A DNA stretch of 64,000 nucleotides from Aureimonas sp. Leaf324 (lineage in GTDB: Bacteria; Pseudomonadota; Alphaproteobacteria; Rhizobiales; Rhizobiaceae), in the NCBI RefSeq assembly GCF_001423245.1, contig NZ_LMOH01000008.1, forward strand, positions 974 to 64,973. Reading direction: 5' to 3'. The translations under genes and the position numbers were made by a program. The notes under the pieces are model-generated. The model was given only the letters and a program-made list of their open reading frames with translations. It was not told where the DNA came from and searched no databases. Below, piece after piece: positions 1-64,000 of the stretch. Each line of letters starts with the position of its first letter. The first letter of the stretch is position 1.

Positions 1-129
1 CGGCGCGCTCGTGGACACGACCACGCGCCGGTTCGTCTCCGACAGGCGCACGAGGTCGCGGTGGGCCTTCACGAAGCCGCGGACGGTGTCGTCCACCACG
101 TTGTCGGGATCGTTGATGAAACGCTGCAT
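1..129 (-). CDS. dhaK: DhaK-type dihydroxyacetone/ketose kinase, N-terminus (cut by window edge)
   Basis: Only the first 43 codons are in the window; the gene runs off the left edge. The translation starts MQRFINDPDNVVDD and continues with a KAHRDLV stretch, the usual opening of the DhaK subunit of dihydroxyacetone kinases (family knowledge: MKKLIND...GLAKAHP). DhaK phosphorylates dihydroxyacetone or related ketoses such as erythrulose through a covalent hemiaminal on a histidine that lies outside this fragment. It starts 87 bp after the dctM stop on the same strand, so it probably belongs to the SDR-dctPQM operon and would phosphorylate the product of the dehydrogenase. The substrate cannot be told from the sequence. 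Confidence 0.75.
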   Translation of the reverse strand, partial: MQRFINDPDNVVDDTVRGFVKAHRDLVRLSETNRRVVVSTSAP

Positions 130-216
130 GGGTATCTCCGGGCAACAGGAGGCCGGCGGTCCCAAGGGACCGGCCGAACCGTTGCGAAAGGACAAGCGGC
201 GCCGAGCCGCCGCGGG

Positions 217-1476
217 TCAGTAGAAGGTCAGCGCCGGGATATAGCTGACCGCAAAGAGCAGCAGCATGGCCATAGCGAAGAAGGGCCAGAGTTCCCGCGT
301 CGTCGCGCCGAGCGGCGCCTTAGCGATGGAGGACGAGATGAACAGCGTCGTTCCGATAGGCGGCGTGTAGAGGCCGATGCCGAGATTGATGACCATGATG
401 AGGCCCAACTGCACCGGATCGAGCCCGATCGTGGCGGCGAGCGGCACGAAGATCGGTCCCAGAAGCAGAATCGAAGGCGGCAGGTCGAGCGGCATGCCGA
501 CGATCAGCATCAGGACGTTCATCATCATGATGATGAGGATCGGGTTGGAGACGTTGGCCGAAACCCAGGCCGCGAAATTCTGCGGCACCTGGTCGAAGGT
601 CAGGATCCAGCCCACGGCCGCCGAGCCCATGATGACCAGCATCACGACGCCGGTCGCCACGCCGGCTTCCACCATGTTGTCGCAGAAGCGCTTCAGCGTC
701 AGGTCTCGGTAGAACAGGAGGCTGAGGACCAGCGAGTAGACCACCGAGAGCACCGCGACTTCCGTCGGCGTCGCGAAGCCGAAACGCAGGCCGAGGATGA
801 TGAGGATCGGCAGAAGGATCGCCGGGAAGCTCTTGACCGCGAGGCGGGCCAGCTCGCGCTTTCGAATGCCGCTCTTCTCGACCGCATAGCCACGACGCCA
901 GGAGACGTACCAGCACACGCCGATGAAGCTGACCGCCATCAGGACCCCCGGCAGGATGCCGGCGACGAAAAGGTCGGCGACCGATACGCCGCTGACCAGC
1001 GCATAGAGAATCATCGGGATCGAGGGCGGGATCAAGACGTCGATCACCGCCGAGGTCGCGTTGTTGGCGGCGCAGAGCGGCGCCGGGTAGCCCTGCCGCT
1101 TCTGCCACGGAATGAGCACCGAGCCGAGCGCCGAGGCGTTGGCGACGGCCGAGCCCGACACGCCGCCGAAGACGACCGAGGACACGACGGTCGTCGAGAG
1201 CGCCCCGCCCCGCCAACGCCGCATGACGTGGCTGGCGAGTTCGAGGAGCTGGTTGCCGAGTTTGCCGCCGAGCATCAGGGTGCCTGCCAGCATGAAGAAG
1301 GGCAGCGCCAGCATGGGGAAAGACTGCGTCTGGTCGTAGATCTGCTGCGCGACGATCGAGAGCGGCAGGTACCCGTGCGAGAGGATGGCCACGCCCGCCG
1401 CGATGATGAGCCCGTAGCCCACGGGGATCGCGAGCAGCATGGTGACGAGGAAGACGCCGAGCATGATGAGGGTCAT
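217..1476 (-). CDS. dctM: TRAP transporter large permease, DctM family
   Basis: A 419-residue, very hydrophobic protein with the length and pattern of DctM large subunits (about 12 membrane segments, IT superfamily). It opens MTLIMLGVFLVTMLLAIPVG, and contains the family-typical PPSIPMILYALVSG and PLDLPPSILLLGP stretches. DctM is the inner-membrane channel of Na+-driven tripartite transporters that take up carboxylates or sugar acids. Its ATG overlaps the dctQ stop by four bases (ATGA), so the two are translationally coupled. Ligand identity depends on the DctP partner and is not readable here. Confidence 0.95.
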   Translation of the reverse strand: MTLIMLGVFLVTMLLAIPVGYGLIIAAGVAILSHGYLPLSIVAQQIYDQTQSFPMLALPFFMLAGTLMLGGKLGNQLLELASHVMRRWRGGALSTTVVSSVVFGGVSGSAVANASALGSVLIPWQKRQGYPAPLCAANNATSAVIDVLIPPSIPMILYALVSGVSVADLFVAGILPGVLMAVSFIGVCWYVSWRRGYAVEKSGIRKRELARLAVKSFPAILLPILIILGLRFGFATPTEVAVLSVVYSLVLSLLFYRDLTLKRFCDNMVEAGVATGVVMLVIMGSAAVGWILTFDQVPQNFAAWVSANVSNPILIIMMMNVLMLIVGMPLDLPPSILLLGPIFVPLAATIGLDPVQLGLIMVINLGIGLYTPPIGTTLFISSSIAKAPLGATTRELWPFFAMAMLLLFAVSYIPALTFY

Positions 1477-2054
1477 AGCGGCAGTTCCTCGGCGCTAGTC
1501 TGCGGACGGGCGTCCCAACCGAGGCGCGCGACGCGGAAGGTGGCGGTGGCCGTGACGAGGGCGACGAGCAGGGCGCCGATCGAGACGACGTAGTAGCCGA
1601 TGCTGTTGGGCAGGCCGAGGATCGGGCTGTGCTCGACGCCCGCGATGGCCGCGACGACGCTGGCCTGCCAGGCGAGCGTCAGGAAGCTCGCGATGACGCA
1701 GACATGGCTGAAGACGAAGAGCATCGCCTTGCCTCGCGCTTTGAGGCGGTCGTAGAGCCACTCCACGGCCATGTGGAGCCCGCCTTGCGCGGCCAGCGTG
1801 ATGCCGGCGACGATGAAGAAGGGAAAGAGCAGCGTCGGCAGTTCCTGCGCCCAGCGGAAACCGCCGGACGAGAGCGCGTAGCGAGCCGCCACATTGGCGG
1901 TCATCACCGCCGTCAGGACGACGCCCGACCCGATCACCACCGCGCGGCAGAAGAGGCCGACGACCCTGTCGATGCCGTCGGCGAGGGCTAATGGGGCTCC
2001 GAGCGGGCGCCGAGGCCCGCTCGGATGGGCGCCCGGATCCGGGAGGGAGGTCAT
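1473..2054 (-). CDS. dctQ: TRAP transporter small permease, DctQ family
   Basis: 193 residues from ATG 2054, with four predicted membrane segments (around GVVLTAVMTANVAARYAL, LPTLLFPFFIVAGITL, FVFSHVCVIASFLTLA and the C-terminal half), as expected of DctQ. A longer reading frame continues upstream, but the ATG at 2054 is preferred because it overlaps the dctP stop (ATGA), giving the same coupling seen at the dctQ/dctM junction. DctQ bridges the binding protein and DctM in the inner membrane. Confidence 0.9.
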   Translation of the reverse strand: MTSLPDPGAHPSGPRRPLGAPLALADGIDRVVGLFCRAVVIGSGVVLTAVMTANVAARYALSSGGFRWAQELPTLLFPFFIVAGITLAAQGGLHMAVEWLYDRLKARGKAMLFVFSHVCVIASFLTLAWQASVVAAIAGVEHSPILGLPNSIGYYVVSIGALLVALVTATATFRVARLGWDARPQTSAEELPL

Positions 2055-3055
2055 CCGCGCGCCGCTTCCTCGACCTGGGAGACGAAGGCGCCGAAGTCCT
2101 TCTTCTTCCACGTGTCGGCCACCGGTTTCGTCGCCTCGACGAAGGCGGCACGATCGACCTCGGTGACGACGAGCGCCGTGTCGGCCTTGAACTTGGAGAG
2201 GGCCTCGCCCGTCGCCTTCTCCGACAGCTCGATCTGCATCCGGCCGGCTTCAGTGGCGGCGGCCTGCACCGCGTCGAGGTCGCCGCCGATGCGGGCCAGG
2301 GCGATCTGCGACATCAGGAACGGCGTCGATTCCCACTTGTGGGCGGTCAGCGCCATGAACTTGTTGACCTCGTAGAGCTTGGAGCTGGCGATGTTGACGA
2401 GCGGGTTCTCCTGCCCGTCGACCACGCCCTGCTGGAGCGCGACGTAGAGTTCGCCGAAGGCGATCTGCTCGGTCGAGGCGCCGAGCGCCTGGAAGATGTC
2501 GATCGTCATCGGATCGGCGGGCGTGCGGACCTTCAGGCCCGCGACGTCGGCAGGCTTCGTCACCTCGCGCTTGGAGTTCGAGAGGTGCCGGATGCCGTTG
2601 TTCCAGTAGCCAAGCGGGACGATGCCGACCGCCTTGAACTTCTGCGCGAGCGTCTCGCCGACGGGGCCGTTGAGCATCGCGATCGCCTTGCCGGCGGTCT
2701 CGAACAGGAACGGCAGGCCGAGAACGGCGATCTCGGGCACGATCGCCGAGACCGGCCCCTGGCTGTTGGCGGTCATGTCGAGAGCGCCGGTGCGCAGGCT
2801 GGTGAGCATGGCGGCGTCCGAGCCGAGCGTCTCGGAGCCTGCGACGTTGATGGTGATTCGCCCTTCGGTCTTCTCCTTGACAAGCTCGGCGAAGCGGGCA
2901 GCAGCGAGCGTACGCGGGTTGCCGGGCGCCGCGCCGTGGCCGAGCGTTAGGACCGTCGCGGCGCGGGCGCGGATCGGATAGGCGAGAACGGCGGGGGCGG
3001 CGAGAGCCGTGCCGAGGCCCGCCAGAAGCGTGCGGCGCGTCAGGTGGATGGTCAT
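2051..3055 (-). CDS. dctP: TRAP transporter substrate-binding protein, DctP family
   Basis: 334 residues. The N-terminus MTIHLTRRTLLAGLGTALA carries a twin-arginine-like motif and a hydrophobic stretch ending near AYPIRARA, so it is probably exported through Tat. The mature part has DctP hallmarks: LGHGAAPGNPRT near the start, the conserved arginine region around LKVRTPADPMTID that usually forms the carboxylate salt bridge, and VDGQENPLVNI. It delivers ligand to DctQM. It is separated from the upstream SDR gene by about 100 bp that contain a hairpin. The ligand is probably a polyol-derived or sugar acid given the neighbouring SDR and DhaK, but that is inference. Confidence 0.92.
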   Translation of the reverse strand: MTIHLTRRTLLAGLGTALAAPAVLAYPIRARAATVLTLGHGAAPGNPRTLAAARFAELVKEKTEGRITINVAGSETLGSDAAMLTSLRTGALDMTANSQGPVSAIVPEIAVLGLPFLFETAGKAIAMLNGPVGETLAQKFKAVGIVPLGYWNNGIRHLSNSKREVTKPADVAGLKVRTPADPMTIDIFQALGASTEQIAFGELYVALQQGVVDGQENPLVNIASSKLYEVNKFMALTAHKWESTPFLMSQIALARIGGDLDAVQAAATEAGRMQIELSEKATGEALSKFKADTALVVTEVDRAAFVEATKPVADTWKKKDFGAFVSQVEEAARG

Positions 3056-3091
3056 GGTAGTCCTCCCGTTTCAAGCGTGTCGCGACATGGG

Positions 3092-3115
3092 GCGGACGGC
3101 TCCTCTTCCGTCCGC
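3092..3115. other. Intergenic hairpin between SDR gene and dctP
   Basis: A perfect 8-bp inverted repeat, GCGGACGG and CCGTCCGC with an 8-base loop, lies between the SDR stop (3161) and the dctP start (3055). There is no T-run, so a strong intrinsic terminator is unlikely. A hairpin here could tune or stabilise the transporter part of the operon mRNA. Confidence 0.4.
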
Positions 3116-3160
3116 GCCCCGCGATGGGGATGATCGACGGCCCCAAGAGGCCGCGTCGTG

Positions 3161-3913
3161 TCAGTGAATGAGCATGCCGCCGTTGACGTCGATCGTCGCG
3201 CCCGTGACGTAGGACGAGAGGTCGGAGGCGAGGAACAGGTAGATCTTGGCCACGTCCGCCGCGTCGCCGAGGCGGTTGAGCGGAATGCCCTTCAGGATGT
3301 CGGTGCGCATCTCGTCGGTCAGCTTGCCGCCGGTGATGTCGGTCTGGATCAGGCCGGGCGTGACCGAGTTGACGCGGATGCCGGCCGGGCCGAACTCGCG
3401 CGCCATCGCCTTGGCGAGGCCGAGCACGCCCGCCTTGGCGGCCGAATAGTGCGGGCCGCCGAAAATGCCCCCGCCCCGTTGCGCCGAGACCGACGACATG
3501 CACGCGATGGAGCCGCCGCCCTTCTCCTTCATGTGCGGCACGAAGGCCTGGCTGAGGAGGAGAACGCCCGTCAGGTTGACGTCGATGACTTTGCCCCAGT
3601 TCTCAAGCGAGATGTCGAGCGTCTTGATCGGCTGGGTGATGCCGGCGTTGTTGACGAGTACGTCGATTTGGCCGAAGGCCTCGATCGCGGCTTTGGCCGC
3701 CGCATCGCAGGACGCCTTGTCCGTCACGTCGCAGGCGATGCCGACATGGCCCTCGCCCGGCAGGGACTTGGCGGCTTCCGCGCTGGCGCCTGCGTCGAGA
3801 TCGAGGATCGCCACCCGCGCGCCGTGCTCGGCGAAGAGCTGGGCGGTCGCGCGGCCGATGCCGCGTTGGCTGGCCGCGCCCGAGATCACGGCGGTCTTGT
3901 CCTTCAACAACAT
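3161..3913 (-). CDS. SDR-family NAD(P)-dependent oxidoreductase
   Basis: 250 residues of classical short-chain dehydrogenase. It has the cofactor glycine motif SGAASQRGIG near residue 11, NNAG near residue 88, the catalytic Ser in MSSVSAQRG, and the YSAAK Tyr/Lys pair near residue 155, so all catalytic residues are present. An acidic residue after the second strand (AILDLD) favours NAD(H). It probably oxidises a polyol or sugar acid imported by the adjacent TRAP system. It is divergent from the LysR gene at 4103, a usual arrangement for a regulator and its target. Confidence 0.9.
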   Translation of the reverse strand: MLLKDKTAVISGAASQRGIGRATAQLFAEHGARVAILDLDAGASAEAAKSLPGEGHVGIACDVTDKASCDAAAKAAIEAFGQIDVLVNNAGITQPIKTLDISLENWGKVIDVNLTGVLLLSQAFVPHMKEKGGGSIACMSSVSAQRGGGIFGGPHYSAAKAGVLGLAKAMAREFGPAGIRVNSVTPGLIQTDITGGKLTDEMRTDILKGIPLNRLGDAADVAKIYLFLASDLSSYVTGATIDVNGGMLIH

Positions 3914-4081
3914 GCGTCTGCTTCCTCACCGGGAAGCGCCGGCGGGAGGGCCCCATCGCCTCTCCGCTGCAAGCCGTGCGCTTCGTCTCCCCGCCCCGCA
4001 GCCAACGGCCGTCCGAAGCGTCCTGATCGGAGTAAAGGGGGCCGGCATCGCTGCCGCAAACGCGAAGTTTACATGCCTGAA

Positions 4082-4111
4082 TGAATCTGGTTCAACATTG
4101 GCATGTTGAAC
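4082..4111. promoter_or_regulatory. Probable LysR operator region overlapping the regulator start codon
   Basis: Two symmetric elements lie together in the SDR/LysR divergent region. TGAATctgGTTCA occupies 4082-4094. GTTCAACAT and ATGTTGAAC, a perfect 9-bp inverted repeat with a 4-base spacer, occupy 4090-4111. The second covers the ATG of the LysR gene (4103), which would suit autorepression. A similar TGAATttcATTCAAC occurs at 5002-5016 ahead of the isomerase gene. Confidence 0.5.
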
Positions 4112-4996
4112 GGCTTGTCTCTCTCGGCCATCCGCATCTTCGAAGCCGCCGCGCGCCACGGCACGTTTCGCGCGGCGGCGAGTGAGTTGAACTTGTCGCC
4201 GAGCGCCGTCAGCCACGCGATCGTGAAGCTGGAACGCGACCTCGGCACGCCGCTCTTCGACCGCTCGGCGCGCGCCATCCGCCTGACCGGCGACGGCGAA
4301 ATCCTGATGCGGCACGTCTCGGCCGCCTTCGAGGAGCTGCGGCGCGGCGTCGAAAGCGTGTCGGCGCGGCGCTCCCGCCTCCTGCGGCTGCACAGCGCGC
4401 CGAGTTTCGCCGCCCAGATTCTGTCGCCGCGCCTGCCGACCTTTCTCGCCGCCCATCCGGGCCTCGAAGTGCGCATCGCCGCCTCCACCGAATATGTGCG
4501 CTTCGTCGATGGCGAGTTCGACGCGGATATCGTCTACGGCAAACCGTCGGGCGACCATCTCGTGATCGAACCGCTCGGCGAGGAACTGGTGACGCCGCTC
4601 TGCGCGCCCGAGATGGCGATGGGCATCCGCGTGCCCTCCGATCTTCTGACGCGCATCCTGATCCGCAGCGACAACAAACGCGTGCGCTGGCCGGATTGGT
4701 TCGCCGCCAACGGGCTGACGGCCCCGGCGACCCAGGCCATGAGCTTCGACCGCTCGTTCCTCGCCATCGCCGCGGCGGCCGACGGCCTCGGTGTCGCGCT
4801 GGAATCGACGCGTCTCGCCCAGCGCGAGATCCTGTCGGGAAAGCTCGTCGCCCCGCTCGTGGGTCGCACTCGCGACCTCCGCTACATCGGCCACCACCTC
4901 TGCTACCCGAAGTCCGGTTCGCAACGCCGGCTCGTGAGCGCCTTCGCCGAGTGGCTGCGCGCCGAACTCGGAACGCCCGCGCCGCTCGCCGAATGA
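4103..4996 (+). CDS. LysR-family transcriptional regulator (GcvA-like)
   Basis: 297 residues. The N-terminal winged helix-turn-helix reads MLNGLSLSAIRIFEAAARHG, then FRAAASELNLSPSAVSHAI and LERDLGTPLFDR, which is the GcvA-type LysR signature. Residues about 90-290 form the periplasmic-binding-protein-like effector domain. It is transcribed away from the SDR-dctPQM operon and towards the isomerase/transketolase genes, so it may control both sides. The start codon sits inside an inverted repeat, consistent with self-regulation. The effector is unknown. Confidence 0.92.
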   Translation: MLNGLSLSAIRIFEAAARHGTFRAAASELNLSPSAVSHAIVKLERDLGTPLFDRSARAIRLTGDGEILMRHVSAAFEELRRGVESVSARRSRLLRLHSAPSFAAQILSPRLPTFLAAHPGLEVRIAASTEYVRFVDGEFDADIVYGKPSGDHLVIEPLGEELVTPLCAPEMAMGIRVPSDLLTRILIRSDNKRVRWPDWFAANGLTAPATQAMSFDRSFLAIAAAADGLGVALESTRLAQREILSGKLVAPLVGRTRDLRYIGHHLCYPKSGSQRRLVSAFAEWLRAELGTPAPLAE

Positions 4997-5001
4997 GCAA
5001 G

Positions 5002-5016
5002 TGAATTTCATTCAAC
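5002..5016. promoter_or_regulatory. Candidate LysR half-site pair upstream of isomerase gene
   Basis: TGAATttcATTCAAC resembles TGAATctgGTTCAAC at 4082-4096. Sharing of this symmetric motif between the LysR promoter and the region before the isomerase suggests that the 4103 regulator controls both. This is inferred from the sequence only. Confidence 0.4.
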
Positions 5017-5158
5017 GGACGGTTAGAACTTCGCGTTTGTTGAAGTAGCCTTCACCGTCCCATCCTGCACGCCAAGGAGAGCGGGGGCTTCGGGCGCCGG
5101 GAGGGTGCCCGCCCCCGGCTCGCGGCGTCGGACGCCGCAGGGCATGCGGGGTTTGGGG

Positions 5159-6037
5159 ATGGAGACTGGGGGAGAGAGGCAAAGCGCCACGGCCGCGCGC
5201 GAGCGGATCATTTCCGTTTCGGCCGCGCCCTACGACGGCTACGATCCGGCCGAGGCGTTCGAGAGCCTCGCGCGGGTCGGCGCGACCCATGTCGAGCCCG
5301 CCTTCATCGTCGGCTATACCGAACCGTTCGACGAGAGCGCCTTCGCGCCGGCGCAGGCGACGGCGTACCGCCGGCTGAGCGAGGCGAGCGGCCTCGCCTG
5401 CACGGCCATGTCCTCCCATATCGACCTCGGCCTGCCGGACGCGGTGGAGGTTTTCACCGGGCGCATGCGCTTTGCCGGCGCGATCGGTGCGCGCATCATC
5501 GCCACCAACGCCGCCGCGCGGGCTCGACAGGCCGCCTTCTTCGCCAACATGGACGTGCTTCTGCGCCGTGCCGAGGAGATCGGCCTGACGATCGCGCTCG
5601 AAAATCCGGGCGACGGCAGCGACAACCTTCTCGATACGGCCGCCGACGGTCTGGCGCTGGTACGGCGCTTCGGCTCCGATCGTCTCGGCCTCAACTACGA
5701 CGCCGCCAACACGGCCTCGCATCGGCCGGCGCTTGGCGACTTCGCGGGCGATGCGATCGTCGCCATGCCGGCCTGCGTCCATATCCACGTCAAGGATCTC
5801 GTGCGCCGCGAGAGCGGGTGGCATTTCACCCCGATCGGCGAGGGCACGATCGGCTGCGCGCGCATCCTGGAAGCCGCCCGCGATCGCCCGTCGATGCCGA
5901 TCAGCCTGGAGCTTCCGCTGCGCCTTCACCGCCGCCCGGATGCCCAACCGGTACGCCGGCCGGAGCCCGTGCCCCTGGCCGAAATCGAGGACGCCCTGCG
6001 CCGGTCCCTCGCAACCGTGCGATCGGCTCTGAAATGA
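5159..6037 (+). CDS. Sugar-phosphate isomerase/epimerase-like TIM-barrel protein
   Basis: About 292 residues of the AP endonuclease-2/xylose-isomerase-like TIM-barrel family. Supporting stretches are ISVSAAPYDGYDPAEAFESL at the start, IGLTIALENPGDGSDN (metal-binding Glu strand), LGLNYDAANTASH (Asp/His-type ligand strand) and VHIHVKDLV (His ligand). Relatives interconvert or epimerise ketoses and keto-sugars. The ATG at 5159 is the best-placed ATG, but an in-frame ATG at 5105 and unseen non-ATG starts near 5200 remain possible because no clear ribosome-binding site is visible. It probably works with the transketolase downstream. Confidence 0.75.
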   Translation: METGGERQSATAARERIISVSAAPYDGYDPAEAFESLARVGATHVEPAFIVGYTEPFDESAFAPAQATAYRRLSEASGLACTAMSSHIDLGLPDAVEVFTGRMRFAGAIGARIIATNAAARARQAAFFANMDVLLRRAEEIGLTIALENPGDGSDNLLDTAADGLALVRRFGSDRLGLNYDAANTASHRPALGDFAGDAIVAMPACVHIHVKDLVRRESGWHFTPIGEGTIGCARILEAARDRPSMPISLELPLRLHRRPDAQPVRRPEPVPLAEIEDALRRSLATVRSALK

Positions 6038-6041
6038 CGAC

Positions 6042-6060
6042 GTTGAAGCTGAGCTAAACT
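6042..6060. promoter_or_regulatory. Candidate LysR-type site before transketolase genes
   Basis: GTTGAAGCTGAGCTAAACT matches 14 of 19 positions of the perfect palindrome at 9026-9044 in front of the second LysR gene. It lies about 85 bp before the transketolase start. It may be a weaker site for the 8039-9004 regulator. Confidence 0.3.
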
Positions 6061-6143
6061 GCGGAGCCCGTTTCCGCCAATGACGCCGCGATCGTGCCGA
6101 GCCTATGGTCGGCGCGTCCGCCATCCGCCGACCGGGAGAGACC

Positions 6144-7001
6144 ATGCAGGACGAAAACCGCCCCCCCGCCGCCCTTTCCAACGTCTCACTGGCGCGGCGC
6201 GCCTGGAACATCCGGCGCAAGGCGCTCCTGATGGGCGAGGTGCAGGGACAAGGCTACATCGGCCAAGCCCTCGGCATCGCCGATGTTCTGGCCGCCTCCT
6301 ACTTTCACGCGCTGCGCTACGATCCGGCGGAGCCTGAGTGGGAGGAGCGCGACCGCTTCCTCCTGTCGATCGGCCACTACGCCATCGCGCTCTATGCGGT
6401 GCTGATGGAAGCCGGGATCCTGCCCGAAGAGGAGCTCGAGACCTACGGCATGGACGACAGCCGCATGCCGATGTCTGGCATGGCCACCTACACGCCCGGC
6501 ATGGAGATCACCGGCGGCTCGCTCGGCCACGGGCTCGGCATCGCCGTCGGGATGGCCATGGGGCTGAAGCGCAAGAAGAGCGACCGCTTCGTCTACAACC
6601 TGATGTCCGACGGCGAGCTCGGCGAAGGCTCGACCTGGGAGGCCGCCATGGCAGGCGCCCACCACAAGCTCGGCAATCTCATCTGCCTCGTCGATTTCAA
6701 CGACCAGCAGGCGGACGGCAAGTCGACCCAGATGCTCTCCGCCGAGCCGCTCCTCGACAAGTGGACCGCCTTCGGCTGGCATGCGCAGCGCGTGGACGGC
6801 AACGACATGTCGGCCGTCGTCGCCGCGCTCGACGCGGCGCGCAACCATGCAGGCGACCAGCCCCGCGCCATCGTCTTCGACACCTTGATGTGCAAGGGCG
6901 TGCCCTTCCTGGAGACGCGCGAGATCACGCATTTCGTCCGCGTCGAGAAGGACGAATGGGCCAAGGCCCTGGCCGTTCTGGAGGAAGGGAAGCCCGCATG
7001 A
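6144..7001 (+). CDS. Transketolase, N-terminal (TPP-binding) subunit
   Basis: 285 residues. This is the pyrophosphate-binding half of a split transketolase: GSLGHGLGIAVGMA is followed by the TPP motif MSDGELGEGSTWEAAMAGAH and VDFNDQQADG. The ATG at 6144 is chosen because a GGGAGAG ribosome-binding site precedes it by five bases; the longer frame from 6105 lacks one. Split transketolases are common in bacterial carbohydrate-catabolic clusters, where they move two-carbon units between ketoses and aldoses. It overlaps the C-terminal subunit gene by ATGA, so the halves are made together. Confidence 0.93.
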   Translation: MQDENRPPAALSNVSLARRAWNIRRKALLMGEVQGQGYIGQALGIADVLAASYFHALRYDPAEPEWEERDRFLLSIGHYAIALYAVLMEAGILPEEELETYGMDDSRMPMSGMATYTPGMEITGGSLGHGLGIAVGMAMGLKRKKSDRFVYNLMSDGELGEGSTWEAAMAGAHHKLGNLICLVDFNDQQADGKSTQMLSAEPLLDKWTAFGWHAQRVDGNDMSAVVAALDAARNHAGDQPRAIVFDTLMCKGVPFLETREITHFVRVEKDEWAKALAVLEEGKPA

Positions 7002-8035
7002 CCCATGCATCCATGGCCCGCAAGTACCAGCCGCGCCGCGTGATCCCCGTCGGCGAGCGCGTCGCCACCTCCGCCATGATCGCCTCGCTCGCGGCCGAAG
7101 GCTACGAGACCGAGAACGCCCCCTTCGGCCACGCTCTGGTGGAACTCGCCAGGACGGACGAGCGCGTCGTCGGCCTGTCTGCGGATCTGGCCAAGTACAC
7201 CGACCTGCACATCCTCGCTCAGGCGATGCCCGAGCGCTTCTACCAGATGGGCATGGCCGAGCAGGTCATGGTCTCGGCGGCGGCGGGCCTGGCGCGCGAG
7301 GGCTTCCTGCCCTTCGCCACGACCTACGCCGTCTTCGCCTCGCGAAGGGCCTACGACTTCATCGCCATGGCGATCGCGGAGGAGAACCTTCCCGTCAAGA
7401 TCGTCTGTGCCCTGCCCGGCCTGACCACAGGCTACGGCCCGAGCCACCAGGCGACGGAGGATCTGGCGATCTTCCGCGGCCTGCCGAACCTCACGATCCT
7501 CGATCCCTGTGACGCGGTGGACATCCGCCAGTCGGTCGCCGCCATGGCGGCCCATCCCGGCCCCGTCTATTCGCGCCTCCTGCGCGGCAAGGTGCCGGCG
7601 GTGCTGAACCGCTGGAAGCCCGACTACCAGTTCGAGATCGGCAAGGCGCAGGTGATCCGCGAGGGCAAGGATGTCCTCGTGATCTCGTCGGGCTTCATGA
7701 CCATGCGAGCGCTCGACGCCGCCGAGCAGTTGGCCAAGGACGGAATCGACGTCGCCGTTCTCCATTCGCCGACGATCAAGCCGCTCGACACGCAGACGAT
7801 CCTGCGCGAGGCGGGCCGGGGCGGGCGACTGGTGGTCACCGCCGAGAACCACACAATCGTCGGCGGGCTCGGAGAGGCGGTGGCGGGCACGCTCCTGAGC
7901 GCCGGCGTCACGCCGACCTTCCGCATGATCGGCCTGCCGGACGAGTTCCTGGAGGCTGGCGCCCTGCCGACGCTCCACGACATGTATGGCATCTCGGTGC
8001 CGAAGATCGCCGAGCGCATCAAGGGTTGGCTCTGA
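6998..8035 (+). CDS. Transketolase, C-terminal (pyrimidine-binding) subunit
   Basis: 345 residues starting at ATG 6998 in overlap with the preceding stop. It contains the pyrimidine-domain features FYQMGMAEQVMVSAAAGLAR (catalytic Glu in MAEQ), the FATTYAVFASRRAYDF strand and the GPSHQATED loop. The C-terminal swivel domain includes VTAENHTIVGGLGEAVA. With the 6144 gene product it forms the complete TPP enzyme. Its stop lies only three bases from the stop of the convergent LysR gene, so there is no room for a separate terminator. Confidence 0.93.
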   Translation: MTHASMARKYQPRRVIPVGERVATSAMIASLAAEGYETENAPFGHALVELARTDERVVGLSADLAKYTDLHILAQAMPERFYQMGMAEQVMVSAAAGLAREGFLPFATTYAVFASRRAYDFIAMAIAEENLPVKIVCALPGLTTGYGPSHQATEDLAIFRGLPNLTILDPCDAVDIRQSVAAMAAHPGPVYSRLLRGKVPAVLNRWKPDYQFEIGKAQVIREGKDVLVISSGFMTMRALDAAEQLAKDGIDVAVLHSPTIKPLDTQTILREAGRGGRLVVTAENHTIVGGLGEAVAGTLLSAGVTPTFRMIGLPDEFLEAGALPTLHDMYGISVPKIAERIKGWL

Positions 8036-8038
8036 CGC

Positions 8039-9004
8039 TCACTCGCCCGGCAGAAGTTGCGGGCGGCTCTCCAGGGTGAACCGGATGCCGAGATCGGCCA
8101 GGAGGCCCCGCGCCCGCGCGGTGTGCTCCCGGCCGGCCTCGGCCACCCACTCGGTGAACAGGCGCACCGAGCGCCGGTTGGCATGACGCGGCGGGCAGAC
8201 CATCCAGTAGGCCGGAAACTCGATCGCCTCGAAGGCCGGCGACAGCGGCACCAGCCGCCCGGCGGCGAGAGCGTCCATAGCGAGCGTCGTGCTCTCCAGG
8301 GCGATGCCCGCGCTCTCGGCCGCCAGTCGCAGCGACATGGACGAGCGGTCGAACCGGTAAGGGCAGTTCGGCGCGACGCCTGCCACGCCGTTGCGCGGCA
8401 GCCAGGTATTCCAGCGGAAATAAGCCTTGGCGCTGTCGATCAACCGGGCGTGCCGCAACTGCTCGAGCGGGTCGTCGGAGAATTCGCGCAGTTCGGCGAG
8501 ATAGGCCGGCGAGCACATGGGGAGGATGAGGTCGTCGACGACGCAGCTCGAATGCAGGCCGGCCCAGTCGCCCTCGCCGTAGCGCAGGTCGAGATCGATG
8601 ACCTCCGTCGCGAAATCCGAAAAGTTCGGCGTCGCGTCCACCCGGATTTCCCATTGCGGATGGCGGCGCACGAAGTCGGCCAGGCGCGGGGCCAGCCAGC
8701 CGTCGCCGAAGGACGGGCTGACGCGCACCGAAAGATGGAAGCTCTCGCGCTGACGCATGATCGCCCTGCGCACGTCTCGGATGGATTCGAACGCCTGCGT
8801 CGTCGTCTGAAACAGGCGCTCGCCGTCGATGGTCAGGGACAGGCGGCGTTTCTCGCGATCGAAGAGACGGACGCCGAGCTGGTGCTCGAGCTGGCGCAAC
8901 TGCTGGCTGACGGCCGACACCGAAACCTGCATCTCGTCGGCCGCCTTGGCGACACCGCCCAGGCGAACCACCGCCTCGAAATACGACATGGAGTTGAGGT
9001 TCAT
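8039..9004 (-). CDS. LysR-family transcriptional regulator
   Basis: 321 residues from ATG 9004 (MNLNSMSYFEAVVRLG). The HTH region reads VAKAADEMQVSVSAVSQQLR, LEHQLGVRLFDRE; the rest is the effector domain. An in-frame ATG at 9019 would add five residues. It is divergent from the ABC transporter operon at 9191 and a perfect palindrome lies just upstream, so it most likely controls that operon and itself. The effector is presumably the transported sugar or a derivative. Confidence 0.9.
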   Translation of the reverse strand: MNLNSMSYFEAVVRLGGVAKAADEMQVSVSAVSQQLRQLEHQLGVRLFDREKRRLSLTIDGERLFQTTTQAFESIRDVRRAIMRQRESFHLSVRVSPSFGDGWLAPRLADFVRRHPQWEIRVDATPNFSDFATEVIDLDLRYGEGDWAGLHSSCVVDDLILPMCSPAYLAELREFSDDPLEQLRHARLIDSAKAYFRWNTWLPRNGVAGVAPNCPYRFDRSSMSLRLAAESAGIALESTTLAMDALAAGRLVPLSPAFEAIEFPAYWMVCPPRHANRRSVRLFTEWVAEAGREHTARARGLLADLGIRFTLESRPQLLPGE

Positions 9005-9025
9005 GGGATCACGGCACATCAGGTC

Positions 9026-9044
9026 AGTGAAGCTCAGCTTCACT
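9026..9044. promoter_or_regulatory. 19-bp palindromic operator for the divergent LysR
   Basis: AGTGAAGCTCAGCTTCACT is a perfect palindrome (9-bp arms, one central base), 21 bp upstream of the LysR ATG and about 145 bp upstream of the ABC operon. Its position and symmetry fit a LysR-type primary binding site; a related sequence occurs at 6042-6060. Confidence 0.6.
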
Positions 9045-9190
9045 AAAGCAGATGAAATACAAATTGAAAACAGCGTCCTGATCCCGCCATCATCCGCGGT
9101 AGACGGGGGGAGGCAACCCGATGACATGGGAGACGACCCGCAAGGTGGGCGGACGGTCGCACGCGGCCGCCACGACCGGACGCAGACGCC

Positions 9191-10678
9191 ATGACGGCTG
9201 AGCGGTCCAACGCGTCGCCGCTCCTGGAAGCGGCCGGCATCGAGAAGAGCTACGGCGCCACGCGTGTGCTGCGAGGCGTGAATTTCCGGCTGCAGCGGGG
9301 CGAGATTCACGCCCTCCTCGGCGGAAACGGGGCCGGCAAGTCGACGCTCATCCGCATCGTCACCGGGCTCGCCTCGGCTGACGCCGGGCGCATCGCGCTG
9401 CGTTCAGCGCGCGACGAGGGCAAGCCGCCCGTCATCGCCGTGGTGCACCAGGAACTCGCCCTTCTGCCCGAACTCACCGTCGCCGAAAACATCGGCATCG
9501 TGCACGCGCCGTCCGCCTTCGGGCTCGCCCGGCGCGGCCGAGGCCGCGCCGTCGCCGCCGAGGCACTGCGCCTGATCGACCCCGCCATGGCCGAGCGCGT
9601 CCTCGACCTCCCGGCCCGCCGCTTGTCCCTGCACGAGGGCCAGGTCGTGGAGATCGCCCGCGCGCTCTCGATCGGCGCCGAGATCCTGCTTCTCGACGAG
9701 CCCACGGCCAACCTCACGGCGGGAGAGACCGAGAAGCTCTTCGTCCTCCTCAGGCGTCTGGCGCGCGAGAAGGCGATCGGCATCGTCTTCGTCTCGCACC
9801 GGATGAAGGAGATTCGGGCCCTGTGCGACACCTGTTCGATCCTGCGCGACGGGCGAACCGTGGTGGATGCCGCGCCGATGATGGCTCTCAGCGACGCCGA
9901 CATCGTATCGCACATGGGCCAGCCCGCCCACCGCGCGGCGGACAGTCGCGAGCGGACGCAAGGCGCGGGCGATCCCGCGAAGACGCTCCGGCTCGACGGG
10001 CCGGACGACACGTCTCTCGACATCCGACCGGGCACCATCCTCGGCCTCGCCGGCGCGCCCTCGGGGCCGAGCGCGCTGATCGCGATGCTGGTCGGCGCTC
10101 GGAGCGCCTCGCCCTGGCGGCTGAGCGGCGAGGGGATCGCCGCGCCCTTCCGCTCCCCGCGCGAGGCGATTCGGGCGGGCGTCGGTTTCGTGCCGGGCGA
10201 TCGGGCGGGCAAGGGCATCCTCGCCCAGCTTCCCATTCTCGACAACGTGGTGGCCGCGCGACGGGTGCGTGGCAGCCGGGGGCTGGCGCGGGCAGCCGAG
10301 CGCGAGGAATGCGCCGGGCTCGTCTCGGCGCTCCAGCTGAAGGCCGGCTCGATCTGGGATCTGCCGGGCACCCTCTCGGGCGGCAACCAGCAGAAGCTCC
10401 TCGTCGCCCGCTGGCTCGACCTGCCGCTGCGCATGGTGGTGTTGGAAGAGCCGACGCGCGGCGTCGATATCGGCACCAAGCGGGACATCTACGCCCTGAT
10501 CCGCCGGATGGCGGACGCGGGCGCCATCGTCGTCTGGTGGTCGACGGAAAACGGCGAGCTTCTCGAACTGTGCGACGCGATCTTCGCCTTCGACACCGAC
10601 GGCACCCCGAAAGGCTATCTCGCGGGCGAACGCTTCGACGAGGACGGGCTCGCCGAGCTCACCGGAATGGCCGCATGA
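9191..10678 (+). CDS. Ribose/xylose-type ABC transporter, dual ATP-binding protein
   Basis: 495 residues with two ABC domains, as in RbsA/XylG. Domain 1 (about 10-230) has Walker A GGNGAGKST, a weak signature (RRLSLHEGQVVEIARA) and Walker B LLLDEPTANLT. Domain 2 (about 265-490) has a good signature LSGGNQQKLLVARWL and VVLEEPTRGVD, but its Walker A position reads GLAGAPSGPSALI, more degenerate than the usual GLVGAGRTE, so only domain 1 is likely to hydrolyse ATP fully. The stop overlaps the permease start by ATGA. It energises import of a sugar or polyol through the 10675 and 11702 products. Confidence 0.93.
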   Translation: MTAERSNASPLLEAAGIEKSYGATRVLRGVNFRLQRGEIHALLGGNGAGKSTLIRIVTGLASADAGRIALRSARDEGKPPVIAVVHQELALLPELTVAENIGIVHAPSAFGLARRGRGRAVAAEALRLIDPAMAERVLDLPARRLSLHEGQVVEIARALSIGAEILLLDEPTANLTAGETEKLFVLLRRLAREKAIGIVFVSHRMKEIRALCDTCSILRDGRTVVDAAPMMALSDADIVSHMGQPAHRAADSRERTQGAGDPAKTLRLDGPDDTSLDIRPGTILGLAGAPSGPSALIAMLVGARSASPWRLSGEGIAAPFRSPREAIRAGVGFVPGDRAGKGILAQLPILDNVVAARRVRGSRGLARAAEREECAGLVSALQLKAGSIWDLPGTLSGGNQQKLLVARWLDLPLRMVVLEEPTRGVDIGTKRDIYALIRRMADAGAIVVWWSTENGELLELCDAIFAFDTDGTPKGYLAGERFDEDGLAELTGMAA

Positions 10679-11670
10679 GCGAGGCTTTCATGACATCGTC
10701 CCCTTCCCCCGCCGTGCGCAGCCGCGCACCGAGCCTCCTCCAGTCCTACCGCACCGAAATCGCCATCGCGGCCGCGATCGTGGCCCTGCTCTTGGCGGTC
10801 GGTTTCTTCGTGCCCTCGGCGCTCAGCATGGGCAACATGCGCAACATCGCGCAGGCTGCTGCCCCGCTCGTCATCATGGCGCTCGGCGTGTTCCTGGTGG
10901 TGGTGACGGGCGGCATCGACCTCTCGGTCGGCTCGGTCTTCTCGCTGACCGGCATGGTCACGGCGCTCGCCATGGCCAACGGATACGGCAGCGTCTCGGC
11001 GAGCCTTGCCGGCCTGTGCGTCGGCCTAGCCTTCGGGGCGATCAACGGCTTCCTCGTCACCGTGGTGCGCCTTGCCCCCTTCGTGGTCACGCTCATCACC
11101 TTCGCGGTGGCGGGCAGCCTCGCCTTCATCGTCACCAACGGGCGCTCGATGCCCATCGCCGACCCGAACTTCTGGCTGCTGAATTCCGGCGAACTGGTGC
11201 CTGGCCTGCCCAACCACCTCCTGTTCTGCCTCGTCGCCATGGTGGCGATCGAGTTCCTGCTGCGCAAGGTGGTAGTGGGTCGCTGGCTCTATGCGGTGGG
11301 CACCTCGGCGGGCGCGGCGCGGCTGATCGGCATTCCGGTGCAGCGGGTGAAATTCTCCGCCTACGTCGCCTCGGGCCTCCTGTCGTCCTTCGCCGGCGTA
11401 ATGACCGTCAGCTACATCCTCAACGCTGAGGCGACGGCCGGCTCCAGCCTGATGCTGCAGGCGATCGCGGCCGTCGTGATCGGCGGGGCCAGCCTCTTCG
11501 GCGGCACGGGCACCGCGATCGGCGCCGTTCTCGGCGCGCTCATGATCACCTGCATCCAGAACGGCGTGAATCTCATCGGCGTCAACAGCTTCTGGCAGGG
11601 CTCGGTTACGGGCATCGCCATCCTGCTCGCCGTCCTCATCGACCGCTTCGGCAACAGCGGCCGCGCCTGA
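10675..11670 (+). CDS. Ribose-type ABC transporter permease
   Basis: 331 residues starting [19 protein letters not shown], in ATGA overlap with the ATPase gene. It has the family pattern of 8-10 membrane segments, with the conserved [20 protein letters not shown] stretch near residue 80 and [18 protein letters not shown] near residue 275. It forms the membrane channel of the carbohydrate-uptake-2 type transporter together with the dual ATPase and the periplasmic protein encoded next. Confidence 0.93.
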
Positions 11671-11701
11671 CACCACCAAAAAAACAACGGGAGGAATCAC
11701 C

Positions 11702-12667
11702 ATGAACATCCTGAAGGCTCTCTGCATCGCCGCGCTCAGTGCCACCGTCCTCGCCGGCCCCGCGGGCGCCGCCGAGAAGAAGACGGTCGCCTACATCGCG
11801 CCCTCGCTCGACATCTCCTACTGGCAGTGGGTCGGCTACGGCGTGAAGAAGCAGGCCGAGGCGCTCGGCATGGACTATGTCGAGTACACGTCGGAGAACT
11901 CGCCGGCCAAGCAGATGGACAACGCGCGCGTCGCCGTGACCAAGGGCGTCGACGCCATCGTCATCGGCCCGGTCAGCTCGACCTCGACGCCGCCGCTTCT
12001 CAACTACCTCCAGCAGGAGAATATCCCGGTCGCCTTCGCCGGCATCGGCCCGCAGCCGGGCCTGACCAACTTCACCTCGGCGGTCACGGCCAACAACTAC
12101 GAGACCGGCAAGGCGCAGGGCAAGTTCACCTGCGACCTCGCCAAGGAGCGCGGCGGGAAAGAGGTCGGCATGCTCTCACTGCCGCAGGACCGCGAGAACG
12201 CCCAGAAGTACCTGAAGGGTGCCGAAGAGGCCTTCGCCGCCGAGGGTTGCACTCTCGCCCAGATGCTGGAGACGCGTGGCCTCACCGTCAACGAAGCGGT
12301 CACCCAGGCCAACGACATGCTGACAGCCCATCCCGACATCAAGGCGATCTACGGCATGTACGACGAGGCGGGCACGGGGGCCGCCAAGGTGCTGGCCACG
12401 CGCGGCCTGACCGGCAAGGTCGGCGTCACTGTCGCCGACGGTTCACCCACCACGATCGGCCTTCTGAAGCAGGGGGCGATCCAGGGCATCTTCTTCCAAG
12501 AGGCTGTGGGACAGGGCATCGACGGCACGCAGCAGGTCTACAACGCGCTGACCGGAGCCCCGGTCACGCAGAACCTCGCGCTCGTCATGCCGCTCGTGAC
12601 CGCCGACAAGGTTGAATCGCCCGAGGCTCAGAAGGTCATCGCGCGCGTCTTCCCGCCCAATGACTGA
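11702..12667 (+). CDS. Periplasmic sugar-binding protein (ribose/autoinducer-2 type)
   Basis: 321 residues. A Sec signal peptide ([19 protein letters not shown] ... AGA-AE) is followed by a type I periplasmic binding fold: [45 protein letters not shown] and [13 protein letters not shown] strong GGGAGGA ribosome-binding site precedes the ATG, fitting the high output needed for a binding protein. It feeds the 9191/10675 transporter. The sugar is not identifiable, though the SMP-30 lactonase downstream points to an aldose or aldonolactone. Confidence 0.92.
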
Positions 12668-12677
12668 AGCAGCCCGC

Positions 12678-12703
12678 GAGGGAGGGCCAGCCGGCTCTCC
12701 CTC
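12678..12703. other. Hairpin between binding-protein gene and SMP-30 gene
   Basis: An 11-bp stem (GAGGGAGGGCC with GGCTCTCCCTC, one G-T pair) and a 4-base loop begins 10 bp after the binding-protein stop. Such hairpins commonly protect the upstream message and reduce read-through, giving more binding protein than downstream enzyme. There is no T-run. Confidence 0.45.
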
Positions 12704-12740
12704 CCCGCCTTGCCGGCCCCCATCTTCGAGGAGTCCAGAC

Positions 12741-13634
12741 GTGAGCCAGTCCCCCTTCTTCGCAACCGACATCGGCGCGCCGGAGGGGCCCGTCGCCCTC
12801 CCAGACGGCTCGCTCTACGTGACCGAGATGTCGGCCGGCACCTTGCGCGTCACGCATCTCACGCCCGATGGCCGGCGCCGCGTCGTCCTGCGCACCGGCG
12901 GCCGCCCCAATGGTCTCGCGATCGACGGCGACGGCATGATCTGGATCGCGGAAGCGGGCTTGCGCGCGCTCATACGTATCGCACCCGACGGGCGCGAGCT
13001 CATGCGCATCGAGGGCGACGGATCGGAGCGCTTCTGCTTTCCCAACGACCTCGCCTTCGGCCCGGACGGCCATCTCTACATGACCGATTCCGGTCTCGCA
13101 CTCGACGACTTCCTCGACGGCCAGGACTTCGCCGAAGGCTTCATGGACTTCGACTGGGACGGGCGCGTCTACGAGATCGACCCGAAGGCGGGAAAGGTGC
13201 TGCGCACCATCGACCGCGGCATCCGCTTCACCAACGGCATCGCCTTCGACGCGCAGAACCGTCTCTACGCCAACGCCTCGTTTCCCGGCGACGTCTATCG
13301 CTACGACGTCTTCGGCTCGAGCGCACCGAGCCGCGAATTCTTCGGCAACGTCCTCCAGCCAGACAAGCGATCGGGCTTCAAGGGACCGGACGGCATGAAG
13401 TTCGGTCTCGACGGTCGCCTCTACTGCACCGTCTACGGCCAATCCAACGTCACCGTCCTCGCCTCCGACGGCTCGGTCGCCGACCGGCTGATGTTGCAGG
13501 GCGACGCACCTACGAACTGCGCCTTCGCGCGAGACGGACAGACGCTGCTCGTCACGGAAGTCGGGGTCGGCCGCGTGGAGAAATTGTCCGTGCCGTGCGG
13601 CGGCCTCCCGCTGCACTACCCAAAGGTCGGCTGA
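12741..13634 (+). CDS. SMP-30/gluconolactonase-family protein
   Basis: 297 residues from GTG 12741, chosen because GAGGAG lies upstream and the family fold starts immediately (ATDIGAPEGPVALPDG). The six-bladed propeller metal ligands are visible: Glu in PEGPVA, Asn in FPNDLAFGPDGHLYMTDSG, Asn in FTNGIAFD and Asp in KGPDGMKFG. These enzymes hydrolyse aldonolactones made by sugar dehydrogenases. It is last in the ABC transporter operon and probably processes the imported sugar after oxidation. Confidence 0.88.
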   Translation: MSQSPFFATDIGAPEGPVALPDGSLYVTEMSAGTLRVTHLTPDGRRRVVLRTGGRPNGLAIDGDGMIWIAEAGLRALIRIAPDGRELMRIEGDGSERFCFPNDLAFGPDGHLYMTDSGLALDDFLDGQDFAEGFMDFDWDGRVYEIDPKAGKVLRTIDRGIRFTNGIAFDAQNRLYANASFPGDVYRYDVFGSSAPSREFFGNVLQPDKRSGFKGPDGMKFGLDGRLYCTVYGQSNVTVLASDGSVADRLMLQGDAPTNCAFARDGQTLLVTEVGVGRVEKLSVPCGGLPLHYPKVG

Positions 13635-14010
13635 CCGAATCGCGGGGCGAGCGGGTCTTCAGCGAAGCGAGCAGGCTGTGGTCCCGTCGTTGAAACTGGT
13701 AAGTAGCCGGGCTCTTCCAAGAGAAAGACTAAAGCTGCATCAAGGGCGGGCCGAACGCGACGCGCCATATCAGCTGGCGCCCATCAACGATCGATCAAGA
13801 ATCATTTCGTGACTTCAATGACATAGGTGTTCGCAGTTTTGTTCTGACCGGCGCGCCAAAATTCAATCAGTCCGGTACAGAACTGCGAACCCACGAAGTC
13901 GGCCGGCCATACGGTTGGCTGGTGGCAACAGTGGATCGTAGTTTCATGCTCGCGAGCATCCTGAGGATCGCGTTGCGGGCTGTTGATGTCAGCGTCGGGT
14001 CGCCGACCGA
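13635..14010. other. Less GC-rich intergenic stretch between converging transcription units
   Basis: About 375 bp between the SMP-30 stop and the amidohydrolase stop. It is visibly richer in A and T than its neighbours (for example 13795-13870). Apart from the doubtful 70-codon frame listed at 13802-14014, no gene, T-run terminator or RNA was recognised. Confidence 0.5.
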
Positions 14011-14014
14011 TCAA
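13802..14014 (-). CDS. Doubtful small protein or gene remnant of unknown function
   Basis: A 70-codon frame starting at TTG 14014, overlapping the amidohydrolase stop. The second half (TTIHCCHQPTVWPADFVGSQ, then FCTGLIEFWRAGQNKT) has the mixed composition of a folded protein rather than an antisense shadow, and the DNA is less GC-rich than the flanks. I do not recognise a family. It may be the 3' end of a lost gene rather than a translated ORF. No ribosome-binding site of note. Confidence 0.25.
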   Translation of the reverse strand: MIGRRPDADINSPQRDPQDAREHETTIHCCHQPTVWPADFVGSQFCTGLIEFWRAGQNKTANTYVIEVTK

Positions 14015-15546
14015 GCTGAGGCGTTTGGCGAGGTGTGAGGTGGGCCGAACGGTTCGTCGAGATAGCCCGCGTAGAACTTGCAGACATGAGGAAGCACCTG
14101 CGCTGATAGCGTTCGGCGCTCGACTTCCTGCGCCGTCAGAGGTTGTCCCATTCGTTCCGCGATCTCGTTAAGGGTCTGTGGCCGATCAAGGCGGTTGAAT
14201 TTGCCGTCCTCGTAGATGACTTCACCCGCAACCATGACGGCCATGACGCAGTCACGGCGCGCCCGATGGACGAGGATATCGGTGAGCGCGAGGTCGGGGC
14301 TTTGGTAGGGATAGGTCAGGCGGTCCCAGTCGAGAAGCACGAGATCGGCCGCCGCACCTTCACGCAGATGTCCGATGCGTTCGGCGAAGGGGGTCGTTCC
14401 GGCGCCGTGCTCCGTCGCCATACGAAGGATTTCTGCGGGTTTTGGATACGGACTATCGATGCCCGGCTCGCGATGGACGTGAAGCGCGAGGCGCATCTCC
14501 TGAAGCATGTCGCGGTCGTCGTTGATGCCCGCTTCATCGATGCCGAGCGCCACCGGGATGCCTTTGGCGGTGAAGCGATTGAGGGGCGCGATCCCGCTTT
14601 TCAGCCGAAAGTTGGACGAGCAGTTGTGGCAGATCCGTGTGCCGGTATGCGCGCAGAGCTCGATATCGGCCTCGGTCATCCATACGCCGTGCCCAAGTGT
14701 GACGCCGGGACCGGTCAGTCCGAACCGATGGATATGGTCGAGCGCCGAACCGCCGGTCCGCTTACGTGCGTAGGCCCGCTGATACGGTGTTTCGAGCAGG
14801 TGGATGTGAAGCGGGGCGCCCGTCTCCGACGCCATCTCAGCGGCGCTCGCAAGCGCCGCGTCCGAGAGCCAGTGTAGGTTCGACGGCGCGATCTGGATCT
14901 CGATGCGCTCCTGCCTCGCATAGCGGCGGCGCAGGGCGTGGAACACCTCGACCTGCTCTTTGAGAGGCATCGCAAAGCGCTGGAAATAGGCCGCCATTGC
15001 GGGGCGAAGGTCGGATGGAAGCCGTTCGAGGAAGGCCTCGTCGGCCTCGTAGACCAAGCGGTTCTGATCGCGCAGCGCAAAGGAATAGGAGGCGCGCATG
15101 CCGATCTCGCGATAGGCGTCGATGACCTGTCCGGCTGTGGCGAGCACCGCCTCCGGCCCACCCGGCGCGCGCGAATGGAGATGCTGCACGGTGGTGACGC
15201 CGGATGCCACCATCTCGAAGGCCGAGTAGAGCGTGTCGAGCCTCGGAGGAACGTCGCGCAACGCGAGGCGGCTGGCGAACCAGAGTTCCAGCGCATGGTC
15301 GGGCGATCCGAGTTGCAGCGGCGTCAGTCCGACATGGTGATGGGCGTTCACCAGACCCGGAATGACCACCCGGCCGCGCCCGCCGATACGAGCGGCCCCG
15401 GGATGCGACCGGCGAAGCGTGCCGATCTCCCCGATCTCGCGCACCACACCGTTCTCGATCAGGAGAGCCCCGCCCTCGACGAGTTCCGGCGCGCCATCCT
15501 TTGCGAACCCCAGAAGAATGTGGTCGGCTTCGATCAGCGTCGTCAT
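14011..15546 (-). CDS. ATZ/TRZ-type amidohydrolase (deaminase or chlorohydrolase-like)
   Basis: 511 residues of the amidohydrolase superfamily, close in layout to 8-oxoguanine deaminase, TrzN and SAH/guanine deaminases. Metal and catalytic features: GLVNAHHHVG (His69, His71), HIHLLET, TLGHGVWMTE and LGIDEAGINDD, with HNCSSNFRLKSG before the last. Relatives remove amino or chloro groups from N-heterocycles. It is the last secure gene of the 14-gene minus-strand operon and its ATG overlaps the stop of the racemase-like gene. Substrate is probably a ring derived from the compound imported by this operon; this is inferred. Confidence 0.88.
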   Translation of the reverse strand: MTTLIEADHILLGFAKDGAPELVEGGALLIENGVVREIGEIGTLRRSHPGAARIGGRGRVVIPGLVNAHHHVGLTPLQLGSPDHALELWFASRLALRDVPPRLDTLYSAFEMVASGVTTVQHLHSRAPGGPEAVLATAGQVIDAYREIGMRASYSFALRDQNRLVYEADEAFLERLPSDLRPAMAAYFQRFAMPLKEQVEVFHALRRRYARQERIEIQIAPSNLHWLSDAALASAAEMASETGAPLHIHLLETPYQRAYARKRTGGSALDHIHRFGLTGPGVTLGHGVWMTEADIELCAHTGTRICHNCSSNFRLKSGIAPLNRFTAKGIPVALGIDEAGINDDRDMLQEMRLALHVHREPGIDSPYPKPAEILRMATEHGAGTTPFAERIGHLREGAAADLVLLDWDRLTYPYQSPDLALTDILVHRARRDCVMAVMVAGEVIYEDGKFNRLDRPQTLNEIAERMGQPLTAQEVERRTLSAQVLPHVCKFYAGYLDEPFGPPHTSPNASA

Positions 15547-16196
15547 CGGGAAACCTCCGGGATCAGGCGAGCGAGGACGAGACGGACCGCGGCGGGCACC
15601 GGCTCGATGATCTCGACTCCGATTTGACCGTTCAGGGCCCGCGCCGCCTCGGCGAGCGGGCCACCACCGATCACGACGGCTTCGGCTCCCGCCTGGACGC
15701 CCTCGCGGCAGGCTTCCGCAAGTGCCTCGACGAGACGCGCGGGGTCGCCCATCAGATCGATGGGGTCGCCGGGTGTCAGAAAGGTGCCGAGGAACGCCTC
15801 GCCGAAGCCATAGCGCCGAGCGGTTCGCGCGATCGCGCCGACGAGTTCAGGCGTCGTGGTCGCGACAGCGAACCGCCGTGCGCCCAACACCGCTTCCGCC
15901 ATTCCGGCTTCCGCGATCCCGGTGACGCGTACGGCGAGGCGAGCGCGAAGGGCTTCGAGCCCGGGATCCCCGAAAGCGGCGACGATCACACCGTCGAAGC
16001 CCTCGAGCCGCTCAGCGAGCGCTGACACGGCGGCGGTGGCCTGCACGAGGCCGGCTTCATCGGTGATGAGGGACGGGCCGAAGGGCGCGGTCAAACCTTC
16101 GACCGCAAGATCGGGCTGTGTGCGCCGGGCGATGCAGAGCATCGTCTCGGTGGTGGCCACGCTGGTGTTCGGGTTGACGAGGGCGATGCGCGTCAT
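15543..16196 (-). CDS. Asp/Glu/hydantoin racemase-fold protein lacking both catalytic cysteines
   Basis: 217 residues of the Asp/Glu/hydantoin racemase superfamily (MTRIALVNPNTSVATTETM; VIVAAFGDPGL; VVIGGGPLAEAA). In hydantoin and allantoin racemases the two-base mechanism uses cysteines at the positions here occupied by Ala74 (AAFGDPG) and Gly178/Gly179 (GGGPL). The fold motifs are intact, so this is a family variant rather than decay. It may be a decarboxylase, isomerase or hydrolase of the same fold, or a racemase using other residues. It overlaps its neighbours on both sides by ATGA and sits next to two PuuE-like genes, a context that recalls ureide metabolism. Confidence 0.85.
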   Translation of the reverse strand: MTRIALVNPNTSVATTETMLCIARRTQPDLAVEGLTAPFGPSLITDEAGLVQATAAVSALAERLEGFDGVIVAAFGDPGLEALRARLAVRVTGIAEAGMAEAVLGARRFAVATTTPELVGAIARTARRYGFGEAFLGTFLTPGDPIDLMGDPARLVEALAEACREGVQAGAEAVVIGGGPLAEAARALNGQIGVEIIEPVPAAVRLVLARLIPEVSR

Positions 16197-17080
16197 TGGC
16201 AGGCGTCCAGAAAGGCGCGGGCGATGTCGCCGCGTCGCGCGATCCAGAGGCGGTCCTCGCGCCGCCCGAGTTCGTCGAGGATCGCCTGAAACGCCTTGAA
16301 GCGCGCGGGTCGGCCGACGATGCGCAGGTGGAACCCGAGATTCAGGAGACGGGTCTGCCCAAGTTCCGCTTCGGCCTCTAGGACGTCGAGCGCGTCGCGG
16401 ACATAGTCCACCATCTCGCTGGCGCGCACGAAGCCGTTCGGATGAAAGAACTTCATGTCGTTGGTATCGAGCGCATAGGGCACGACGAGGAGCCCACTCG
16501 CCGGATCGCGGTAGGGTAGGTCGTCGTCGAAGCCGTTCGAGGTGTAGAGATAGCCGCGCTCGGCCAGGAGCTCACGCGTCCAAGGACTTTCGGCGCCCCG
16601 GCAGAAGAAGCCGACCGGCCGCTCGCCGGTCGCGCGTTCGATCGCGGACGTGCATCGGTCGAGATCGTCGGCCTCGGCCTCCCGGTCCGCGTAGTCGGCG
16701 TGCGGGCGCCAGCGCCAGCCGTGGCAGGCAGCCTCGTGCCCGCGCTTCGCCAGCATGCGCGCGAGTTCGGGCGACCGCTCGGCCGCCCGGCCGCAGAAGA
16801 AAATCGTGGCGGGCATCCGCGCGCGCTCCAGCGCATCGACAATCCGCCAGATGCCGGCGCGCAGGCCATAGGCGAAAATCTGCTCCTGACCCGGATCGGG
16901 GCGCCCCGGCTCAACGACGGACAACACCTCGCCGATCGCCTCCGAGCGCGGATCGCCGTCGCCGACCTGCATTTCCGCGCCTTCCTCGAAATTCACCACC
17001 AGCGACACCGCCAGCCGAGCGCCGTTCGGCCAGCGGATGTCCGGCCAGCGTCCGCCATAGCCGAGGAGATCGCGGCTCAT
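16193..17080 (-). CDS. PuuE-like polysaccharide-deacetylase-fold hydrolase, copy 1
   Basis: 295 residues from ATG 17080, in ATGA overlap with copy 2. It matches the allantoinase PuuE branch of carbohydrate esterase family 4: ATIFFCGRAAERSPELARML, HEAACHGWRW, then SNGFDDDLPY and VPYALDTNDMKFF. PuuE proteins hydrolyse ureido or cyclic amide bonds, such as allantoin to allantoate, rather than polysaccharides. Two copies in one operon, plus a racemase-fold protein, suggest sequential or alternative opening of a hydantoin-like ring. The frame upstream of 17080 is not family-like and is ignored. Confidence 0.88.
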   Translation of the reverse strand: MSRDLLGYGGRWPDIRWPNGARLAVSLVVNFEEGAEMQVGDGDPRSEAIGEVLSVVEPGRPDPGQEQIFAYGLRAGIWRIVDALERARMPATIFFCGRAAERSPELARMLAKRGHEAACHGWRWRPHADYADREAEADDLDRCTSAIERATGERPVGFFCRGAESPWTRELLAERGYLYTSNGFDDDLPYRDPASGLLVVPYALDTNDMKFFHPNGFVRASEMVDYVRDALDVLEAEAELGQTRLLNLGFHLRIVGRPARFKAFQAILDELGRREDRLWIARRGDIARAFLDACQ

Positions 17081-18015
17081 GGCGCAAAGCCTTCCGGGGT
17101 CGGTTTCGCCGTCCAGGGCTTGAGTCCGAGCCCGGCGCGCCAGTGACGGGCGATCTCCTCGCGCCGCGCGAACCAGACGCCCTCCTGTGCCATCGCGTGG
17201 TCCAGAAAGGCCTCGAGCCCGCCGATCCGGGCGGGGCGTCCGATGATGCGCAGGTGAAGCCCGATCGAGAGCATGCGCGGCGCCTCTGCTCCTTCGGCGT
17301 AAAGCCGGTCGAAGGCTGCGCAACAGTAACGCGTGAAATCCTCGGCGAAGGTGAAGCCGCCGCGGTTGAAGAAGCGCATGTCGTTGGTGTCGAAGGCATA
17401 AGGAAGAACGACATGCGCCCTGTCACCGACGCCCGCCATGTAGGGAAGGTCGTCGTTGTAGGCGTTGGAATCGTAGAGGAAGCCGCCGTGCTCGACGAGA
17501 AGCGCGCGCGTGCGCTCGCTGGTGGCCGAGCGGGTGTGCCAGCCGACCGGCGGCGTTCCAGCCGCGTCCTCGATCGCCGCGACAGCCCGAGCGATGACGC
17601 GGCGCTCCTCGTCCTCGGCCATGTGGACGTGACGCTCCCAGCGCCAGCCGTGGGCCGCGACCTCGTGCCCATCGGCGACCGCTTCCTCGGCGATCCAAGG
17701 AGACAGAGCGAGCGCGCGGCCGTTGGCGTTCAACGTGGCGGCAAGCCCGCGCTCGGCAAGAGCCTTGCGGATGCGCGGCCATCCGGCGCGGGTGCCGTAC
17801 TCGAAGTGGCTCTCCATGCAAAGGTCGCGCGCGCCCTCGACCCCCTCCACCGCCTCGTAGATCGTCTCGTTGCGCTCGTCGCCCATGCCGAGCGAGAGTT
17901 CGGCCCCCTCCTCCACATTGACGACAAGTGATACGGCAAGCCGCGCGTCGCCGGGCCAGCGGATCGCGGGCGGGCGACCACGGTAGCCGGCGAAGTCGCG
18001 ATCCGCGGCACTCAT
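17077..18015 (-). CDS. PuuE-like polysaccharide-deacetylase-fold hydrolase, copy 2
   Basis: 312 residues. Same family as copy 1: LAATLNANGRALALSPWIAE, HEVAAHGWRWERHVHM, SNAYNDDLPY and LPYAFDTNDMRFF. The two copies align along their whole length but differ at many positions, so the duplication is old or they were recruited separately and probably act on different substrates or stereoisomers. Its ATG overlaps the BtpA-family stop and its stop overlaps the copy 1 start. Cytoplasmic, as no signal peptide is seen. Confidence 0.88.
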   Translation of the reverse strand: MSAADRDFAGYRGRPPAIRWPGDARLAVSLVVNVEEGAELSLGMGDERNETIYEAVEGVEGARDLCMESHFEYGTRAGWPRIRKALAERGLAATLNANGRALALSPWIAEEAVADGHEVAAHGWRWERHVHMAEDEERRVIARAVAAIEDAAGTPPVGWHTRSATSERTRALLVEHGGFLYDSNAYNDDLPYMAGVGDRAHVVLPYAFDTNDMRFFNRGGFTFAEDFTRYCCAAFDRLYAEGAEAPRMLSIGLHLRIIGRPARIGGLEAFLDHAMAQEGVWFARREEIARHWRAGLGLKPWTAKPTPEGFAP

Positions 18016-18803
18016 GCGCCGTGCACCGCGTCGACGAGGCGCCGGGCCTTCTCGGTGTCCCAGTGAAGGAGATCGGTGGGTCCCGCGCCCTGTCGCATGA
18101 GGTCCGTCGAGACGATGGCGCCGTCCGCGACGGCCAGCGTCTCGGCGATGTTCTCGCTCGTCACGCTGCCGCCGAGAAGGATCGGTCGCGTGACGCCGGC
18201 GGCCTTGGCGGCGCGGATGCGCGAGAGACTTTCGGAAAAGGTCGCGCCGGTGATCACGAGCCCGTCCGCACCGAACTTTACCGCCCCTTTGGCCGCCTCT
18301 TCGGGGCTGACGTCGATCAGCGGCATGCAGGTCCGGTCGAACACGTCGGCGAGGATCGCGATGTCGTCGCGCCGCATCTGGTGGCGATAGGTGCGCGCCT
18401 CCACCGCAAGCGGCCCGCGCGTACCCTCAAGCGTCATCGCCGCGCCGACGAAGATTTTGAGGCGCACGAAGTCGGCGCCGCTGGCGTGGGCGATAGCGAG
18501 CGGGGCGATGGCGTCGTGTGCCTGGACGATGATGCCAAGCGAGATTGCCGGGTTCTCGCGCTTCATGACGCGCCCGAGCGTAGCGGTGATGGCGATCGTC
18601 TCGGCAGTCGCGGGTCCTTTCTGGCGCGTCTGGTCCTGCAGCATGATCCGGCGGATGCCGGTTTCAAGGAAGACTTCCGTGTTGGCGAGGACGTAGTCTT
18701 CCAGGAAGCCCATGGACATGTCGCGCCGCACCGAAAGGTCGGGAAGGTGGAGCGCGGCGACGATGAAGGGATCGGCGGCGGCGTCGGCGGGAAAGAAGCT
18801 CAT
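18012..18803 (-). CDS. BtpA/SgcQ-family protein
   Basis: 263 residues from ATG 18803, overlapping the PfkB stop by ATGA. It reads as a TIM-barrel BtpA/SgcQ protein: ALHLPDLSVRRDMSMGFLED, RRIMLQDQTRQKGPATAET, FVRLKIFVGAAM, ADGLVITGATF and PILLGGSVTSENIAE, the last two resembling a phosphate-binding barrel end. Family members occur in sugar and nucleoside gene clusters (SgcQ in an E. coli PTS cluster) and lack a firmly known reaction. In this operon it could cleave a phosphorylated glycoside or act on the sugar phosphate released by the SIS proteins. Confidence 0.85.
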   Translation of the reverse strand: MSFFPADAAADPFIVAALHLPDLSVRRDMSMGFLEDYVLANTEVFLETGIRRIMLQDQTRQKGPATAETIAITATLGRVMKRENPAISLGIIVQAHDAIAPLAIAHASGADFVRLKIFVGAAMTLEGTRGPLAVEARTYRHQMRRDDIAILADVFDRTCMPLIDVSPEEAAKGAVKFGADGLVITGATFSESLSRIRAAKAAGVTRPILLGGSVTSENIAETLAVADGAIVSTDLMRQGAGPTDLLHWDTEKARRLVDAVHGA

Positions 18804-19858
18804 GCGGGATCCAGTTGGGCAAGCGGCGCCCGCAGGCGCCCGGAAAGCTGGGGGTCGAGGGTCTCGACCAGGGCGAGGAGGCGGGTGTGCGCGGCGCGGC
18901 GGGACGTTTCGGCGAGGTGGAACGGCCCGAAGGCCTCGACGGCGAAGGAGGCCGATACCGTCCCAAGGCACGCGGCCAGGATCGGATTGCCGGTCAGCGC
19001 CAGCCCGGCGAGGACGCCGCCGCAGAAGGCGTCGCCCGCCCCGGTCGGATCGATCGCGGCGACCGGTGCGACCGGGACGGCGACGGGCTCGGCCTCCCCC
19101 TCCTGCACCAGCGATCCCCTGGCGCCGAGCTTGGCGATGAGGAGCGCCGGACCGAGGGCGCGCAGGGCCCGGAGCGCGCCTGGCGGCGGTGCGCCCGGAA
19201 CCAGTTCCGCAAGTTCCTTCTCGCTCGGCAAGAAACAGCCGAGGCGGTTCATCAGGCCGGCCGCATCGGCGCGAAGGTCCACCGCGTTGGAGCCGGGATC
19301 GAGCGTGACGATGCGGCCGCCGACGACGAGGCCGTCCGCCATGGCGCGTTGCTCGGCCACGCGATTGGCGGCGAGATGGACGCCCCGCGCGCCGCGCCAT
19401 CCTTCGGGCACGTCGGCAAGGCGCACCGGATGGCGGCGGCGGAACGCGGCGAAGGTCGCGCCCCCGCCCGTGCGCGACGCCAGAGCCCGCTCCAGTCCGG
19501 CGACCGCGTCCGGCGTCAGCCGTGTGCCCGCCGGGGCCGGGAGCGGATCGGCGAGCGGTGCGTGGAGATGATCGCGGCGGCTTCCGTCGGGGCGATAGAA
19601 GAACCACTCGCCCTCCTCCACCGTCTCGGCCTCGTGGCGGACGCCGGCCAGATCAATTCCCGCCCTTGAGAGGCGCTCGAGATGCGCCGCCGGGTAGTTC
19701 GCCGGCACGCGGCCGACAATCCCGACGCCCTCCATCCAAAGCCGCGCACCGGCGGCGGAGTAGACGGCGTTTCCGCCCATCGTCAGGAGACCGAGCGTGC
19801 CGTCGGCGGCCACGACCGTGTCGAGGATGATGCCGCCAGCCGTGAAGAGTCGCACCAT
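18800..19858 (-). CDS. PfkB-family carbohydrate/nucleoside kinase, copy 1
   Basis: 352 residues. Ribokinase-fold features are the N-terminal GGNAVYSAAGARLWMEGVGI strand, and the C-terminal anion-hole and catalytic motif DPTGAGDAFCGGVLAG containing the general-base Asp. It phosphorylates a sugar, nucleoside or glycated amine. Its partner is probably one of the SIS proteins: SIS 1 lies six bases upstream in the same transcript. The pairing PfkB + SIS is known from fructoselysine catabolism (FrlD kinase, FrlB deglycase), but close identity to Frl proteins is not claimed. Confidence 0.9.
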   Translation of the reverse strand: MVRLFTAGGIILDTVVAADGTLGLLTMGGNAVYSAAGARLWMEGVGIVGRVPANYPAAHLERLSRAGIDLAGVRHEAETVEEGEWFFYRPDGSRRDHLHAPLADPLPAPAGTRLTPDAVAGLERALASRTGGGATFAAFRRRHPVRLADVPEGWRGARGVHLAANRVAEQRAMADGLVVGGRIVTLDPGSNAVDLRADAAGLMNRLGCFLPSEKELAELVPGAPPPGALRALRALGPALLIAKLGARGSLVQEGEAEPVAVPVAPVAAIDPTGAGDAFCGGVLAGLALTGNPILAACLGTVSASFAVEAFGPFHLAETSRRAAHTRLLALVETLDPQLSGRLRAPLAQLDPA

Positions 19859-19864
19859 CGGCGA

Positions 19865-20980
19865 TCAGGCCGCCGCGCGCGCGGGTGCGCCGAGGCCGCG
19901 CGCGGCCCGGGCGAGCGCGAAATGGTAGGCGAAGAGCTGCAGCGGGAGGATCGAGAGCATCGGCGCCAGCGCCGCCGAGGTTCTCGGCAACCGGATGGTC
20001 TCGGCCGCACGGGCTTCGATCTCGGGCGCGGGCTCCGACAGGATGGCGAGAAGCGGGCCGCCCGCATGCTCGGCGACGAGCGCCGTGTCGAGCGCCCGCT
20101 CGAGGCTCACCGCATCGCTCGCCACGACGACGATCGGGTCGCCCGCCTTCTGCGAGCGATAATGGTGGTACTCCTCCAGCGGCATCGCGAAGGCATGGAT
20201 GGGAGAGAGTTCGCGCAACTTCGCCGCGCCGATCGAGGCGGCGGCGAAGTTGGGGCCGAGCCCCGCGAAGAGCACGAGGTCCCGGGTTGCCCAGCGCTCG
20301 GCGATCGCGGCGACCGGCGCTTCCAGTTCCGGCGAGATGCGCTCTATGATGTCGGGCAAAGCGGCGAGTTCCGCGCTCAGCGCTTCCGCCCCCTCTCCGT
20401 TGCCGGTCACCGCTGCGCCCAGCGCGACGAGCAGCGCCATCGTGGCGTTGGTGGATTGCGTTGGCCAGCCCTTGCGCGTCGCATGCACCATCAGCGCCGC
20501 GTCGAACTGCGTGAGGATCGGGCTGCCTTCGGTGTTCGAGATCCCGATGCAGAACGCTCCGCGCTCGTGCGCCGCCCGGAGCGCCGCCATCACTGCCGGC
20601 GTGTTGCCGCCCGACGAGATGCCGACGCACAACGTCCCCTCCCCCCCAACCCGGGCACCGTAAGCGGCGAAATCGAGAGCCTGCGCCCCCTCGACCGGCA
20701 ATCCGGTCAGGGTCTCTAGCGCGTACCGCATCGCCGCGCCCGCGAACCACGAGTCGCCACAGCCGGCGATCACGATCCGGTTGAAGGCGCGTCCGGCAAA
20801 GACGTCGACGAGTGCCGAGAGTGGCCCTTTCGCCGCGGCCAGGGTCTCGCGGATGGCCGCACCCTGGCCTGCGAACTCCGCGCGTGTTCGCTCGACGCGC
20901 GCCAGGCGCGCCGGATCGTTTGGGGTGTCGCGGGAGGGCTCGGCGACGAGGCTCTTCAGGCGTTCTGTGAAGTCGGTCAT
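19865..20980 (-). CDS. SIS-domain sugar isomerase/deglycase, copy 1
   Basis: 371 residues with two SIS domains, as in the isomerase half of GlmS, AgaS and FrlB. The first sugar-phosphate loop reads GISSGGNTPAVMAAL after AGCGDSWFAGAAMRY; the second domain has FAGLGPNFAAASIGAAKLRE and MPLEEYHHYRSQKAGDP, where the Glu-Glu/His region sits at the active site in family members. There is no glutaminase domain, so it would release or rearrange an amine on a sugar 6-phosphate. It lies between the transporter genes and PfkB 1. Confidence 0.88.
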   Translation of the reverse strand: MTDFTERLKSLVAEPSRDTPNDPARLARVERTRAEFAGQGAAIRETLAAAKGPLSALVDVFAGRAFNRIVIAGCGDSWFAGAAMRYALETLTGLPVEGAQALDFAAYGARVGGEGTLCVGISSGGNTPAVMAALRAAHERGAFCIGISNTEGSPILTQFDAALMVHATRKGWPTQSTNATMALLVALGAAVTGNGEGAEALSAELAALPDIIERISPELEAPVAAIAERWATRDLVLFAGLGPNFAAASIGAAKLRELSPIHAFAMPLEEYHHYRSQKAGDPIVVVASDAVSLERALDTALVAEHAGGPLLAILSEPAPEIEARAAETIRLPRTSAALAPMLSILPLQLFAYHFALARAARGLGAPARAAA

Positions 20981-21007
20981 GCTGGTTTTCTTCGGTTCAG
21001 TGGGATG

Positions 21008-21826
21008 TCAGCGGCCGAGGCGATCGAGGCCGACGGCCTTGGCGATCACCAGCATGACGAGGAAGGACAGGCCGATCTCGAGGGCCGAGATCGCGGCGAT
21101 GATCGGCGAGGAGTCGAACTGGACGAGGTAGTAGAGCTCCACCGGCAGCGGCCGGGCGCGCACGTCCGACGTGAACAGGGAGACCGTGACGTTGTCGAAC
21201 GCCTCGATGAAGGTGAAGGCTGCAGCCGCAAAAGCGGCCGGCGCGATCTGTGGCAGCGTCACGCGACGGAACGTCGTGAGCTTGCCCGCACCCAAGTTGG
21301 CGCTCGCCTCGTCGAGCAGCGGGTCGAGGCCGGACAGCCGCGCCATCACGATGCGCACCACGAAGGGCAGGCAGAACACCGACAGCGACAGGACGAGCAT
21401 CAGGTCCGAAGCGCGGAAGGCGATGTAGGCGCCGAAGAACAGCGAGGCGATGCCGATCACCATGCCCGGCATCATCTGCGGCGACAGGAGGAAGGCGTTG
21501 AGCCCGGCCTTGCCGAGGAAGCGGCCGCGCACGCTGGCAAAGGCCGCGGGCACGCCGAGCGCGAGGCAGATCAGCATCACGATCACCGAGATGCGCAGCG
21601 AGACCCAGACGGAATCGATGAGCTGCTGGTTCTGAAACACGGCGGCATACCAGCGCCATGAGAAGCCCGAGGGCGGGAAGGCGATATAGGCGCGTGGCTC
21701 GAACGAGATCGCGATCACGATGAGGCTGGGCGCCACCAGGAGAAGCACCGAGAATGCGGTCAGCGCGATGAAACCGGCTCGCGCCATGCGGTCGCCGGCG
21801 GTGGAGATCTGGCGGAGCGCGCTCAT
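21008..21826 (-). CDS. PotC-like ABC transporter permease
   Basis: 272 residues starting at ATG 21826 (MSALRQISTAGDRMARAG), overlapping the preceding permease stop. It has six predicted membrane segments and the EAA loop (LDEASANLGAGKLTTFRRVT), as in PotC/YdcV permeases that carry polyamines, opines and other small organic cations. It pairs with the 21823 permease and the 22730 ATPase. Confidence 0.92.
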   Translation of the reverse strand: MSALRQISTAGDRMARAGFIALTAFSVLLLVAPSLIVIAISFEPRAYIAFPPSGFSWRWYAAVFQNQQLIDSVWVSLRISVIVMLICLALGVPAAFASVRGRFLGKAGLNAFLLSPQMMPGMVIGIASLFFGAYIAFRASDLMLVLSLSVFCLPFVVRIVMARLSGLDPLLDEASANLGAGKLTTFRRVTLPQIAPAAFAAAAFTFIEAFDNVTVSLFTSDVRARPLPVELYYLVQFDSSPIIAAISALEIGLSFLVMLVIAKAVGLDRLGR

Positions 21827-22737
21827 CGACGGACCTCGTTCCAGCGGGTGAGGCGATTGCCCATTGCGACGATCGCGAACACTAACACGAAGCAGGTCGA
21901 CAGGAGGAGCGTGGCAAGCGCCGCGCCGCGCGACCAGTCGAGCACCACGATCGTCTGCTCGTAGACCTGCACGGCAAGCGTCGAATAGTTGCCGCCCCCA
22001 AGGAGCTGCGGGATGATGAAGTTCGTGTAGGACACCGCAAAGACGAGCGCGAAGCCTGCGACGATCGCCGGCATCGACATCGGCACCACGACGCGGAAGA
22101 AGGTCGAGACCTCGCTCGCCCCAAGGTTCAGCGACGCCTCTTCGAACCGTCGGTCGCGCTCGGACAGGACCGCCAGAAGCGGCAGGATCATGAACGGCAG
22201 ATGGATCTGCGTCATGCCGATCACCACGGCGGTCGAGGTGTTCAGAAGTTGCAGTGGCTGGTCGACGATTCCGAGCGAGAGAAGAGTCTGGTTGAGGAGA
22301 CCACGCCGGCCGCCCAGAACGACGATCCAGGCATAGGTTCGCACCAGCGCGCTGGTCAGAAGCGGCGAGATGATCGCCACGAGGAGGAGCGTGCGCGCGA
22401 TCCCCTTGAGATGCCCGTAGGCGTAGGCCACGGGATAGGCGAAGACGAGCGTCAGCGTGGTCGACACGACGGCGATCCAGAAGGAGCGCCACATCAGGCG
22501 CCAGACCAGGGGGTCGGACAGGACTCCTGCCATATGCGCGAGGGTGAAGCCCTCCTCGCCGATGGCGCCGCGATCGATGGTCACGAACCCGAAGGCGAGC
22601 AGCGTGACGATCGGCGCGACCATGAAGACGGCGAGATAGAGCACCGCAGGTACCGCTGGCCAGAAGCCCCCACCGTCGAGGAACGACGCCAGCGATAAGC
22701 CGCGCCGGCGCGGCGGCGTCAGGGTGGCGTCAACCAT
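21823..22737 (-). CDS. PotB-like ABC transporter permease
   Basis: 304 residues with an N-terminal cytoplasmic tail (MVDATLTPPRRRG), six predicted membrane segments and an EAA loop (FEEASLNLGASEVSTFFRV). It is the first of the two permease subunits of this PotABCD/opine-type importer. It overlaps the ATPase gene by eight bases and the second permease by four. Confidence 0.92.
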   Translation of the reverse strand: MVDATLTPPRRRGLSLASFLDGGGFWPAVPAVLYLAVFMVAPIVTLLAFGFVTIDRGAIGEEGFTLAHMAGVLSDPLVWRLMWRSFWIAVVSTTLTLVFAYPVAYAYGHLKGIARTLLLVAIISPLLTSALVRTYAWIVVLGGRRGLLNQTLLSLGIVDQPLQLLNTSTAVVIGMTQIHLPFMILPLLAVLSERDRRFEEASLNLGASEVSTFFRVVVPMSMPAIVAGFALVFAVSYTNFIIPQLLGGGNYSTLAVQVYEQTIVVLDWSRGAALATLLLSTCFVLVFAIVAMGNRLTRWNEVRR

Positions 22738-23791
22738 GAGCGGTCCCCCCTTGCGCTCCGCGACCGGGCAGGAGCACAGCGGAGGCCTCGTCGCGGATCC
22801 GCGCCGTGACGCGGGTGCCCGGTTCGAGCGGCGCCCGGCCCGCCTGTCGCGGAATGGCCGCGCGGATCGGCTCGCGGAGACCGCAGTCGATCTCGTACTC
22901 GATCACCGGGCCGAGCGCCGTCGAGAAGCCGATCGTGCCGGACCAGCCCGCGACATCGCCGCCAACGATCTCGATATTCTCGGGCCGCGCGACGAGGGTG
23001 GCGGGACCATCGGGAAGCTCGGTCGCGATCGGCTGGGGCGAGCGCGTGCGCCCACCCGCGACCTCGGTCGGCAGAAGATTGGCGCGGCCGATGAAGTCGG
23101 CCACGAAGTCCGTGCGCGGTCGGTCGTAGATGTCGAGCGGGGCGCCGAGCTGCTCGATGCGCCCGCCCCGCATGATGGCGATGCGATCGGACAACGTCAT
23201 CGCCTCCTGCTGATCGTGGGTCACGAAGATCGAGGTGATCCCGACGCGGTCGATCAGCTTGCGCAGCTCGATCTGCATGGACAGGCGCAGCTGGGCGTCG
23301 AGCGCATTGAAAGGCTCGTCGAGGAGCAGCACCTCGGGCTCCAGCACGAGGGAACGCGCGATCGCCACACGCTGCTGCTGCCCGCCGGACAGCTGCTTGG
23401 GAAAGCGATCGGCGAACGCGCCAAGTGCGATCAGCGACAGCGCCTCGTCGACGCGCCGGCGGATTTCTTCTCGGGGTCGGCGTCGGATCGTGAGACCGTA
23501 GGCAATGTTGTCGCGGATGGTGAGGTGCGGAAACAGTGCGTAATTCTGGAAGACGTATCCGACGTCGCGCCGGTTGGGCGGCAGGCGCGAGATATCCTGA
23601 CCGTTGACGAGGATGCGCCCGGCGTCCGGCTGCAGGAACCCGGCGATCGAGCGCAGAAGCGTCGTCTTTCCGCAACCCGACGGCCCGAGGAGGGTGACGA
23701 CCTGCCCCTTCTCGACGGCCAAGTGGCAGGACTGGAGGACCTTGAGCGCACCGAACTCCTTCGACACGTTCTCGATGACAAGCTGACTCAT
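22730..23791 (-). CDS. PotA-like ABC transporter ATP-binding protein
   Basis: 353 residues. Walker A GPSGCGKTTLL, Q-loop YVFQNYALFPH, signature LSGGQQQRVAIARSL, Walker B VLLLDEPFNALD and the H-loop IFVTHDQQEAM are intact; the C-terminal part (about 240-353) is a TOBE regulatory domain. It drives the 21008/21823 permeases. Its ATG overlaps the upstream PfkB stop (ATGA). Confidence 0.94.
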   Translation of the reverse strand: MSQLVIENVSKEFGALKVLQSCHLAVEKGQVVTLLGPSGCGKTTLLRSIAGFLQPDAGRILVNGQDISRLPPNRRDVGYVFQNYALFPHLTIRDNIAYGLTIRRRPREEIRRRVDEALSLIALGAFADRFPKQLSGGQQQRVAIARSLVLEPEVLLLDEPFNALDAQLRLSMQIELRKLIDRVGITSIFVTHDQQEAMTLSDRIAIMRGGRIEQLGAPLDIYDRPRTDFVADFIGRANLLPTEVAGGRTRSPQPIATELPDGPATLVARPENIEIVGGDVAGWSGTIGFSTALGPVIEYEIDCGLREPIRAAIPRQAGRAPLEPGTRVTARIRDEASAVLLPGRGAQGGTAHG

Positions 23792-24693
23792 CGGGACGAA
23801 GCTCCCTGGCTGATGCGATGGATAGGTTCTGGCGCGAGGGCACTGCAGAGGGCCGAAGCCCCATGGCCGGAAACCGTGCGGGTCCCGACCGTCAGAGCCA
23901 CAGGGACGGCCGCGACGAGATCGCGCGTTCCCACCCAGGCTGCGGCGAGTGCGCCCACCGTTGCGTCGCCCGCGCCCGTCGGGTCGAGAACGCAGGCCCT
24001 GGGCGCCAGCACGCTCCAGGCTGCGGCACGGCCCGCTTCGACGCAGAAGGCGCCTTCGGCACCGCGCTTCTGAACGACGGCCGGTCCGAGGGCCGCCAGG
24101 TGACGGGCCGCCGCGTCGTCATCGACGCCCGGCAGGAGAAGACGCGTTTCCTCGCGGCTCGGGGCGAGCACGGTGAGGTTCGGAACGAGCGCAAGGATCG
24201 ACTGTCGATCCTGCGAGACGAACGCCTCGCTGAGGTCGGCGATCACCGGACGCTCCGCCCGGGCGGCGGCTTCAACGAACTCGCCGAGCGCCTGCGACGG
24301 CATCGGGCAGGCGACGACAGCATCGTAGCGGGACAGCTCGCCGGGTGGTCGAGGGGCGTGGTCTCGGCCGGCTTCCCACCAGCGGGGATCGGCGAAGTGC
24401 TCGGACCGACGGGTCCCGTCCGCCGCATGGATGATGCGCGTCCAGCGCGAGGGGGCCGACTGCCTTGCAACATGCGGCAGCTCGATCCCGGCACCTTGCA
24501 GTGCGTCGATCCAGCCTGCCGGGAAATCGTCGCCGATCGACACGCAGAGATCGACATCGGCGCCGAGTTGCCGCGCGCCGAGCGCGGCGTAGAGCGCGGC
24601 CCCACCGGCCTGGCGAGACGTCTCGCCGGACGCCTGGGTCACCTCGTCGAGCGAGAGGTATCCGGCAATCAGGATGCGGAGGCCCGTCGTCAT
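23788..24693 (-). CDS. PfkB-family kinase, copy 2
   Basis: 301 residues, shorter than copy 1. It starts MTTGLRILIAGYLSLDEVTQ, has GGAALYAALGARQLGADVDL, and ends with the catalytic DPTGAGDATVGALAAAW motif with the Asp base. Overall resemblance to copy 1 is limited to family motifs, so it is not a recent duplicate. It lies directly after SIS 2 (two-base gap), forming a second SIS-PfkB pair in the operon. Confidence 0.9.
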   Translation of the reverse strand: MTTGLRILIAGYLSLDEVTQASGETSRQAGGAALYAALGARQLGADVDLCVSIGDDFPAGWIDALQGAGIELPHVARQSAPSRWTRIIHAADGTRRSEHFADPRWWEAGRDHAPRPPGELSRYDAVVACPMPSQALGEFVEAAARAERPVIADLSEAFVSQDRQSILALVPNLTVLAPSREETRLLLPGVDDDAAARHLAALGPAVVQKRGAEGAFCVEAGRAAAWSVLAPRACVLDPTGAGDATVGALAAAWVGTRDLVAAVPVALTVGTRTVSGHGASALCSALAPEPIHRISQGASSR

Positions 24694-24695
24694 CG

Positions 24696-25778
24696 TCAGA
24701 GGCCCGTCCCAAGAAGGGAGCGGCGGGTCAGCATGCGGCTGACACGGAACCGCGTCTCGTCCCCCTTGAGATGGGCGCGCGTGTCGGGATCGAACCCGGT
24801 GGCTTTCGCCATCTCGTAGGCGAGGCGCTGCAGCGGCAGCGCGGAGACGAGCGGCGCCAGCACGGCATCGACGGGTGGCAGGGTCATGCGCCAGCGTGCG
24901 GTCTCGACGGGCGTTTCGGCGGTATCGATCGCGAGGGTCGGAACCCGAAGGACGGACAGGGCCCTTGCGGATTCCCGCGCGTATTCGGCCAGCACCGGGT
25001 GCGTCGAGAGGATCACCACGAGGTCGGTCTCGGGCATGGCCCAGTACTGGCTGTGGGCGAACTCCTCAAGCTCGCCGCTCCAGGCGGGAACGCGCGTCAG
25101 CTCGACCAGCTTGGCGGCCCCGTAGGCCGCCGTTCCGCGCTCGGCACCTGCCGCCAGGACGCGCACGCCCGATACAGGCTGCCGCACGACGGTTTCGGCA
25201 AGCGCCCCGACGACCGTCAACGCTTCGCTCTGGGCCGATGCAATCCCAGTCAGATCGAGGCGCGCCTCACCCGCCAGCCCTTCTGCCACCAGCATCAGGG
25301 CCACAAGCGTCGCGGTGTAGCTCGCCGTGCCGCACAGGAAGGGCGCGATATCGGGAAGGTCGAGCGAGATCCTGGTCCGGGCGATGGCGCCGAGCTTGCC
25401 GCCCTCCCCGTTAACGATGGCGAGGATCGGAAGCCCCCGCGCCTGCGCAAGGCGCGCGGCCTCCACGGTCCGGTCGACATTGCCCGACATGGAGATCGCA
25501 AGGATGCGATCACCGCTGCGCAGTTCATCGGCCCGCACGAGAAGGTCGAGCGGACCCACGACATGCCAGTCGAGCCCGAGGCGCGCGGCAAAACTCGACG
25601 CCGCCTCGCCGGCGAAGTGCCCGTCGCCGCAGCTCGTGACGACGACGCGGCCATCAGTGCGCCCGAGGCTCGCGCCCGCAGCGCGAAACTCGCCCCCCCG
25701 CCGGGCAAGCCCGCGGAGGACGGCGGGCTGACGACCGACGTCCTCGAGCATCGGGGAGTGTTGCACCATCATTCCCAT
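24696..25778 (-). CDS. SIS-domain sugar isomerase/deglycase, copy 2
   Basis: 360 residues from ATG 25778 (MGMMVQHSPMLEDVGRQPAV), five bases after the stop of the binding-protein gene; an ATG at 25769 is also possible. Two SIS domains: VVTSCGDGHFAGEAASSFAA with ISMSGNVDRTVEAARLA, and AAGAERGTAAYGAAKLVELT with GELEEFAHSQYW. Same architecture as copy 1 with only moderate similarity. Probably removes or moves an amine on a phosphorylated sugar made by the adjacent kinase. Confidence 0.88.
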   Translation of the reverse strand: MGMMVQHSPMLEDVGRQPAVLRGLARRGGEFRAAGASLGRTDGRVVVTSCGDGHFAGEAASSFAARLGLDWHVVGPLDLLVRADELRSGDRILAISMSGNVDRTVEAARLAQARGLPILAIVNGEGGKLGAIARTRISLDLPDIAPFLCGTASYTATLVALMLVAEGLAGEARLDLTGIASAQSEALTVVGALAETVVRQPVSGVRVLAAGAERGTAAYGAAKLVELTRVPAWSGELEEFAHSQYWAMPETDLVVILSTHPVLAEYARESARALSVLRVPTLAIDTAETPVETARWRMTLPPVDAVLAPLVSALPLQRLAYEMAKATGFDPDTRAHLKGDETRFRVSRMLTRRSLLGTGL

Positions 25779-25783
25779 CGAAG

Positions 25784-26833
25784 TCAGGACGCGAAGAAGC
25801 GGTCGAACTGCTCGACGATCGCCCCGCGCTGAGGCGCGATCACCGACCAGTCCACCGTCTGCAACGCCGCGACCTCCTCGGGGCTTGCCGGATTGTAGGC
25901 GCGTGCGGCTTCCGGTACGGCGACCCCCTGCACCGTCGGGCCGAAGAAGTAGGGCGCACCGGCGGCCATCGCCTGGTATTCCGGCGACAGGAGATCGTTC
26001 ATCCACTCGTGGACGAGTTCGGGGTACCGGGTCTTGGCAATCGCCGACATGAAGGAAATCACCGCGATCGGACCGTTCTCCGGTTTCACGAAGGCGATCG
26101 GCAGCCCCTTCTCGGCCGCGCCCGCCGCATCATTGTTCCAGATCGGGGCCATCACGATCTCCTCGCGCTCCAGCATCTGGAGGAGCTGGGTGGGCGAGCG
26201 CCCGACCTGCGGCTTCAGCTCCTGAAGCTTCGTCCAGCCGGGTGCGAGGTCGCTTTCCGATCCGCCATGGGCCTTCGCCGCCGCGACGAGGAAACCGAGC
26301 CCCAGGTTGGACGACGCGCGGGGAATGCCGATCTGGCCGCTGTGCTCCGGGCTCCAGAGATCCTGCCAGGTCTTGGGCGGCGTCTTCACGAGGTCGGAGT
26401 TGTAGGCGATTCCGATGAGGGAATAGCTCACGGGCACCCCGTAGCCCTGGCTCTTCTCCAGGAAGGCGGGCACGACGTTCGCGGCGTTCGGCACGGCCGC
26501 CGGGTCGAGGCGCTGAATGTACTGCTCGCGAATGGCGATGAGATGGGGCGGCTCGCCGTTCGGCATCGCGTCATAGGGCGAATAGCCCTGTGCCGCCTTG
26601 AGCTGGGCCACGACGTCCTGGCTTTCCGACGGCACGAGGCGAATGGTCAAGCTGGGATGCCGCTCCTGCATGCGCTGGGCGAGCCATTGATGCGGCTCCT
26701 GAAGCTGCCCCGCGAAGGAAACGATCACGAGCTCTCGCGCCTCCTGGGCGCGCAGGATGCCCGGCATCGCAAGACTCGCGCCGATCGCGGCGCCCGACTG
26801 CAGGAAGCGGCGGCGGTTGGTGGAAAGGGTCAT
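25784..26833 (-). CDS. PotD-like periplasmic binding protein, copy 1 (Tat-type signal)
   Basis: 349 residues. The N-terminus TLSTNRRRFLQSGAAIG is a clear twin-arginine signal, ending at LRAQEA. The mature protein is a type II extracellular solute-binding protein like those of polyamine and opine importers (KTPPKTWQDLWSPEHSGQIG; MLEREEIVMAPIWNNDAAG). It is very similar over its whole length to the next gene's product: SESQDVVAQLKAAQGYSPYD here against SDSQDIVAQIKAAQGYSPYD there. Tandem binding proteins would let one transporter accept two related ligands. Confidence 0.92.
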   Translation of the reverse strand: MTLSTNRRRFLQSGAAIGASLAMPGILRAQEARELVIVSFAGQLQEPHQWLAQRMQERHPSLTIRLVPSESQDVVAQLKAAQGYSPYDAMPNGEPPHLIAIREQYIQRLDPAAVPNAANVVPAFLEKSQGYGVPVSYSLIGIAYNSDLVKTPPKTWQDLWSPEHSGQIGIPRASSNLGLGFLVAAAKAHGGSESDLAPGWTKLQELKPQVGRSPTQLLQMLEREEIVMAPIWNNDAAGAAEKGLPIAFVKPENGPIAVISFMSAIAKTRYPELVHEWMNDLLSPEYQAMAAGAPYFFGPTVQGVAVPEAARAYNPASPEEVAALQTVDWSVIAPQRGAIVEQFDRFFAS

Positions 26834-26868
26834 GGCGAGGGCTCCTCGGCTCAGCGGAAGATGGGGGA

Positions 26869-27912
26869 TCAGAAGGCAAAGGTGCGATCGAAGCGCTCGA
26901 CCAGTTCACCCCGGCGGGGAACGATGACGGGCCAGTCGATCGTCTGCAGGGCGACGACCTCTTCGGGCCGTGACGGCGTGAAGGGCGCCGCCTCGTCCGG
27001 CACCTCGACCCCGCGCACGGTCGGCCCGAAGTAGAACGGGGCTGCCGCGGCGCGGGCCTGATAGTCCGGGCTCAGGATGCCGTTCATCCATTCCAAGACG
27101 AGGTCGGGATAGCGTGTGTTGGCATAGCCCGAGACGAAGGAGATGATCGCGACGGCGCCCGGATCGGGCTTCACGAAGGCGACCGGCAGCCCCTTCTCGG
27201 CGGCGGCAGCTGTGTTGTTGTTCCACAAGGGACAGAGGGCGATCTCCTCGCGCTCCAGCATCTGCGTGAGCGAGGTGGGCGAGCGTGCCGCCTTGGGCTG
27301 CAGTTCCTGCAGCTTCGACCAGCCGATATCGAGATCGCCTTCCGAGCCTCCATGCGTCTTGGCGGCGATCGCGAGCGTGGCGAGACCGAGGTTCGAGGAG
27401 GTGCGCGCGATGCCGATCTGCCCGCGGAACTCCGGCCGCCAAAGGTCCGCCCAGGACGTCGGTGGCGTCTTCACGATTTCCGTGTTGTAGGCGATGCCGA
27501 CGAGCGAATAGGTAGCGGGAACACCATAGCCGCCACTTTTGGCAAGAAGTTCGGGGTAGACGTTGGCCAGGTTCGGCAGCGCCGCATCATCCCGCTCGGT
27601 GATATAGCCCTCAGAAATGCCGATCAGATGAGGCGGCTCGTCGTTGGGTCCCGCATCGTAGGGCGAATAGCCTTGCGCGGCCTTGATCTGCGCCACGATG
27701 TCCTGGCTGTCGGAGGGCACCAGCCGGATCGAAAGCCCGGGGTGACGCTCTTCGATCCGGTCCGCCAGCCAGCGATGGGGCCCGGACAGAGCTCCGGGAT
27801 AGGTGACGATCACCATCTCCCGCGTGTCCTGCGCCCGTGCGGCTCGACCGCCGCCCAACGCCACGAGACCGCCACCGACCCAGTACATCACCTGACGCCT
27901 GTCGATATCCAT
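26869..27912 (-). CDS. PotD-like periplasmic binding protein, copy 2
   Basis: 347 residues from ATG 27912 (MDIDRRQVMYWVGGGLVALG), a Tat-like signal ending ARAQDT. The ATG is preceded by a GGAGAT ribosome-binding site; the frame extends to 27966 but without family sequence. Paralogue of the 25784 product (same SQD, PYD, PPTSWADLWRPEFRGQIG and MLEREEIALCPLWNNNT landmarks). It is first in the 14-gene operon, and a TATACT box on the minus strand at 27934-27939 is a candidate -10 element. Confidence 0.9.
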   Translation of the reverse strand: MDIDRRQVMYWVGGGLVALGGGRAARAQDTREMVIVTYPGALSGPHRWLADRIEERHPGLSIRLVPSDSQDIVAQIKAAQGYSPYDAGPNDEPPHLIGISEGYITERDDAALPNLANVYPELLAKSGGYGVPATYSLVGIAYNTEIVKTPPTSWADLWRPEFRGQIGIARTSSNLGLATLAIAAKTHGGSEGDLDIGWSKLQELQPKAARSPTSLTQMLEREEIALCPLWNNNTAAAAEKGLPVAFVKPDPGAVAIISFVSGYANTRYPDLVLEWMNGILSPDYQARAAAAPFYFGPTVRGVEVPDEAAPFTPSRPEEVVALQTIDWPVIVPRRGELVERFDRTFAF

Positions 27913-27939
27913 GCATCGATCTCCATTGCGATAAGTATA

Positions 27940-28435
27940 GAAGAGCGTTCGCGGGCCGGGCGCCATCCCGACGGCACGTGGCGGAACGGACGCATCGATT
28001 GCGCCCGATCAGAGATCGGCGCTACAGATGACCCGTGAAAATGCGAAGAGAGTAGACCGGCCCAAAAACCGGTTCGGCAGTCAGATCAGGAGATTGATCC
28101 CTGGATCGCCGAGAGCAGGACGACGAACGAGCGCGACGAGCGCGAATGCCACCGTGCACTGCGCCGCCGCTTGGACGCGCGACCGCGCGCCACGACATGG
28201 CAGCGGTTGGCGGATGTCCCGAAAGGAGCGACGGCTTGGTCCATGACGGAATGCTTACACGGAGGCGTCACGGACGCAACCGTTTCTTGCAATGCGTCTG
28301 CACGAACTTTCCTCAACCCTTGCTTCGATAGCGATCACACTGCGCATCGGCGCGACCTACTGTGCCCACCGAGCATTCGAACCAGCGAAACTCGTTCAAC
28401 TACGCTTGAACCGACGACTTGAGGGAGACCGGATC
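27940..28435. other. Intergenic region upstream of the 14-gene operon; no gene seen
   Basis: About 500 bp between the operon promoter region and the M15-like gene. Several short frames exist on both strands, but their translations are Arg/Ser-rich shadows without family-like sequence. It must hold the operon promoter; beyond the TATACT at 27934-27939 no clear operator was found. Confidence 0.5.
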
Positions 28436-28453
28436 GCGAGCCGTTGGGCTCGC
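28436..28453 (-). terminator. Hairpin downstream of M15-like gene
   Basis: GCGAGCC-GTTG-GGCTCGC, a perfect 7-bp stem with a 4-base loop, starts 14 bp after the stop of the 28468-29091 gene. There is no T-run on the minus strand, so it would be a weak or Rho-assisted terminator. Confidence 0.45.
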
Positions 28454-28467
28454 TGATCTGTCGTCGA

Positions 28468-29091
28468 TCACGGAGCGAGCCTCAGCGCCGGAAGCGCCTC
28501 GTACCATTCAGCATGGCGGCCATCGTGGTTGGCCATGCCTGGCTTTGTCAGGCATCCCTTCGGCGCGATGTAACTGTCGATCCGACGCTCCGGCCGCTCG
28601 TGCCACGTCAGGTTGAAGGCCGCGAGCTTGGGGAAGAAGAAGAGGCTGGAGTACGGCAGGTGATCGTGGATCCACCAGGCAAGTGCGCGCCAGTCCTGGC
28701 TCCTCTCGTAGCGATCGGCGAACCAGGGGACGACGATGCAGGCGGTTGCTCCCATACAACCGGCCTTGTCGCGCCGATCCCAGATGTGTCCGGCGTAGTT
28801 GGCTTCGTTGACGGCGCAGGACAGGCCGTTGCGATTGCCGAACTCGTTGACGGCGGGCGAGCGGTAGGCCGAGCGAATCGCAAGGCGCCCGAACGTCGAC
28901 TGCAGAGGCTCGAGAAGCTCTTCGCATGAGCGTCGGCCGACCGTGACTGCAAGGTCGGGATCGTCCGGAATGTTCGCGATGCCATGAAAGTCGGCGATCT
29001 CGGAATGCAGGAAGTCGCGCATGAAGAAGCTCGACGACAGACGGACCCGACCGAGGTCCTCTAGCGCCTTGACCGACCCTGGCTTTCTCAT
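28468..29091 (-). CDS. Conserved hypothetical protein, peptidase M15-like
   Basis: 207 residues from ATG 29091, which has a GGAAGAGGGG ribosome-binding site; the frame opens further upstream at 29124 without one. The RLAIRSAYRSPAVNEFGNRN segment resembles the SAYRSPAVN motif of M15 (D-Ala-D-Ala carboxypeptidase-like) proteins, followed by AGHIWDRRD where His and Asp could be metal ligands. The C-terminal half is rich in Trp (WFADRYERSQDWRALAWWIH), which is not part of M15. I recall near-identical proteins in methylobacteria and rhizobia, often near mobile DNA. The function is unproven; peptidoglycan processing is only a guess. Confidence 0.7.
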   Translation of the reverse strand: MRKPGSVKALEDLGRVRLSSSFFMRDFLHSEIADFHGIANIPDDPDLAVTVGRRSCEELLEPLQSTFGRLAIRSAYRSPAVNEFGNRNGLSCAVNEANYAGHIWDRRDKAGCMGATACIVVPWFADRYERSQDWRALAWWIHDHLPYSSLFFFPKLAAFNLTWHERPERRIDSYIAPKGCLTKPGMANHDGRHAEWYEALPALRLAP

Positions 29092-29185
29092 CGGCCCCTC
29101 TTCCGACCCGCGACGTTCGTCCAATCCTATCGTTTCGCGTCATATCGGACCAACCGTTACGGGGCGCTTTCGGATGTCGCGGCGA

Positions 29186-29355
29186 TTAAGGCCACTCTTT
29201 GCGGCTCCCATGTGACGGCGCATGGTAGAACTCGGCGGCGTCCGGATCGAGCTCGGCCAGCGCCTCCATGGCCCATCCGTGCTCTTTCCGGGCTGCGAGG
29301 CCCCGCCCCTTCACCGAACTGTGCCGTGCGCGGCAGAAGCTTGCGCCGTGGGTTG
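29186..29355 (-). pseudogene. 3'-end remnant of an unrecognised gene
   Basis: One minus-strand frame reads CRARHSSVKG, then AARKEHGWAMEALAELDPDA and AEFYHAPSHGSRKEWP before a TAA at 29186-29188. The mixed composition looks like a real protein C-terminus, but no start or upstream continuation exists in frame. An overlapping minus-strand frame (29311-29493) also looks partly protein-like, so frameshifts are likely. Family unknown. Confidence 0.3.
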
Positions 29356-29485
29356 AAACTGATCACAAAGAATATCGGTCAGCACCGGATCGCCGCAACC
29401 GCGAGCGTCGCGCACATGGAAATCGGGGTCGAAGTCCTGCTGCAGGTAAGGACCGGCCGGATCCGCATCGGGGGCATGTTCGAGC

Positions 29486-29565
29486 ATGGCCACGGTATCC
29501 GATTATGGTTCGTTCATCGCACTCCCGCGCATGGTGGCGGCCAGACGGTACCCCATTGTCTTCAG
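29486..29565 (+). pseudogene. 5' gene fragment cut by the IS element
   Basis: From ATG 29486 the plus strand encodes MATVSDYGSFIALPRMVAAR and RYPIVFS up to the left end of the IS at 29566; the frame then runs into the IS and stops at 29602. The fragment looks like a genuine protein start. It could be the beginning of the beta-helix gene found beyond the IS, but the join cannot be shown from the sequence. Confidence 0.3.
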
Positions 29566-29598
29566 TGGCCTGCCCCCATCAGGTGGCCCGGTTCAAAT

Positions 29599-30492
29599 CT
29601 AATGCACGGTGGGCTTTGGGGCCACGTCTGAAGTGGCCGGCGAAGCGGCTTGGGGTAGCGCAGCCGGCCATGGCACGGCGGCTGGAGCGGGTGGCTGGTA
29701 GCCGAGCGAGGAGTGCGGTCGCTTGGTGTTGTAGTGGCAGCGCCAGCTCTCGATGACGATCCGGGCTTCGGCGAGGCTGTAGAAGATCTCGCCGTTCAGG
29801 AGTTCGTCGCGGAACTTGGAGTTGAAGCTCTCGCAGTACCCGTTCTCCCAAGGGCTGCCCGGTTCGATGAAGGCGGTCCGCGCACCGACCGCGGTGATCC
29901 AGTCGCGCACCGCCTTGGCGATGAACTCAGGCCCGTTGTCCGACCGAACGTGACCCGGCACACCGCGTAGGATGAAGAGATCCGACAGCACATCGATGAC
30001 CTCCGTGGACCTCAGCTTCCGATCAATCCGGATGGCGAGGCACTCCCGGGTGAACTAGTCGATCACGTTTAGCATCCGGAACTTACGGCCGTCATGGGTT
30101 CTACCCTCCACGAAGTCGTAGGACCATACGTGGTTGGGATACGCGGGCCGAAGCCGAACGCAGGACCCGTCGTTCAACCAGAGCCGCCCGCGCTTGGGCT
30201 GCCTAACCGGCACCTTCAGGCCTTCCTGCCGCCAGATGCGCTCCACCCGCTTCACGTTGACCACCCATCCGGCATCCCGCAGCAGGGCTGTGATCCGACG
30301 GTATCCGTAGCGTCCATACTGCGTCGCCAGTTCGATGATGTCGGCTGTCAGCGCTGCGTCGTCGGCTCGCCCTTTGGGTGCCTTGCGCTGCGTCGATCGG
30401 TGCTGCCCCAGAACCCGGCACGCCAGCCGCTCCGACACCCCGAACTTCCGTGCGGTATGGTCGATGCAGCGCCGCCGCCGGGCGGGGCTCAC
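29599..30492 (-). pseudogene. IS3-family transposase orfB (DDE integrase), broken by a stop codon
   Basis: The frame encodes an IS3 orfB: VSPARRRRCIDHTARKFGVS, HTH_21-like helices (YGRYGYRRITALLRDAGW), the DDE-domain start NHVWSYDFVEGRTHDGRKFR, and the later Asp and Glu regions (GHVRSDNGPEFIAKAV; GSPWENGYCESFNSKFRDEL). A TAG at 30055-30057 interrupts it after FRMLNVID; relatives have Glu there, so a single GAG-to-TAG change explains it. The sequence stays in frame on both sides of the stop, so the damage is recent or the stop is suppressed. Confidence 0.88.
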
Positions 30493-30767
30493 CAGTTTCC
30501 CGATGCAGCTTTTTTCAGGATCAGCTTCTCAAGCGTCAGGTCCGACACGGCCTTCCGCAGCCGCTCGTTCTCCTTCTCCAGATCCTTGAGCCGCTTTACT
30601 TGATCCGACTTCAGGCCCCCGAACTCCTTGCGCCACCGGTAGTACGTAAACGGCGTCACGCTGATCGTCCGGATCGCTTCCGCCACCGGGCGGCCCTGCG
30701 ACAGCAACACGTCGACCTGCCGAAGCTTGGCGACGATCTCTTCCGGCTTATGCTTCTTCTGTCCCAT
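30489..30767 (-). CDS. IS3-family transposase orfA (HTH protein)
   Basis: 92 residues from ATG 30767, preceded by GGAGGA; five more residues are possible from 30782. It has the IS3 orfA pattern: KKHKPEEIVAKLRQVDVLLS, an HTH around TPFTYYRWRKEFGG, then a leucine zipper-like coiled coil (LKDLEKENERLRKAVSDLTL). A run of six A followed by G just before the end allows the -1 frameshift that fuses it to orfB. It is intact, but cannot yield active transposase because orfB is interrupted. Confidence 0.88.
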   Translation of the reverse strand: MGQKKHKPEEIVAKLRQVDVLLSQGRPVAEAIRTISVTPFTYYRWRKEFGGLKSDQVKRLKDLEKENERLRKAVSDLTLEKLILKKAASGNW

Positions 30768-30831
30768 TCTCGTGTCCTCCAAAGGCTCAAAAGCCTACTT
30801 CAGGGAGGGCCACTTTTCAGGGGGCAGACCA

Positions 30832-31777
30832 ACGCGGCACGTGGGAATATCGGCTTTACCACAGAGGCTTACCTCTGCTCGCACCTGCGCATGGCACGCC
30901 TCCTCTCAACCAATCTCCTGACCAGCCCTTGGTTCAACCGGTGCGACTATGTGTGGATTGGGCACTGCGCGATCACTAATCCACGTGCTGATAGCGTGCA
31001 TTTCGCCCTCGGCAGTACGTGGTGCATGGCGTACATGAACCACGTGGAAGGCGGGAACGACAACGCCTTCGCCTGCAAGACCGATAAGACCGATAAGACC
31101 GATAAGACCGATAAGACCGATAAGACCGATAAGACCGACGCTTGGCCTGCCGTACAGACGCATGTCCCACATTTCTTTCATCGGCAACACCGCGGGCCCG
31201 AACTCTTGGGGGAACGGTGTCATCTTCTACGACACTGCTAGGGGCGTTGTGATCGGCAACGAGATTTCGGACGTGGCATGCAATGGCCTCGCCGTCTCGC
31301 TGCACGACGATGGCAATGTTCTCAGCCCAGACATCCTGGTTGCCGACAACGTAGTCACAGGCTGCGGACGAGCGGCAACCTTCCCGGCCTTCGCCGGCTC
31401 TGGGCCGGCAGGGTATCAATACGGCTGCGGTGCCCTCATCAGGAGTGCCAAGAGGGTGGTCGTGCGCGGCGACATGCGGAAAGTCCTGACGGCAAGGAGG
31501 TCAATCGTCTACGACGGGTCGTCGCCGGTCTCCCGGCTATGTCCTCCTCGACGCATTTGCCATTTGGAAGCGGACCGGCAGGGTGCCATCCGGTCGTGCC
31601 GATCTACGCCGAGAATATGGACGACCGAAAGCGGACAGTCAGCATCGAGCAGGCTGCGGTGTTTTCCTCGTCATGAGGCGGACACGACATCGTTCGCGCT
31701 ACCTGCCACGGCTTCGCCCATCAGCAGTGGGAGACCGGCCCCGGCGTCCACCTTCGTGAACGCCGGGGGGTCCAGGC
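30832..31777 (+). pseudogene. Broken right-handed beta-helix (pectate lyase-like) protein gene
   Basis: The plus strand directly after the IS encodes beta-helix-like sequence in one frame (ARGNIGFTTEAYLCSHLRMA; CDYVWIGHCAITNPRADSVH; NHVEGGNDNAFACKTD), then a 9-bp repeat tract, then resumes in a different frame (RRMSHISFIGNTAGPNSW; GVIFYDTARGVVIGNEISDV; LVADNVVTGCGR; VVVRGD, ending near 31473). The N/G/I coils match parallel beta-helix repeats of extracellular polysaccharide lyases, epimerases and phage tail-spike proteins. The 5' end is lost at the IS, the frame changes across the repeat, and the 3' part (31474-31777) is unrecognisable. Not functional as it stands. Confidence 0.65.
31077..31139. 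repeat. Seven tandem copies of a 9-bp unit (AAGACCGAT)
   Basis: Six perfect AAGACCGAT units followed by one AAGACCGAC. Being a multiple of three, copy-number change would not shift frame; in the upstream frame it encodes Lys-Thr-Asp repeats. It lies exactly where the beta-helix reading frame breaks. Confidence 0.95.
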
Positions 31778-32560
31778 TCATACTGTTCTGATCGTCCCGC
31801 CGTCGATCACGAACTCGGCGCCATGGATGGCGGCAGCCCGGTCGGAGGCGAGGTAGGCGATCAGGTCGGCCACTTCTTCGGGCTCGGCCTCGCGCCCGAT
31901 CGAGATCCCGCCCAGGGCATCGAGCACCGACCGACGTGCGTCCTCGATCGTGCCGCCGCTGGCAGTGCGAAGCATGTCGAGAAAGTCCCCGGTAGCCTCC
32001 GTCATGATCCAGCCGGGTGAGACGGAGTTGACCCGCACGCCCTTGGGACCAAGCTCCTTGGAGAGCGACTTGCTGTAGGTTCTCAGGGCGGCCTTCGCGG
32101 CGGCATAGCCGGTCGTGGATTCCGGCAGCGGTAGGACAGATTGGATGGAGGTGACATGCACAACGGTGCCCTTACCCCGCTCGAGCATCTGCGGGATCAG
32201 GAGCCGATCGAGCCGAACAGTCGCCAGGAGGTTCAGGTTCAGTTCGGCGAGCCAGTGATCGTCCGTCAGCGCAGCGAAGCCACCCGCCGGCGACGCCGAG
32301 CCGCCGATGACATGGGCGAGAATGTCGATGCCGCCCAGCCGCTCGAGTGCCACCTTGGTCAGTGCGTGGCTGCCCTCGGTGGTGGTCAGGTCCGCCTGGA
32401 CGTATTCGGCGCCCTCCATCGGGCTCGTGATCGTGCGGGCGGCTGTCACGACACGCGCTCCGCCGGCGAGGAAGCGCTCGACCGTGGCGCGGCCCAGTCC
32501 CTTGGTGCCACCGCTGACAAGCACGCGCTTGCCGGCGAACTCGTTGGGATCCGCCCTCAT
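31778..32560 (-). CDS. SDR-family oxidoreductase
   Basis: 260 residues. It has the cofactor motif VSGGTKGLGRATVE, the catalytic TSIQSVLPLPESTTGYAAAK region with Ser, Tyr and Lys in place, and the C-terminal GAEFVIDGGT typical of SDRs. The usual NNAG is changed (AHVIGG). Similar proteins sit in two-gene units with an NTF2-like protein and a LysR regulator, as here, and are induced by small electrophiles or aromatic compounds; a specific substrate is not known. The gene overlaps the NTF2-like gene by ATGA. Confidence 0.9.
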   Translation of the reverse strand: MRADPNEFAGKRVLVSGGTKGLGRATVERFLAGGARVVTAARTITSPMEGAEYVQADLTTTEGSHALTKVALERLGGIDILAHVIGGSASPAGGFAALTDDHWLAELNLNLLATVRLDRLLIPQMLERGKGTVVHVTSIQSVLPLPESTTGYAAAKAALRTYSKSLSKELGPKGVRVNSVSPGWIMTEATGDFLDMLRTASGGTIEDARRSVLDALGGISIGREAEPEEVADLIAYLASDRAAAIHGAEFVIDGGTIRTV

Positions 32561-32892
32561 GCCGCCACCGTGGTCTCGAGCGTCTCGATGGCGTCGTTCG
32601 CCATCGTGAAGCGATAGGTGAAGCGGAGCGGGCTGCCCGAGAAGTCGCCATCGGCTGGACCTTCCAGGGCGACAGAGGCGCCCTCTTCCCGAACGGTGTC
32701 AGGCGTGAAGATGGCCTTGACCGCCATCGCCTCTTCCTCGAGCAGCCTGCGGATCTCGGCGAGCCCCTCGTATCGCTTGCCGTTGTCGATGAAGACGGCA
32801 TCACGGGCGAAGCGTTTCAGCATGCCATGGAGATCGAGACGCGCGTTGGCCTTGATATAGTCTGCGATCGTGTCTGGGAGGTTCAGTGACAT
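32557..32892 (-). CDS. NTF2-like/SnoaL-type small protein
   Basis: 111 residues with the alpha+beta cone pattern of SnoaL/NTF2-like proteins: a first helix [40 protein letters not shown] and [16 protein letters not shown] as the last strand. Members bind small ligands as isomerases, cyclases or storage partners. It is first in the two-gene unit with the SDR and is divergent from the LysR gene at 32989, which likely regulates it. Confidence 0.75.
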
Positions 32893-32940
32893 GCTCGTCT
32901 CCTTGGTGGTGGTGAAACCAACTTAGCCATGGACACTCCG

Positions 32941-32953
32941 CTCGATAATCGAG
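32941..32953. promoter_or_regulatory. 13-bp palindrome in LysR/NTF2 divergent promoter
   Basis: CTCGATAATCGAG is a perfect palindrome with 6-bp arms in the 96-bp gap between the NTF2-like gene and the LysR gene. Position and symmetry fit a LysR-type operator. Confidence 0.45.
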
Positions 32954-32988
32954 ACAGATCGGCATGGAGCATTGCGGAAAACGGGACA

Positions 32989-33900
32989 ATGACACGTCAT
33001 TCGCTCATCGAACTCGAAGCGGTTCTGGCGATCGTGCGATGTGGATCCTTCCGAGCCGCAGCCCTCGATCTCGGCATGTCGACCACGGCCCTCAGCAACG
33101 CCATCGGCAAGCTCGAGCGGGAGCTCGACGTGCGATTGTTCAATCGCACCACGCGCAGCGTCTCGCTGACCTATGCAGGGCGCATCTTCGTCGCACAGAT
33201 CGGGCCAGCGCTGGAGGGTATCCAGAAAGCGATGAATACGGCGCGCTCCCAGCAGGAGACGCCGTCTGGCACCTTGCGCATCAATGCCTTCGCAACCGCG
33301 GCACGAGAGATCATGGCACCGCTGGTCCTGACCTATCTCCAGCGCTATCCGCAGGTTCACATCGACATCGTCACCGAGGGTCGGCTCGTCGACGTCGTGG
33401 CGGCCGGCTTCGATCTGGCGGTGCGCAGTGCGGATCTCGTACCCAGCGACGCGATCGCCATACCGCTCGGCCAGATGCGGCGGATGGCCGTTGCCGCATC
33501 TCCCGCCTACTTCGAGAACCGGGCTGTCCCGGAAAGACCGGAGGATCTGCTGTCCTACCCCTGCGTTCGCGGGCGACTGCCCGATGGCGCCCTGCTCCGA
33601 TGGCGCTTCGAGAAGGGCGGCAAGGAGATACAGCTCGACGTCGAGGGACCGATCACTCTCGACGAAGCATCCCTGGCACGGATCGCGGTCAAGAACGGTG
33701 TCGGGATCGGCTATTTCATGGAGGCCGACGTCCGCGACGACATCGCGGCCGGTCGGCTCGTTCGCATTCTCGATGACTGGACGCCGCCGCTCGTGCCGTT
33801 GTGCCTCTATTACTATAACCGCCGCAATTCGTCCGCGGCCTTCCAGGCCTTCGTTTCGCTGGCTCGCGACTTGAGCGCCGGACGGTTCCCACGCCCTTGA
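32989..33900 (+). CDS. LysR-family transcriptional regulator
   Basis: 303 residues from ATG 32989 ([20 protein letters not shown]). The HTH is [20 protein letters not shown] followed by [20 protein letters not shown]. The effector domain is of the AaeR/DmlR-like branch ([30 protein letters not shown]). A frame from 32929 would put the palindrome inside the gene, so the shorter start is preferred. It probably controls the SDR/NTF2 unit. Confidence 0.9.
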
Positions 33901-33961
33901 GGCCTGTCGGCGCCTGGCGCCACCTCCTTGTCGCCGGCTTTTCCAACGAGGAGAAGCGCAG

Positions 33962-34153
33962 TTGCCGAGCGATGAGCCAAGGCCTGATCCGAAACCGCTG
34001 ATCGAAGTGTGGCGCCCGTATGCCAAGGGGCCGAGCCCGCGCCCTCGGCGAACCGTCGAGACGATCCTCTGGCGTCACCAGAACGGGGCGAAGTGGCGAT
34101 CCTTGCCGGCCGAGTTCGGCCTCTGGCGGATGCGGGCCCGGCTGAACGAGTGA
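33962..34153 (+). pseudogene. Remnant of an IS5-type transposase orfA
   Basis: The translation contains PLIEVWRPYAKGPSPRPRRT and VETILWRHQNGAKWRSLPAE, the N-terminal domain of IS5-type (DUF4096) transposases, then loses frame and stops where the family continues with GPWWRAAQLF. No DDE domain or terminal repeats were found downstream. It is a decayed fragment. Confidence 0.7.
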
Positions 34154-34435
34154 CGCGCCGTCGCCATCCGTTCCGGGAAGATCGCCGCCAGCGTCCCTGG
34201 CGCCCTCCGCCTCGCCGCAGCCCTCGATGGGATCAGGTGCCGACAGGCCGCCCTTGAGCGTCCGAGGGAACGCCGGCCTCACGTCTCCCACGCATGCAGA
34301 TCCGCGCCGAGCTTTCCGAGACCATCCGCTCCTCCGATTCCGAGGCGCTGGACCGAAGCAACATGGCGATCGTTCTCCCAGGCCGAGAACGCCCTGCCCG
34401 GCACACGCCCTCGCCGTCTGGAAGGACAGACCCGC
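34154..34435. other. Degenerate stretch, no recognisable gene
   Basis: Between the transposase remnant and the esterase remnant. Frames are open but Arg/Pro/Ser-rich, as expected of non-coding GC-rich DNA. Nothing else is seen. Confidence 0.4.
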
Positions 34436-34741
34436 ATGTGCGCCATCCTCGCGTCGCTCGCCCTCTCCGCATCTCCAGGGCGCGACGCGCCGCCGGTTCC
34501 CTTGGAACAGACGGCAGCCCGGTCCGCGGCCACGATTGCGGCCGATCTGCACTCTCTCCTGTCCACCCCGCTTGGGTGCGAGACGTCCCGCGACGCCTAT
34601 CCGTGGATCGTCTGGCTGCACGGGGGCGACCGGCGCGGCAGCGATGTCGAGACGGTCCGGCCGAGCGGCGTTCCCGCGAAGATCGCAGGCGGGCGCAAGG
34701 TGCGCGAGGAGTTCTCGACCACCTACGATCCCCGTGGCTAG
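34436..34741 (+). pseudogene. N-terminal remnant of a secreted esterase/alpha-beta hydrolase
   Basis: 101 codons ending in a TAG: a signal-peptide-like start, then TIAADLHSLLSTPLGCETSR, DAYPWIVWLHGGDRRGSDVE and TVRPSGVPAKIAGGRKV. The LHGG oxyanion region followed by GSD and a short helix is typical of carboxylesterase or PHB-depolymerase-like hydrolases (usual length near 250-350). The nucleophile Ser and His parts are missing, so this is a broken gene. Confidence 0.55.
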
Positions 34742-35069
34742 GTCGCCGTCGGCGTCGCCCGCGGGCCGGCGCTGCAGATCGTCAAGGGCACGTGGGACTT
34801 CCGTGGAGGGGCTGGAAGGGCGCCTCCGTGCCCTGAACCGCGCGGCGGGCTCGGAAGATATCGTCGTCTTCCACGACCCGCACCAGCTCGCGACGCAATC
34901 GCCGGAGAACACGGAACTCGCGGGCGAGCACGTCGCGACGCTCGCGCGGGCTGCGGCGAGGGGCGAAATCGCGATGGATGGCGGGGCCGAGCCCAGCGAC
35001 CTGCGAGCCCTCGTCCTTTCTGCCCTGCCCGACTGGGATATGACCACGCGGCCCGGCGGCGCACGGTAA
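34742..35069 (+). pseudogene. Unrecognised coding remnant before the GntR gene
   Basis: One plus frame reads SVEGLEGRLRALNRAAGSED, IVVFHDPHQLATQSPENTEL and LRALVLSALPDWDMTTRPGG before a TAA at 35067-35069. It looks protein-like but has no start or family, and a second frame just upstream (GPALQIVKGTWDFRG) also looks coding, suggesting a frameshift. It may be part of the same decayed locus as the esterase remnant. Confidence 0.3.
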
Positions 35070-35095
35070 GCCGTGCCACGGAACCGGCCTTGCCC

Positions 35096-35770
35096 CTACT
35101 TCAGTTGGAAGGCCGTCACCGCGAACGCGATGAGGCTGCGGATATGCCGGGCGACGCTGTCCCGCGTGGCCTCGGCGTCCGAGGCCTGGATCGCCTCGAT
35201 GATCTCGAGATGCTCCGAGGAGTCCGGGATCAGCCGTTCCTTGAGCTGGTCGATCTCGAAGAGCCGCGTCGCGGCCCGCAGATCGCGAAGCACGCGCGCC
35301 ATGACCGCGTTGCCGCAATGGTCGATGATCATCCCGTGCAGATGGTCGTCCGAGAACCAGTGCTGATCGGTGTGATAGGTCTTGGCGTCGAGCAGTTCCA
35401 TGATCTCCAAGCGCACGGCGAGGAGCGTGCGACGGGGGATGTTGTCGAGCGCCAGCACCGCCGCCTCCGGCTCGATCAGGAGCCGCAGCCGGAGGCTCTG
35501 GAGATACTCGCCGAGGTCGACGCGGCGCACGACGTAGTTGCGCCCCTCGCCCTTGTGGACGAGCCCTTCGCCCTCCAGCCTCTGGAGCGCCTCGCGCATG
35601 GGGGTTCGCGACACGCCGAGCGTCGCGGCGAGCTTGGCCTCCACGATGACGTCACCGCCGCGCAGGCGGCGGCTGCGGATCATGTCGGCCGCCGAGCGGT
35701 AGGCGAGGTTGGCAAGGTTCGGGCTGCGATCGGCAGCCGGGGTCGGCGCGGCCTCTTCGTTTGAACTCAT
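35096..35770 (-). CDS. GntR-family regulator (FadR subfamily, FCD domain), copy 1
   Basis: 224 residues from ATG 35770. The N-terminal winged HTH has AYRSAADMIRSRRLRGGDVI and LAATLGVSRTPMREALQRLE; the C-terminal FCD ligand domain (about 90-224) has the metal-binding His pattern (DDHLHGMIIDHCGN; ARHIRSLIAF). It is divergent from a second GntR gene at 35863; a TGGTATGCCA palindrome lies between them. It probably represses the amino-acid uptake and catabolic genes downstream of the second GntR. Confidence 0.92.
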   Translation of the reverse strand: MSSNEEAAPTPAADRSPNLANLAYRSAADMIRSRRLRGGDVIVEAKLAATLGVSRTPMREALQRLEGEGLVHKGEGRNYVVRRVDLGEYLQSLRLRLLIEPEAAVLALDNIPRRTLLAVRLEIMELLDAKTYHTDQHWFSDDHLHGMIIDHCGNAVMARVLRDLRAATRLFEIDQLKERLIPDSSEHLEIIEAIQASDAEATRDSVARHIRSLIAFAVTAFQLK

Positions 35771-35815
35771 GGCTGCCTCGCTCCCGCCCGCATTCGCCCC
35801 TCGCCTCCACACGAC

Positions 35816-35825
35816 TGGTATGCCA
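35816..35825. promoter_or_regulatory. GntR/FadR-type operator TGGTATGCCA
   Basis: A near-perfect palindrome in the 92-bp gap between the two divergent GntR genes. It shares TGGTATRCCACT with the site at 36558 before the binding-protein gene. TGGTNTACCA-like sites are typical of FadR-subfamily regulators. Confidence 0.65.
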
Positions 35826-35862
35826 CTCCTCCGCCGTGCGGAAGCAAACAGTCGAGATCCAG

Positions 35863-36507
35863 ATGGCCAAGCCCCCGGCCGAACCCACCAATCTTTCCGA
35901 GAAGGCCTATCGGCACATCCTGTCGGAAATCCTCGACGCGCGCCTCGCCGCGGGGACGCCCATCCAGGAGCGGCGCATCGCCGAGGAGATCGGCGTCTCG
36001 CGCTCGCCCCTGCGCGACGCTCTCGGCCGGCTGGCCGGCGAGGGCCTCTTGGTGCGCAGCAACACCGGCGTCCTTGCGGTTCGCGCGCTCAGCCTCCAGG
36101 ACTACCTGCAGACGCTGGAGATGCGCGCGCTGGTGGAGCCCGCCGCCGCCGCGCTCGCCGCCACGGCCGTCGCGGCCGCCGACGTCGCCCGCCTCGAAAC
36201 CGACATGGCGCGGCTGGAGACGACGGACGACCTTCAGGAACCGGACCTCCTGCGGTTCGACGACGATCTTCACGCCTTGATCGCGAGCCATTGCGGCAAC
36301 CCGTTCATGATGCGTTACCTCCAGGACATGCGCCGCTACACGACGCTCTACGAACGCCAGACGAAATGGCGGGCGACGCTGCATGTCGACAACGGCGAGC
36401 ACCGGGAGATCCTGACCGCGCTGGCGCTTCGCGCGCCCGAGCAGGCCGCGGACGCGATGCGGCGCCACCTGTCCGGCATCCGCCGACGCGTTCTCGAACG
36501 CTTCTGA
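35863..36507 (+). CDS. GntR-family regulator (FadR subfamily, FCD domain), copy 2
   Basis: 214 residues from ATG 35863. HTH: EKAYRHILSEILDARLAAGT and IAEEIGVSRSPLRDALGRLA. FCD domain: EMRALVEPAAAALAATAVAA, DDDLHALIASHCGNPFMMRY and the late His in AMRRHLSGIRRR. It is related to the divergent copy 1, especially in the FCD region (HALIASHCGNPFMMRYLQDM against HGMIIDHCGNAVMARVLRDL). The longer frame from 35761 would overlap the operator and is rejected. Confidence 0.92.
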   Translation: MAKPPAEPTNLSEKAYRHILSEILDARLAAGTPIQERRIAEEIGVSRSPLRDALGRLAGEGLLVRSNTGVLAVRALSLQDYLQTLEMRALVEPAAAALAATAVAAADVARLETDMARLETTDDLQEPDLLRFDDDLHALIASHCGNPFMMRYLQDMRRYTTLYERQTKWRATLHVDNGEHREILTALALRAPEQAADAMRRHLSGIRRRVLERF

Positions 36508-36557
36508 CGATCTGCGAAAATCCAACTTGCGCACCTCCGGCTTCCGTCGCATAATAT

Positions 36558-36567
36558 TGGTATACCA
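36558..36567. promoter_or_regulatory. GntR/FadR-type operator TGGTATACCA
   Basis: A perfect 10-bp palindrome 43 bp upstream of the binding-protein ATG, overlapping an AT-rich ATAATATT stretch that could be the -10 box. Blocking this promoter would repress the transporter and catabolic genes. Same core as 35816-35825. Confidence 0.7.
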
Positions 36568-36610
36568 CTAGCATGCGCTTTTCCTCCCGATCTTGCCAAG
36601 AGGTTTCACC

Positions 36611-37438
36611 ATGCCCACCCGGTTTTCCCTGACGCTCGCGCTCGGCGCCCTCCTCCTCGCCACGACGGCAGAGGCTCAGGACTGCAAGCCCGCCGTCGCC
36701 GACGCCGAACTCATCCAGCCGGGCAAGTTGGTGATGTCGACCAACCCGACGCTGCCGCCGCTGCAGTTCGTTGATGCGTCGGGCGAGCTGAAGGGCATGC
36801 GCGTCGAGCTCGGCAAGGAGATCGCCAAGCGGCTGTGCCTCGAGCCCGAATACATCCGGATCGAGTTCTCGGCGATGGTGCCCGGGCTTCAGTCGGGCCG
36901 CTGGGACCTCATCAATACCGGCATCTTCTACACGCCCGAGCGGGCCGCGATGATGCAGATGATCCCCTACGAGAACCAGGCGATCAGCATCTCGACGGCC
37001 AACAATTCCGGCATCGAGGTCAAGTCGCTGGACGATCTCGCCGGCCGCTCGATCGGCGTCGAGATCGGCGGCTTCGAGGAGAAGCAGGCCAAGGCGATCG
37101 ACGCGCAGCTGCGCGAGAAGGGCTTGGAGGGCGCCACGGTGCGGACCTTCGACAATTTCGCCCTCGCCTACCAGGCGCTGCGCGCCGGCCAGGTCGACGC
37201 GATGGTCTCGATCGACGGCGTGGCCGAGGAATACGCCAAGCGCGGCCAGTTCCACCGCGCGCTGCACGGCATCGGCCCGACGCCGGTGGCCCTCGCGATG
37301 AAGAGCCGCCCGCTGGCGGACGCGGTGGCCAAGGTGCTCGCGGACATGAAGGCCGACGGCTCCTTCGACAAGCTCTTCGCCGAATACGGCGTCGAGCCGG
37401 TGTCGGGCGAGCTCGTCGTGAAGGGCCCGGCGGGCTGA
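36611..37438 (+). CDS. Polar amino-acid ABC transporter, periplasmic binding protein
   Basis: 275 residues from ATG 36611, with AAGAGG upstream. A signal peptide (PTRFSLTLALGALLLATTAE-AQ) precedes a family 3 solute-binding protein: LVMSTNPTLPPLQFVDASGE, LKGMRVELGKEIAKRL, GLQSGRWDLINTGIFYTPER and GRSIGVEIGGFEEKQAKAID. This family binds amino acids or opines. It works with the 37491 permease and the 42014 ATPase, which are separated by two enzyme genes. Confidence 0.92.
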   Translation: MPTRFSLTLALGALLLATTAEAQDCKPAVADAELIQPGKLVMSTNPTLPPLQFVDASGELKGMRVELGKEIAKRLCLEPEYIRIEFSAMVPGLQSGRWDLINTGIFYTPERAAMMQMIPYENQAISISTANNSGIEVKSLDDLAGRSIGVEIGGFEEKQAKAIDAQLREKGLEGATVRTFDNFALAYQALRAGQVDAMVSIDGVAEEYAKRGQFHRALHGIGPTPVALAMKSRPLADAVAKVLADMKADGSFDKLFAEYGVEPVSGELVVKGPAG

Positions 37439-37490
37439 TCGCCAAGCTTCCCACCCCGCCTCGGCGACGATCCGGCGAAGGACCGCACGC

Positions 37491-38183
37491 ATGCTGAACT
37501 GGAACTGGTCGGGCTTCTTCGGCTATCTCGTGAACCCGTTCATCCTCCAGGGCGTCTTCACGACGCTCTGGCTGACGGTCGTCGCCATTCTCGCCGGCCT
37601 CGTGCTCGGCTTCGGCCTCGCCCTGATGCGGCGCTCGTCGTCGCGCATCCTCTCGGGCTTGGCGGGCGCCTATGTCTGGCTGTTCCGTGGAACGCCGCTG
37701 CTCGTCCAGCTCATCGTCATCTACACCGCCCTGCCCGAGCTCGGCATCCGCTTCAACGTCTGGCAGGCTGCGCTGATCGGCCTGTCGCTCAACGAGGCGG
37801 CCTATCTGGCCGAGATCATCCGCGCCGGCATCGAGGCGGTGCCGAAGGGCCAGGTCCGCGCCGCGCGCGCCCTCGGCATGCGCGAGCCGCAGATCATGCG
37901 CTCGATCGTCCTGCCGCAGGCGCTGAAGATCATCGTGCCGCCGCTCGGCAACTCGGTGAACGGCCTCCTCAAGACGACCTCGGTCACCTCGGTGATCTCG
38001 ATGGAGGAACTTCTGCGCCGCACGCAGGTCCTCATCCAGGAGCGCTTCGAGGTGCTCGAGCTCTTCACCGTCGCCGCGATCTACTACCTCCTCCTGACCA
38101 CCCTCTGGGACCTCGTCCAGCGCCGGATCGAACGGCGCTTCGGGCGCTCCGACCAGCCGCTTGCCGCGAGCGAGCAGCGCTGA
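37491..38183 (+). CDS. Polar amino-acid ABC transporter permease
   Basis: 230 residues, HisMQ family, with about five membrane segments and the conserved loop YLAEIIRAGIEAVPKGQVRA AR (residues about 104-125). FRGTPLLVQLIVIYTALPEL precedes it, also typical. Only one permease gene is present, so the channel is probably a homodimer. Confidence 0.92.
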   Translation: MLNWNWSGFFGYLVNPFILQGVFTTLWLTVVAILAGLVLGFGLALMRRSSSRILSGLAGAYVWLFRGTPLLVQLIVIYTALPELGIRFNVWQAALIGLSLNEAAYLAEIIRAGIEAVPKGQVRAARALGMREPQIMRSIVLPQALKIIVPPLGNSVNGLLKTTSVTSVISMEELLRRTQVLIQERFEVLELFTVAAIYYLLLTTLWDLVQRRIERRFGRSDQPLAASEQR

Positions 38184-38209
38184 CACCCGCCTTCAACGGA
38201 TCCATCGCC

Positions 38210-39106
38210 ATGCAGAAGACCTTTCGCGGTGTCTACACCGTCATGATCACGCCGTTCGACACGGCCGGACGGCTTGACGTCGAAACGCTCAGAGCCTTCA
38301 CCGACTGGCAGATCCGGGAAGGCATCCACGGCCTGATCCCGCTCGGCTCCACCGGCGAGTTCCTGTCCCTGTCCGAGGAGGAGCGCGTCGAGGTCGCGAG
38401 GACCGTGATCGAGACGGCGGCGGGCCGGGTCCCCGTCCTGATCGGCACGGGCGCCGAGGACACGCGCGAGGCGGTCCGCCTGACGCGACAGGCCGAGGAC
38501 CTCGGGGCCGACGGGGTGATGATCATTCCGCCCTTCTACTCGACGCCGACCGACGACGAGCTCGTCCACCACTACCGCACGATCGCCGCGGCGACCAAGC
38601 TGCCGATCATGGTCTACAACAACCCGGCGACGGCCAACGTGGACCTCAAGCCCGATCTCGTGGCGCGGATCGCCGAGATCGAAGGCTGCGACTACATCAA
38701 GGAATCGACGCTGGAGGTGACGCGCGTGCGCGACATCATCCGCAAGGCCGGCTCCAATATGACGGTCTTCGGCGGCATCCTCGGGTTCGAGTCCTTCGTG
38801 GAAGGGGCGGAGGGCTGGGTCGCCGTGGCGTCCAACGTCGCCCCGCGGCAGATGGCGCGCATCTTCGAACTGGTGAAGGACGAGAACCGCGTTCCCGAGG
38901 CGCACACGCTCTATCTCGAATGGCTGCCGCTGATCGAGGCGGTCGGCGGTCATCTGTATGTCGGCGGCACCAAGGCGCTCCTCGGCCACATGGGCTTTGC
39001 GGTCGGCGGTCCCCGCCCGCCCCGCCTGCCGCTGCCGGCGGCCGACGACGCCCGCATGAAGGCGCTGGTCGACCACTTCGGCCTCGCCCGGGCGCTCGCC
39101 GCCTGA
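38210..39106 (+). CDS. DapA-family lyase/deaminase
   Basis: 298 residues of the dihydrodipicolinate synthase/N-acetylneuraminate lyase family. The GSTGEF loop (47-52), Tyr136 in MVYNNPATAN and the Schiff-base Lys164 in CDYIKESTLE are present. Lysine biosynthesis is unlikely in this catabolic setting. In hydroxyproline pathways a DapA homologue deaminates pyrroline-4-hydroxy-2-carboxylate and stands next to an HcnABC-like dehydrogenase, as here; that role is possible but not shown, since no proline racemase or semialdehyde dehydrogenase is in the window. Confidence 0.88.
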   Translation: MQKTFRGVYTVMITPFDTAGRLDVETLRAFTDWQIREGIHGLIPLGSTGEFLSLSEEERVEVARTVIETAAGRVPVLIGTGAEDTREAVRLTRQAEDLGADGVMIIPPFYSTPTDDELVHHYRTIAAATKLPIMVYNNPATANVDLKPDLVARIAEIEGCDYIKESTLEVTRVRDIIRKAGSNMTVFGGILGFESFVEGAEGWVAVASNVAPRQMARIFELVKDENRVPEAHTLYLEWLPLIEAVGGHLYVGGTKALLGHMGFAVGGPRPPRLPLPAADDARMKALVDHFGLARALAA

Positions 39107-39107
39107 C

Positions 39108-42017
39108 ATGCCGATGGCGCCCGCCCCCAGTTCCCGCGCCGGCGCGACGGCGACCATCCGGTTCGATGGCCGCGCGCTGCCGGCGGTGCCGGGCGAGAGC
39201 CTGGCGGCGACGCTGATCGCGGCGGGCCTGAAGGCGCAGTCCACCGGCAAGGACGGACACCCGCGCGGCCACTACTGTGGCATGGGCGTCTGCCACGAGT
39301 GCCTTGTGGTGGTGAACGGACGCGCGGGGCAGCGCGCCTGTCTCACCCGATCGGAAGACGGGTTGGACGTGCGAACCCATCCCGCGCGGGTCGACCTTCT
39401 CGATCCTCACCTTGCCGATCTTGCCGAACTGCCGACCGGGATCGCCGAACGCAGCGTCGACGTTCTCGTCGTGGGCGCCGGGCCGGCCGGGCTCGCCGCC
39501 GCGGAAACGGCGACCGGGCACGGGGCGAGCGTGACGGTGCTCGACGAGCGCCCCGGCCCCGGCGGCCAGTTCTACAAGCAGCGCCAGGGCATGGCGGCAC
39601 GCGACGGACAGATGCAGGAAGGCGCGACGCTGATCGAGCGGGTGCGCGGCCTCGGCGTCGCCATCCGCGGCGAGACGCTGGTCTGGGGCGCCGAGCGGGA
39701 CAAGGACGGTCGCCTCGTTCTGGGAACCCTTTGCCGGGGCGAAGCCGCCCGCTGGCGCCCGCGCGTGCTCGTGGTCGCCACCGGCGCCTTCGAGACGCCG
39801 CTCGCGCTTCCCGGCTGGACCCTGCCGGGCGTGATGACCACTGGCGGGGCGCAGACGCTAATCCGCTCCTACGGCGTGTCCGCCGGGCAGCGCGTCCTCG
39901 TAGCGGGCAACGGCCCCCTCAACCTTCAGGTGGCCCTCGAGCTTGCCGGCGCGGGATCGACGGTCGCTGCGGTTCTCGACCGGGCCCCGCCTCCGCACAC
40001 GCGGCCGCGCGAGGCGGGCCGCCTCGTCGTCAGCCACCCCGCGCTCGCGCTCGCCGGGATGCGGCAGATGGCCCGGCTGCGCGCGTCGAACATTCCCCTC
40101 TCCTGGTCCTCGCAACTCGTGCGGGTCGAGGGCGACGGGCGGGTCGAGGCCGCCGTCTACGCGACGCCCGAGGGCGAGCGGCGCGTTGCGGTCGATGCCG
40201 TGGTCGTCGGCAACGGCTTTGCCTCCGCCAACGAACTGTCGCGGCTTCTCGGCTGCGCCCACCGCGATCACGGCGGCCGGCTGGAGGTCGAGCGCGACGA
40301 GACCGGCCGGACGTCCCAGCCCGACGTCTTCGTGATCGGCGAGGCCGGTCGCTTCGCCGGCGCCCATGTGGCGCTGGCGCAGGGTCGCCTCGCGGGCCGC
40401 GCCGCATCGCGCGAGCTCGGTGCCGACACGGCGACCGGGGCGGACGAGGAGCGGGCCGACCGCCGGCGCCTCGCCCGGCACGAGACCTTCCAGGCCGCGC
40501 TCTGGACCCTGTTCGACGCGCCAGAGGCCCTGCCGCCCTCCGCGGACACCTTGGCCTGCCGATGCGAGGCGGTGAGCTTTGCGGCCGTCTCGAAGGCGCT
40601 GGCCGAGGGCCCCCATGGCGACACCGCCAGCCTCAAGCGCGTGACCCGCGCCGGCATGGGCCGCTGCCAGGGCCGCTATTGCGGCCCGGTCCTTGCGCGC
40701 GCCGCCGCGCGCGACCCTGAGGCCCGCGCGGTCGTGCCGAAGCTCGCCGCGCAGATGCCGCTCCGGCCGATCCCGCTGGCCGCCCTCGCGCTGGAGAAGC
40801 CGGAATGGGGCGGCCATCGCCGCGCGCTCCTGCCCGACCGGCCGGCGCCCGACGCCGAGCCGCTGCCGCCGCTCGCGGTCGGAACGCTGGTGATCGGCGC
40901 CGGAATCGCCGGACTGTCCACCGCGCTGTTCCTCGCCCGCGCGGGCGAGGACGTCGCCGTGGTCGAGCGCGGCGTTCCCAATTCCGGCGCCTCGGGCGGC
41001 AATGCCGGGAGCCTCCATGCCCAGCTCCTGTCCTTCGACTACGGCGCGCGTGCGGAAGCCGGCGGCGGGCCGGCCGCGCGCACCCTCCCGCTGCAGCGGG
41101 ACGCGATCGAGCTGTGGCGCCAGCTGGAACGAGAGCTCACGTCGGACTTCGAGATCAAGATCACCGGCGGCCTGATGGTCGCCGAGACCGAGGAGCATCT
41201 GCGCTTCCTGGAAGCCAAGACCGCGGTCGAGCGCTCGCACGGGATCCGCTGCGAGCTGATCGACGCGGCGGAGCTCCGCCGCCGCGAGCCCGCCCTGTCG
41301 GAGCGTTTCGTCGGCGCCGCGTTCTGCCCGCAGGAGGGCAAGATCAACCCGCTCGTGGCCACCGAAGGCGTCCTGTCCGCGGCCCTTGCGGCCGGCGCGC
41401 GCCTCTACACGAACGCCGAGATCCGGACGATCCGGCGGGAGGGCGACGCCTATGCCGTCGACACTTCGCGCGGCCCGATCCGGGCACGCCGGGTGGTCAA
41501 CGCAGCGGGCGCCTTCGCCTCGCGCATCGGCGCCATGCTCGGGCTGGACGTGCCGGTCTTCGGCGCCCCGCTGCAGATGGTCGTGACCGAAGCCGTCGCC
41601 CCGCTCGTGTCCTGCCTCGTCGCCCATGCCGGCCGCCACCTGACGCTGAAGCAGGCGGCCAACGGCAACATCATCATCGGCGGCGGGTGGACCGCGGGGC
41701 TCGATCCGGTGCACCAGCATCCCCGCCCGCTCTTCGACAGCCTGGAGGGCAACCTCTGGGTGGCGCAGCACGTCGTGCCGGCGCTTCGCAAGGCGCATGT
41801 CATCCGAAGCTGGGCGGCGATGAACATCAACATCGACGGCGCGCCGATCCTCGGCGAGCACCCCGAGGCTCCCGGCTTCTTCAATGCCGTGACCTCCAAC
41901 GGCTACACGCTCGGGCCGCTCGTCGGCCGCATCACCGCCGATCTCGTGGCCGGAAGGCCCGCGACGCACGACATCGGCCCCTTCTGCGTCACGCGCTTTG
42001 CGAAAGGCCGCCCATGA
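39108..42017 (+). CDS. Three-module FAD/iron-sulfur dehydrogenase fusion (HcnA-HcnB-HcnC-like)
   Basis: 969 residues in one polypeptide. Residues 15-95: plant-type [2Fe-2S] domain with Cys57, Cys62, Cys65 and Cys78 (HYCGMGVCHECLV). Residues 115-430: pyridine-nucleotide-disulfide oxidoreductase-like FAD domain (VLVVGAGPAGLAAAE, second dinucleotide motif VLVAGNGPLNLQ). Residues 480-545: BFD-like [2Fe-2S] (CRCEAVS, then RCQGRYCGP). Residues 590-960: D-amino-acid-oxidase-fold FAD domain (LVIGAGIAGLSTALFLARAG). Relatives such as hydrogen cyanide synthase, opine oxidase and D-hydroxyproline dehydrogenase make these as two or three subunits. It probably oxidises an imported amino acid and passes electrons to the respiratory chain. 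It starts one base after the DapA-family stop. Confidence 0.92.
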   Translation: MPMAPAPSSRAGATATIRFDGRALPAVPGESLAATLIAAGLKAQSTGKDGHPRGHYCGMGVCHECLVVVNGRAGQRACLTRSEDGLDVRTHPARVDLLDPHLADLAELPTGIAERSVDVLVVGAGPAGLAAAETATGHGASVTVLDERPGPGGQFYKQRQGMAARDGQMQEGATLIERVRGLGVAIRGETLVWGAERDKDGRLVLGTLCRGEAARWRPRVLVVATGAFETPLALPGWTLPGVMTTGGAQTLIRSYGVSAGQRVLVAGNGPLNLQVALELAGAGSTVAAVLDRAPPPHTRPREAGRLVVSHPALALAGMRQMARLRASNIPLSWSSQLVRVEGDGRVEAAVYATPEGERRVAVDAVVVGNGFASANELSRLLGCAHRDHGGRLEVERDETGRTSQPDVFVIGEAGRFAGAHVALAQGRLAGRAASRELGADTATGADEERADRRRLARHETFQAALWTLFDAPEALPPSADTLACRCEAVSFAAVSKALAEGPHGDTASLKRVTRAGMGRCQGRYCGPVLARAAARDPEARAVVPKLAAQMPLRPIPLAALALEKPEWGGHRRALLPDRPAPDAEPLPPLAVGTLVIGAGIAGLSTALFLARAGEDVAVVERGVPNSGASGGNAGSLHAQLLSFDYGARAEAGGGPAARTLPLQRDAIELWRQLERELTSDFEIKITGGLMVAETEEHLRFLEAKTAVERSHGIRCELIDAAELRRREPALSERFVGAAFCPQEGKINPLVATEGVLSAALAAGARLYTNAEIRTIRREGDAYAVDTSRGPIRARRVVNAAGAFASRIGAMLGLDVPVFGAPLQMVVTEAVAPLVSCLVAHAGRHLTLKQAANGNIIIGGGWTAGLDPVHQHPRPLFDSLEGNLWVAQHVVPALRKAHVIRSWAAMNINIDGAPILGEHPEAPGFFNAVTSNGYTLGPLVGRITADLVAGRPATHDIGPFCVTRFAKGRP

Positions 42018-42742
42018 TCGAGATCCAAGGCGTCAACAAGTTCTACGGGAAGTTCCAGGTCCTCAAGAACTGCAGCACCCACGTCGCCAAGGGGGAAGTG
42101 GTCGTCGTCTGCGGGCCGTCGGGGTCGGGCAAGTCGACGCTGATCAAGTGCGTCAACGGGCTCGAGGGCTTCGACGAGGGCTCGATCCGCGTCCAGGGCA
42201 TCGAGGTCGGCGACCCGAAGACCGACCTGCCGAACCTTCGCACGCGGATCGGCATGGTGTTCCAGAACTTCGAGCTCTTCCCGCACCTGTCGATCATTGA
42301 GAACCTGACGATCGCGCAGGAGATGGTCCTCCAGCGCAAGCCCGACGCAGCCAAGGCGAAGGGGATGGCGCTGCTCGACCGGGTGGGGCTCGCCGACCAT
42401 GCGGCCAAGTATCCCGGCCACTTGTCGGGCGGCCAGCAGCAGCGCGTGGCGATCGCCCGCGCGCTGGCGATGGACCCGACGGCCATGCTCTTCGACGAGC
42501 CGACCTCCGCGCTCGATCCCGAGATGATCGCCGAAGTGCTCGACGTCATGGTCGGTCTCGCCCGCGAGGGCATGACCATGATGTGCGTGACCCACGAGAT
42601 GGGCTTTGCCCGAAACGTCGCGACGCGGGTCGTCTTCATCGACCAGGGCGAGATCGTCGAGGACCGGCCGACCGAGGCCTTCTTTTCCGACGTCACCAAT
42701 CCGAGGACGCAGACCTTCCTCGGCAAGATCCTGCGGCACTGA
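42014..42742 (+). CDS. Polar amino-acid ABC transporter ATP-binding protein
   Basis: 242 residues, GlnQ/HisP type. Walker A GPSGSGKSTLI, Q-loop MVFQNFELFPH, signature LSGGQQQRVAIARAL, Walker B AMLFDEPTSALDPEM and H-loop MCVTHEMGFA are intact. It overlaps the fused dehydrogenase stop by ATGA. It serves the binding protein and permease at 36611 and 37491, so the transporter genes flank the catabolic enzymes. Confidence 0.94.
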   Translation: MIEIQGVNKFYGKFQVLKNCSTHVAKGEVVVVCGPSGSGKSTLIKCVNGLEGFDEGSIRVQGIEVGDPKTDLPNLRTRIGMVFQNFELFPHLSIIENLTIAQEMVLQRKPDAAKAKGMALLDRVGLADHAAKYPGHLSGGQQQRVAIARALAMDPTAMLFDEPTSALDPEMIAEVLDVMVGLAREGMTMMCVTHEMGFARNVATRVVFIDQGEIVEDRPTEAFFSDVTNPRTQTFLGKILRH

Positions 42743-42786
42743 GCGACCCGTTCGCGCCGCGGCCCTCCCTTCACCAGGACACATCC

Positions 42787-43200
42787 ATGAGCGAGCTTCT
42801 CGTCGAGATCGACGGCCATTCCTTTCCCGCGCGCTTCGAGACCGAGGCGGCCCCCCGGACCGTGGCGGCCTTCCGCGACCTCCTTCCCTATGGCGAACGC
42901 GTCATCCACGTGCGCTGGTCGGGCGAAGCCTGCTGGATCCCGCTCGGCGACAAGGACTTCGGCCTGCCCTACGAGAACGCGACCAGCCACCCCCATCCCG
43001 GCCAGATGATCCTGTATCCCGGCGGCGTATCGGAAACCGAGATCCTGCTCGCCTACGGCCCGGTCGCCTTCGCGTCCAAGGCGGGGCCGCTCGCGGGCAA
43101 CCATTTCCTGACGATCACCGACAAGCTGGACACGCTCGCCGAACTCGGCCGCGGCACCTTGTGGACCGGCGCAAAGCCGATCCGTTTCCGTCTGGGTTGA
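42787..43200 (+). CDS. DUF3830 family (cyclophilin-like fold) protein
   Basis: 137 residues, SELLVEIDGHSFPARFETEA, then AFRDLLPYGERVIHVRWSGE and LGDKDFGLPYENATSHPHPG. This pattern matches DUF3830, a small cyclophilin-like beta-barrel family found beside amidases, M20 enzymes and amino-acid transporters. No catalytic role is established. Its place between the transporter ATPase and the M20-like gene suggests it handles the imported compound or its first product. Confidence 0.75.
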   Translation: MSELLVEIDGHSFPARFETEAAPRTVAAFRDLLPYGERVIHVRWSGEACWIPLGDKDFGLPYENATSHPHPGQMILYPGGVSETEILLAYGPVAFASKAGPLAGNHFLTITDKLDTLAELGRGTLWTGAKPIRFRLG

Positions 43201-43282
43201 ACGAAGAAGGGGTGGTGTCGGTCCCGACATTCGAACGGATCGCCGCCGGCCCCATCCATCGCCTCGTAGGGAGCCGCATTCG

Positions 43283-44602
43283 ATGACGACCTCTGCCACC
43301 GCGCCGTCCCGTCATGGCGAGCTTTCCCCGGAGGAACTCGAACTCCTGATCCGCCTCGTGGCCGCTGCCAAGGACGAGACGGCCTTCACGCGCCTCGTCG
43401 CGCAGCGGATGGAAGCCGTGGGCTGCGTGGTCGAGCCTCTCGTCTACGATCCGCAGGCCGTTCCGCTGATCGAGGAGTTCGCCTCCGGGGTCGAAACCGC
43501 AGCCGGCGAACAGACATGCCTGATCGGCCGGATCGCCCCATCGACGGCCGCGGACGGTGCCAGAAGTCTCCTCCTCTTCGCCCATCCCGACGTGGAACCC
43601 TTCCCGGCGGATCACGGCTGGCCGCATGATCCGCACACGCCGCTGGTCGAGAACGGCCGGCTGATCGGATGGGGCGTCGCCGACGACATCGCCGGGATCC
43701 TGATCATGGTGACGTCGCTGGCGCGGCTGCGCGCTCGCGGCTGGACGCCGCCCGCGCCGGTCACCCTCGTCTCGTCGCCCTCGAAGCGGCATCGCCGCGG
43801 GATCGCGGCGGCGCTCGCGGCCGGCCTCTCGGCGGATGCGGCGATCTATCTGCATCCGGCGGAATCGGGCGCCGGCCTCGACGAGATCAAGGCCTTCGCG
43901 CCGGGGCAGATCGAGTTCGCGGTGGAGATCGACGGGCTTCTCCCGCAGACCGACGAGCCCTCGCACGCGGCGTTTGCCCATCTGGCCCATCACCCGCTCG
44001 ACGCGATGCGGGCCGTCCTGGATGCGCTGGCGGCCCTCGATCGCATGCGGGGCGAGAGCGTCCGGCACCCGCTTCTGCAGGGGGCGGTCGGCCGTTCCAC
44101 CAACCTCCTCGTGACGCGGATCGAGGCCGGGGAAACGGGCGCGTCGGCGCGCATCCCCGCCTCATGCCGGATCCATGCCGTCATGTCGCTGGTGCCCAGC
44201 GAGACCCTGGCGGAGGCGAAGGCATGGGTGGAGGATGCCGTGTCGGGGGCTTGGCGCAACCTGGAATGGCCCGCCGCCACGCGGCCCCGGGTCGAATGGC
44301 GTTCCGGGGTCTCGGCGGCCGAAACCGACATCATGGGCCCCCTCTACCAACTGGTCCGCACGACGTTGGAGGAGGCCGGGGCGAACCCGAAGGTCAATCC
44401 GCTGCATACGTCCAGCGACATCCGGAACCCGCTCGTCCAGCGCTCCATTCCAACGGTCGGCTACGGCCCGCGATGCGGCAATCTCACGATGGCGAAGGGG
44501 GTCGGCGAGTGGGTCGACCTCGCCGATCTCGCGCGGACGATCGACGTGACGGCTTCGATCATCGAGGCGTGGTGCAAGCCTCCGGCGCCCGCTTCGTCGT
44601 GA
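43283..44602 (+). CDS. M20-family peptidase-like protein with atypical active site
   Basis: 439 residues with an M20 fold. First metal His-Asp pair is visible (LLLFAHPDVEPF, His101/Asp103) and the bridging Asp region (GWGVADDIAGI, 134-135), and a late His in LHTSSDIRNP. Where M20 enzymes carry the catalytic Glu-Glu after the third strand, the sequence reads VSSPSKRHRRG (165-173) with no acidic residue. The fold appears complete, so it may be a different hydrolase subgroup or a non-hydrolytic binder. It is in line with the DUF3830 gene, 82 bp downstream. Confidence 0.8.
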   Translation: MTTSATAPSRHGELSPEELELLIRLVAAAKDETAFTRLVAQRMEAVGCVVEPLVYDPQAVPLIEEFASGVETAAGEQTCLIGRIAPSTAADGARSLLLFAHPDVEPFPADHGWPHDPHTPLVENGRLIGWGVADDIAGILIMVTSLARLRARGWTPPAPVTLVSSPSKRHRRGIAAALAAGLSADAAIYLHPAESGAGLDEIKAFAPGQIEFAVEIDGLLPQTDEPSHAAFAHLAHHPLDAMRAVLDALAALDRMRGESVRHPLLQGAVGRSTNLLVTRIEAGETGASARIPASCRIHAVMSLVPSETLAEAKAWVEDAVSGAWRNLEWPAATRPRVEWRSGVSAAETDIMGPLYQLVRTTLEEAGANPKVNPLHTSSDIRNPLVQRSIPTVGYGPRCGNLTMAKGVGEWVDLADLARTIDVTASIIEAWCKPPAPASS

Positions 44603-44691
44603 TGAGGGTCCTGCAGATGATGCAGGGACCGTGCATGAAGCGCGTTCTAAGCGGTCATCACCGATTCACCGAAGCATCCCAGACTGCGCGC

Positions 44692-45084
44692 ATGACCCGC
44701 TGGCTCTCCACCGCAAAACTCTGGGCCCGGACGATCAAGCGCGACGTCCACGCGCTCTGGATCGCCGCCCGCGACCCGCGCACGCCGATCTCCGCCAAGA
44801 TCGCGGCGGGGGCCGTGGCCGCCTATGCCCTGTCGCCGATCGACCTGATCCCGGATGTCATTCCCGTCCTCGGCATGCTCGACGACCTCATGATCGTGCC
44901 GCTCGGCATCCTTCTGGCGGTGCGACTGGTGCCCGCCGACCTGATGGCCGAGTTCCGCAACGAGGCGGAGCGGAAGGCCGCGCGGCCCGTGAGCCGGGGC
45001 GGGCTGCTGTTCGTCGTGATGATCTGGCTTGCCGTCGCCGCCGGGGCGATCTGGCTCGGATGGCGGGCTCTCGACCGGCCGTAA
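44692..45084 (+). CDS. DUF1232/YkvA-family membrane protein
   Basis: 130 residues from ATG 44692. It has the YkvA motif YALSPIDLIPDVIPVLGMLD (residues about 44-63), a following DDLMIVPLGILLAVRLVP segment and a C-terminal membrane helix (LLFVVMIWLAVAAGAIW). Function is unknown; relatives are small membrane proteins. The frame upstream of 44692 is a shadow of the M20 gene. Confidence 0.85.
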   Translation: MTRWLSTAKLWARTIKRDVHALWIAARDPRTPISAKIAAGAVAAYALSPIDLIPDVIPVLGMLDDLMIVPLGILLAVRLVPADLMAEFRNEAERKAARPVSRGGLLFVVMIWLAVAAGAIWLGWRALDRP

Positions 45085-45345
45085 GGCGGCAAGCTTCGGC
45101 GCGTCGCCGGCGACCGGCGACGGGAAGATCGCATCCGCATCGACACACGTGGTGACGAGACCGCTCGCCGGTCTGAACGGGCGCCCCCTCCGGCAGGACG
45201 AAGCGCCGGCCTGCCTCCTGCGCGCTCGCTTGCGCGGCGGGGCGTGTTTCCGGCGGTGACGGAAGGCTATTTCGCCATGACGGCGGCCAAGGCCGAGCGG
45301 CTCGACGACTTCGTCGCCCGTACGCCGGACGACTCAGGACCCTGA
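45085..45345. other. Intergenic region with a possible short gene remnant
   Basis: About 260 bp. A plus-strand frame ending at 45345 reads [20 protein letters not shown] and [12 protein letters not shown], which looks like the tail of a real protein, but it has no start or body. No other feature is recognised ahead of the hairpin at 45346. Confidence 0.3.
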
Positions 45346-45376
45346 AGACCGTCCGGCAATGATGCACGGACGGTCT
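45346..45376. terminator. Bidirectional terminator-like hairpin
   Basis: AGACCGTCCG and CGGACGGTCT form a perfect 10-bp stem with an 11-base loop between the convergent DUF1232 gene and tctA. No T-run follows on either strand. Confidence 0.55.
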
Positions 45377-45400
45377 GGAGACGGTCGTCGACGGGCAAGG

Positions 45401-46903
45401 CTACTCCTGGAACACCTCGTCGCGGCTCCGGCGCAGGGATGGCAGGAGCGAGACCACGAGAAGCACGAGGGCGACGAGAAGAAGTCCGGCCGAGATCGGG
45501 CTTTCCACGAAGGTCAACAGGTCGCCGCGCGACATGAGAAGCGCGCGCCGGAAGTTCTCCTCCATCAACCGCCCCAGCACGAAGCCGAGAAGGAGCGGCG
45601 CCGGCTCGAAGCCGAGCTTCGAGATGAGGTAGCCGACGAAGCCGAAGACGGCGATCATCAGCACCTGCACGGGCTCGGAATTGATCGAGAAGATGCCGAT
45701 GCAGCAGAACATCAGGATCGCCGGGAACATCAGCTGGTAGGGCACCTTGAGGAGCCGCACCCACATTCCGATCATCGGGAGGTTGATGACGAGGAGCAGC
45801 AGGTTGCCGATCCACATGGAGGCGATCATGCCCCAGAAGAGGTCGGGCGTATTGGTCATCACCAGCGGGCCCGGCACGATCCCGTGGATCGTCATGGCGC
45901 CGACCATCAGGGCCATCACCGCGTTGGGCGGGATGCCGAGCGTCAGGAGCGGGATGAACGAGGTCTGCGCGCCCGCGTTGTTGGCGCTTTCCGGGCCTGC
46001 GACGCCCTCGATCGCGCCCTTGCCGAAGCGGCTCGGATCCTTGGCGACCTTCTTCTCCAGCGAGTAGGAGGCAAAGGGCGCGAGAACGGCGCCGTTGCCC
46101 GGCAGGATACCGAGGATCGAACCGATGATCGTGCCGCGCGCGATCGGCGCGGCGGACTGCCTGAACTCCTTGCGGCCGGGCAGAAGCCGGCCGATCGTCT
46201 GGCGCACCACGTCGCGCGTCTCGATATTGTCGAGGTTGCGCAGGATCTCGGCGATGCCGAAGACGCCCATGGCCAGCACCGCGAAGTCGATGCCGTCGTA
46301 GAGGAAGTCGAGGCCGAGCGTCATGCGCGACTCGCCCGTCTCGATGTCGATGCCGACGGTCGAGAGCAGGATGCCGACGAGGATCATGGCGATCGCCTTC
46401 AGGATCGAGCCGTGCGCCAAGACGACCGCGAAGACGAGGCCCATCACCATCAGCGAGAAGTATTCCGCCGGCCCGAACACGAGAGCGAGCCCGGTCAGCG
46501 GCTTGGCGAGGGCGGCGATGGTGAGCGTGGCGACCGTGCCGGCGATGAAGGAGCCGATCGCGGCGATGCCGAGTGCCTGTCCCGCGCGCCCCTGCCGGGC
46601 CATCTGGTGGCCGTCGAGCGTCGTGACGACGGCCGTCGCCTCGCCGGGAATGTTGACGAGGATGGCCGTCGTCGAGCCGCCGTACTGCGCGCCGTAGTAG
46701 ATGCCGGCAAGCATGATGAGGGCGCCGACCGGATCGAGGCCGAAGGTGATCGGCAGCAGCATCGAGATCGTGGCGATCGGGCCGACACCCGGCAGGATGC
46801 CGACCAGCGTGCCGACGATGCAGCCGACGAGGCAGAGGCCGATGTTCTTGAGGGTCAGGGCGACGGCGAAGCCGAGGCCGAGGTTGGAGATGAGGTCCAT
46901 CAT
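45401..46903 (-). CDS. tctA: Tripartite tricarboxylate transporter, large permease TctA
   Basis: 500 residues with about 11-12 membrane segments and the glycine/proline-rich TctA signatures [20 protein letters not shown] and [20 protein letters not shown], repeated in the second half ([20 protein letters not shown]). TctA is the channel of the TTT uptake system for citrate-like or other carboxylates. It is three bases after tctB and last in the prpF-like/tctCBA operon. Confidence 0.95.
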
Positions 46904-46906
46904 GGC

Positions 46907-47578
46907 TCAGATCGTCCCGTCGTGGCCGGCGACATCCATCGCCGGAGGCGCCTTGCCGCGGGTTGCCAGGAAAATGAGGGCGGCGGCGGCGAAGAAGACC
47001 GCCGAGGTCACGCGCAGAGCGGTCTTGTAGGACCAGCCGGAGAACAGCGCGTCGGCGAGCGGGCGCGGCATGATCGGAATCGGCAGGTTGAGCATGTCGC
47101 CGAAGAGCAGCATGCAGAACGGCGTGAGGCTGAGCGCCAGGATCGCGAGGTCGCGCAGTCGCGCATGCGGCGAGGCGAAGCCGCCCACGACGATCGCCAG
47201 CGGCCCCGCGAACACGAGCCCGAGTTCCACCGTGTCGAAGCCGGAGAAGTGCATCGGCTTGATGGTGAGAGCGAAGAGCGCGATGCCGGCCATGACGAAG
47301 AGCGGCCCTCGCAATGTCCAGACGATCGGCTCGGCGTCCGAACGGCGCGTCGCGCCCGCCACGACAAGCGCCACGCCGCAGATGGCGATCAGCACAGCGA
47401 CCGCCTGGGGCAGCATCGCCGGCCCGACCGAGCGCAGCGTTCCGCGCGAGATGTCCGAGGTCAACCAGACGGCCAGCGCGGCAAGGGCGATGAGCACGAG
47501 GCCGGCGGCGATGTTCCTCGGATCGGCGCCCGCACGTGAGTGCGCGTGCGGCGCCACCGAACCCTTTGCGGTGTTCAT
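46907..47578 (-). CDS. tctB: Tripartite tricarboxylate transporter, small permease TctB
   Basis: 223 residues with five or so hydrophobic segments ([60 protein letters not shown]). The length is a little above typical TctB (about 150-170) because of extra helices at the end. Small membrane partner of TctA. A long hairpin separates it from tctC. Confidence 0.88.
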
Positions 47579-47697
47579 GGGCGTATCTCTCCCTGATCGT
47601 GTCGAAGCGCCCCGCCGTTCATGCCTCCCGGCTGGACGGCGCCGCGGTCGTTTTGAGGCGGAGGCGCTCGGCGGCGGTCCCGCCGCGACTGGTCGAA

Positions 47698-47728
47698 GCG
47701 CCTGCCCGGCCGAGGCCGGGGCAGGCGC
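47698..47728 (-). other. Strong hairpin between tctC and tctB
   Basis: GCGCCTGCCCGGCC, a 2-base loop and GGCCGGGGCAGGCGC form a 14-bp stem with one bulged G, 10 bp after the tctC stop. Such hairpins stabilise the binding-protein message and lower expression of the permease genes. There is no T-run for full termination. Confidence 0.6.
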
Positions 47729-47737
47729 ACGGACGGG

Positions 47738-48721
47738 TCAGTCGATGCTGATTCCAGCCTCGGTGAGGAAGGAGGCCCAGCGCTGGGATTCGGCCTTCAT
47801 CATGTCGCCGAATTCCTGCGGGGTGTCGCCGACGATGACGGCGCCCTCCGCCTCCAAGCGCTCCTTGACGGCCGGGGCGGCGAGCGCCTCGACGGTGGCC
47901 GTGCGCAGCTTCTCGACGATCGGGGCCGGCGTGCCCTTGGGGACGGCGAACCCGTACCAGGCGGCCGACACGTAGTCGGGATAGCCGCTCTCGGCGATCG
48001 TCGGAACGTCCTTCAGCGAGGCGACGCGCTCGGTCGTGGTCACGGCCAGCGGCACCATGTCGCCGCTGTTCATCAGGCCGAGCACGGAAGGAAGGGTGGT
48101 GACCATGAAGTCGCCGCGACCGCCCAGCATGTCGTTGAGCGCCGGTCCCGCCCCCTTGTAGGGCACGTGGACCGCCTCGAGACCGGCCTGCGACAGGAAG
48201 AGCTCGGTGGCGAGGTGGCTTGCCGAGCCGTTGCCGGCCGAGCCGTAGGTCAGCTCGCCCGGGTTCGCCTTTCCGTAGGCGACGAGGTCGGCGAAGGACT
48301 TGTAGGGCGAGTTCTTCGACACCACGAGCACCAGCGGCGACTTGGCGATCAGCGTCACGGGGTCGAAAGCGGTGAGCGGGTCGAGCTTCATGGTCTTGAA
48401 GAGGTGCGGGTTCACCACCATCGGCCCCTGGTTGGCCATCAGGACGGTGTAGCCGTCGGGATCGGCATTGGCGGCCTGCTGCGAGGCGACGTTGCCGCCG
48501 GCCGAGCCGTTGTTCTCCACCACCATCGACTGGCCGAGCTTCTCGCCGACGCCGTTGGCGACGAGCCGGGCGATCGCGTCCGTGCCGCCGCCCGCGGCAT
48601 AGGGCACGATCAGCTTGACCGGGCGGCTCGGATAGTCGTCGGCTTGCGCGAAGGCGGCGGGCGCGGACAGGATCGAGGCGGTTGCCAGCGCCAGGGCGCA
48701 GAAGAGGCGACGGTTCAGCAT
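47738..48721 (-). CDS. tctC: TTT-family (Bug) periplasmic binding protein TctC
   Basis: 327 residues from ATG 48721 (MLNRRLFCALALATASILSA), a Sec signal peptide ending at AFAQ. The mature sequence is a Bug/TctC receptor: DYPSRPVKLIVPYAAGGGTD, MVVENNGSAGGNVASQQAAN and VPYKGAGPALNDMLGGRGDF. It captures a carboxylate for TctAB. The tautomerase gene just upstream suggests an unsaturated di- or tricarboxylate. Confidence 0.93.
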   Translation of the reverse strand: MLNRRLFCALALATASILSAPAAFAQADDYPSRPVKLIVPYAAGGGTDAIARLVANGVGEKLGQSMVVENNGSAGGNVASQQAANADPDGYTVLMANQGPMVVNPHLFKTMKLDPLTAFDPVTLIAKSPLVLVVSKNSPYKSFADLVAYGKANPGELTYGSAGNGSASHLATELFLSQAGLEAVHVPYKGAGPALNDMLGGRGDFMVTTLPSVLGLMNSGDMVPLAVTTTERVASLKDVPTIAESGYPDYVSAAWYGFAVPKGTPAPIVEKLRTATVEALAAPAVKERLEAEGAVIVGDTPQEFGDMMKAESQRWASFLTEAGISID

Positions 48722-48757
48722 GTGGTATCCTCCCATGGATGCTTGTTCTGTTGGAAG

Positions 48758-49867
48758 TCAGACGGCGTCGGCGGTCTCCGCCGCCGAGCCGGATAGGATG
48801 ACGTTGCCCTCGAAGATGCGGCGGGCGGTGCGGATGAGGCTGGCGCGGCGCACGGTGCCATCCTCGGCGGTCTCGAGGTCGATGCCGATCTTGCCGCTCG
48901 GGTGCTCGACGAGGACGGCGCCCGAGCCGTCGCCGGGGGCGGCGAGATCGAAGGCGATGGTTCCCGGCGTTCGGGCCGCGACGGCCACGCACAGCGCGCC
49001 GGTGACGGCATGCGCCTTGTGGGTGCGGTGGGGCACGAGATAGCGCGAGGTGATCGTGCCGTCCGCGCGGCGCGGCTCCGACAGGATGCCGATCTTGGGC
49101 ACGACGGCGTTGGACACGTCGCCAAGGCCCATGCGGCGCCCGGCCTCGCGGCGCATGATCTCGAGCCGGCCGAACAGGTCGCGCCGCGCGTCGAGATCGT
49201 CCGGCGTCTCGTTGCCCGCCAGCCCGACATCGGCGGCGCGCACCAACATCATCGGCATGGCGTAGTCGACTAGGCTGACTTCGATTCCGTCGATCGTCTC
49301 GCGGCGCTCGCCTGTGGGAAACAGGCCGCTGGTCTTGGACCCCGTGGCGTCGAGGAAGGTCAGCTTGATCGGGGCGGCCGAACCGGCGACCCCGTCGATC
49401 TCGGCCGACCCGTCGTAGGTCACGGCGCCGCCGGGCGTCTGCACCACGGCGTGGATGCTCTTGCCCGTGTTGCGGTTGAAGATGCGCACCGTGGTCTCGG
49501 CATCGCCCGGCTGGACGAGCCCGGCCTCAATGGCGAAGGGGCCGACGGCCGACAGCATGTTGCCGCAGTTGGGATTGGTGTCGACGACCGCCTGCGTCAC
49601 GCCAACCTGCGCGAACAGGTACTCGACGTCGATGCCGGGGCGCGTCGAGGGCGAGATGATCGCGACCTTGCTCGTCAACGGGTCGCCGCCGCCGATGCCA
49701 TTCACCTGGAGCGGATGGGGCGAGCCCATCATCTCGATCAGTACCCGGTCGCGGCTGGCCGGATCGGCGGGCAGATCGCGCTCCAGGATGAAGGGACCAC
49801 GCGAGGTGCCACCCCGCATCAACACGGTCGGGATCAGCTTTCGTTCGGGAACGACGTGAAGCGTCAT
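48758..49867 (-). CDS. PrpF-family isomerase (4-oxalomesaconate tautomerase-like)
   Basis: 369 residues from ATG 49867 of the PrpF/GalD family with the diaminopimelate-epimerase fold. Landmarks: IPTVLMRGGTSRGPFILERD, VNGIGGGDPLTSKVAIISPS, VVDTNPNCGNMLSAVGPFAI (catalytic Cys in NPNCGNM) and PHRTHKAHAVTGALC. These enzymes isomerise double bonds of aconitate-like or 4-oxalomesaconate intermediates. First gene of the operon with tctCBA, so the imported compound may be such an acid. No ring-cleavage or aldolase gene is nearby. Confidence 0.9.
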   Translation of the reverse strand: MTLHVVPERKLIPTVLMRGGTSRGPFILERDLPADPASRDRVLIEMMGSPHPLQVNGIGGGDPLTSKVAIISPSTRPGIDVEYLFAQVGVTQAVVDTNPNCGNMLSAVGPFAIEAGLVQPGDAETTVRIFNRNTGKSIHAVVQTPGGAVTYDGSAEIDGVAGSAAPIKLTFLDATGSKTSGLFPTGERRETIDGIEVSLVDYAMPMMLVRAADVGLAGNETPDDLDARRDLFGRLEIMRREAGRRMGLGDVSNAVVPKIGILSEPRRADGTITSRYLVPHRTHKAHAVTGALCVAVAARTPGTIAFDLAAPGDGSGAVLVEHPSGKIGIDLETAEDGTVRRASLIRTARRIFEGNVILSGSAAETADAV

Positions 49868-49914
49868 GGCTCTTGCGCCCAATGCACCAATCTCTTGTAT
49901 TGATGCAGATACGC

Positions 49915-49934
49915 TTCACGCGAACCCTCGTGAA
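49915..49934. promoter_or_regulatory. Inverted repeat in the prpF-like/LysR divergent promoter
   Basis: TTCACG and CGTGAA separated by eight bases lie between the tautomerase ATG (49867) and the LysR ATG (49963). The spacing of an interrupted dyad fits the LysR T-N11-A class of site. Confidence 0.45.
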
Positions 49935-49962
49935 ATGCAAAGAATTGGAGATTTATTCCGAT

Positions 49963-50949
49963 ATGAGCATCAATTGCGAGGTTCTGGATCTGCGGGCCTT
50001 TCTGGCCGTCGTCGAGCTTGAGGGTTTCCACAAGGCAGCCGAAGCCCTGAACCTTTCGCAACCGGCGCTGACGCGGCGGATCCAGAAGCTCGAAGCGGCG
50101 ATCGGCGCCTCGCTGCTGGAGCGCACGACGCGGCGAGTCGCGCCGACGGCGGTCGGCCGCGAACTGGTGCCGCTGGTCAAGCGGATGCTCGACGAGTTCG
50201 ACACCTCGCTGTTTTCGGTCCGCGAACTCGGCCAGCGCCAGTCGGTGGTGGTGACGATCGCCTGCCTGCCGACGGCGGCCTTCTACTTCCTGCCGCGCGT
50301 CATCAAGCGCTTCAACGAGCAGTATCCGCAGATCCGCTTCCGCATCCTCGATCTCAGCGCCTCGGACGGACTGGCGAGCGTGGCGCGCGGCGAGGTCGAA
50401 TTCGGCATCAACCTGTCGGCGTCATCCGATCCCGATCTTCAGTTCACGCCGCTGATGGACGATCCGTTCGTCCTGGCCTGCCGCAAGGATCATCCGCTGG
50501 CCGCGACGGGCGGCCCGATCCGTTGGTCGGAGCTCGAAGGGCACCGCCTCATCACGGTCGGCCGCACCAGCGGCAACCGGACGCTGCTCGATGCGGCGCT
50601 GGCGCGTTCGAACCTGCGTTTGCAATGGTTCTACGAGGTGACCCACCTGTCGACGTCGCTCGGCCTCGTCGAGGCGGGGCTCGGGGTCTCCGTCCTCCCG
50701 AAACTGGCCACGCCCCAGGACGACCACCCCTATCTCACCACCCGCCCGCTCGTGGAGCCCGAGGTGTCGCGCTCGATCGGCGTGGTGCGCCGACGCCAGA
50801 GCCGCTTGTCCCCGGCCGCAGGGCATTTTCTGGAAATGCTCCTCGGTGAATGGCGCGAGGTGCCCGATGGCGCGGCCGGCGCGTCGGCAGGTCCATCCCC
50901 GGACGCCGGCCGCCCGGGACCTCGGCCAGGACCCGACGCCCCCGTCTGA
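49963..50949 (+). CDS. LysR-family transcriptional regulator
   Basis: 328 residues from ATG 49963. HTH: LRAFLAVVELEGFHKAAEAL followed by NLSQPALTRRIQKLEAAIGA and LLERTTRRV. Effector domain about 95-300. The last 35 residues are Ala/Gly/Pro-rich (GASAGPSPDAGRPGP) and extend beyond the usual LysR end, perhaps a read-through after loss of the original stop. It is divergent from the tautomerase/tctCBA operon and probably activates it. Confidence 0.9.
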   Translation: MSINCEVLDLRAFLAVVELEGFHKAAEALNLSQPALTRRIQKLEAAIGASLLERTTRRVAPTAVGRELVPLVKRMLDEFDTSLFSVRELGQRQSVVVTIACLPTAAFYFLPRVIKRFNEQYPQIRFRILDLSASDGLASVARGEVEFGINLSASSDPDLQFTPLMDDPFVLACRKDHPLAATGGPIRWSELEGHRLITVGRTSGNRTLLDAALARSNLRLQWFYEVTHLSTSLGLVEAGLGVSVLPKLATPQDDHPYLTTRPLVEPEVSRSIGVVRRRQSRLSPAAGHFLEMLLGEWREVPDGAAGASAGPSPDAGRPGPRPGPDAPV

Positions 50950-51023
50950 CCCGCAGGCATCGGTGCCCGCTTGCGGACGACGAGCCCCTCCTCGGCCGGG
51001 GTCGGACCGAAGGGAAGGATCGC

Positions 51024-51252
51024 GGTCCGCTCGGAGCGCCGCGTGGACCCGCTGCGCGACCTCGGGCCCGACCCACGGCTTCCAGAGGTCCGGGCGCGTC
51101 TGGAGGAAATGCAGCGCGCCGTCCTTGCCGATTTCCTGATTGTCCGTCGTCCAAGCCATCACCGCGTTCGGCGTTTCGTCGTTCCAGCTGCGAGCCTTCA
51201 GGTCGCCGATGACGGCCGGGTCCGCCGCGTCGGCAAACGTCTTGGAGACCAT
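51024..51252 (-). pseudogene. C-terminal remnant of a glycine betaine/proline-type binding protein
   Basis: The minus strand encodes FADAADPAVIGDLKARSWND, ETPNAVMAWTTDNQEIGKDG and ALHFLQTRPDLWKPWVGPEV. This matches the C-terminus of ProX/OpuAC proteins (family pattern: MW...NQ...AA..FL..HPEVW..WV). No start, N-terminal half or proper stop is present. It lies alone between a LysR gene and corA, so the rest of the operon was deleted. Confidence 0.55.
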
Positions 51253-51283
51253 CGTCGTTGAGCGAAATGTCGCCGGCGCAAAC

Positions 51284-52261
51284 CTACAACCAGCCCTTGC
51301 GCCGGAACCAGCCATAGGGAACGGCGGCCGAGACGACCATCATCCCCAGCGCCATGGGATAGCCGACGCGCCAGGACAGTTCCGGCATATGCTCGAAGTT
51401 CATGCCGTAGATCGTGCCGACGAGCGTCGGCGGCAGGAACAGGACGGCGGCGATCGAGAAGACCTTGATGATCGTGTTCTGCTCGATGTTGATGAGCCCG
51501 AGCGTCGCGTCCTGCAGGTAGGCGATCTCGGCCTGCGTGCGCGCCTCGTATTCCGATAGCGAGCGGATGTCGCGCTCGACCGATTCGAGGCGCTGGAGCG
51601 CAGCGTCCTGGATCCAGGGCGCGCCCGGCCGCGCGAAGAGGACGAGACGATTCAAGCTGAGGAGGCTCTCGCGGATGATCGCCAGCATCCGGTTCTTGCG
51701 GCCGAGCCGGATCAGGAGATGGCGCAGGACGGTCGAGCGCTCCTCCGCCTTGCGCACGTCCTCGTCGCCGTAGAAGATCGCGGTCGATACCTCGCCGATC
51801 TCGGCCTCGGTCGCCTCCAAGAGGTCGGCGATGCGCTCGAGGACGCTCTCCAGAAGCGAGCCGAACACCGTTTCGGACGACAGGTTCGCGTCCGTCGACT
51901 TGGCCGCCTTGGCATCGAAAGCGCGGAAAGGCATGACGTCGGCATAGCGGACCGTGACGAGGCAGCGCCGCGTCAGGACGAAGGTCACCTGCGTGCGCGC
52001 GGGTTGGGTCCGTCCCGCCGCCTGGACGAGGACGGCCGTCATCACCAGCGCCCCGTCCTCCTGATAGAGACGCGAGGACTCCTCGATCTCGGCCATTTCG
52101 TCCTTCGTCGGCACCTCGATGCCCAGCATCCGCTCGACGGCGCGCTCCTCCTCGGGCGTCGGGTCGTGCAGGTCGATCCACACCAGGCCGTCCGGCATCT
52201 GCGAGCAGTCGCTGCCCGAGGATTTCAGCCGGCCGCCGTCGACCGTGTGAAGCGTCAGCAT
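51284..52261 (-). CDS. corA: CorA-family divalent metal transporter
   Basis: 325 residues from ATG 52261 (MLTLHTVDGGRLKSSGSDCS). The N-terminal cytoplasmic funnel ends in a long helix, and two C-terminal membrane segments carry the selectivity motif GTIYGMNFEHMPELSWR (GMN). The C-terminal KGWL tail is normal. It takes up Mg2+ or related ions down the gradient. The frame upstream of 52261 is not CorA-like. Confidence 0.94.
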   Translation of the reverse strand: MLTLHTVDGGRLKSSGSDCSQMPDGLVWIDLHDPTPEEERAVERMLGIEVPTKDEMAEIEESSRLYQEDGALVMTAVLVQAAGRTQPARTQVTFVLTRRCLVTVRYADVMPFRAFDAKAAKSTDANLSSETVFGSLLESVLERIADLLEATEAEIGEVSTAIFYGDEDVRKAEERSTVLRHLLIRLGRKNRMLAIIRESLLSLNRLVLFARPGAPWIQDAALQRLESVERDIRSLSEYEARTQAEIAYLQDATLGLINIEQNTIIKVFSIAAVLFLPPTLVGTIYGMNFEHMPELSWRVGYPMALGMMVVSAAVPYGWFRRKGWL

Positions 52262-52733
52262 CGAAAGGCCACGGGCAGGCGGGCGCCGATCGTGCTCCAG
52301 GGGCCGGACAACGGGGCATTGAGCCCGGAGGACCGGACGGCCCCGGCGGGATCGGAGGGCGCCCCGCGCGGCGTGGTTCGGCTCGTCATTCCCGTCCCCC
52401 CATGACCTCGACAGCTGGACCGTCCGCCGCCGGTGCGGTCCGTTCGCCGCACTGACCGATCCCATTGTCGCGCGACATGATCGCGAGAACGCCGCACGGC
52501 TCTCCCGGCAAATGGGCGTTCGTTCGAAAAGTCCACAAGGCCCGTGACCCGACCGTGTCATTGAGAATTCGGGGATCCCTGCGCGGCCGCTCAGTCCAGC
52601 GATCGAATGGCCGTTGCCATCGAGCTGCATGGAGCGGACTACCGGTCGCCTCTCAGCCCTTGCGATACCGGCGCATCGGCGCGGCGACGGAGCCCGCTTG
52701 AGGCCGACCGGCACCCGCCCGGCTCGGGCGCCA
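52262..52733. other. Intergenic region, no gene recognised
   Basis: About 470 bp between corA and the sugar dehydrogenase gene. It should contain the corA promoter; short frames on both strands are Arg/Pro-rich and not convincing. No RNA motif such as an M-box was recognised. Confidence 0.5.
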
Positions 52734-53897
52734 TCAGGCGGGCGGCACGAGCCGCAGGAGGCGCCCGTCCTCCCCGTCGGTCAGGACCTGGATCGAGCCG
52801 TCCGGTGCGACCCTGACGTCGCGCATCCGCTCCCCCAGCTCGGCGAGAAGCAGTTCCTGCCCCGTGATCTGGCCGTCCTGCCGATGGACGAGGCGCACCG
52901 ATTTCTCCGCGAGCGCGGGCACCAGGAGGGCGCCGCGCCATTGCGGGAAGAGGTCCCCCCGGTAGACGGCGAGCCCTGCGGGCGCGATCGAGGGCGTCCA
53001 TTCCAGAAGCGGCGCCTCGAAGCCCGGCAGCGAGGCGAAGGGCGTGACGCGCGCGAAGCTGTAGTCGAGGCCGCCGGACACCAGCGGCCAGCCGTAGTTG
53101 CGGCCGGGGACCAGCCGGTTCAGCTCGTCCCCGCCGCGCGGTCCGTGTTCGGCAACGAGGAGCGTGCCGTCCGACGGGTCGAACGCGACCCCCTGCACGT
53201 TGCGGTGCCCGAGGGTGAGGATTTCGGGCGCGGCGCCGGGCTGGGCGGCTAGCGGATTGTCCGCCGGGATCGACGCGTCGCGGCCGAGCCGCACGATCTT
53301 GCCGAGCGTGTTGGCGGGGTCCTGCGCGTCCTCGCGCCGGTCGAACCCGTCGCCGAGCGACAGCGCAAGGGTTCCGTCGGCCAGGAAGGCGATGCGGCTT
53401 CCGTGGTTGGAGCCGCCGGCCTTCGGCGTCGCGGTGAAGAGGACGCGAAGGTCGTCGAGCGCGCCGTCCTCAAGGCGGGCGCTGACGAGCCGCACGTTGT
53501 TGGCCTCGGCGTCGCCGTGCAGGAAGGTCAGGAAGATCCGTCCGGTCTCGGCGAAATCAGAGTCCACCGCCACATCCATCAGGCCGCCCTGGCCGTCCGT
53601 GTAGATCGGCGGCAGGCCGCCCACCGGAGCGGGATCGAGCGTGCCGTCCGCGCCGACGACGCGCAACCGCCCCACCGCTTCCGTGACGAGGCGGCGCCCG
53701 TCGGGCAGGAACGCCAGCGACCAGGGCCGCTCCAGTCCCTCGATCTCGGTGACGACGCGGTAGAGCGCGGGGTCGACCCGCGGTGGCGGCTCGGCCCGCG
53801 CGGACGGCGCCGCGCCGAAGAGCAGCGCGGCGCAGGTCAGAACGATCGGGCCCCACGGGCGCGAAGCGTGCGCGTTCACGTCAATGTTCGGGTTCAT
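52734..53897 (-). CDS. PQQ-dependent sugar dehydrogenase-like (YliI/soluble GDH type) propeller protein
   Basis: 387 residues. After a signal peptide (WGPIVLTCAALLFGAAPSAR-A) comes a six-bladed propeller of the soluble glucose dehydrogenase family: GLERPWSLAFLPDGRRLVTE, GGLMDVAVDSDF, GGSNHGSRIAFLADGTLALS, AEHGPRGGDELNRLVPGRNY GWP and YRGDLFPQWRGALLVPAL. The HGxR/GGDE stretches are where relatives bind PQQ and Ca2+. It probably oxidises aldoses in the periplasm. No pqq genes are in the window. Confidence 0.9.
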   Translation of the reverse strand: MNPNIDVNAHASRPWGPIVLTCAALLFGAAPSARAEPPPRVDPALYRVVTEIEGLERPWSLAFLPDGRRLVTEAVGRLRVVGADGTLDPAPVGGLPPIYTDGQGGLMDVAVDSDFAETGRIFLTFLHGDAEANNVRLVSARLEDGALDDLRVLFTATPKAGGSNHGSRIAFLADGTLALSLGDGFDRREDAQDPANTLGKIVRLGRDASIPADNPLAAQPGAAPEILTLGHRNVQGVAFDPSDGTLLVAEHGPRGGDELNRLVPGRNYGWPLVSGGLDYSFARVTPFASLPGFEAPLLEWTPSIAPAGLAVYRGDLFPQWRGALLVPALAEKSVRLVHRQDGQITGQELLLAELGERMRDVRVAPDGSIQVLTDGEDGRLLRLVPPA

Positions 53898-53978
53898 TCG
53901 CGTCGCCTCGCCACCAGTTAGTCAGCCAACATAGGCGAGGAACGGTCGGCGGCGCCGCCACACAAGGAATGGTGAACG

Positions 53979-54446
53979 ATGACCCGAACGCTTCCCCGCC
54001 TCGCGATCGCGTTTCTCCTCGCCGTGGCGGCGACGGCGATCCTTGCCAGCATCGTCCAGACGCAGATCAACCTCGGCCGGCTGGTGGACCTCGGCGCCCC
54101 GATCACGACGGGACTTCGCGCACTCACGACGGCTCAGGACGTCGCGTTCTTCGGACCCGTCATGGCCGCGATCACGGCCGCCGCCTTCCTGCCCGCGTTC
54201 CTGGTCGCCGGGTGGGTGTCGCGGTCCCTGCCGCAGGCTCGGGTGCCGATCTTCGCGCTCGCCGGCGCCGTGTCCCTGTGGACGGCGTTCGAGGTGATGG
54301 GCGTCTTCACGCCGATGCCGACCCTCATCGCCGCCGCCCGCACGGCCGGGGGGCTCATGGCGATGGCGGCGACGGGCCTCGTCGGCGGAACCCTCTTCGC
54401 GGGCCTCACCGCGGCGCGAAGCCGCAGCATCCCCGCGCAGATCTGA
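53979..54446 (+). CDS. Small membrane protein of unknown function
   Basis: 155 residues, four predicted membrane segments (LAIAFLLAVAATAILASIVQ; FFGPVMAAITAAAFLPAFLV; FALAGAVSLWTAFEVMGVF; GGLMAMAATGLVGGTLFAGL). Gly/Ala-rich and short-looped. I do not recognise a family with certainty. It lies alone, divergent from the sugar dehydrogenase gene and convergent with the MCP gene. Confidence 0.7.
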   Translation: MTRTLPRLAIAFLLAVAATAILASIVQTQINLGRLVDLGAPITTGLRALTTAQDVAFFGPVMAAITAAAFLPAFLVAGWVSRSLPQARVPIFALAGAVSLWTAFEVMGVFTPMPTLIAAARTAGGLMAMAATGLVGGTLFAGLTAARSRSIPAQI

Positions 54447-54448
54447 CC

Positions 54449-54496
54449 CCGGCGGGCGCACGGTGGCTTGAGACGCCTTGCCGCTCCGCCCGCCGG
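54449..54496. terminator. Bidirectional terminator-like inverted repeat
   Basis: CCGGCGGGCG and CGCCCGCCGG form a perfect 10-bp stem with a 28-base loop in the 63-bp gap between the convergent membrane-protein and MCP genes. Confidence 0.5.
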
Positions 54497-54509
54497 CGGA
54501 AGCGAGCGG

Positions 54510-56405
54510 TCAGAAGTCCTCCCACTCGGAGGCTGCGGGAGCCGACTTCAGGGCCGCGCCGCCGCGGCCCGTGCTGCGCATCTGCGCGACGCCGGTCCGG
54601 GGCTTGGCCGGGCGCGCCGCGGACGCGGCGGGTGCCGCCGAGCGGATCTGGAAGCGCCGCGTGAGGGCGGCGAGCCGCTCGGTCTCCTCGGTCAGGGCGT
54701 GCGCCGCCGCCGTCGTTTCCTCGACCATCGCCGCATTCTGCTGCGTCACGTGATCCATCTGATCGGCGGCCGATGCGACCTCCTTCAGACGCTGGGCCTG
54801 CTCGCTGGCGCTGTCGGCGATCCGCGAGACGATCGCGCTGACGTCGCCGACCTTGGAGACGATCTTTCCGAGCGACGAGCCCGAAGCGGAGACGAGTTCG
54901 ACGCCGATCGCGACCTGCGAGGCGGAGCTCGAGATCAGCGACTTGATCTCCTTGGCCGCCTCCGCCGAGCGCTGGGCAAGCCCGCGCACCTCCTGCGCGA
55001 CAACCGCGAACCCCCGGCCGGCCTCGCCGGCACGCGCGGCCTCGACGCCGGCGTTCAGCGCCAGAAGGTTGGTCTGGAAGGCGATCTCGTCGATCACCCC
55101 GATGATCTTGCCGATCTGGTCGGACGAGGTCTTGATCGCGCCCATCGCGGCCACCGCGCGGGCCACGATCTCGCCCCCCGCCGCCGCATCGCGTTCGGTC
55201 CCGGTCGCGGCCTTCTGGGCGTCGCCGGCGCCGGTAGCCGTTCCGTCGATGGCGACGGTCACGTCGGCCAGCGCCGCGACGGTCTCCTCCAGCGACGCGG
55301 CCTGCTGTTCGGTGCGGTGCGCGAGGTCGTTCGAGGCGCTCGCGATCTCCCCGAGGCCGAGGCGGATCGTCCCGATGGATTCGACCACCGTCCCGATCGC
55401 GCCCTCGAGGGCCTCCACCGACGTGTTGAACGTCCGCCGGATGGGCTCGAACTCGGGCGCGACGGCCGCGGCCATGCGCACGGTGAGGTCGCCCTGGGAG
55501 AGGCGTTCGAAGCTCTGCTCCACAAGGTGGACGAAGACGCGCAGGTCCTCCGACTTGGCCTGATCGACCGCCGCCTGACGGGCGATGCCGGCGGCGCGGA
55601 CCTCGCGGCTGGCCTCGGCGTCCGCTTCGAGGCGGCGCTTTTCGAGGGCGGCGTCCTTGAAGACCTGAACGGCGCCGGCCATGTCGCCGATCTCGTCGCG
55701 GCGCGCCGTGGCGGGGATCTCGACCGACGTGTCCCCTTCGGCGAGACGGCGCATCGTGCCGGTCAGCCCGACGATCGGGCGCGAGATCGTGCGCACCAGC
55801 AGCCATCCCATGAGGAGCGCGATGGCGCCGCTGATCGCGAGCGAGCCGATCATCGTGCGCAGCGACATGGCGTTCGCGGCCTCGGCCGCGGCGCTGTTCG
55901 AGGCGATCAGCTCGTCCTGGATCTTGAGCGCGTCGTCGAGGAGGTCGTAGGCCTGCGTCAACGGAAACTGCTTGGGCAGCGCCAGCGCGTCGGGCCGGGT
56001 CGCGGGATCGCGTCCGAGCTCGATCATGCGGTTGCCGGCCTTCTCCCACCAGGTCTCGACCACGGCGCGCGCCGCCGAGACCTTCGCCTTCTGCTCGCTC
56101 GACGGCGACAGCGCGAGGAAGCCGTCCGCGGCTTTCAGGAAGCCGGCCTTCGCGTCCGCGTAGGTCTTCAGGAAGCGTTCCTCGCCCGTCAGGAGGTTGT
56201 TGCCGATGGCGTTCTGCTGCCGGTAGAGCGAGGCGCGCATGCGCTCGGCCTGGAGCGAGGCCAGGAAGTTGCTGGTCTGCGCCCCGTTCGCGACCGAAGC
56301 GTCGGTCAGGCTCGACCAGAGCATGCCGTTCGCGGCCAGGAGCACGGCCATGATCGCCGCGAAGGCGAAGACGATCTTTCGGGAAATGGTGATCTTCGGC
56401 AGCAT
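54510..56405 (-). CDS. Methyl-accepting chemotaxis protein
   Basis: 631 residues. TM1 at about 11-31 ([20 protein letters not shown]), a periplasmic helical sensor to about 185, TM2 about 188-208 ([19 protein letters not shown]), HAMP domain ([20 protein letters not shown]), then a long signalling coiled coil whose tip reads [33 protein letters not shown]. The C-terminus EWEDF is a CheR-docking pentapeptide variant, so adaptation by methylation is expected. The sensed ligand is unknown. Confidence 0.95.
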
Positions 56406-56600
56406 CGCACGGGATCCACGCGGAGACGATCGTCGGCGACGATGTCGATGGAGACGTCCCGTTCTACGACAGCTGAATGAAGGTTCCGTTGCGCGCCCTC
56501 TCCGGTGGACGGCCCGACGGCGCGACGAGTTCGGCAGCGATCATGGGGAACCCGCCGCCAGGGGGCCGTACACAGGAGTACGGCGCCGATCGCAGATGGT

Positions 56601-57557
56601 TCAGGTCCGTTCGGCCGATGTGGCGGGATCGCCGGACCCGTCTCCCCAGCGCAGCACCCTGTCTCGGCGGCCGGCCTCGACCGACACGTCCGACATGTGC
56701 CTCGCCACGGCCCCGGCGGTGGTCCACCAGATGCGGGGGTCGTCGCGCTCCCGAAGTCGCGTCAGGACGCGGTCGAGGTGCAGGGCGCGGTGGGCCTGTC
56801 CCATGATGTAGGGGTGCAGCGCGATGCCGAGAACGAGGGGACGGCGCTCGCATTCGCCGAGGAGCTGGTCGACCGCGTCCTCGATCATCGCCGCGAACGT
56901 CGCCGCTTCCTGATGGCGAGAGACGATGGACGGGATGTCGTTGATCTCCTGCGAATAGGGGATCGACAGGATCCCCGCTCCGCTGCGGGTCTCGAGCCGG
57001 GTCGGCTGGTCGTCGTGCGCCCAGTCGAGGACATAGGTGAAGCCCGCTTCCTCCAGGAGATCGGGCGTGTGGTGGCTTTCCGAAATCCAGGGGCCGAGCC
57101 AGCCCTGCGGCCGGACGCCGATCCTCTCGAAGTCGTCGAGGGTCCGCGCGATCATCGACCGCTCCTCGTCCTCGCTCATCTGCCCTTCCGCCTCGGCGTT
57201 GGTCTGGCCGTGCGCGGCGATCTCGTCGCCCCGGTCGCGGCAGGCCTCCGCCAGTCCCGGACACCGTTCGATCGCCGCGCTGTTGACGAGCGCGGTGGTG
57301 GACAGTTCCAGCCGGTCGAACATTTCCATGAAACGCCAGGCGCCGACGCGGTTGCCGTAGTCGCGCCAGGCGAAGTTCATGACGTCGGGCTCGGTCTGGG
57401 ACGGCGCCAGCTTGGCGCCCAGCCCGTCCCCGAACCCGAAGACCTCGTGGTTGACGCCGAGGTAGACGGCGAGCCGGCGCCCTTCGGGTCAGGAGTAGTC
57501 GGGCCGCCCAAGGATGGGCGAGTAATCGTACCGGCTGTGATGGGGCAGATCGGACAT
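56601..57557 (-). pseudogene. PuuE-like deacetylase gene interrupted by TGA
   Basis: From ATG 57557 the frame reads MSDLPHHSRYDYSPILGRPD, YS, then TGA at 57489-57491, then continues in the same frame with PEGRRLAVYLGVNHEVFGFG and on to a complete polysaccharide-deacetylase/PuuE domain (LVNSAAIERCPGLAEACRDR; HGQTNAEAEGQMSEDEE; WAHDDQPTR; ILSIPYSQEINDI; LHPYIMGQ). Family members have Trp before Pro-Glu-Gly here, so a single TGG-to-TGA change explains the stop. Translation could restart at ATG 57380 but would lose the first strand. It is a recent nonsense allele, or a base-call error. Confidence 0.8.
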
Positions 57558-57890
57558 GGCGACATCCTCGGCTCGTGTGGCCACGTCGACCCGGCGCCGG
57601 AAAGGCCCCGACCGACCGCACGCAACGCCGCCCCGGACGGGCCGCGCCGTCCTAGACGCGCGGGACGGACGGCGGTTCCGTCTTTGGCCGGGCAGATGGG
57701 TCCCGCGCTCCCCCCCCCCAATGTTCGGTTCATGCCGGGTGTCCATCGCCAGGATCGCAACGACCTTGCGGATCGAGGCGCCATGCGATCCGCGATGGCG
57801 ACGAGGCGGCGGTCTTCGGACGGCCCGCCCCTGGAAACGCCAGCCGGAAGCGGGCAGAGAGTGGGCGGTCTCGTCGTCGGACGTCCCCCT
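57558..57890. other. Intergenic region with a C10 homopolymer
   Basis: About 330 bp with no convincing gene. It includes ten C in a row at 57710-57719, roughly 150 bp upstream of the interrupted deacetylase start; on the coding strand this is G10. Promoters of the deacetylase gene may be here. Confidence 0.5.
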
Positions 57891-58373
57891 TCAGAGCGTC
57901 CGGTACATCACCAGCGCGTCGACGTCGCCCAGCGTCGGATGGCGGAATGCGCCGGGCAGCCGCCCGACGGTCTCGAAGCCCATCGCGGCCCACAGGTTGA
58001 CGGCCCGAACGTTGGTGCTGACCACGAAATTGAACTGCATCGCCTCGTAGCCGAGCGCGCGGGCCCGTTCGATCGAGTCGGCGCACATCCGCCGGGCGAC
58101 GCCCCGTCCGGTCGCCGCCTCCGCGGTGACGTAGCCGCAGTTGCACACGTGGCTCCCGCCGCCGCCCTGGTTCGTCCGGATGTAGTACGTGCCCAGGAGC
58201 GTCCCGTCCTCCTCCGCGACGAAGGTCCGTTTGTCGGGGGCGGTCCAGTAGGCAAGGAGATCGTCGTCGCCCATGCGAGGATCCAGCGCATAGGTTTCGC
58301 CCGCCGCGACGACGGGGCGGATGGCGGCGAGAATGGCGGGAGCGTCGTCCGGGCGGGCGGGTCGAATGTGCAT
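57891..58373 (-). CDS. GNAT-family N-acetyltransferase
   Basis: 160 residues from ATG 58373 (MHIRPARPDDAPAILAAIRP). The acetyl-CoA pyrophosphate loop reads EAATGRGVARRMCADSIERA, preceded by GTYYIRTNQGGGGSHVCNCG YV and followed by STNVRAVNLWAAMGFETVGR, all typical of GNAT enzymes. The substrate is unknown. The frame upstream of 58373 is a shadow. Confidence 0.9.
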   Translation of the reverse strand: MHIRPARPDDAPAILAAIRPVVAAGETYALDPRMGDDDLLAYWTAPDKRTFVAEEDGTLLGTYYIRTNQGGGGSHVCNCGYVTAEAATGRGVARRMCADSIERARALGYEAMQFNFVVSTNVRAVNLWAAMGFETVGRLPGAFRHPTLGDVDALVMYRTL

Positions 58374-58782
58374 GGCGGACGGATAGGGTGCGTGTCGGCA
58401 AAAGAAAAGACGAGGATCCGTAAGAAGCCGCGCGTTATCCGGCATCCTCCTGCCCGAGGCGTCCGGTCCCACCCTGCGACGGGCCTCCCCTCGCCGACCG
58501 TTTATCCGCTTGATGGCCGCAAGCGCCAGCGCCGCCGTCGTCGGCGCACTGCCAGGATACGGATGGGGCAACCGATCATCCGCGCATCCGATCACCGCGT
58601 GGTCGCGGAAAAAACGAAACGGAGGCGCGCCCCTTGCGAGATCGGGAGGGCGGTCCGCTGCGCCAGCGCCGGAGGCCGGGTTGGATCGCCGGGCGCATCC
58701 GGTCGCGGCGGAACACATTTCCGTGCGCTTCGTTTGATCGGGACACCTCGTGCCGAAAGGCTCGTTCTTCGGATCCCGCACC
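58374..58782. other. Intergenic region between GNAT and efflux genes
   Basis: About 410 bp between divergent genes, expected to hold both promoters. Short frames are not protein-like. No operator with clear symmetry was found and no regulator gene is adjacent. Confidence 0.45.
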
Positions 58783-60051
58783 ATGCTCGATGAATCCCGC
58801 CTCCCCTGGGCCAACGGCGATGCCGACGGTTCGATCGCCATCAACCCGGAAGGACGGGCCGGCGAGCGGGATCACGCCGAGGCGCGGGCGCCCGATGAGC
58901 GAAAGGTCCAGCCCGCCCCCGAACAGGGCCGCACCGACGCCCGCGACGAAGCGAAGCCGGACACGGGCGGTGACGACAAGGCCGATGAAACGGCCGACAA
59001 GACGGCCAAGCGTCCCTCGATCCTGCGCCGGCATCCCTTCATCGTGCTTCTGGTGCTGATCGCGATCGTCGCGGCGGCGGTGGGCGGCTACATCTACTGG
59101 CAGACGGCGATCTACCCGTACGAATCGACCGACGACGCCTTCATCGATTCCCGCCAGTTCGCCATCTCGCCGCAGGTCGCGGGCTACGTCTCGGAGGTGC
59201 CGGTGTCCGACAACCAGCATGTCGAGGCCGGCGCCGTCATCCTGCGCATCGATCCGCGCGACTACCAGGCCGCGGTCGACGAGGCGGAGGCGCGCATCGC
59301 GGCGGCGCAAGCCGCGATCAGCGGCGCGGACGCGCAGATCGCCGCGCAGCAGGCGCAGGTCGTCGAAGCCCAGGCCGCCGTCACGCAGAACGAGGCGAGC
59401 GTCCAGTTCGCGCAGGAGGAGGCCGCCCGCGCGCAGCAGCTCGTCCGCTCCGGCGCCGGCACGGTGCAGACCGCGCAGCAGCAGACCTCGAACCTGCGCC
59501 AGGCGGAGGCCGAGCTGAACCGCTCGCGCGCCGCGGTGACCGCGGCGGAAAAGCAGGTCGGCTCGCTCCAGGCGCAGCGCGCCACCTCGGTCGCGGACCT
59601 GCGCGAGGCCAACGCCCAGGCCGCCCAGGCCAAGCTCAACCTGTCCTACGTCACCGTGACCGCCGCCCAGCCGGGCCGCGTCGTCAAGCTCACGGGCGCG
59701 GTCGGCCAGTATGTGCAGACCGGGCAGAGCGTCGCCATGTTCGTGCCGGACGACATCTGGGTGACCGCCAACTTCAAGGAAACGCAGATCACCGACATGC
59801 GGCCGGGCCAGCCCGTCGACATCCGCATCGACGCCTACCCGGACCATGAGATCCGCGGCCATGTCGATTCCGTGCAGCCCGGCTCGGGCACCGCCTTCTC
59901 GCTGCTGCCGGCCGAGAACGCCACCGGCAACTACGTGAAGGTCGTGCAGCGCGTGCCGGTGAAGATCGTGGCCGACGGCTGGCCGCAGGACGTCTCGATC
60001 GGCCCGGGCATGTCGGTCGTGCCGACCGTCACCGTTCGCGCCAAGGACTGA
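58783..60051 (+). CDS. HlyD/EmrA-type membrane-fusion protein
   Basis: 422 residues from ATG 58783 (GTG 58750 is a possible earlier start). Features: a charged 85-residue N-terminal tail, one membrane segment (FIVLLVLIAIVAAAVGGYIY), ESTDDAFIDSRQFAISPQVA G, a lipoyl-like hairpin with a long Ala/Gln-rich coiled coil (about 180-285), and the beta-barrel domain (VTVTAAQPGRVVKLTGAVGQ). It bridges an inner-membrane DHA2 pump to an outer-membrane channel. The pump gene follows five bases later. The N-terminal tail is longer than usual. Confidence 0.93.
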   Translation: MLDESRLPWANGDADGSIAINPEGRAGERDHAEARAPDERKVQPAPEQGRTDARDEAKPDTGGDDKADETADKTAKRPSILRRHPFIVLLVLIAIVAAAVGGYIYWQTAIYPYESTDDAFIDSRQFAISPQVAGYVSEVPVSDNQHVEAGAVILRIDPRDYQAAVDEAEARIAAAQAAISGADAQIAAQQAQVVEAQAAVTQNEASVQFAQEEAARAQQLVRSGAGTVQTAQQQTSNLRQAEAELNRSRAAVTAAEKQVGSLQAQRATSVADLREANAQAAQAKLNLSYVTVTAAQPGRVVKLTGAVGQYVQTGQSVAMFVPDDIWVTANFKETQITDMRPGQPVDIRIDAYPDHEIRGHVDSVQPGSGTAFSLLPAENATGNYVKVVQRVPVKIVADGWPQDVSIGPGMSVVPTVTVRAKD

Positions 60052-60056
60052 CCCCG

Positions 60057-61655
60057 GTGTCCGCCGCGACCGCCGCCCCCGCCAAGCCGGCGGGCGCCGG
60101 CAATCCATGGGTGATCGCCGTCGTCGTGTCGATCGCGACCTTCATGGAGGTGCTGGACACCACGATCGCCAACGTCGCGCTGCGCTACATCTCGGGCGGC
60201 CTCGGCGTCTCCTCGGACGAGGCCTCGTGGGTGGTCACGACCTATCTCGTCTCCAACGCCATCACGCTGACGGCCTCCTCGTTCATCGCCAAGCGCTACG
60301 GGCGCAAGCGCTTCTATCTCGCCTGCCTTGCGGTCTTCACGATCTCCTCGGTCCTGTGCGGTCTCGCCTGGAACATCGAGTCCCTCCTGTTCTTCCGCAT
60401 CCTGCAGGGGTTCGCAGGCGGCGGCATGGTGCCGATCTCGCAGTCGATCCTCGCGGACTCGTTCCCGCCCGAGAAGCGCGGCCAGGCCTTCGCGCTGTTC
60501 GGCGTCGCGGTCGTCGTCGCGCCCGTCGTCGGGCCGACGCTCGGCGGCTGGCTGTCGGACAACGTGTCCTGGCACTGGTGCTTCCTCATCAACGGGCCGG
60601 TCGGCGTCCTCGCCTTCGCGCTGGTCTGGTTCCTCGTCACCGAATCCGACGAGGCGCGTCAGGAGCGCGAGGCGATCAAGAAGAAAGGCATCCGCTTCGA
60701 CATCGTCGGCTTCCTCGCCGTCGCGACCTTCCTCGGCGCCCTGGAGCTCGTGCTCGACCGCGGCCAGACCGAGGACTGGTTCGGCTCGAACTTCATCATC
60801 GTCTCGGCGACCGTCTGCGTCCTCGCCTTCCTGTTCATGATCCCGTGGGAGCTTCGCCACGAGAACCCGGTGGTGGATCTGCGCATGGTCGCCAGCCGGC
60901 AGTTCGGCTCGTGCTTCCTCGTGATGATGGCGACCGGCGCGATCCTGATCGCGACCACCCAGTTCGTGCCCGAACTCCTGCAGAGCTTCTACGGCTACAC
61001 GGCGACCTGGGCGGGCATGGCTCTCTCGCCGGGCGGCATCGTCACCATGACGATGATGTTCGTGGTCGGGCGGGTGACCGCGATCGTGCAGCCGAAATAC
61101 CTGATCGCGCTCGGCGCGGCGATCGTGGCGGCCGCCATGTGGGATCTCACGCGCCTCTCGCCCGACGCCAACTTCGGCTACTTCGTCTGGTCGCGCATCT
61201 TCGTCGGCCTCGGCCTGCCCCTGATCTTCATTCCGATCACCACCGCGTCCTACGACGGCATCCCGAAGAACAAGACCGACCAGGCCTCGGCCCTCATCAA
61301 CGTCGCGCGCAACGTGGGCGGCTCGATCGGCGTGTCGATCGCGCAGAACACGCTGGCCTTCCGCGAGCAGTTCCACCAGAGCCGGCTGGTCGAGCACATC
61401 ACCCCGTCGAGCCCCGCCTATCACCAGACGATGGAGGCGACGGTCGCGATGCTGCGCGCTCGCGGCCTTTCGGCGCCGGACGCCGAGCAGAGCGCCATCG
61501 CGCTGATCGGGCAGACGCTTCAACAGCAGGTCGGCTATCTCGCCTATATCGACGTCTTCCACGTCCTGATGCTGATCTCGCTCTGCGCGGTGCCGCTGGC
61601 GCTGATCCTGCGCAACGTGAAGCCGGGCGGCGGAGCGCCGGCCGGCGCCCACTGA
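60057..61655 (+). CDS. DHA2-family (EmrB/QacA) drug efflux MFS transporter
   Basis: 532 residues from GTG 60057, fourteen predicted membrane segments. Motifs: TFMEVLDTTIANVALRYISG (DHA2 motif D1), LASSEASWVV-like loop as GVSSDEASWVVTTYLVSNAI, FIAKRYGRKRFYLACLAVF (motif A) and VVVAPVVGPTLGGWLSDN (motif C of drug antiporters). It exports drugs or host compounds by proton antiport with the EmrA-type partner upstream. Confidence 0.94.
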   Translation: MSAATAAPAKPAGAGNPWVIAVVVSIATFMEVLDTTIANVALRYISGGLGVSSDEASWVVTTYLVSNAITLTASSFIAKRYGRKRFYLACLAVFTISSVLCGLAWNIESLLFFRILQGFAGGGMVPISQSILADSFPPEKRGQAFALFGVAVVVAPVVGPTLGGWLSDNVSWHWCFLINGPVGVLAFALVWFLVTESDEARQEREAIKKKGIRFDIVGFLAVATFLGALELVLDRGQTEDWFGSNFIIVSATVCVLAFLFMIPWELRHENPVVDLRMVASRQFGSCFLVMMATGAILIATTQFVPELLQSFYGYTATWAGMALSPGGIVTMTMMFVVGRVTAIVQPKYLIALGAAIVAAAMWDLTRLSPDANFGYFVWSRIFVGLGLPLIFIPITTASYDGIPKNKTDQASALINVARNVGGSIGVSIAQNTLAFREQFHQSRLVEHITPSSPAYHQTMEATVAMLRARGLSAPDAEQSAIALIGQTLQQQVGYLAYIDVFHVLMLISLCAVPLALILRNVKPGGGAPAGAH

Positions 61656-61657
61656 GC

Positions 61658-61703
61658 GACGCGCGGCCGGGGCCGGGGCCGGGAGCCGGGCGGAACGCGC
61701 GTC
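61658..61703. terminator. Inverted repeat between convergent efflux and BLUF genes
   Basis: GACGCGCG (61658-61665) and CGCGCGTC (61696-61703) enclose a GGCCGG-rich loop in the 46-bp gap between convergent stops. It could act as a two-way terminator. Confidence 0.4.
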
Positions 61704-62142
61704 AGGCCGCCACTTCCTCCTCGATCGTCAGGTCGCGCAGGAGCGTGTGGATCTCGTCGCCGCTGAGGCGCGACGGGTCGAAGCCGCTCGATGCGCCCAC
61801 AGTCTGGAAGCGGTCCGCATCGCGGTCCGACGCGCCGACGAAGCCCATCGCCCAGTTCGGGAAGCTGCGCGCGGCGATCGGATCGAGGGCGAGGAGCGCG
61901 ACTTCGCCGTGCCGTTCATCCTGCTGGATCCGCTCGAAGGCGGCCTCGATGGTGGCGAGCGGGCCTTCGAGGACCTGCGCGAAGCAGCCGGCGTTGAAGA
62001 GGAGCGCGCCGGTAATCCCGTCGCGGGCGTTGTTCGTCCGGCTCCGGGCGAGGATGTCGTCGACATGGGCCGCGAACGCCGCGGCGTCGCCGGAAATGTG
62101 ATTGCGGCTGTAGTAGACGAGGCGGTGCAGGCTAGCGGTCAT
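61702..62142 (-). CDS. BLUF-domain blue-light photoreceptor
   Basis: 146 residues, a single BLUF domain. All flavin-photocycle residues are conserved: Tyr10 in RLVYYS, Asn37/Asn38 in SRTNNARDGITG, Gln56 in FAQVLEG, and Trp97/Met99 in FPNWAMGF (compared with PixD/AppA numbering patterns). BLUF proteins bind FAD and signal through hydrogen-bond rearrangement. The ATG overlaps the stop of the GGDEF-EAL gene (ATGA), so the two are co-translated and the BLUF protein probably modulates that enzyme or reports to it in trans. Confidence 0.95.
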   Translation of the reverse strand: MTASLHRLVYYSRNHISGDAAAFAAHVDDILARSRTNNARDGITGALLFNAGCFAQVLEGPLATIEAAFERIQQDERHGEVALLALDPIAARSFPNWAMGFVGASDRDADRFQTVGASSGFDPSRLSGDEIHTLLRDLTIEEEVAA

Positions 62143-63776
62143 CGGGCGTGTCCCTCGCGGTCCTTGATATGCTGGGTCAGGAAGGCTTCGACGTCGCCGG
62201 CCGGCATCGGGCGGCCCGTCAGATAGCCCTGGACGTGCGTGCAGCGCTCCTCCCGGATGCGTGCGAGCTGTTCGGCGGTCTCGACGCCCTCGGCCGTGAT
62301 CGCCATGCCGAGACTGGTGCCGAGCCCCGCGACGGCGCGAAGGATCGCCTCGCTGTCGGCGTTCGCGTTGGCGACGAAGGAGCGGTCGATCTTGATCTTG
62401 TTGAACGGAAACTTCTGGAGATAGCTGAGCGACGAGTAGCCGGTGCCGAAGTCGTCCATCGAGATCTTGACGCCGAGGTCGCTGAGGGCCGCGAGCGTCT
62501 TCAGGACGTTGTCGGTGTCGTCGAGGAGAACCCCCTCGGTGATCTCGATCTCCAGACGGTGGGCGGGCAGGCCCGACTTCTCGAGCGCCGAGGCGACGGT
62601 GGCGAGCAGCGTGTCCGCCTTGAACTGGAGGGGCGAGACGTTCACCGCGACGATCATCTCGCCCGGCCAGGACATCGCCTCGTGGCAGGCCGTCCGCAGC
62701 ACCCATTCGCCGATCCTGACGATCAGGCCGTTCTCCTCGGCCAGCGAGATGAAGTCGAGCGGAGGGATGGAGCCCTTCGTCGGGTGCTTCCAGCGCAGGA
62801 GCGCCTCGAACCCGATGCAGGTGTCGGTGGCGAGATCGAGGAAGGGCTGGAAGTTCAGCTCGAACTGCTTCAGCGCCAGCGCCCGGCGCAGGTCGATCTC
62901 CATCTCGCGCCGCTTGTGCAGGAGCTCGTCCATGCCGGCCTCGAACATCCGGTATCGACCGCGACCGGCGCGCTTGGCCTCGTAGAGGGCGAGGTCGCCG
63001 TTGCGCAGCATGTCCCGCGCCTGGGTGACCGAGCCCTGCAGCGCGACGCCGACGCTGGCCCCGATGTTGATCGTGTGGCCGCTGAGGACATAGGTCCGTC
63101 CCACGAGATCGACGATCCGGGCCGCGAGCTTCTCGGCGTCCGCCGCCTCGCGCACGCCCGCTTGCAGGACGACGAACTCGTCGCCGCCGAGCCGCGCCAC
63201 GACGTCGCCCTTGCGGCAGGCGCTGACGAGACGGTCGGCGACCTTCTTCAGGAGGAGATCGCCGATCCCGTGTCCGAGCGTGTCGTTGATCATCTTGAAG
63301 CGGTCGAGGTCGAGGCAGTGGACCGCGATCGGCGCCTCCTCGCTGCGGGCGAGCGCGCCGGTCAGGTGCGACAGGAACATGTTGCGCTTCGCCAGCCCGG
63401 TCAGGTCGTCGAGGTCCGAGGCGATGGCGGGGCGGTCCTGCGTGGCCGAGGGGCGCAGATCGACCACGAACCGGCCCTCCCCGACGGGCGCGAGGGTCGC
63501 GTCGTAGGGAACGTCCCCTTTCGTCGTGAGACTCATGGAGGCGCCCCGGCTCGCGTCGAGGGCGGGAAGCGCCAGGCCGGAGCCGAGGTCGCGCACGTTC
63601 AGCCCGACGACCCATCCGCCGAACGCGGCTTCGGCCGCTGCGTTGGCATAGGTCACCGTCCCCTCAGCGCCCAATGCCAGCACCGGATGGGGAAGCGCCT
63701 GGAGCATCAGCTCGAAACCCGGCGCCTCGAGGGCGAGGACTGGCGCCGCCGGCGCAGCGGGTGTTAGAACGTTCAT
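62139..63776 (-). CDS. PAS-GGDEF-EAL cyclic di-GMP signalling protein
   Basis: 545 residues from ATG 63776 (MNVLTPAAPAAPVLALEAPG). An N-terminal PAS-like region (about 20-110) precedes a GGDEF domain (RLGGDEFVVL, 195-204) with an RxxD inhibitory site five residues ahead (RKGD, 188-191). The EAL domain follows, with IGFEALLRWK (EAL 324-326), VNVSPLQF, IEITEGVLLD and MDDFGTGYSSLSYL intact, so both synthesis and hydrolysis are possible. No membrane segment is seen. The frame from 63956 adds Arg-rich sequence with no domain. Confidence 0.93.
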   Translation of the reverse strand: MNVLTPAAPAAPVLALEAPGFELMLQALPHPVLALGAEGTVTYANAAAEAAFGGWVVGLNVRDLGSGLALPALDASRGASMSLTTKGDVPYDATLAPVGEGRFVVDLRPSATQDRPAIASDLDDLTGLAKRNMFLSHLTGALARSEEAPIAVHCLDLDRFKMINDTLGHGIGDLLLKKVADRLVSACRKGDVVARLGGDEFVVLQAGVREAADAEKLAARIVDLVGRTYVLSGHTINIGASVGVALQGSVTQARDMLRNGDLALYEAKRAGRGRYRMFEAGMDELLHKRREMEIDLRRALALKQFELNFQPFLDLATDTCIGFEALLRWKHPTKGSIPPLDFISLAEENGLIVRIGEWVLRTACHEAMSWPGEMIVAVNVSPLQFKADTLLATVASALEKSGLPAHRLEIEITEGVLLDDTDNVLKTLAALSDLGVKISMDDFGTGYSSLSYLQKFPFNKIKIDRSFVANANADSEAILRAVAGLGTSLGMAITAEGVETAEQLARIREERCTHVQGYLTGRPMPAGDVEAFLTQHIKDREGHAR

Positions 63777-64000
63777 GGCGGCGTCCACGTCATGGCCAGG
63801 AAGCCGCGAGCATGGCAGGCAAAGGTTAGCGAAGACGCGTCGCGCCAATCGATCGCGTCGCGCCTTCCGACATTTTCGGCGCCACGGCATCCTCCTCGAA
63901 GGTTGGACGCGACGGCCTTCGGATGTCCCGGCGACGGAACCGGATCGCGCTCGCACACGCCCGCTGGCGGTCGCCCGCGCTTTGTCGCAAGGATGCGCGC
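63777..64000. other. Upstream region of the GGDEF-EAL/BLUF operon
   Basis: No gene recognised up to the window edge. It should contain the operon's promoter; no clear operator is seen. Confidence 0.4.

Follow-up and report, generated by a model that had tools for sequence, protein, structure and literature searches.

The locus raises the question of whether a short BLUF protein and the cyclic di-GMP (c-di-GMP) enzyme encoded next to it form one unit through which blue light acts on c-di-GMP turnover. The window, by which we mean the whole analyzed stretch of 64,000 nucleotides from Aureimonas sp. Leaf324, carries both genes. The original prediction of a BLUF gene and a PAS-GGDEF-EAL gene sharing an ATGA overlap was confirmed with exact coordinates (Table 1). 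The GGDEF, I-site, EAL, and DDFGTGYSS motifs that it had called intact were all found in the translated enzyme, with EAL at residues 324-326 and DDFGTGYSS at residues 441-449. The photocycle residues claimed for the BLUF protein (Y10, N38, Q56, W97, and M99) were also present, and they were invariant in the 71-73 paired BLUF relatives readable at each position. We take these five positions to be important for the photocycle. Passages of PMC8508746 support their importance in part.

Table 1. Features of the BLUF/GGDEF-EAL gene pair in the window, and a further BLUF locus of the same genome
Feature	Position	Strand	Basis
Short BLUF protein (PapB-like), 146 aa	61702..62142	-	Translation; PF04940 1.2e-27
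BLUF domain core, residues 5-100 (Y10, N38, Q56, W97, M99)	61843..62130	-	Pfam range; conservation
BLUF protein C-terminal part, residues 106-145, two predicted helices	61708..61827	-	AlphaFold2 model
PAS-like-GGDEF-EAL partner enzyme, 545 aa	62139..63776	-	Translation; Pfam; AlphaFold2 model
ATGA overlap of enzyme stop and BLUF start codon	62139..62142	-	Sequence
PAS-like N-terminal domain, residues 21-109	63450..63716	-	Model topology; PAS families in relatives; sub-cut-off here
GGDEF domain, residues 121-273	62958..63416	-	Pfam
I-site RxxD (RKGD), residues 188-191	63204..63215	-	Sequence
GGDEF motif, residues 197-201	63174..63188	-	Sequence
EAL domain, residues 295-523, ten catalytic positions intact	62208..62894	-	Pfam; alignment of partners
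Locus of the second BLUF gene and the divergent HWE histidine kinase gene (own genome, contig C1)	L086 4831-5868 and about 5994-6263	- and +	

The BLUF protein showed one further Pfam match, a weaker and overlapping one to TEX47 (6.5e-06). Its AlphaFold2 model had a pLDDT of 80.7 with two helices at the C-terminus, and the closest solved BLUF structure was Tll0078 (1x0p), with E values of 1.5e-17 by sequence and 4.7e-13 by fold. In the enzyme, GGDEF and EAL were assigned by Pfam at E values of 4e-38 and 1.1e-68, and the model (mean pLDDT 84.1) returned GGDEF-EAL and PAS-GGDEF-EAL structures as top Foldseek matches, e.g., 5m3c and 5xge. The latter match is PA0861 of Pseudomonas, presumably RbdA, which shares the PAS-GGDEF-EAL domain order of the window enzyme and for which we know of no BLUF partner. 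While the GGDEF-EAL part of the predicted domain order stood, the PAS label was less certain, and a PAS call from Pfam alone was dropped because the best match within the first ~110 residues stayed under the cut-off (E 0.0038, 17.7 bits vs. 22.6). PAS families were matched in 26-29 of 36 enzyme relatives at E ≤ 1, with PAS_8 in 29 of them (best 4.6e-07), and the strand-helix order of residues 21-109 in the AlphaFold2 model is compatible with a PAS fold.

A Na+/H+ exchanger gene lies upstream of the enzyme; it is read from the plus strand, begins at about 63923, and extends past the window (L085 2297-3985). Downstream of the BLUF gene, and convergent with it, lie genes for an HlyD-type adaptor and an MFS pump (58750-61655), which we take to be EmrAB-like. 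With these neighbors on either side, the BLUF and enzyme genes form an isolated two-gene unit; a promoter and terminator scan of 61500-64000 returned zero sites of either type. Other signaling genes occur in the surroundings. Positions 54510-56405 encode a methyl-accepting chemotaxis protein that has HAMP and a stretch resembling CHASE3 (just under the CHASE3 cut-off), and a second GGDEF-EAL protein of 1004 aa with GAF and PAS domains lies ~1.7 kb past the window end (L085 4041-7052, minus strand). The second BLUF gene of the genome is of another type and is divergent to the gene of a PAS/LOV-like HWE histidine kinase with the motif GRNCRFLQG, presumably a LOV signature, so that the two are likely adjoining blue-light sensors. 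The closest named relative of the window BLUF protein came from an uncultured Aureimonas (96% identity), and two short BLUFs are listed for Aureimonas ureilytica in a passage of PMC4844311.

A genomic survey, which the original prediction had proposed as a check, showed the pairing to be conserved beyond chance. The BLUF profile matched 13 of 21 Aureimonas genomes at 212-249 bits, with all other BLUF matches at 66 bits or below, and the enzyme profile reached 788-901 bits in exactly those 13 genomes, with the next best match at 614. Both genes were adjacent in 13 of the 13 genomes carrying them, and 8 of the 21 had neither gene of this type. Among 278 distinct BLUFs (identical sequences removed), an EAL gene was located directly upstream, i.e., within 450 bases on the same strand, for 73 of 76 at ≥ 160 bits vs. 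7 of 202 others; the profile and the 160-bit line were built from paired members, which makes the 73 of 76 partly circular, and the genome sample was non-random and uneven, so the direction of the contrast is trusted and its exact figures are not. The 52 loci of the named-genome scan were found by BLUF sequence alone, independent of the enzyme. Distances between BLUFs correlated with those between EAL domains at r of 0.93 over 66 pairs, a value inflated by shared ancestry, compared to 0.92 for EAL and GGDEF within one chain.

Exceptions occurred on both sides of the line. The enzyme that lies 400 bases from L030, counted among the 73, is unrelated, and the high-scoring L293 and L309 have no enzyme adjoining. 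The order is reversed in L051, from a Methylococcaceae relative, with BLUF first and GGDEF-EAL second (4989-7268). The seven low-scoring BLUFs with an upstream EAL gene were L245, L246, L296, L297, L209, L097, and L226, of which L296 and L297 are Rhodopseudomonas-like pairs (see below). L209 is a second, diverged GGDEF-EAL/BLUF pair in a genome (G349) that carries the standard pair as well. L226, the only fusion candidate among the gathered loci, had been considered a natural GGDEF-EAL-BLUF fusion that would prove contact, which was rejected, as it is a gene pair with frame breaks. Tandem BLUF genes were seen in several genomes of the order (L175/L202, L176/L203, L239, and L240), with no EAL or GGDEF match in the retrieved stretches.

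At the order level, 14 of 397 genomes had a BLUF of the pair type (≥ 160 bits). Among 385 genomes sampled from the class, the window's own was the sole carrier, and of 398 sampled from the phylum, four reached this score, plus two diverged pairs at ~136 bits. The two genes are inherited jointly but patchily, and the close linkage of this BLUF type to one enzyme type spans several families of Pseudomonadota.

A clean enzyme-BLUF junction was found in 46 of the 52 loci, with the enzyme frame ending -11 to +47 bases ahead of the BLUF start; 18 junctions overlapped (9 by four bases) and 28 were spaced by 2-47 bases, with start codons chosen by script. The ATGA sequence was therefore rejected as a conserved feature. 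The remaining six loci comprise L015, L022, L031, and L048, with enzyme pieces upstream in broken frames, as well as L051, with the enzyme downstream, and L030, with the unrelated enzyme only. Within the 46, the initial part of the enzyme is missing from L008, which joins those four as a broken or incomplete frame, and L052 starts near a contig end. In a fast tree of 248 BLUF domains, made after 36 identical sequences had been removed, 71 high-scoring BLUFs clustered with 3 changes vs. a shuffled mean of 62; they were not cleanly split off from the rest by any single branch, and 96 of the 245 inner branches were unresolved. Residues 14, 50, 52, 55, 66, 70, 73, 120, and 128 were kept in paired BLUFs and rare elsewhere, which serves only as a lead, given that the profile behind this set came from paired members. 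E66, E70, and Q73 sit on one predicted helix of the AlphaFold2 model and may mark the face that contacts the enzyme. The BLUF alignment (A2) held 29 rows from clean-junction loci plus L048.

The two enzymatic domains of the partners differed in conservation. The ten scored EAL positions were all unchanged in each of the 74 complete partners, while the ten GGDEF positions were intact in 54 of 73 readable partners, with one or two changes in 6 and three or more in 13; these sets exclude rows with cut or frame-broken GGDEF or EAL positions, count AGDEF in L011 as intact, and include L030, L097, and L209, whose branches are long and whose enzyme may be a different one. The scored positions are those that we take to be catalytic. 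On a tree built without those GGDEF columns, at least four changes between intact and degenerate GGDEF were counted. In the window's own 30-member branch, GGDEF was intact in 29 members, with one change in L027 (Devosia), and of the two I-site residues, R was kept in 44 and D in 48 of 49 partners. As GGDEF decays in several groups and EAL never does, light control in general cannot depend on synthesis, and the light output shared by the family is most likely c-di-GMP hydrolysis. Since GGDEF is intact in 29 of 30 members of the window's branch, synthesis may matter there, and the window enzyme may also synthesize c-di-GMP. Its earlier description as a dual c-di-GMP enzyme thus holds for the two intact motif sets, at the level of sequence, while hydrolysis is the probable common output.

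The closest counterpart among known systems is PapB-PapA, whose primary study is reportedly that of Kanazawa 2010. According to passages of PMC8846402, the short BLUF protein PapB of R. palustris acts as a negative regulator of biofilm formation in blue light; together with the solo EAL protein PapA it forms a blue-light-activated heterotetramer, and its signal is probably relayed through the C-terminal helices. Lower biofilm formation in blue light via PapB is also reported in part of PMC4844311. This precedent removes the novelty that the original prediction had seen in a stand-alone BLUF protein that regulates an EAL enzyme, and its view that fusion prevails among known cases is contradicted by a census given in PMC4844311, in a passage of which 64% of bacterial BLUF proteins are short. 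The window pair resembles PapB-PapA in its short BLUF protein with photocycle residues and no domain besides the TEX47 match, and in the separation of this protein from an EAL enzyme with intact catalytic residues; adjacency is a feature of the window pair. In contrast to PapA, described as a solo EAL, the partner in the window combines EAL with an intact GGDEF domain, an I-site, and a PAS-like domain, and the pair was therefore filed as a variant of PapB-PapA and not as a member.

A form closer to PapB-PapA was found in the family-level sample, where 33 of 149 genomes had a BLUF match and five genomes of one phototrophic genus were among the matches listed. Further members of that genus that lack a match may lie in the part of the sample outside the listing. 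Photosynthetic reaction-centre genes were present in all five listed genomes and absent from the window's genome. In three tested genomes, the M chain matched PDB 6z5r at 572-583 bits vs. 472-475 for the next chain, and as 6z5r is from R. palustris (passage of PMC7806223), the genus is presumably Rhodopseudomonas. The gene pair occurred in 5 of 5 of these Rhodopseudomonas-like genomes with intact EAL and degenerate GGDEF (EADEF, DADEF, YGDQF, YGDQF, and EGDKF), whereas GGDEF and I-site are intact in the window pair. Three other BLUF stretches retrieved from two of these genomes (L291, L293, and L295) had no EAL neighbor. PapB-PapA is likely the Rhodopseudomonas form of this gene pair, although PMC8846402 describes PapA as a solo EAL protein and the five partners retain a degenerate GGDEF.

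Other systems are further removed. BlrP1 of Klebsiella and BldP are BLUF phosphodiesterases in which BLUF controls c-di-GMP hydrolysis (passage of PMC8846402). While BlrP1 is a single fused chain, the window holds two proteins with the enzyme gene first and PAS-like and GGDEF domains added, and no BLUF and EAL were found in one chain there. YcgF/BluF of E. coli is also fused and antagonizes a repressor, and its EAL is degenerate, without phosphodiesterase activity (abstract of PMC3509220), whereas the window EAL is intact at its ten catalytic positions. PixD of Synechocystis and Thermosynechococcus includes the nearest solved relative, Tll0078; its output is listed as PATAN-CheY in part of PMC5812497, and the neighboring partner in the window is a GGDEF-EAL enzyme instead. 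Among the matches listed from open PMC titles, abstract starts, and passages, no description of a GGDEF-EAL/short-BLUF gene pair was found.

The two-protein blue-light/c-di-GMP unit that had been predicted is strongly indicated by the conserved adjacency of the genes, by their joint presence and absence, and by PapB-PapA as a precedent. The pair is a real, conserved two-gene unit, and we consider it probable that it works as a PapB-PapA-like blue-light switch for c-di-GMP and is probably homologous to PapB-PapA. The gene structure, the motifs, the conserved pairing, and the unequal conservation of EAL and GGDEF are shown by the present data; we infer the complex, the light effect, and the direction of that effect. 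The enzyme would be translated first and the BLUF protein next from the same message, which would favor assembly of a complex. By analogy with PapB-PapA and BlrP1, blue light would switch the flavin hydrogen bonds of the BLUF protein and move its C-terminal helices; contact of these helices with the EAL domains would then increase c-di-GMP hydrolysis. Further inputs would come from the PAS-like and GGDEF domains. As its GGDEF is intact, the Aureimonas enzyme may synthesize c-di-GMP in darkness, hydrolysis being the putative family-wide output.

The BLUF protein could instead shift the enzyme between GGDEF synthesis in the dark and EAL hydrolysis in the light, so that light would flip its sign. 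The intact GGDEF residues of most partners, and of nearly the whole window branch, together with the mostly kept I-site speak for this, but the repeated decay of GGDEF beside an unchanging EAL means that light control needs no synthesis, and a GGDEF domain beside EAL can serve as a GTP-responsive regulator, as described for degenerate ones in a passage of PMC3989770; we regard such a switch in sign as unlikely. Another reading, in which the BLUF protein has its main targets elsewhere and the operon provides common expression only, would follow BlsA, a short BLUF protein with several partners (passage of PMC9948694). The close linkage to one enzyme type across families of Pseudomonadota and the joint presence and absence in Aureimonas make it very improbable.

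The light response might also stay local, confined to a small pool of c-di-GMP or passed directly to an effector by contact, without a global switch between motile and sessile life. Eight places in the genome, the window enzyme included, match the partner profile below E 1e-130, and such a wealth of related enzymes would suit local action, while the reported lowering of biofilm formation through PapB argues against it. Local action, which we hold to be possible though doubtful, is compatible at the molecular level with the PapB-PapA-like switch favored here. The genome has five flagellin-type and two PilZ matches, so that a two-protein light switch between motile and sessile life, as originally predicted, is possible and no more.

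The principle of a separate BLUF protein controlling an EAL enzyme is already known; added here are the joint inheritance of the pair, the contrast between EAL and GGDEF conservation, and the variant with an intact GGDEF. A more speculative idea, which we put forward tentatively as rather improbable, is that the pair is a reversible light toggle in which one short BLUF protein controls both synthesis and hydrolysis of c-di-GMP by one bifunctional enzyme, with several lineages including Rhodopseudomonas having lost the synthesis part and keeping only the light-activated hydrolase (PapA). If true, the family would form a natural series from a toggle to a one-way light-activated hydrolase. The results suggest that PapB-PapA belongs to a conserved but patchy gene pair found in Aureimonas, Rhizobium, Sphingomonas, Methylorubrum, methanotrophs, and others, most members of which keep an intact-looking synthesis domain, while Rhodopseudomonas-like members have lost GGDEF integrity. 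The separation of sensor and enzyme would be handy for optogenetics, and the pair makes it testable whether light can control both directions of c-di-GMP turnover.
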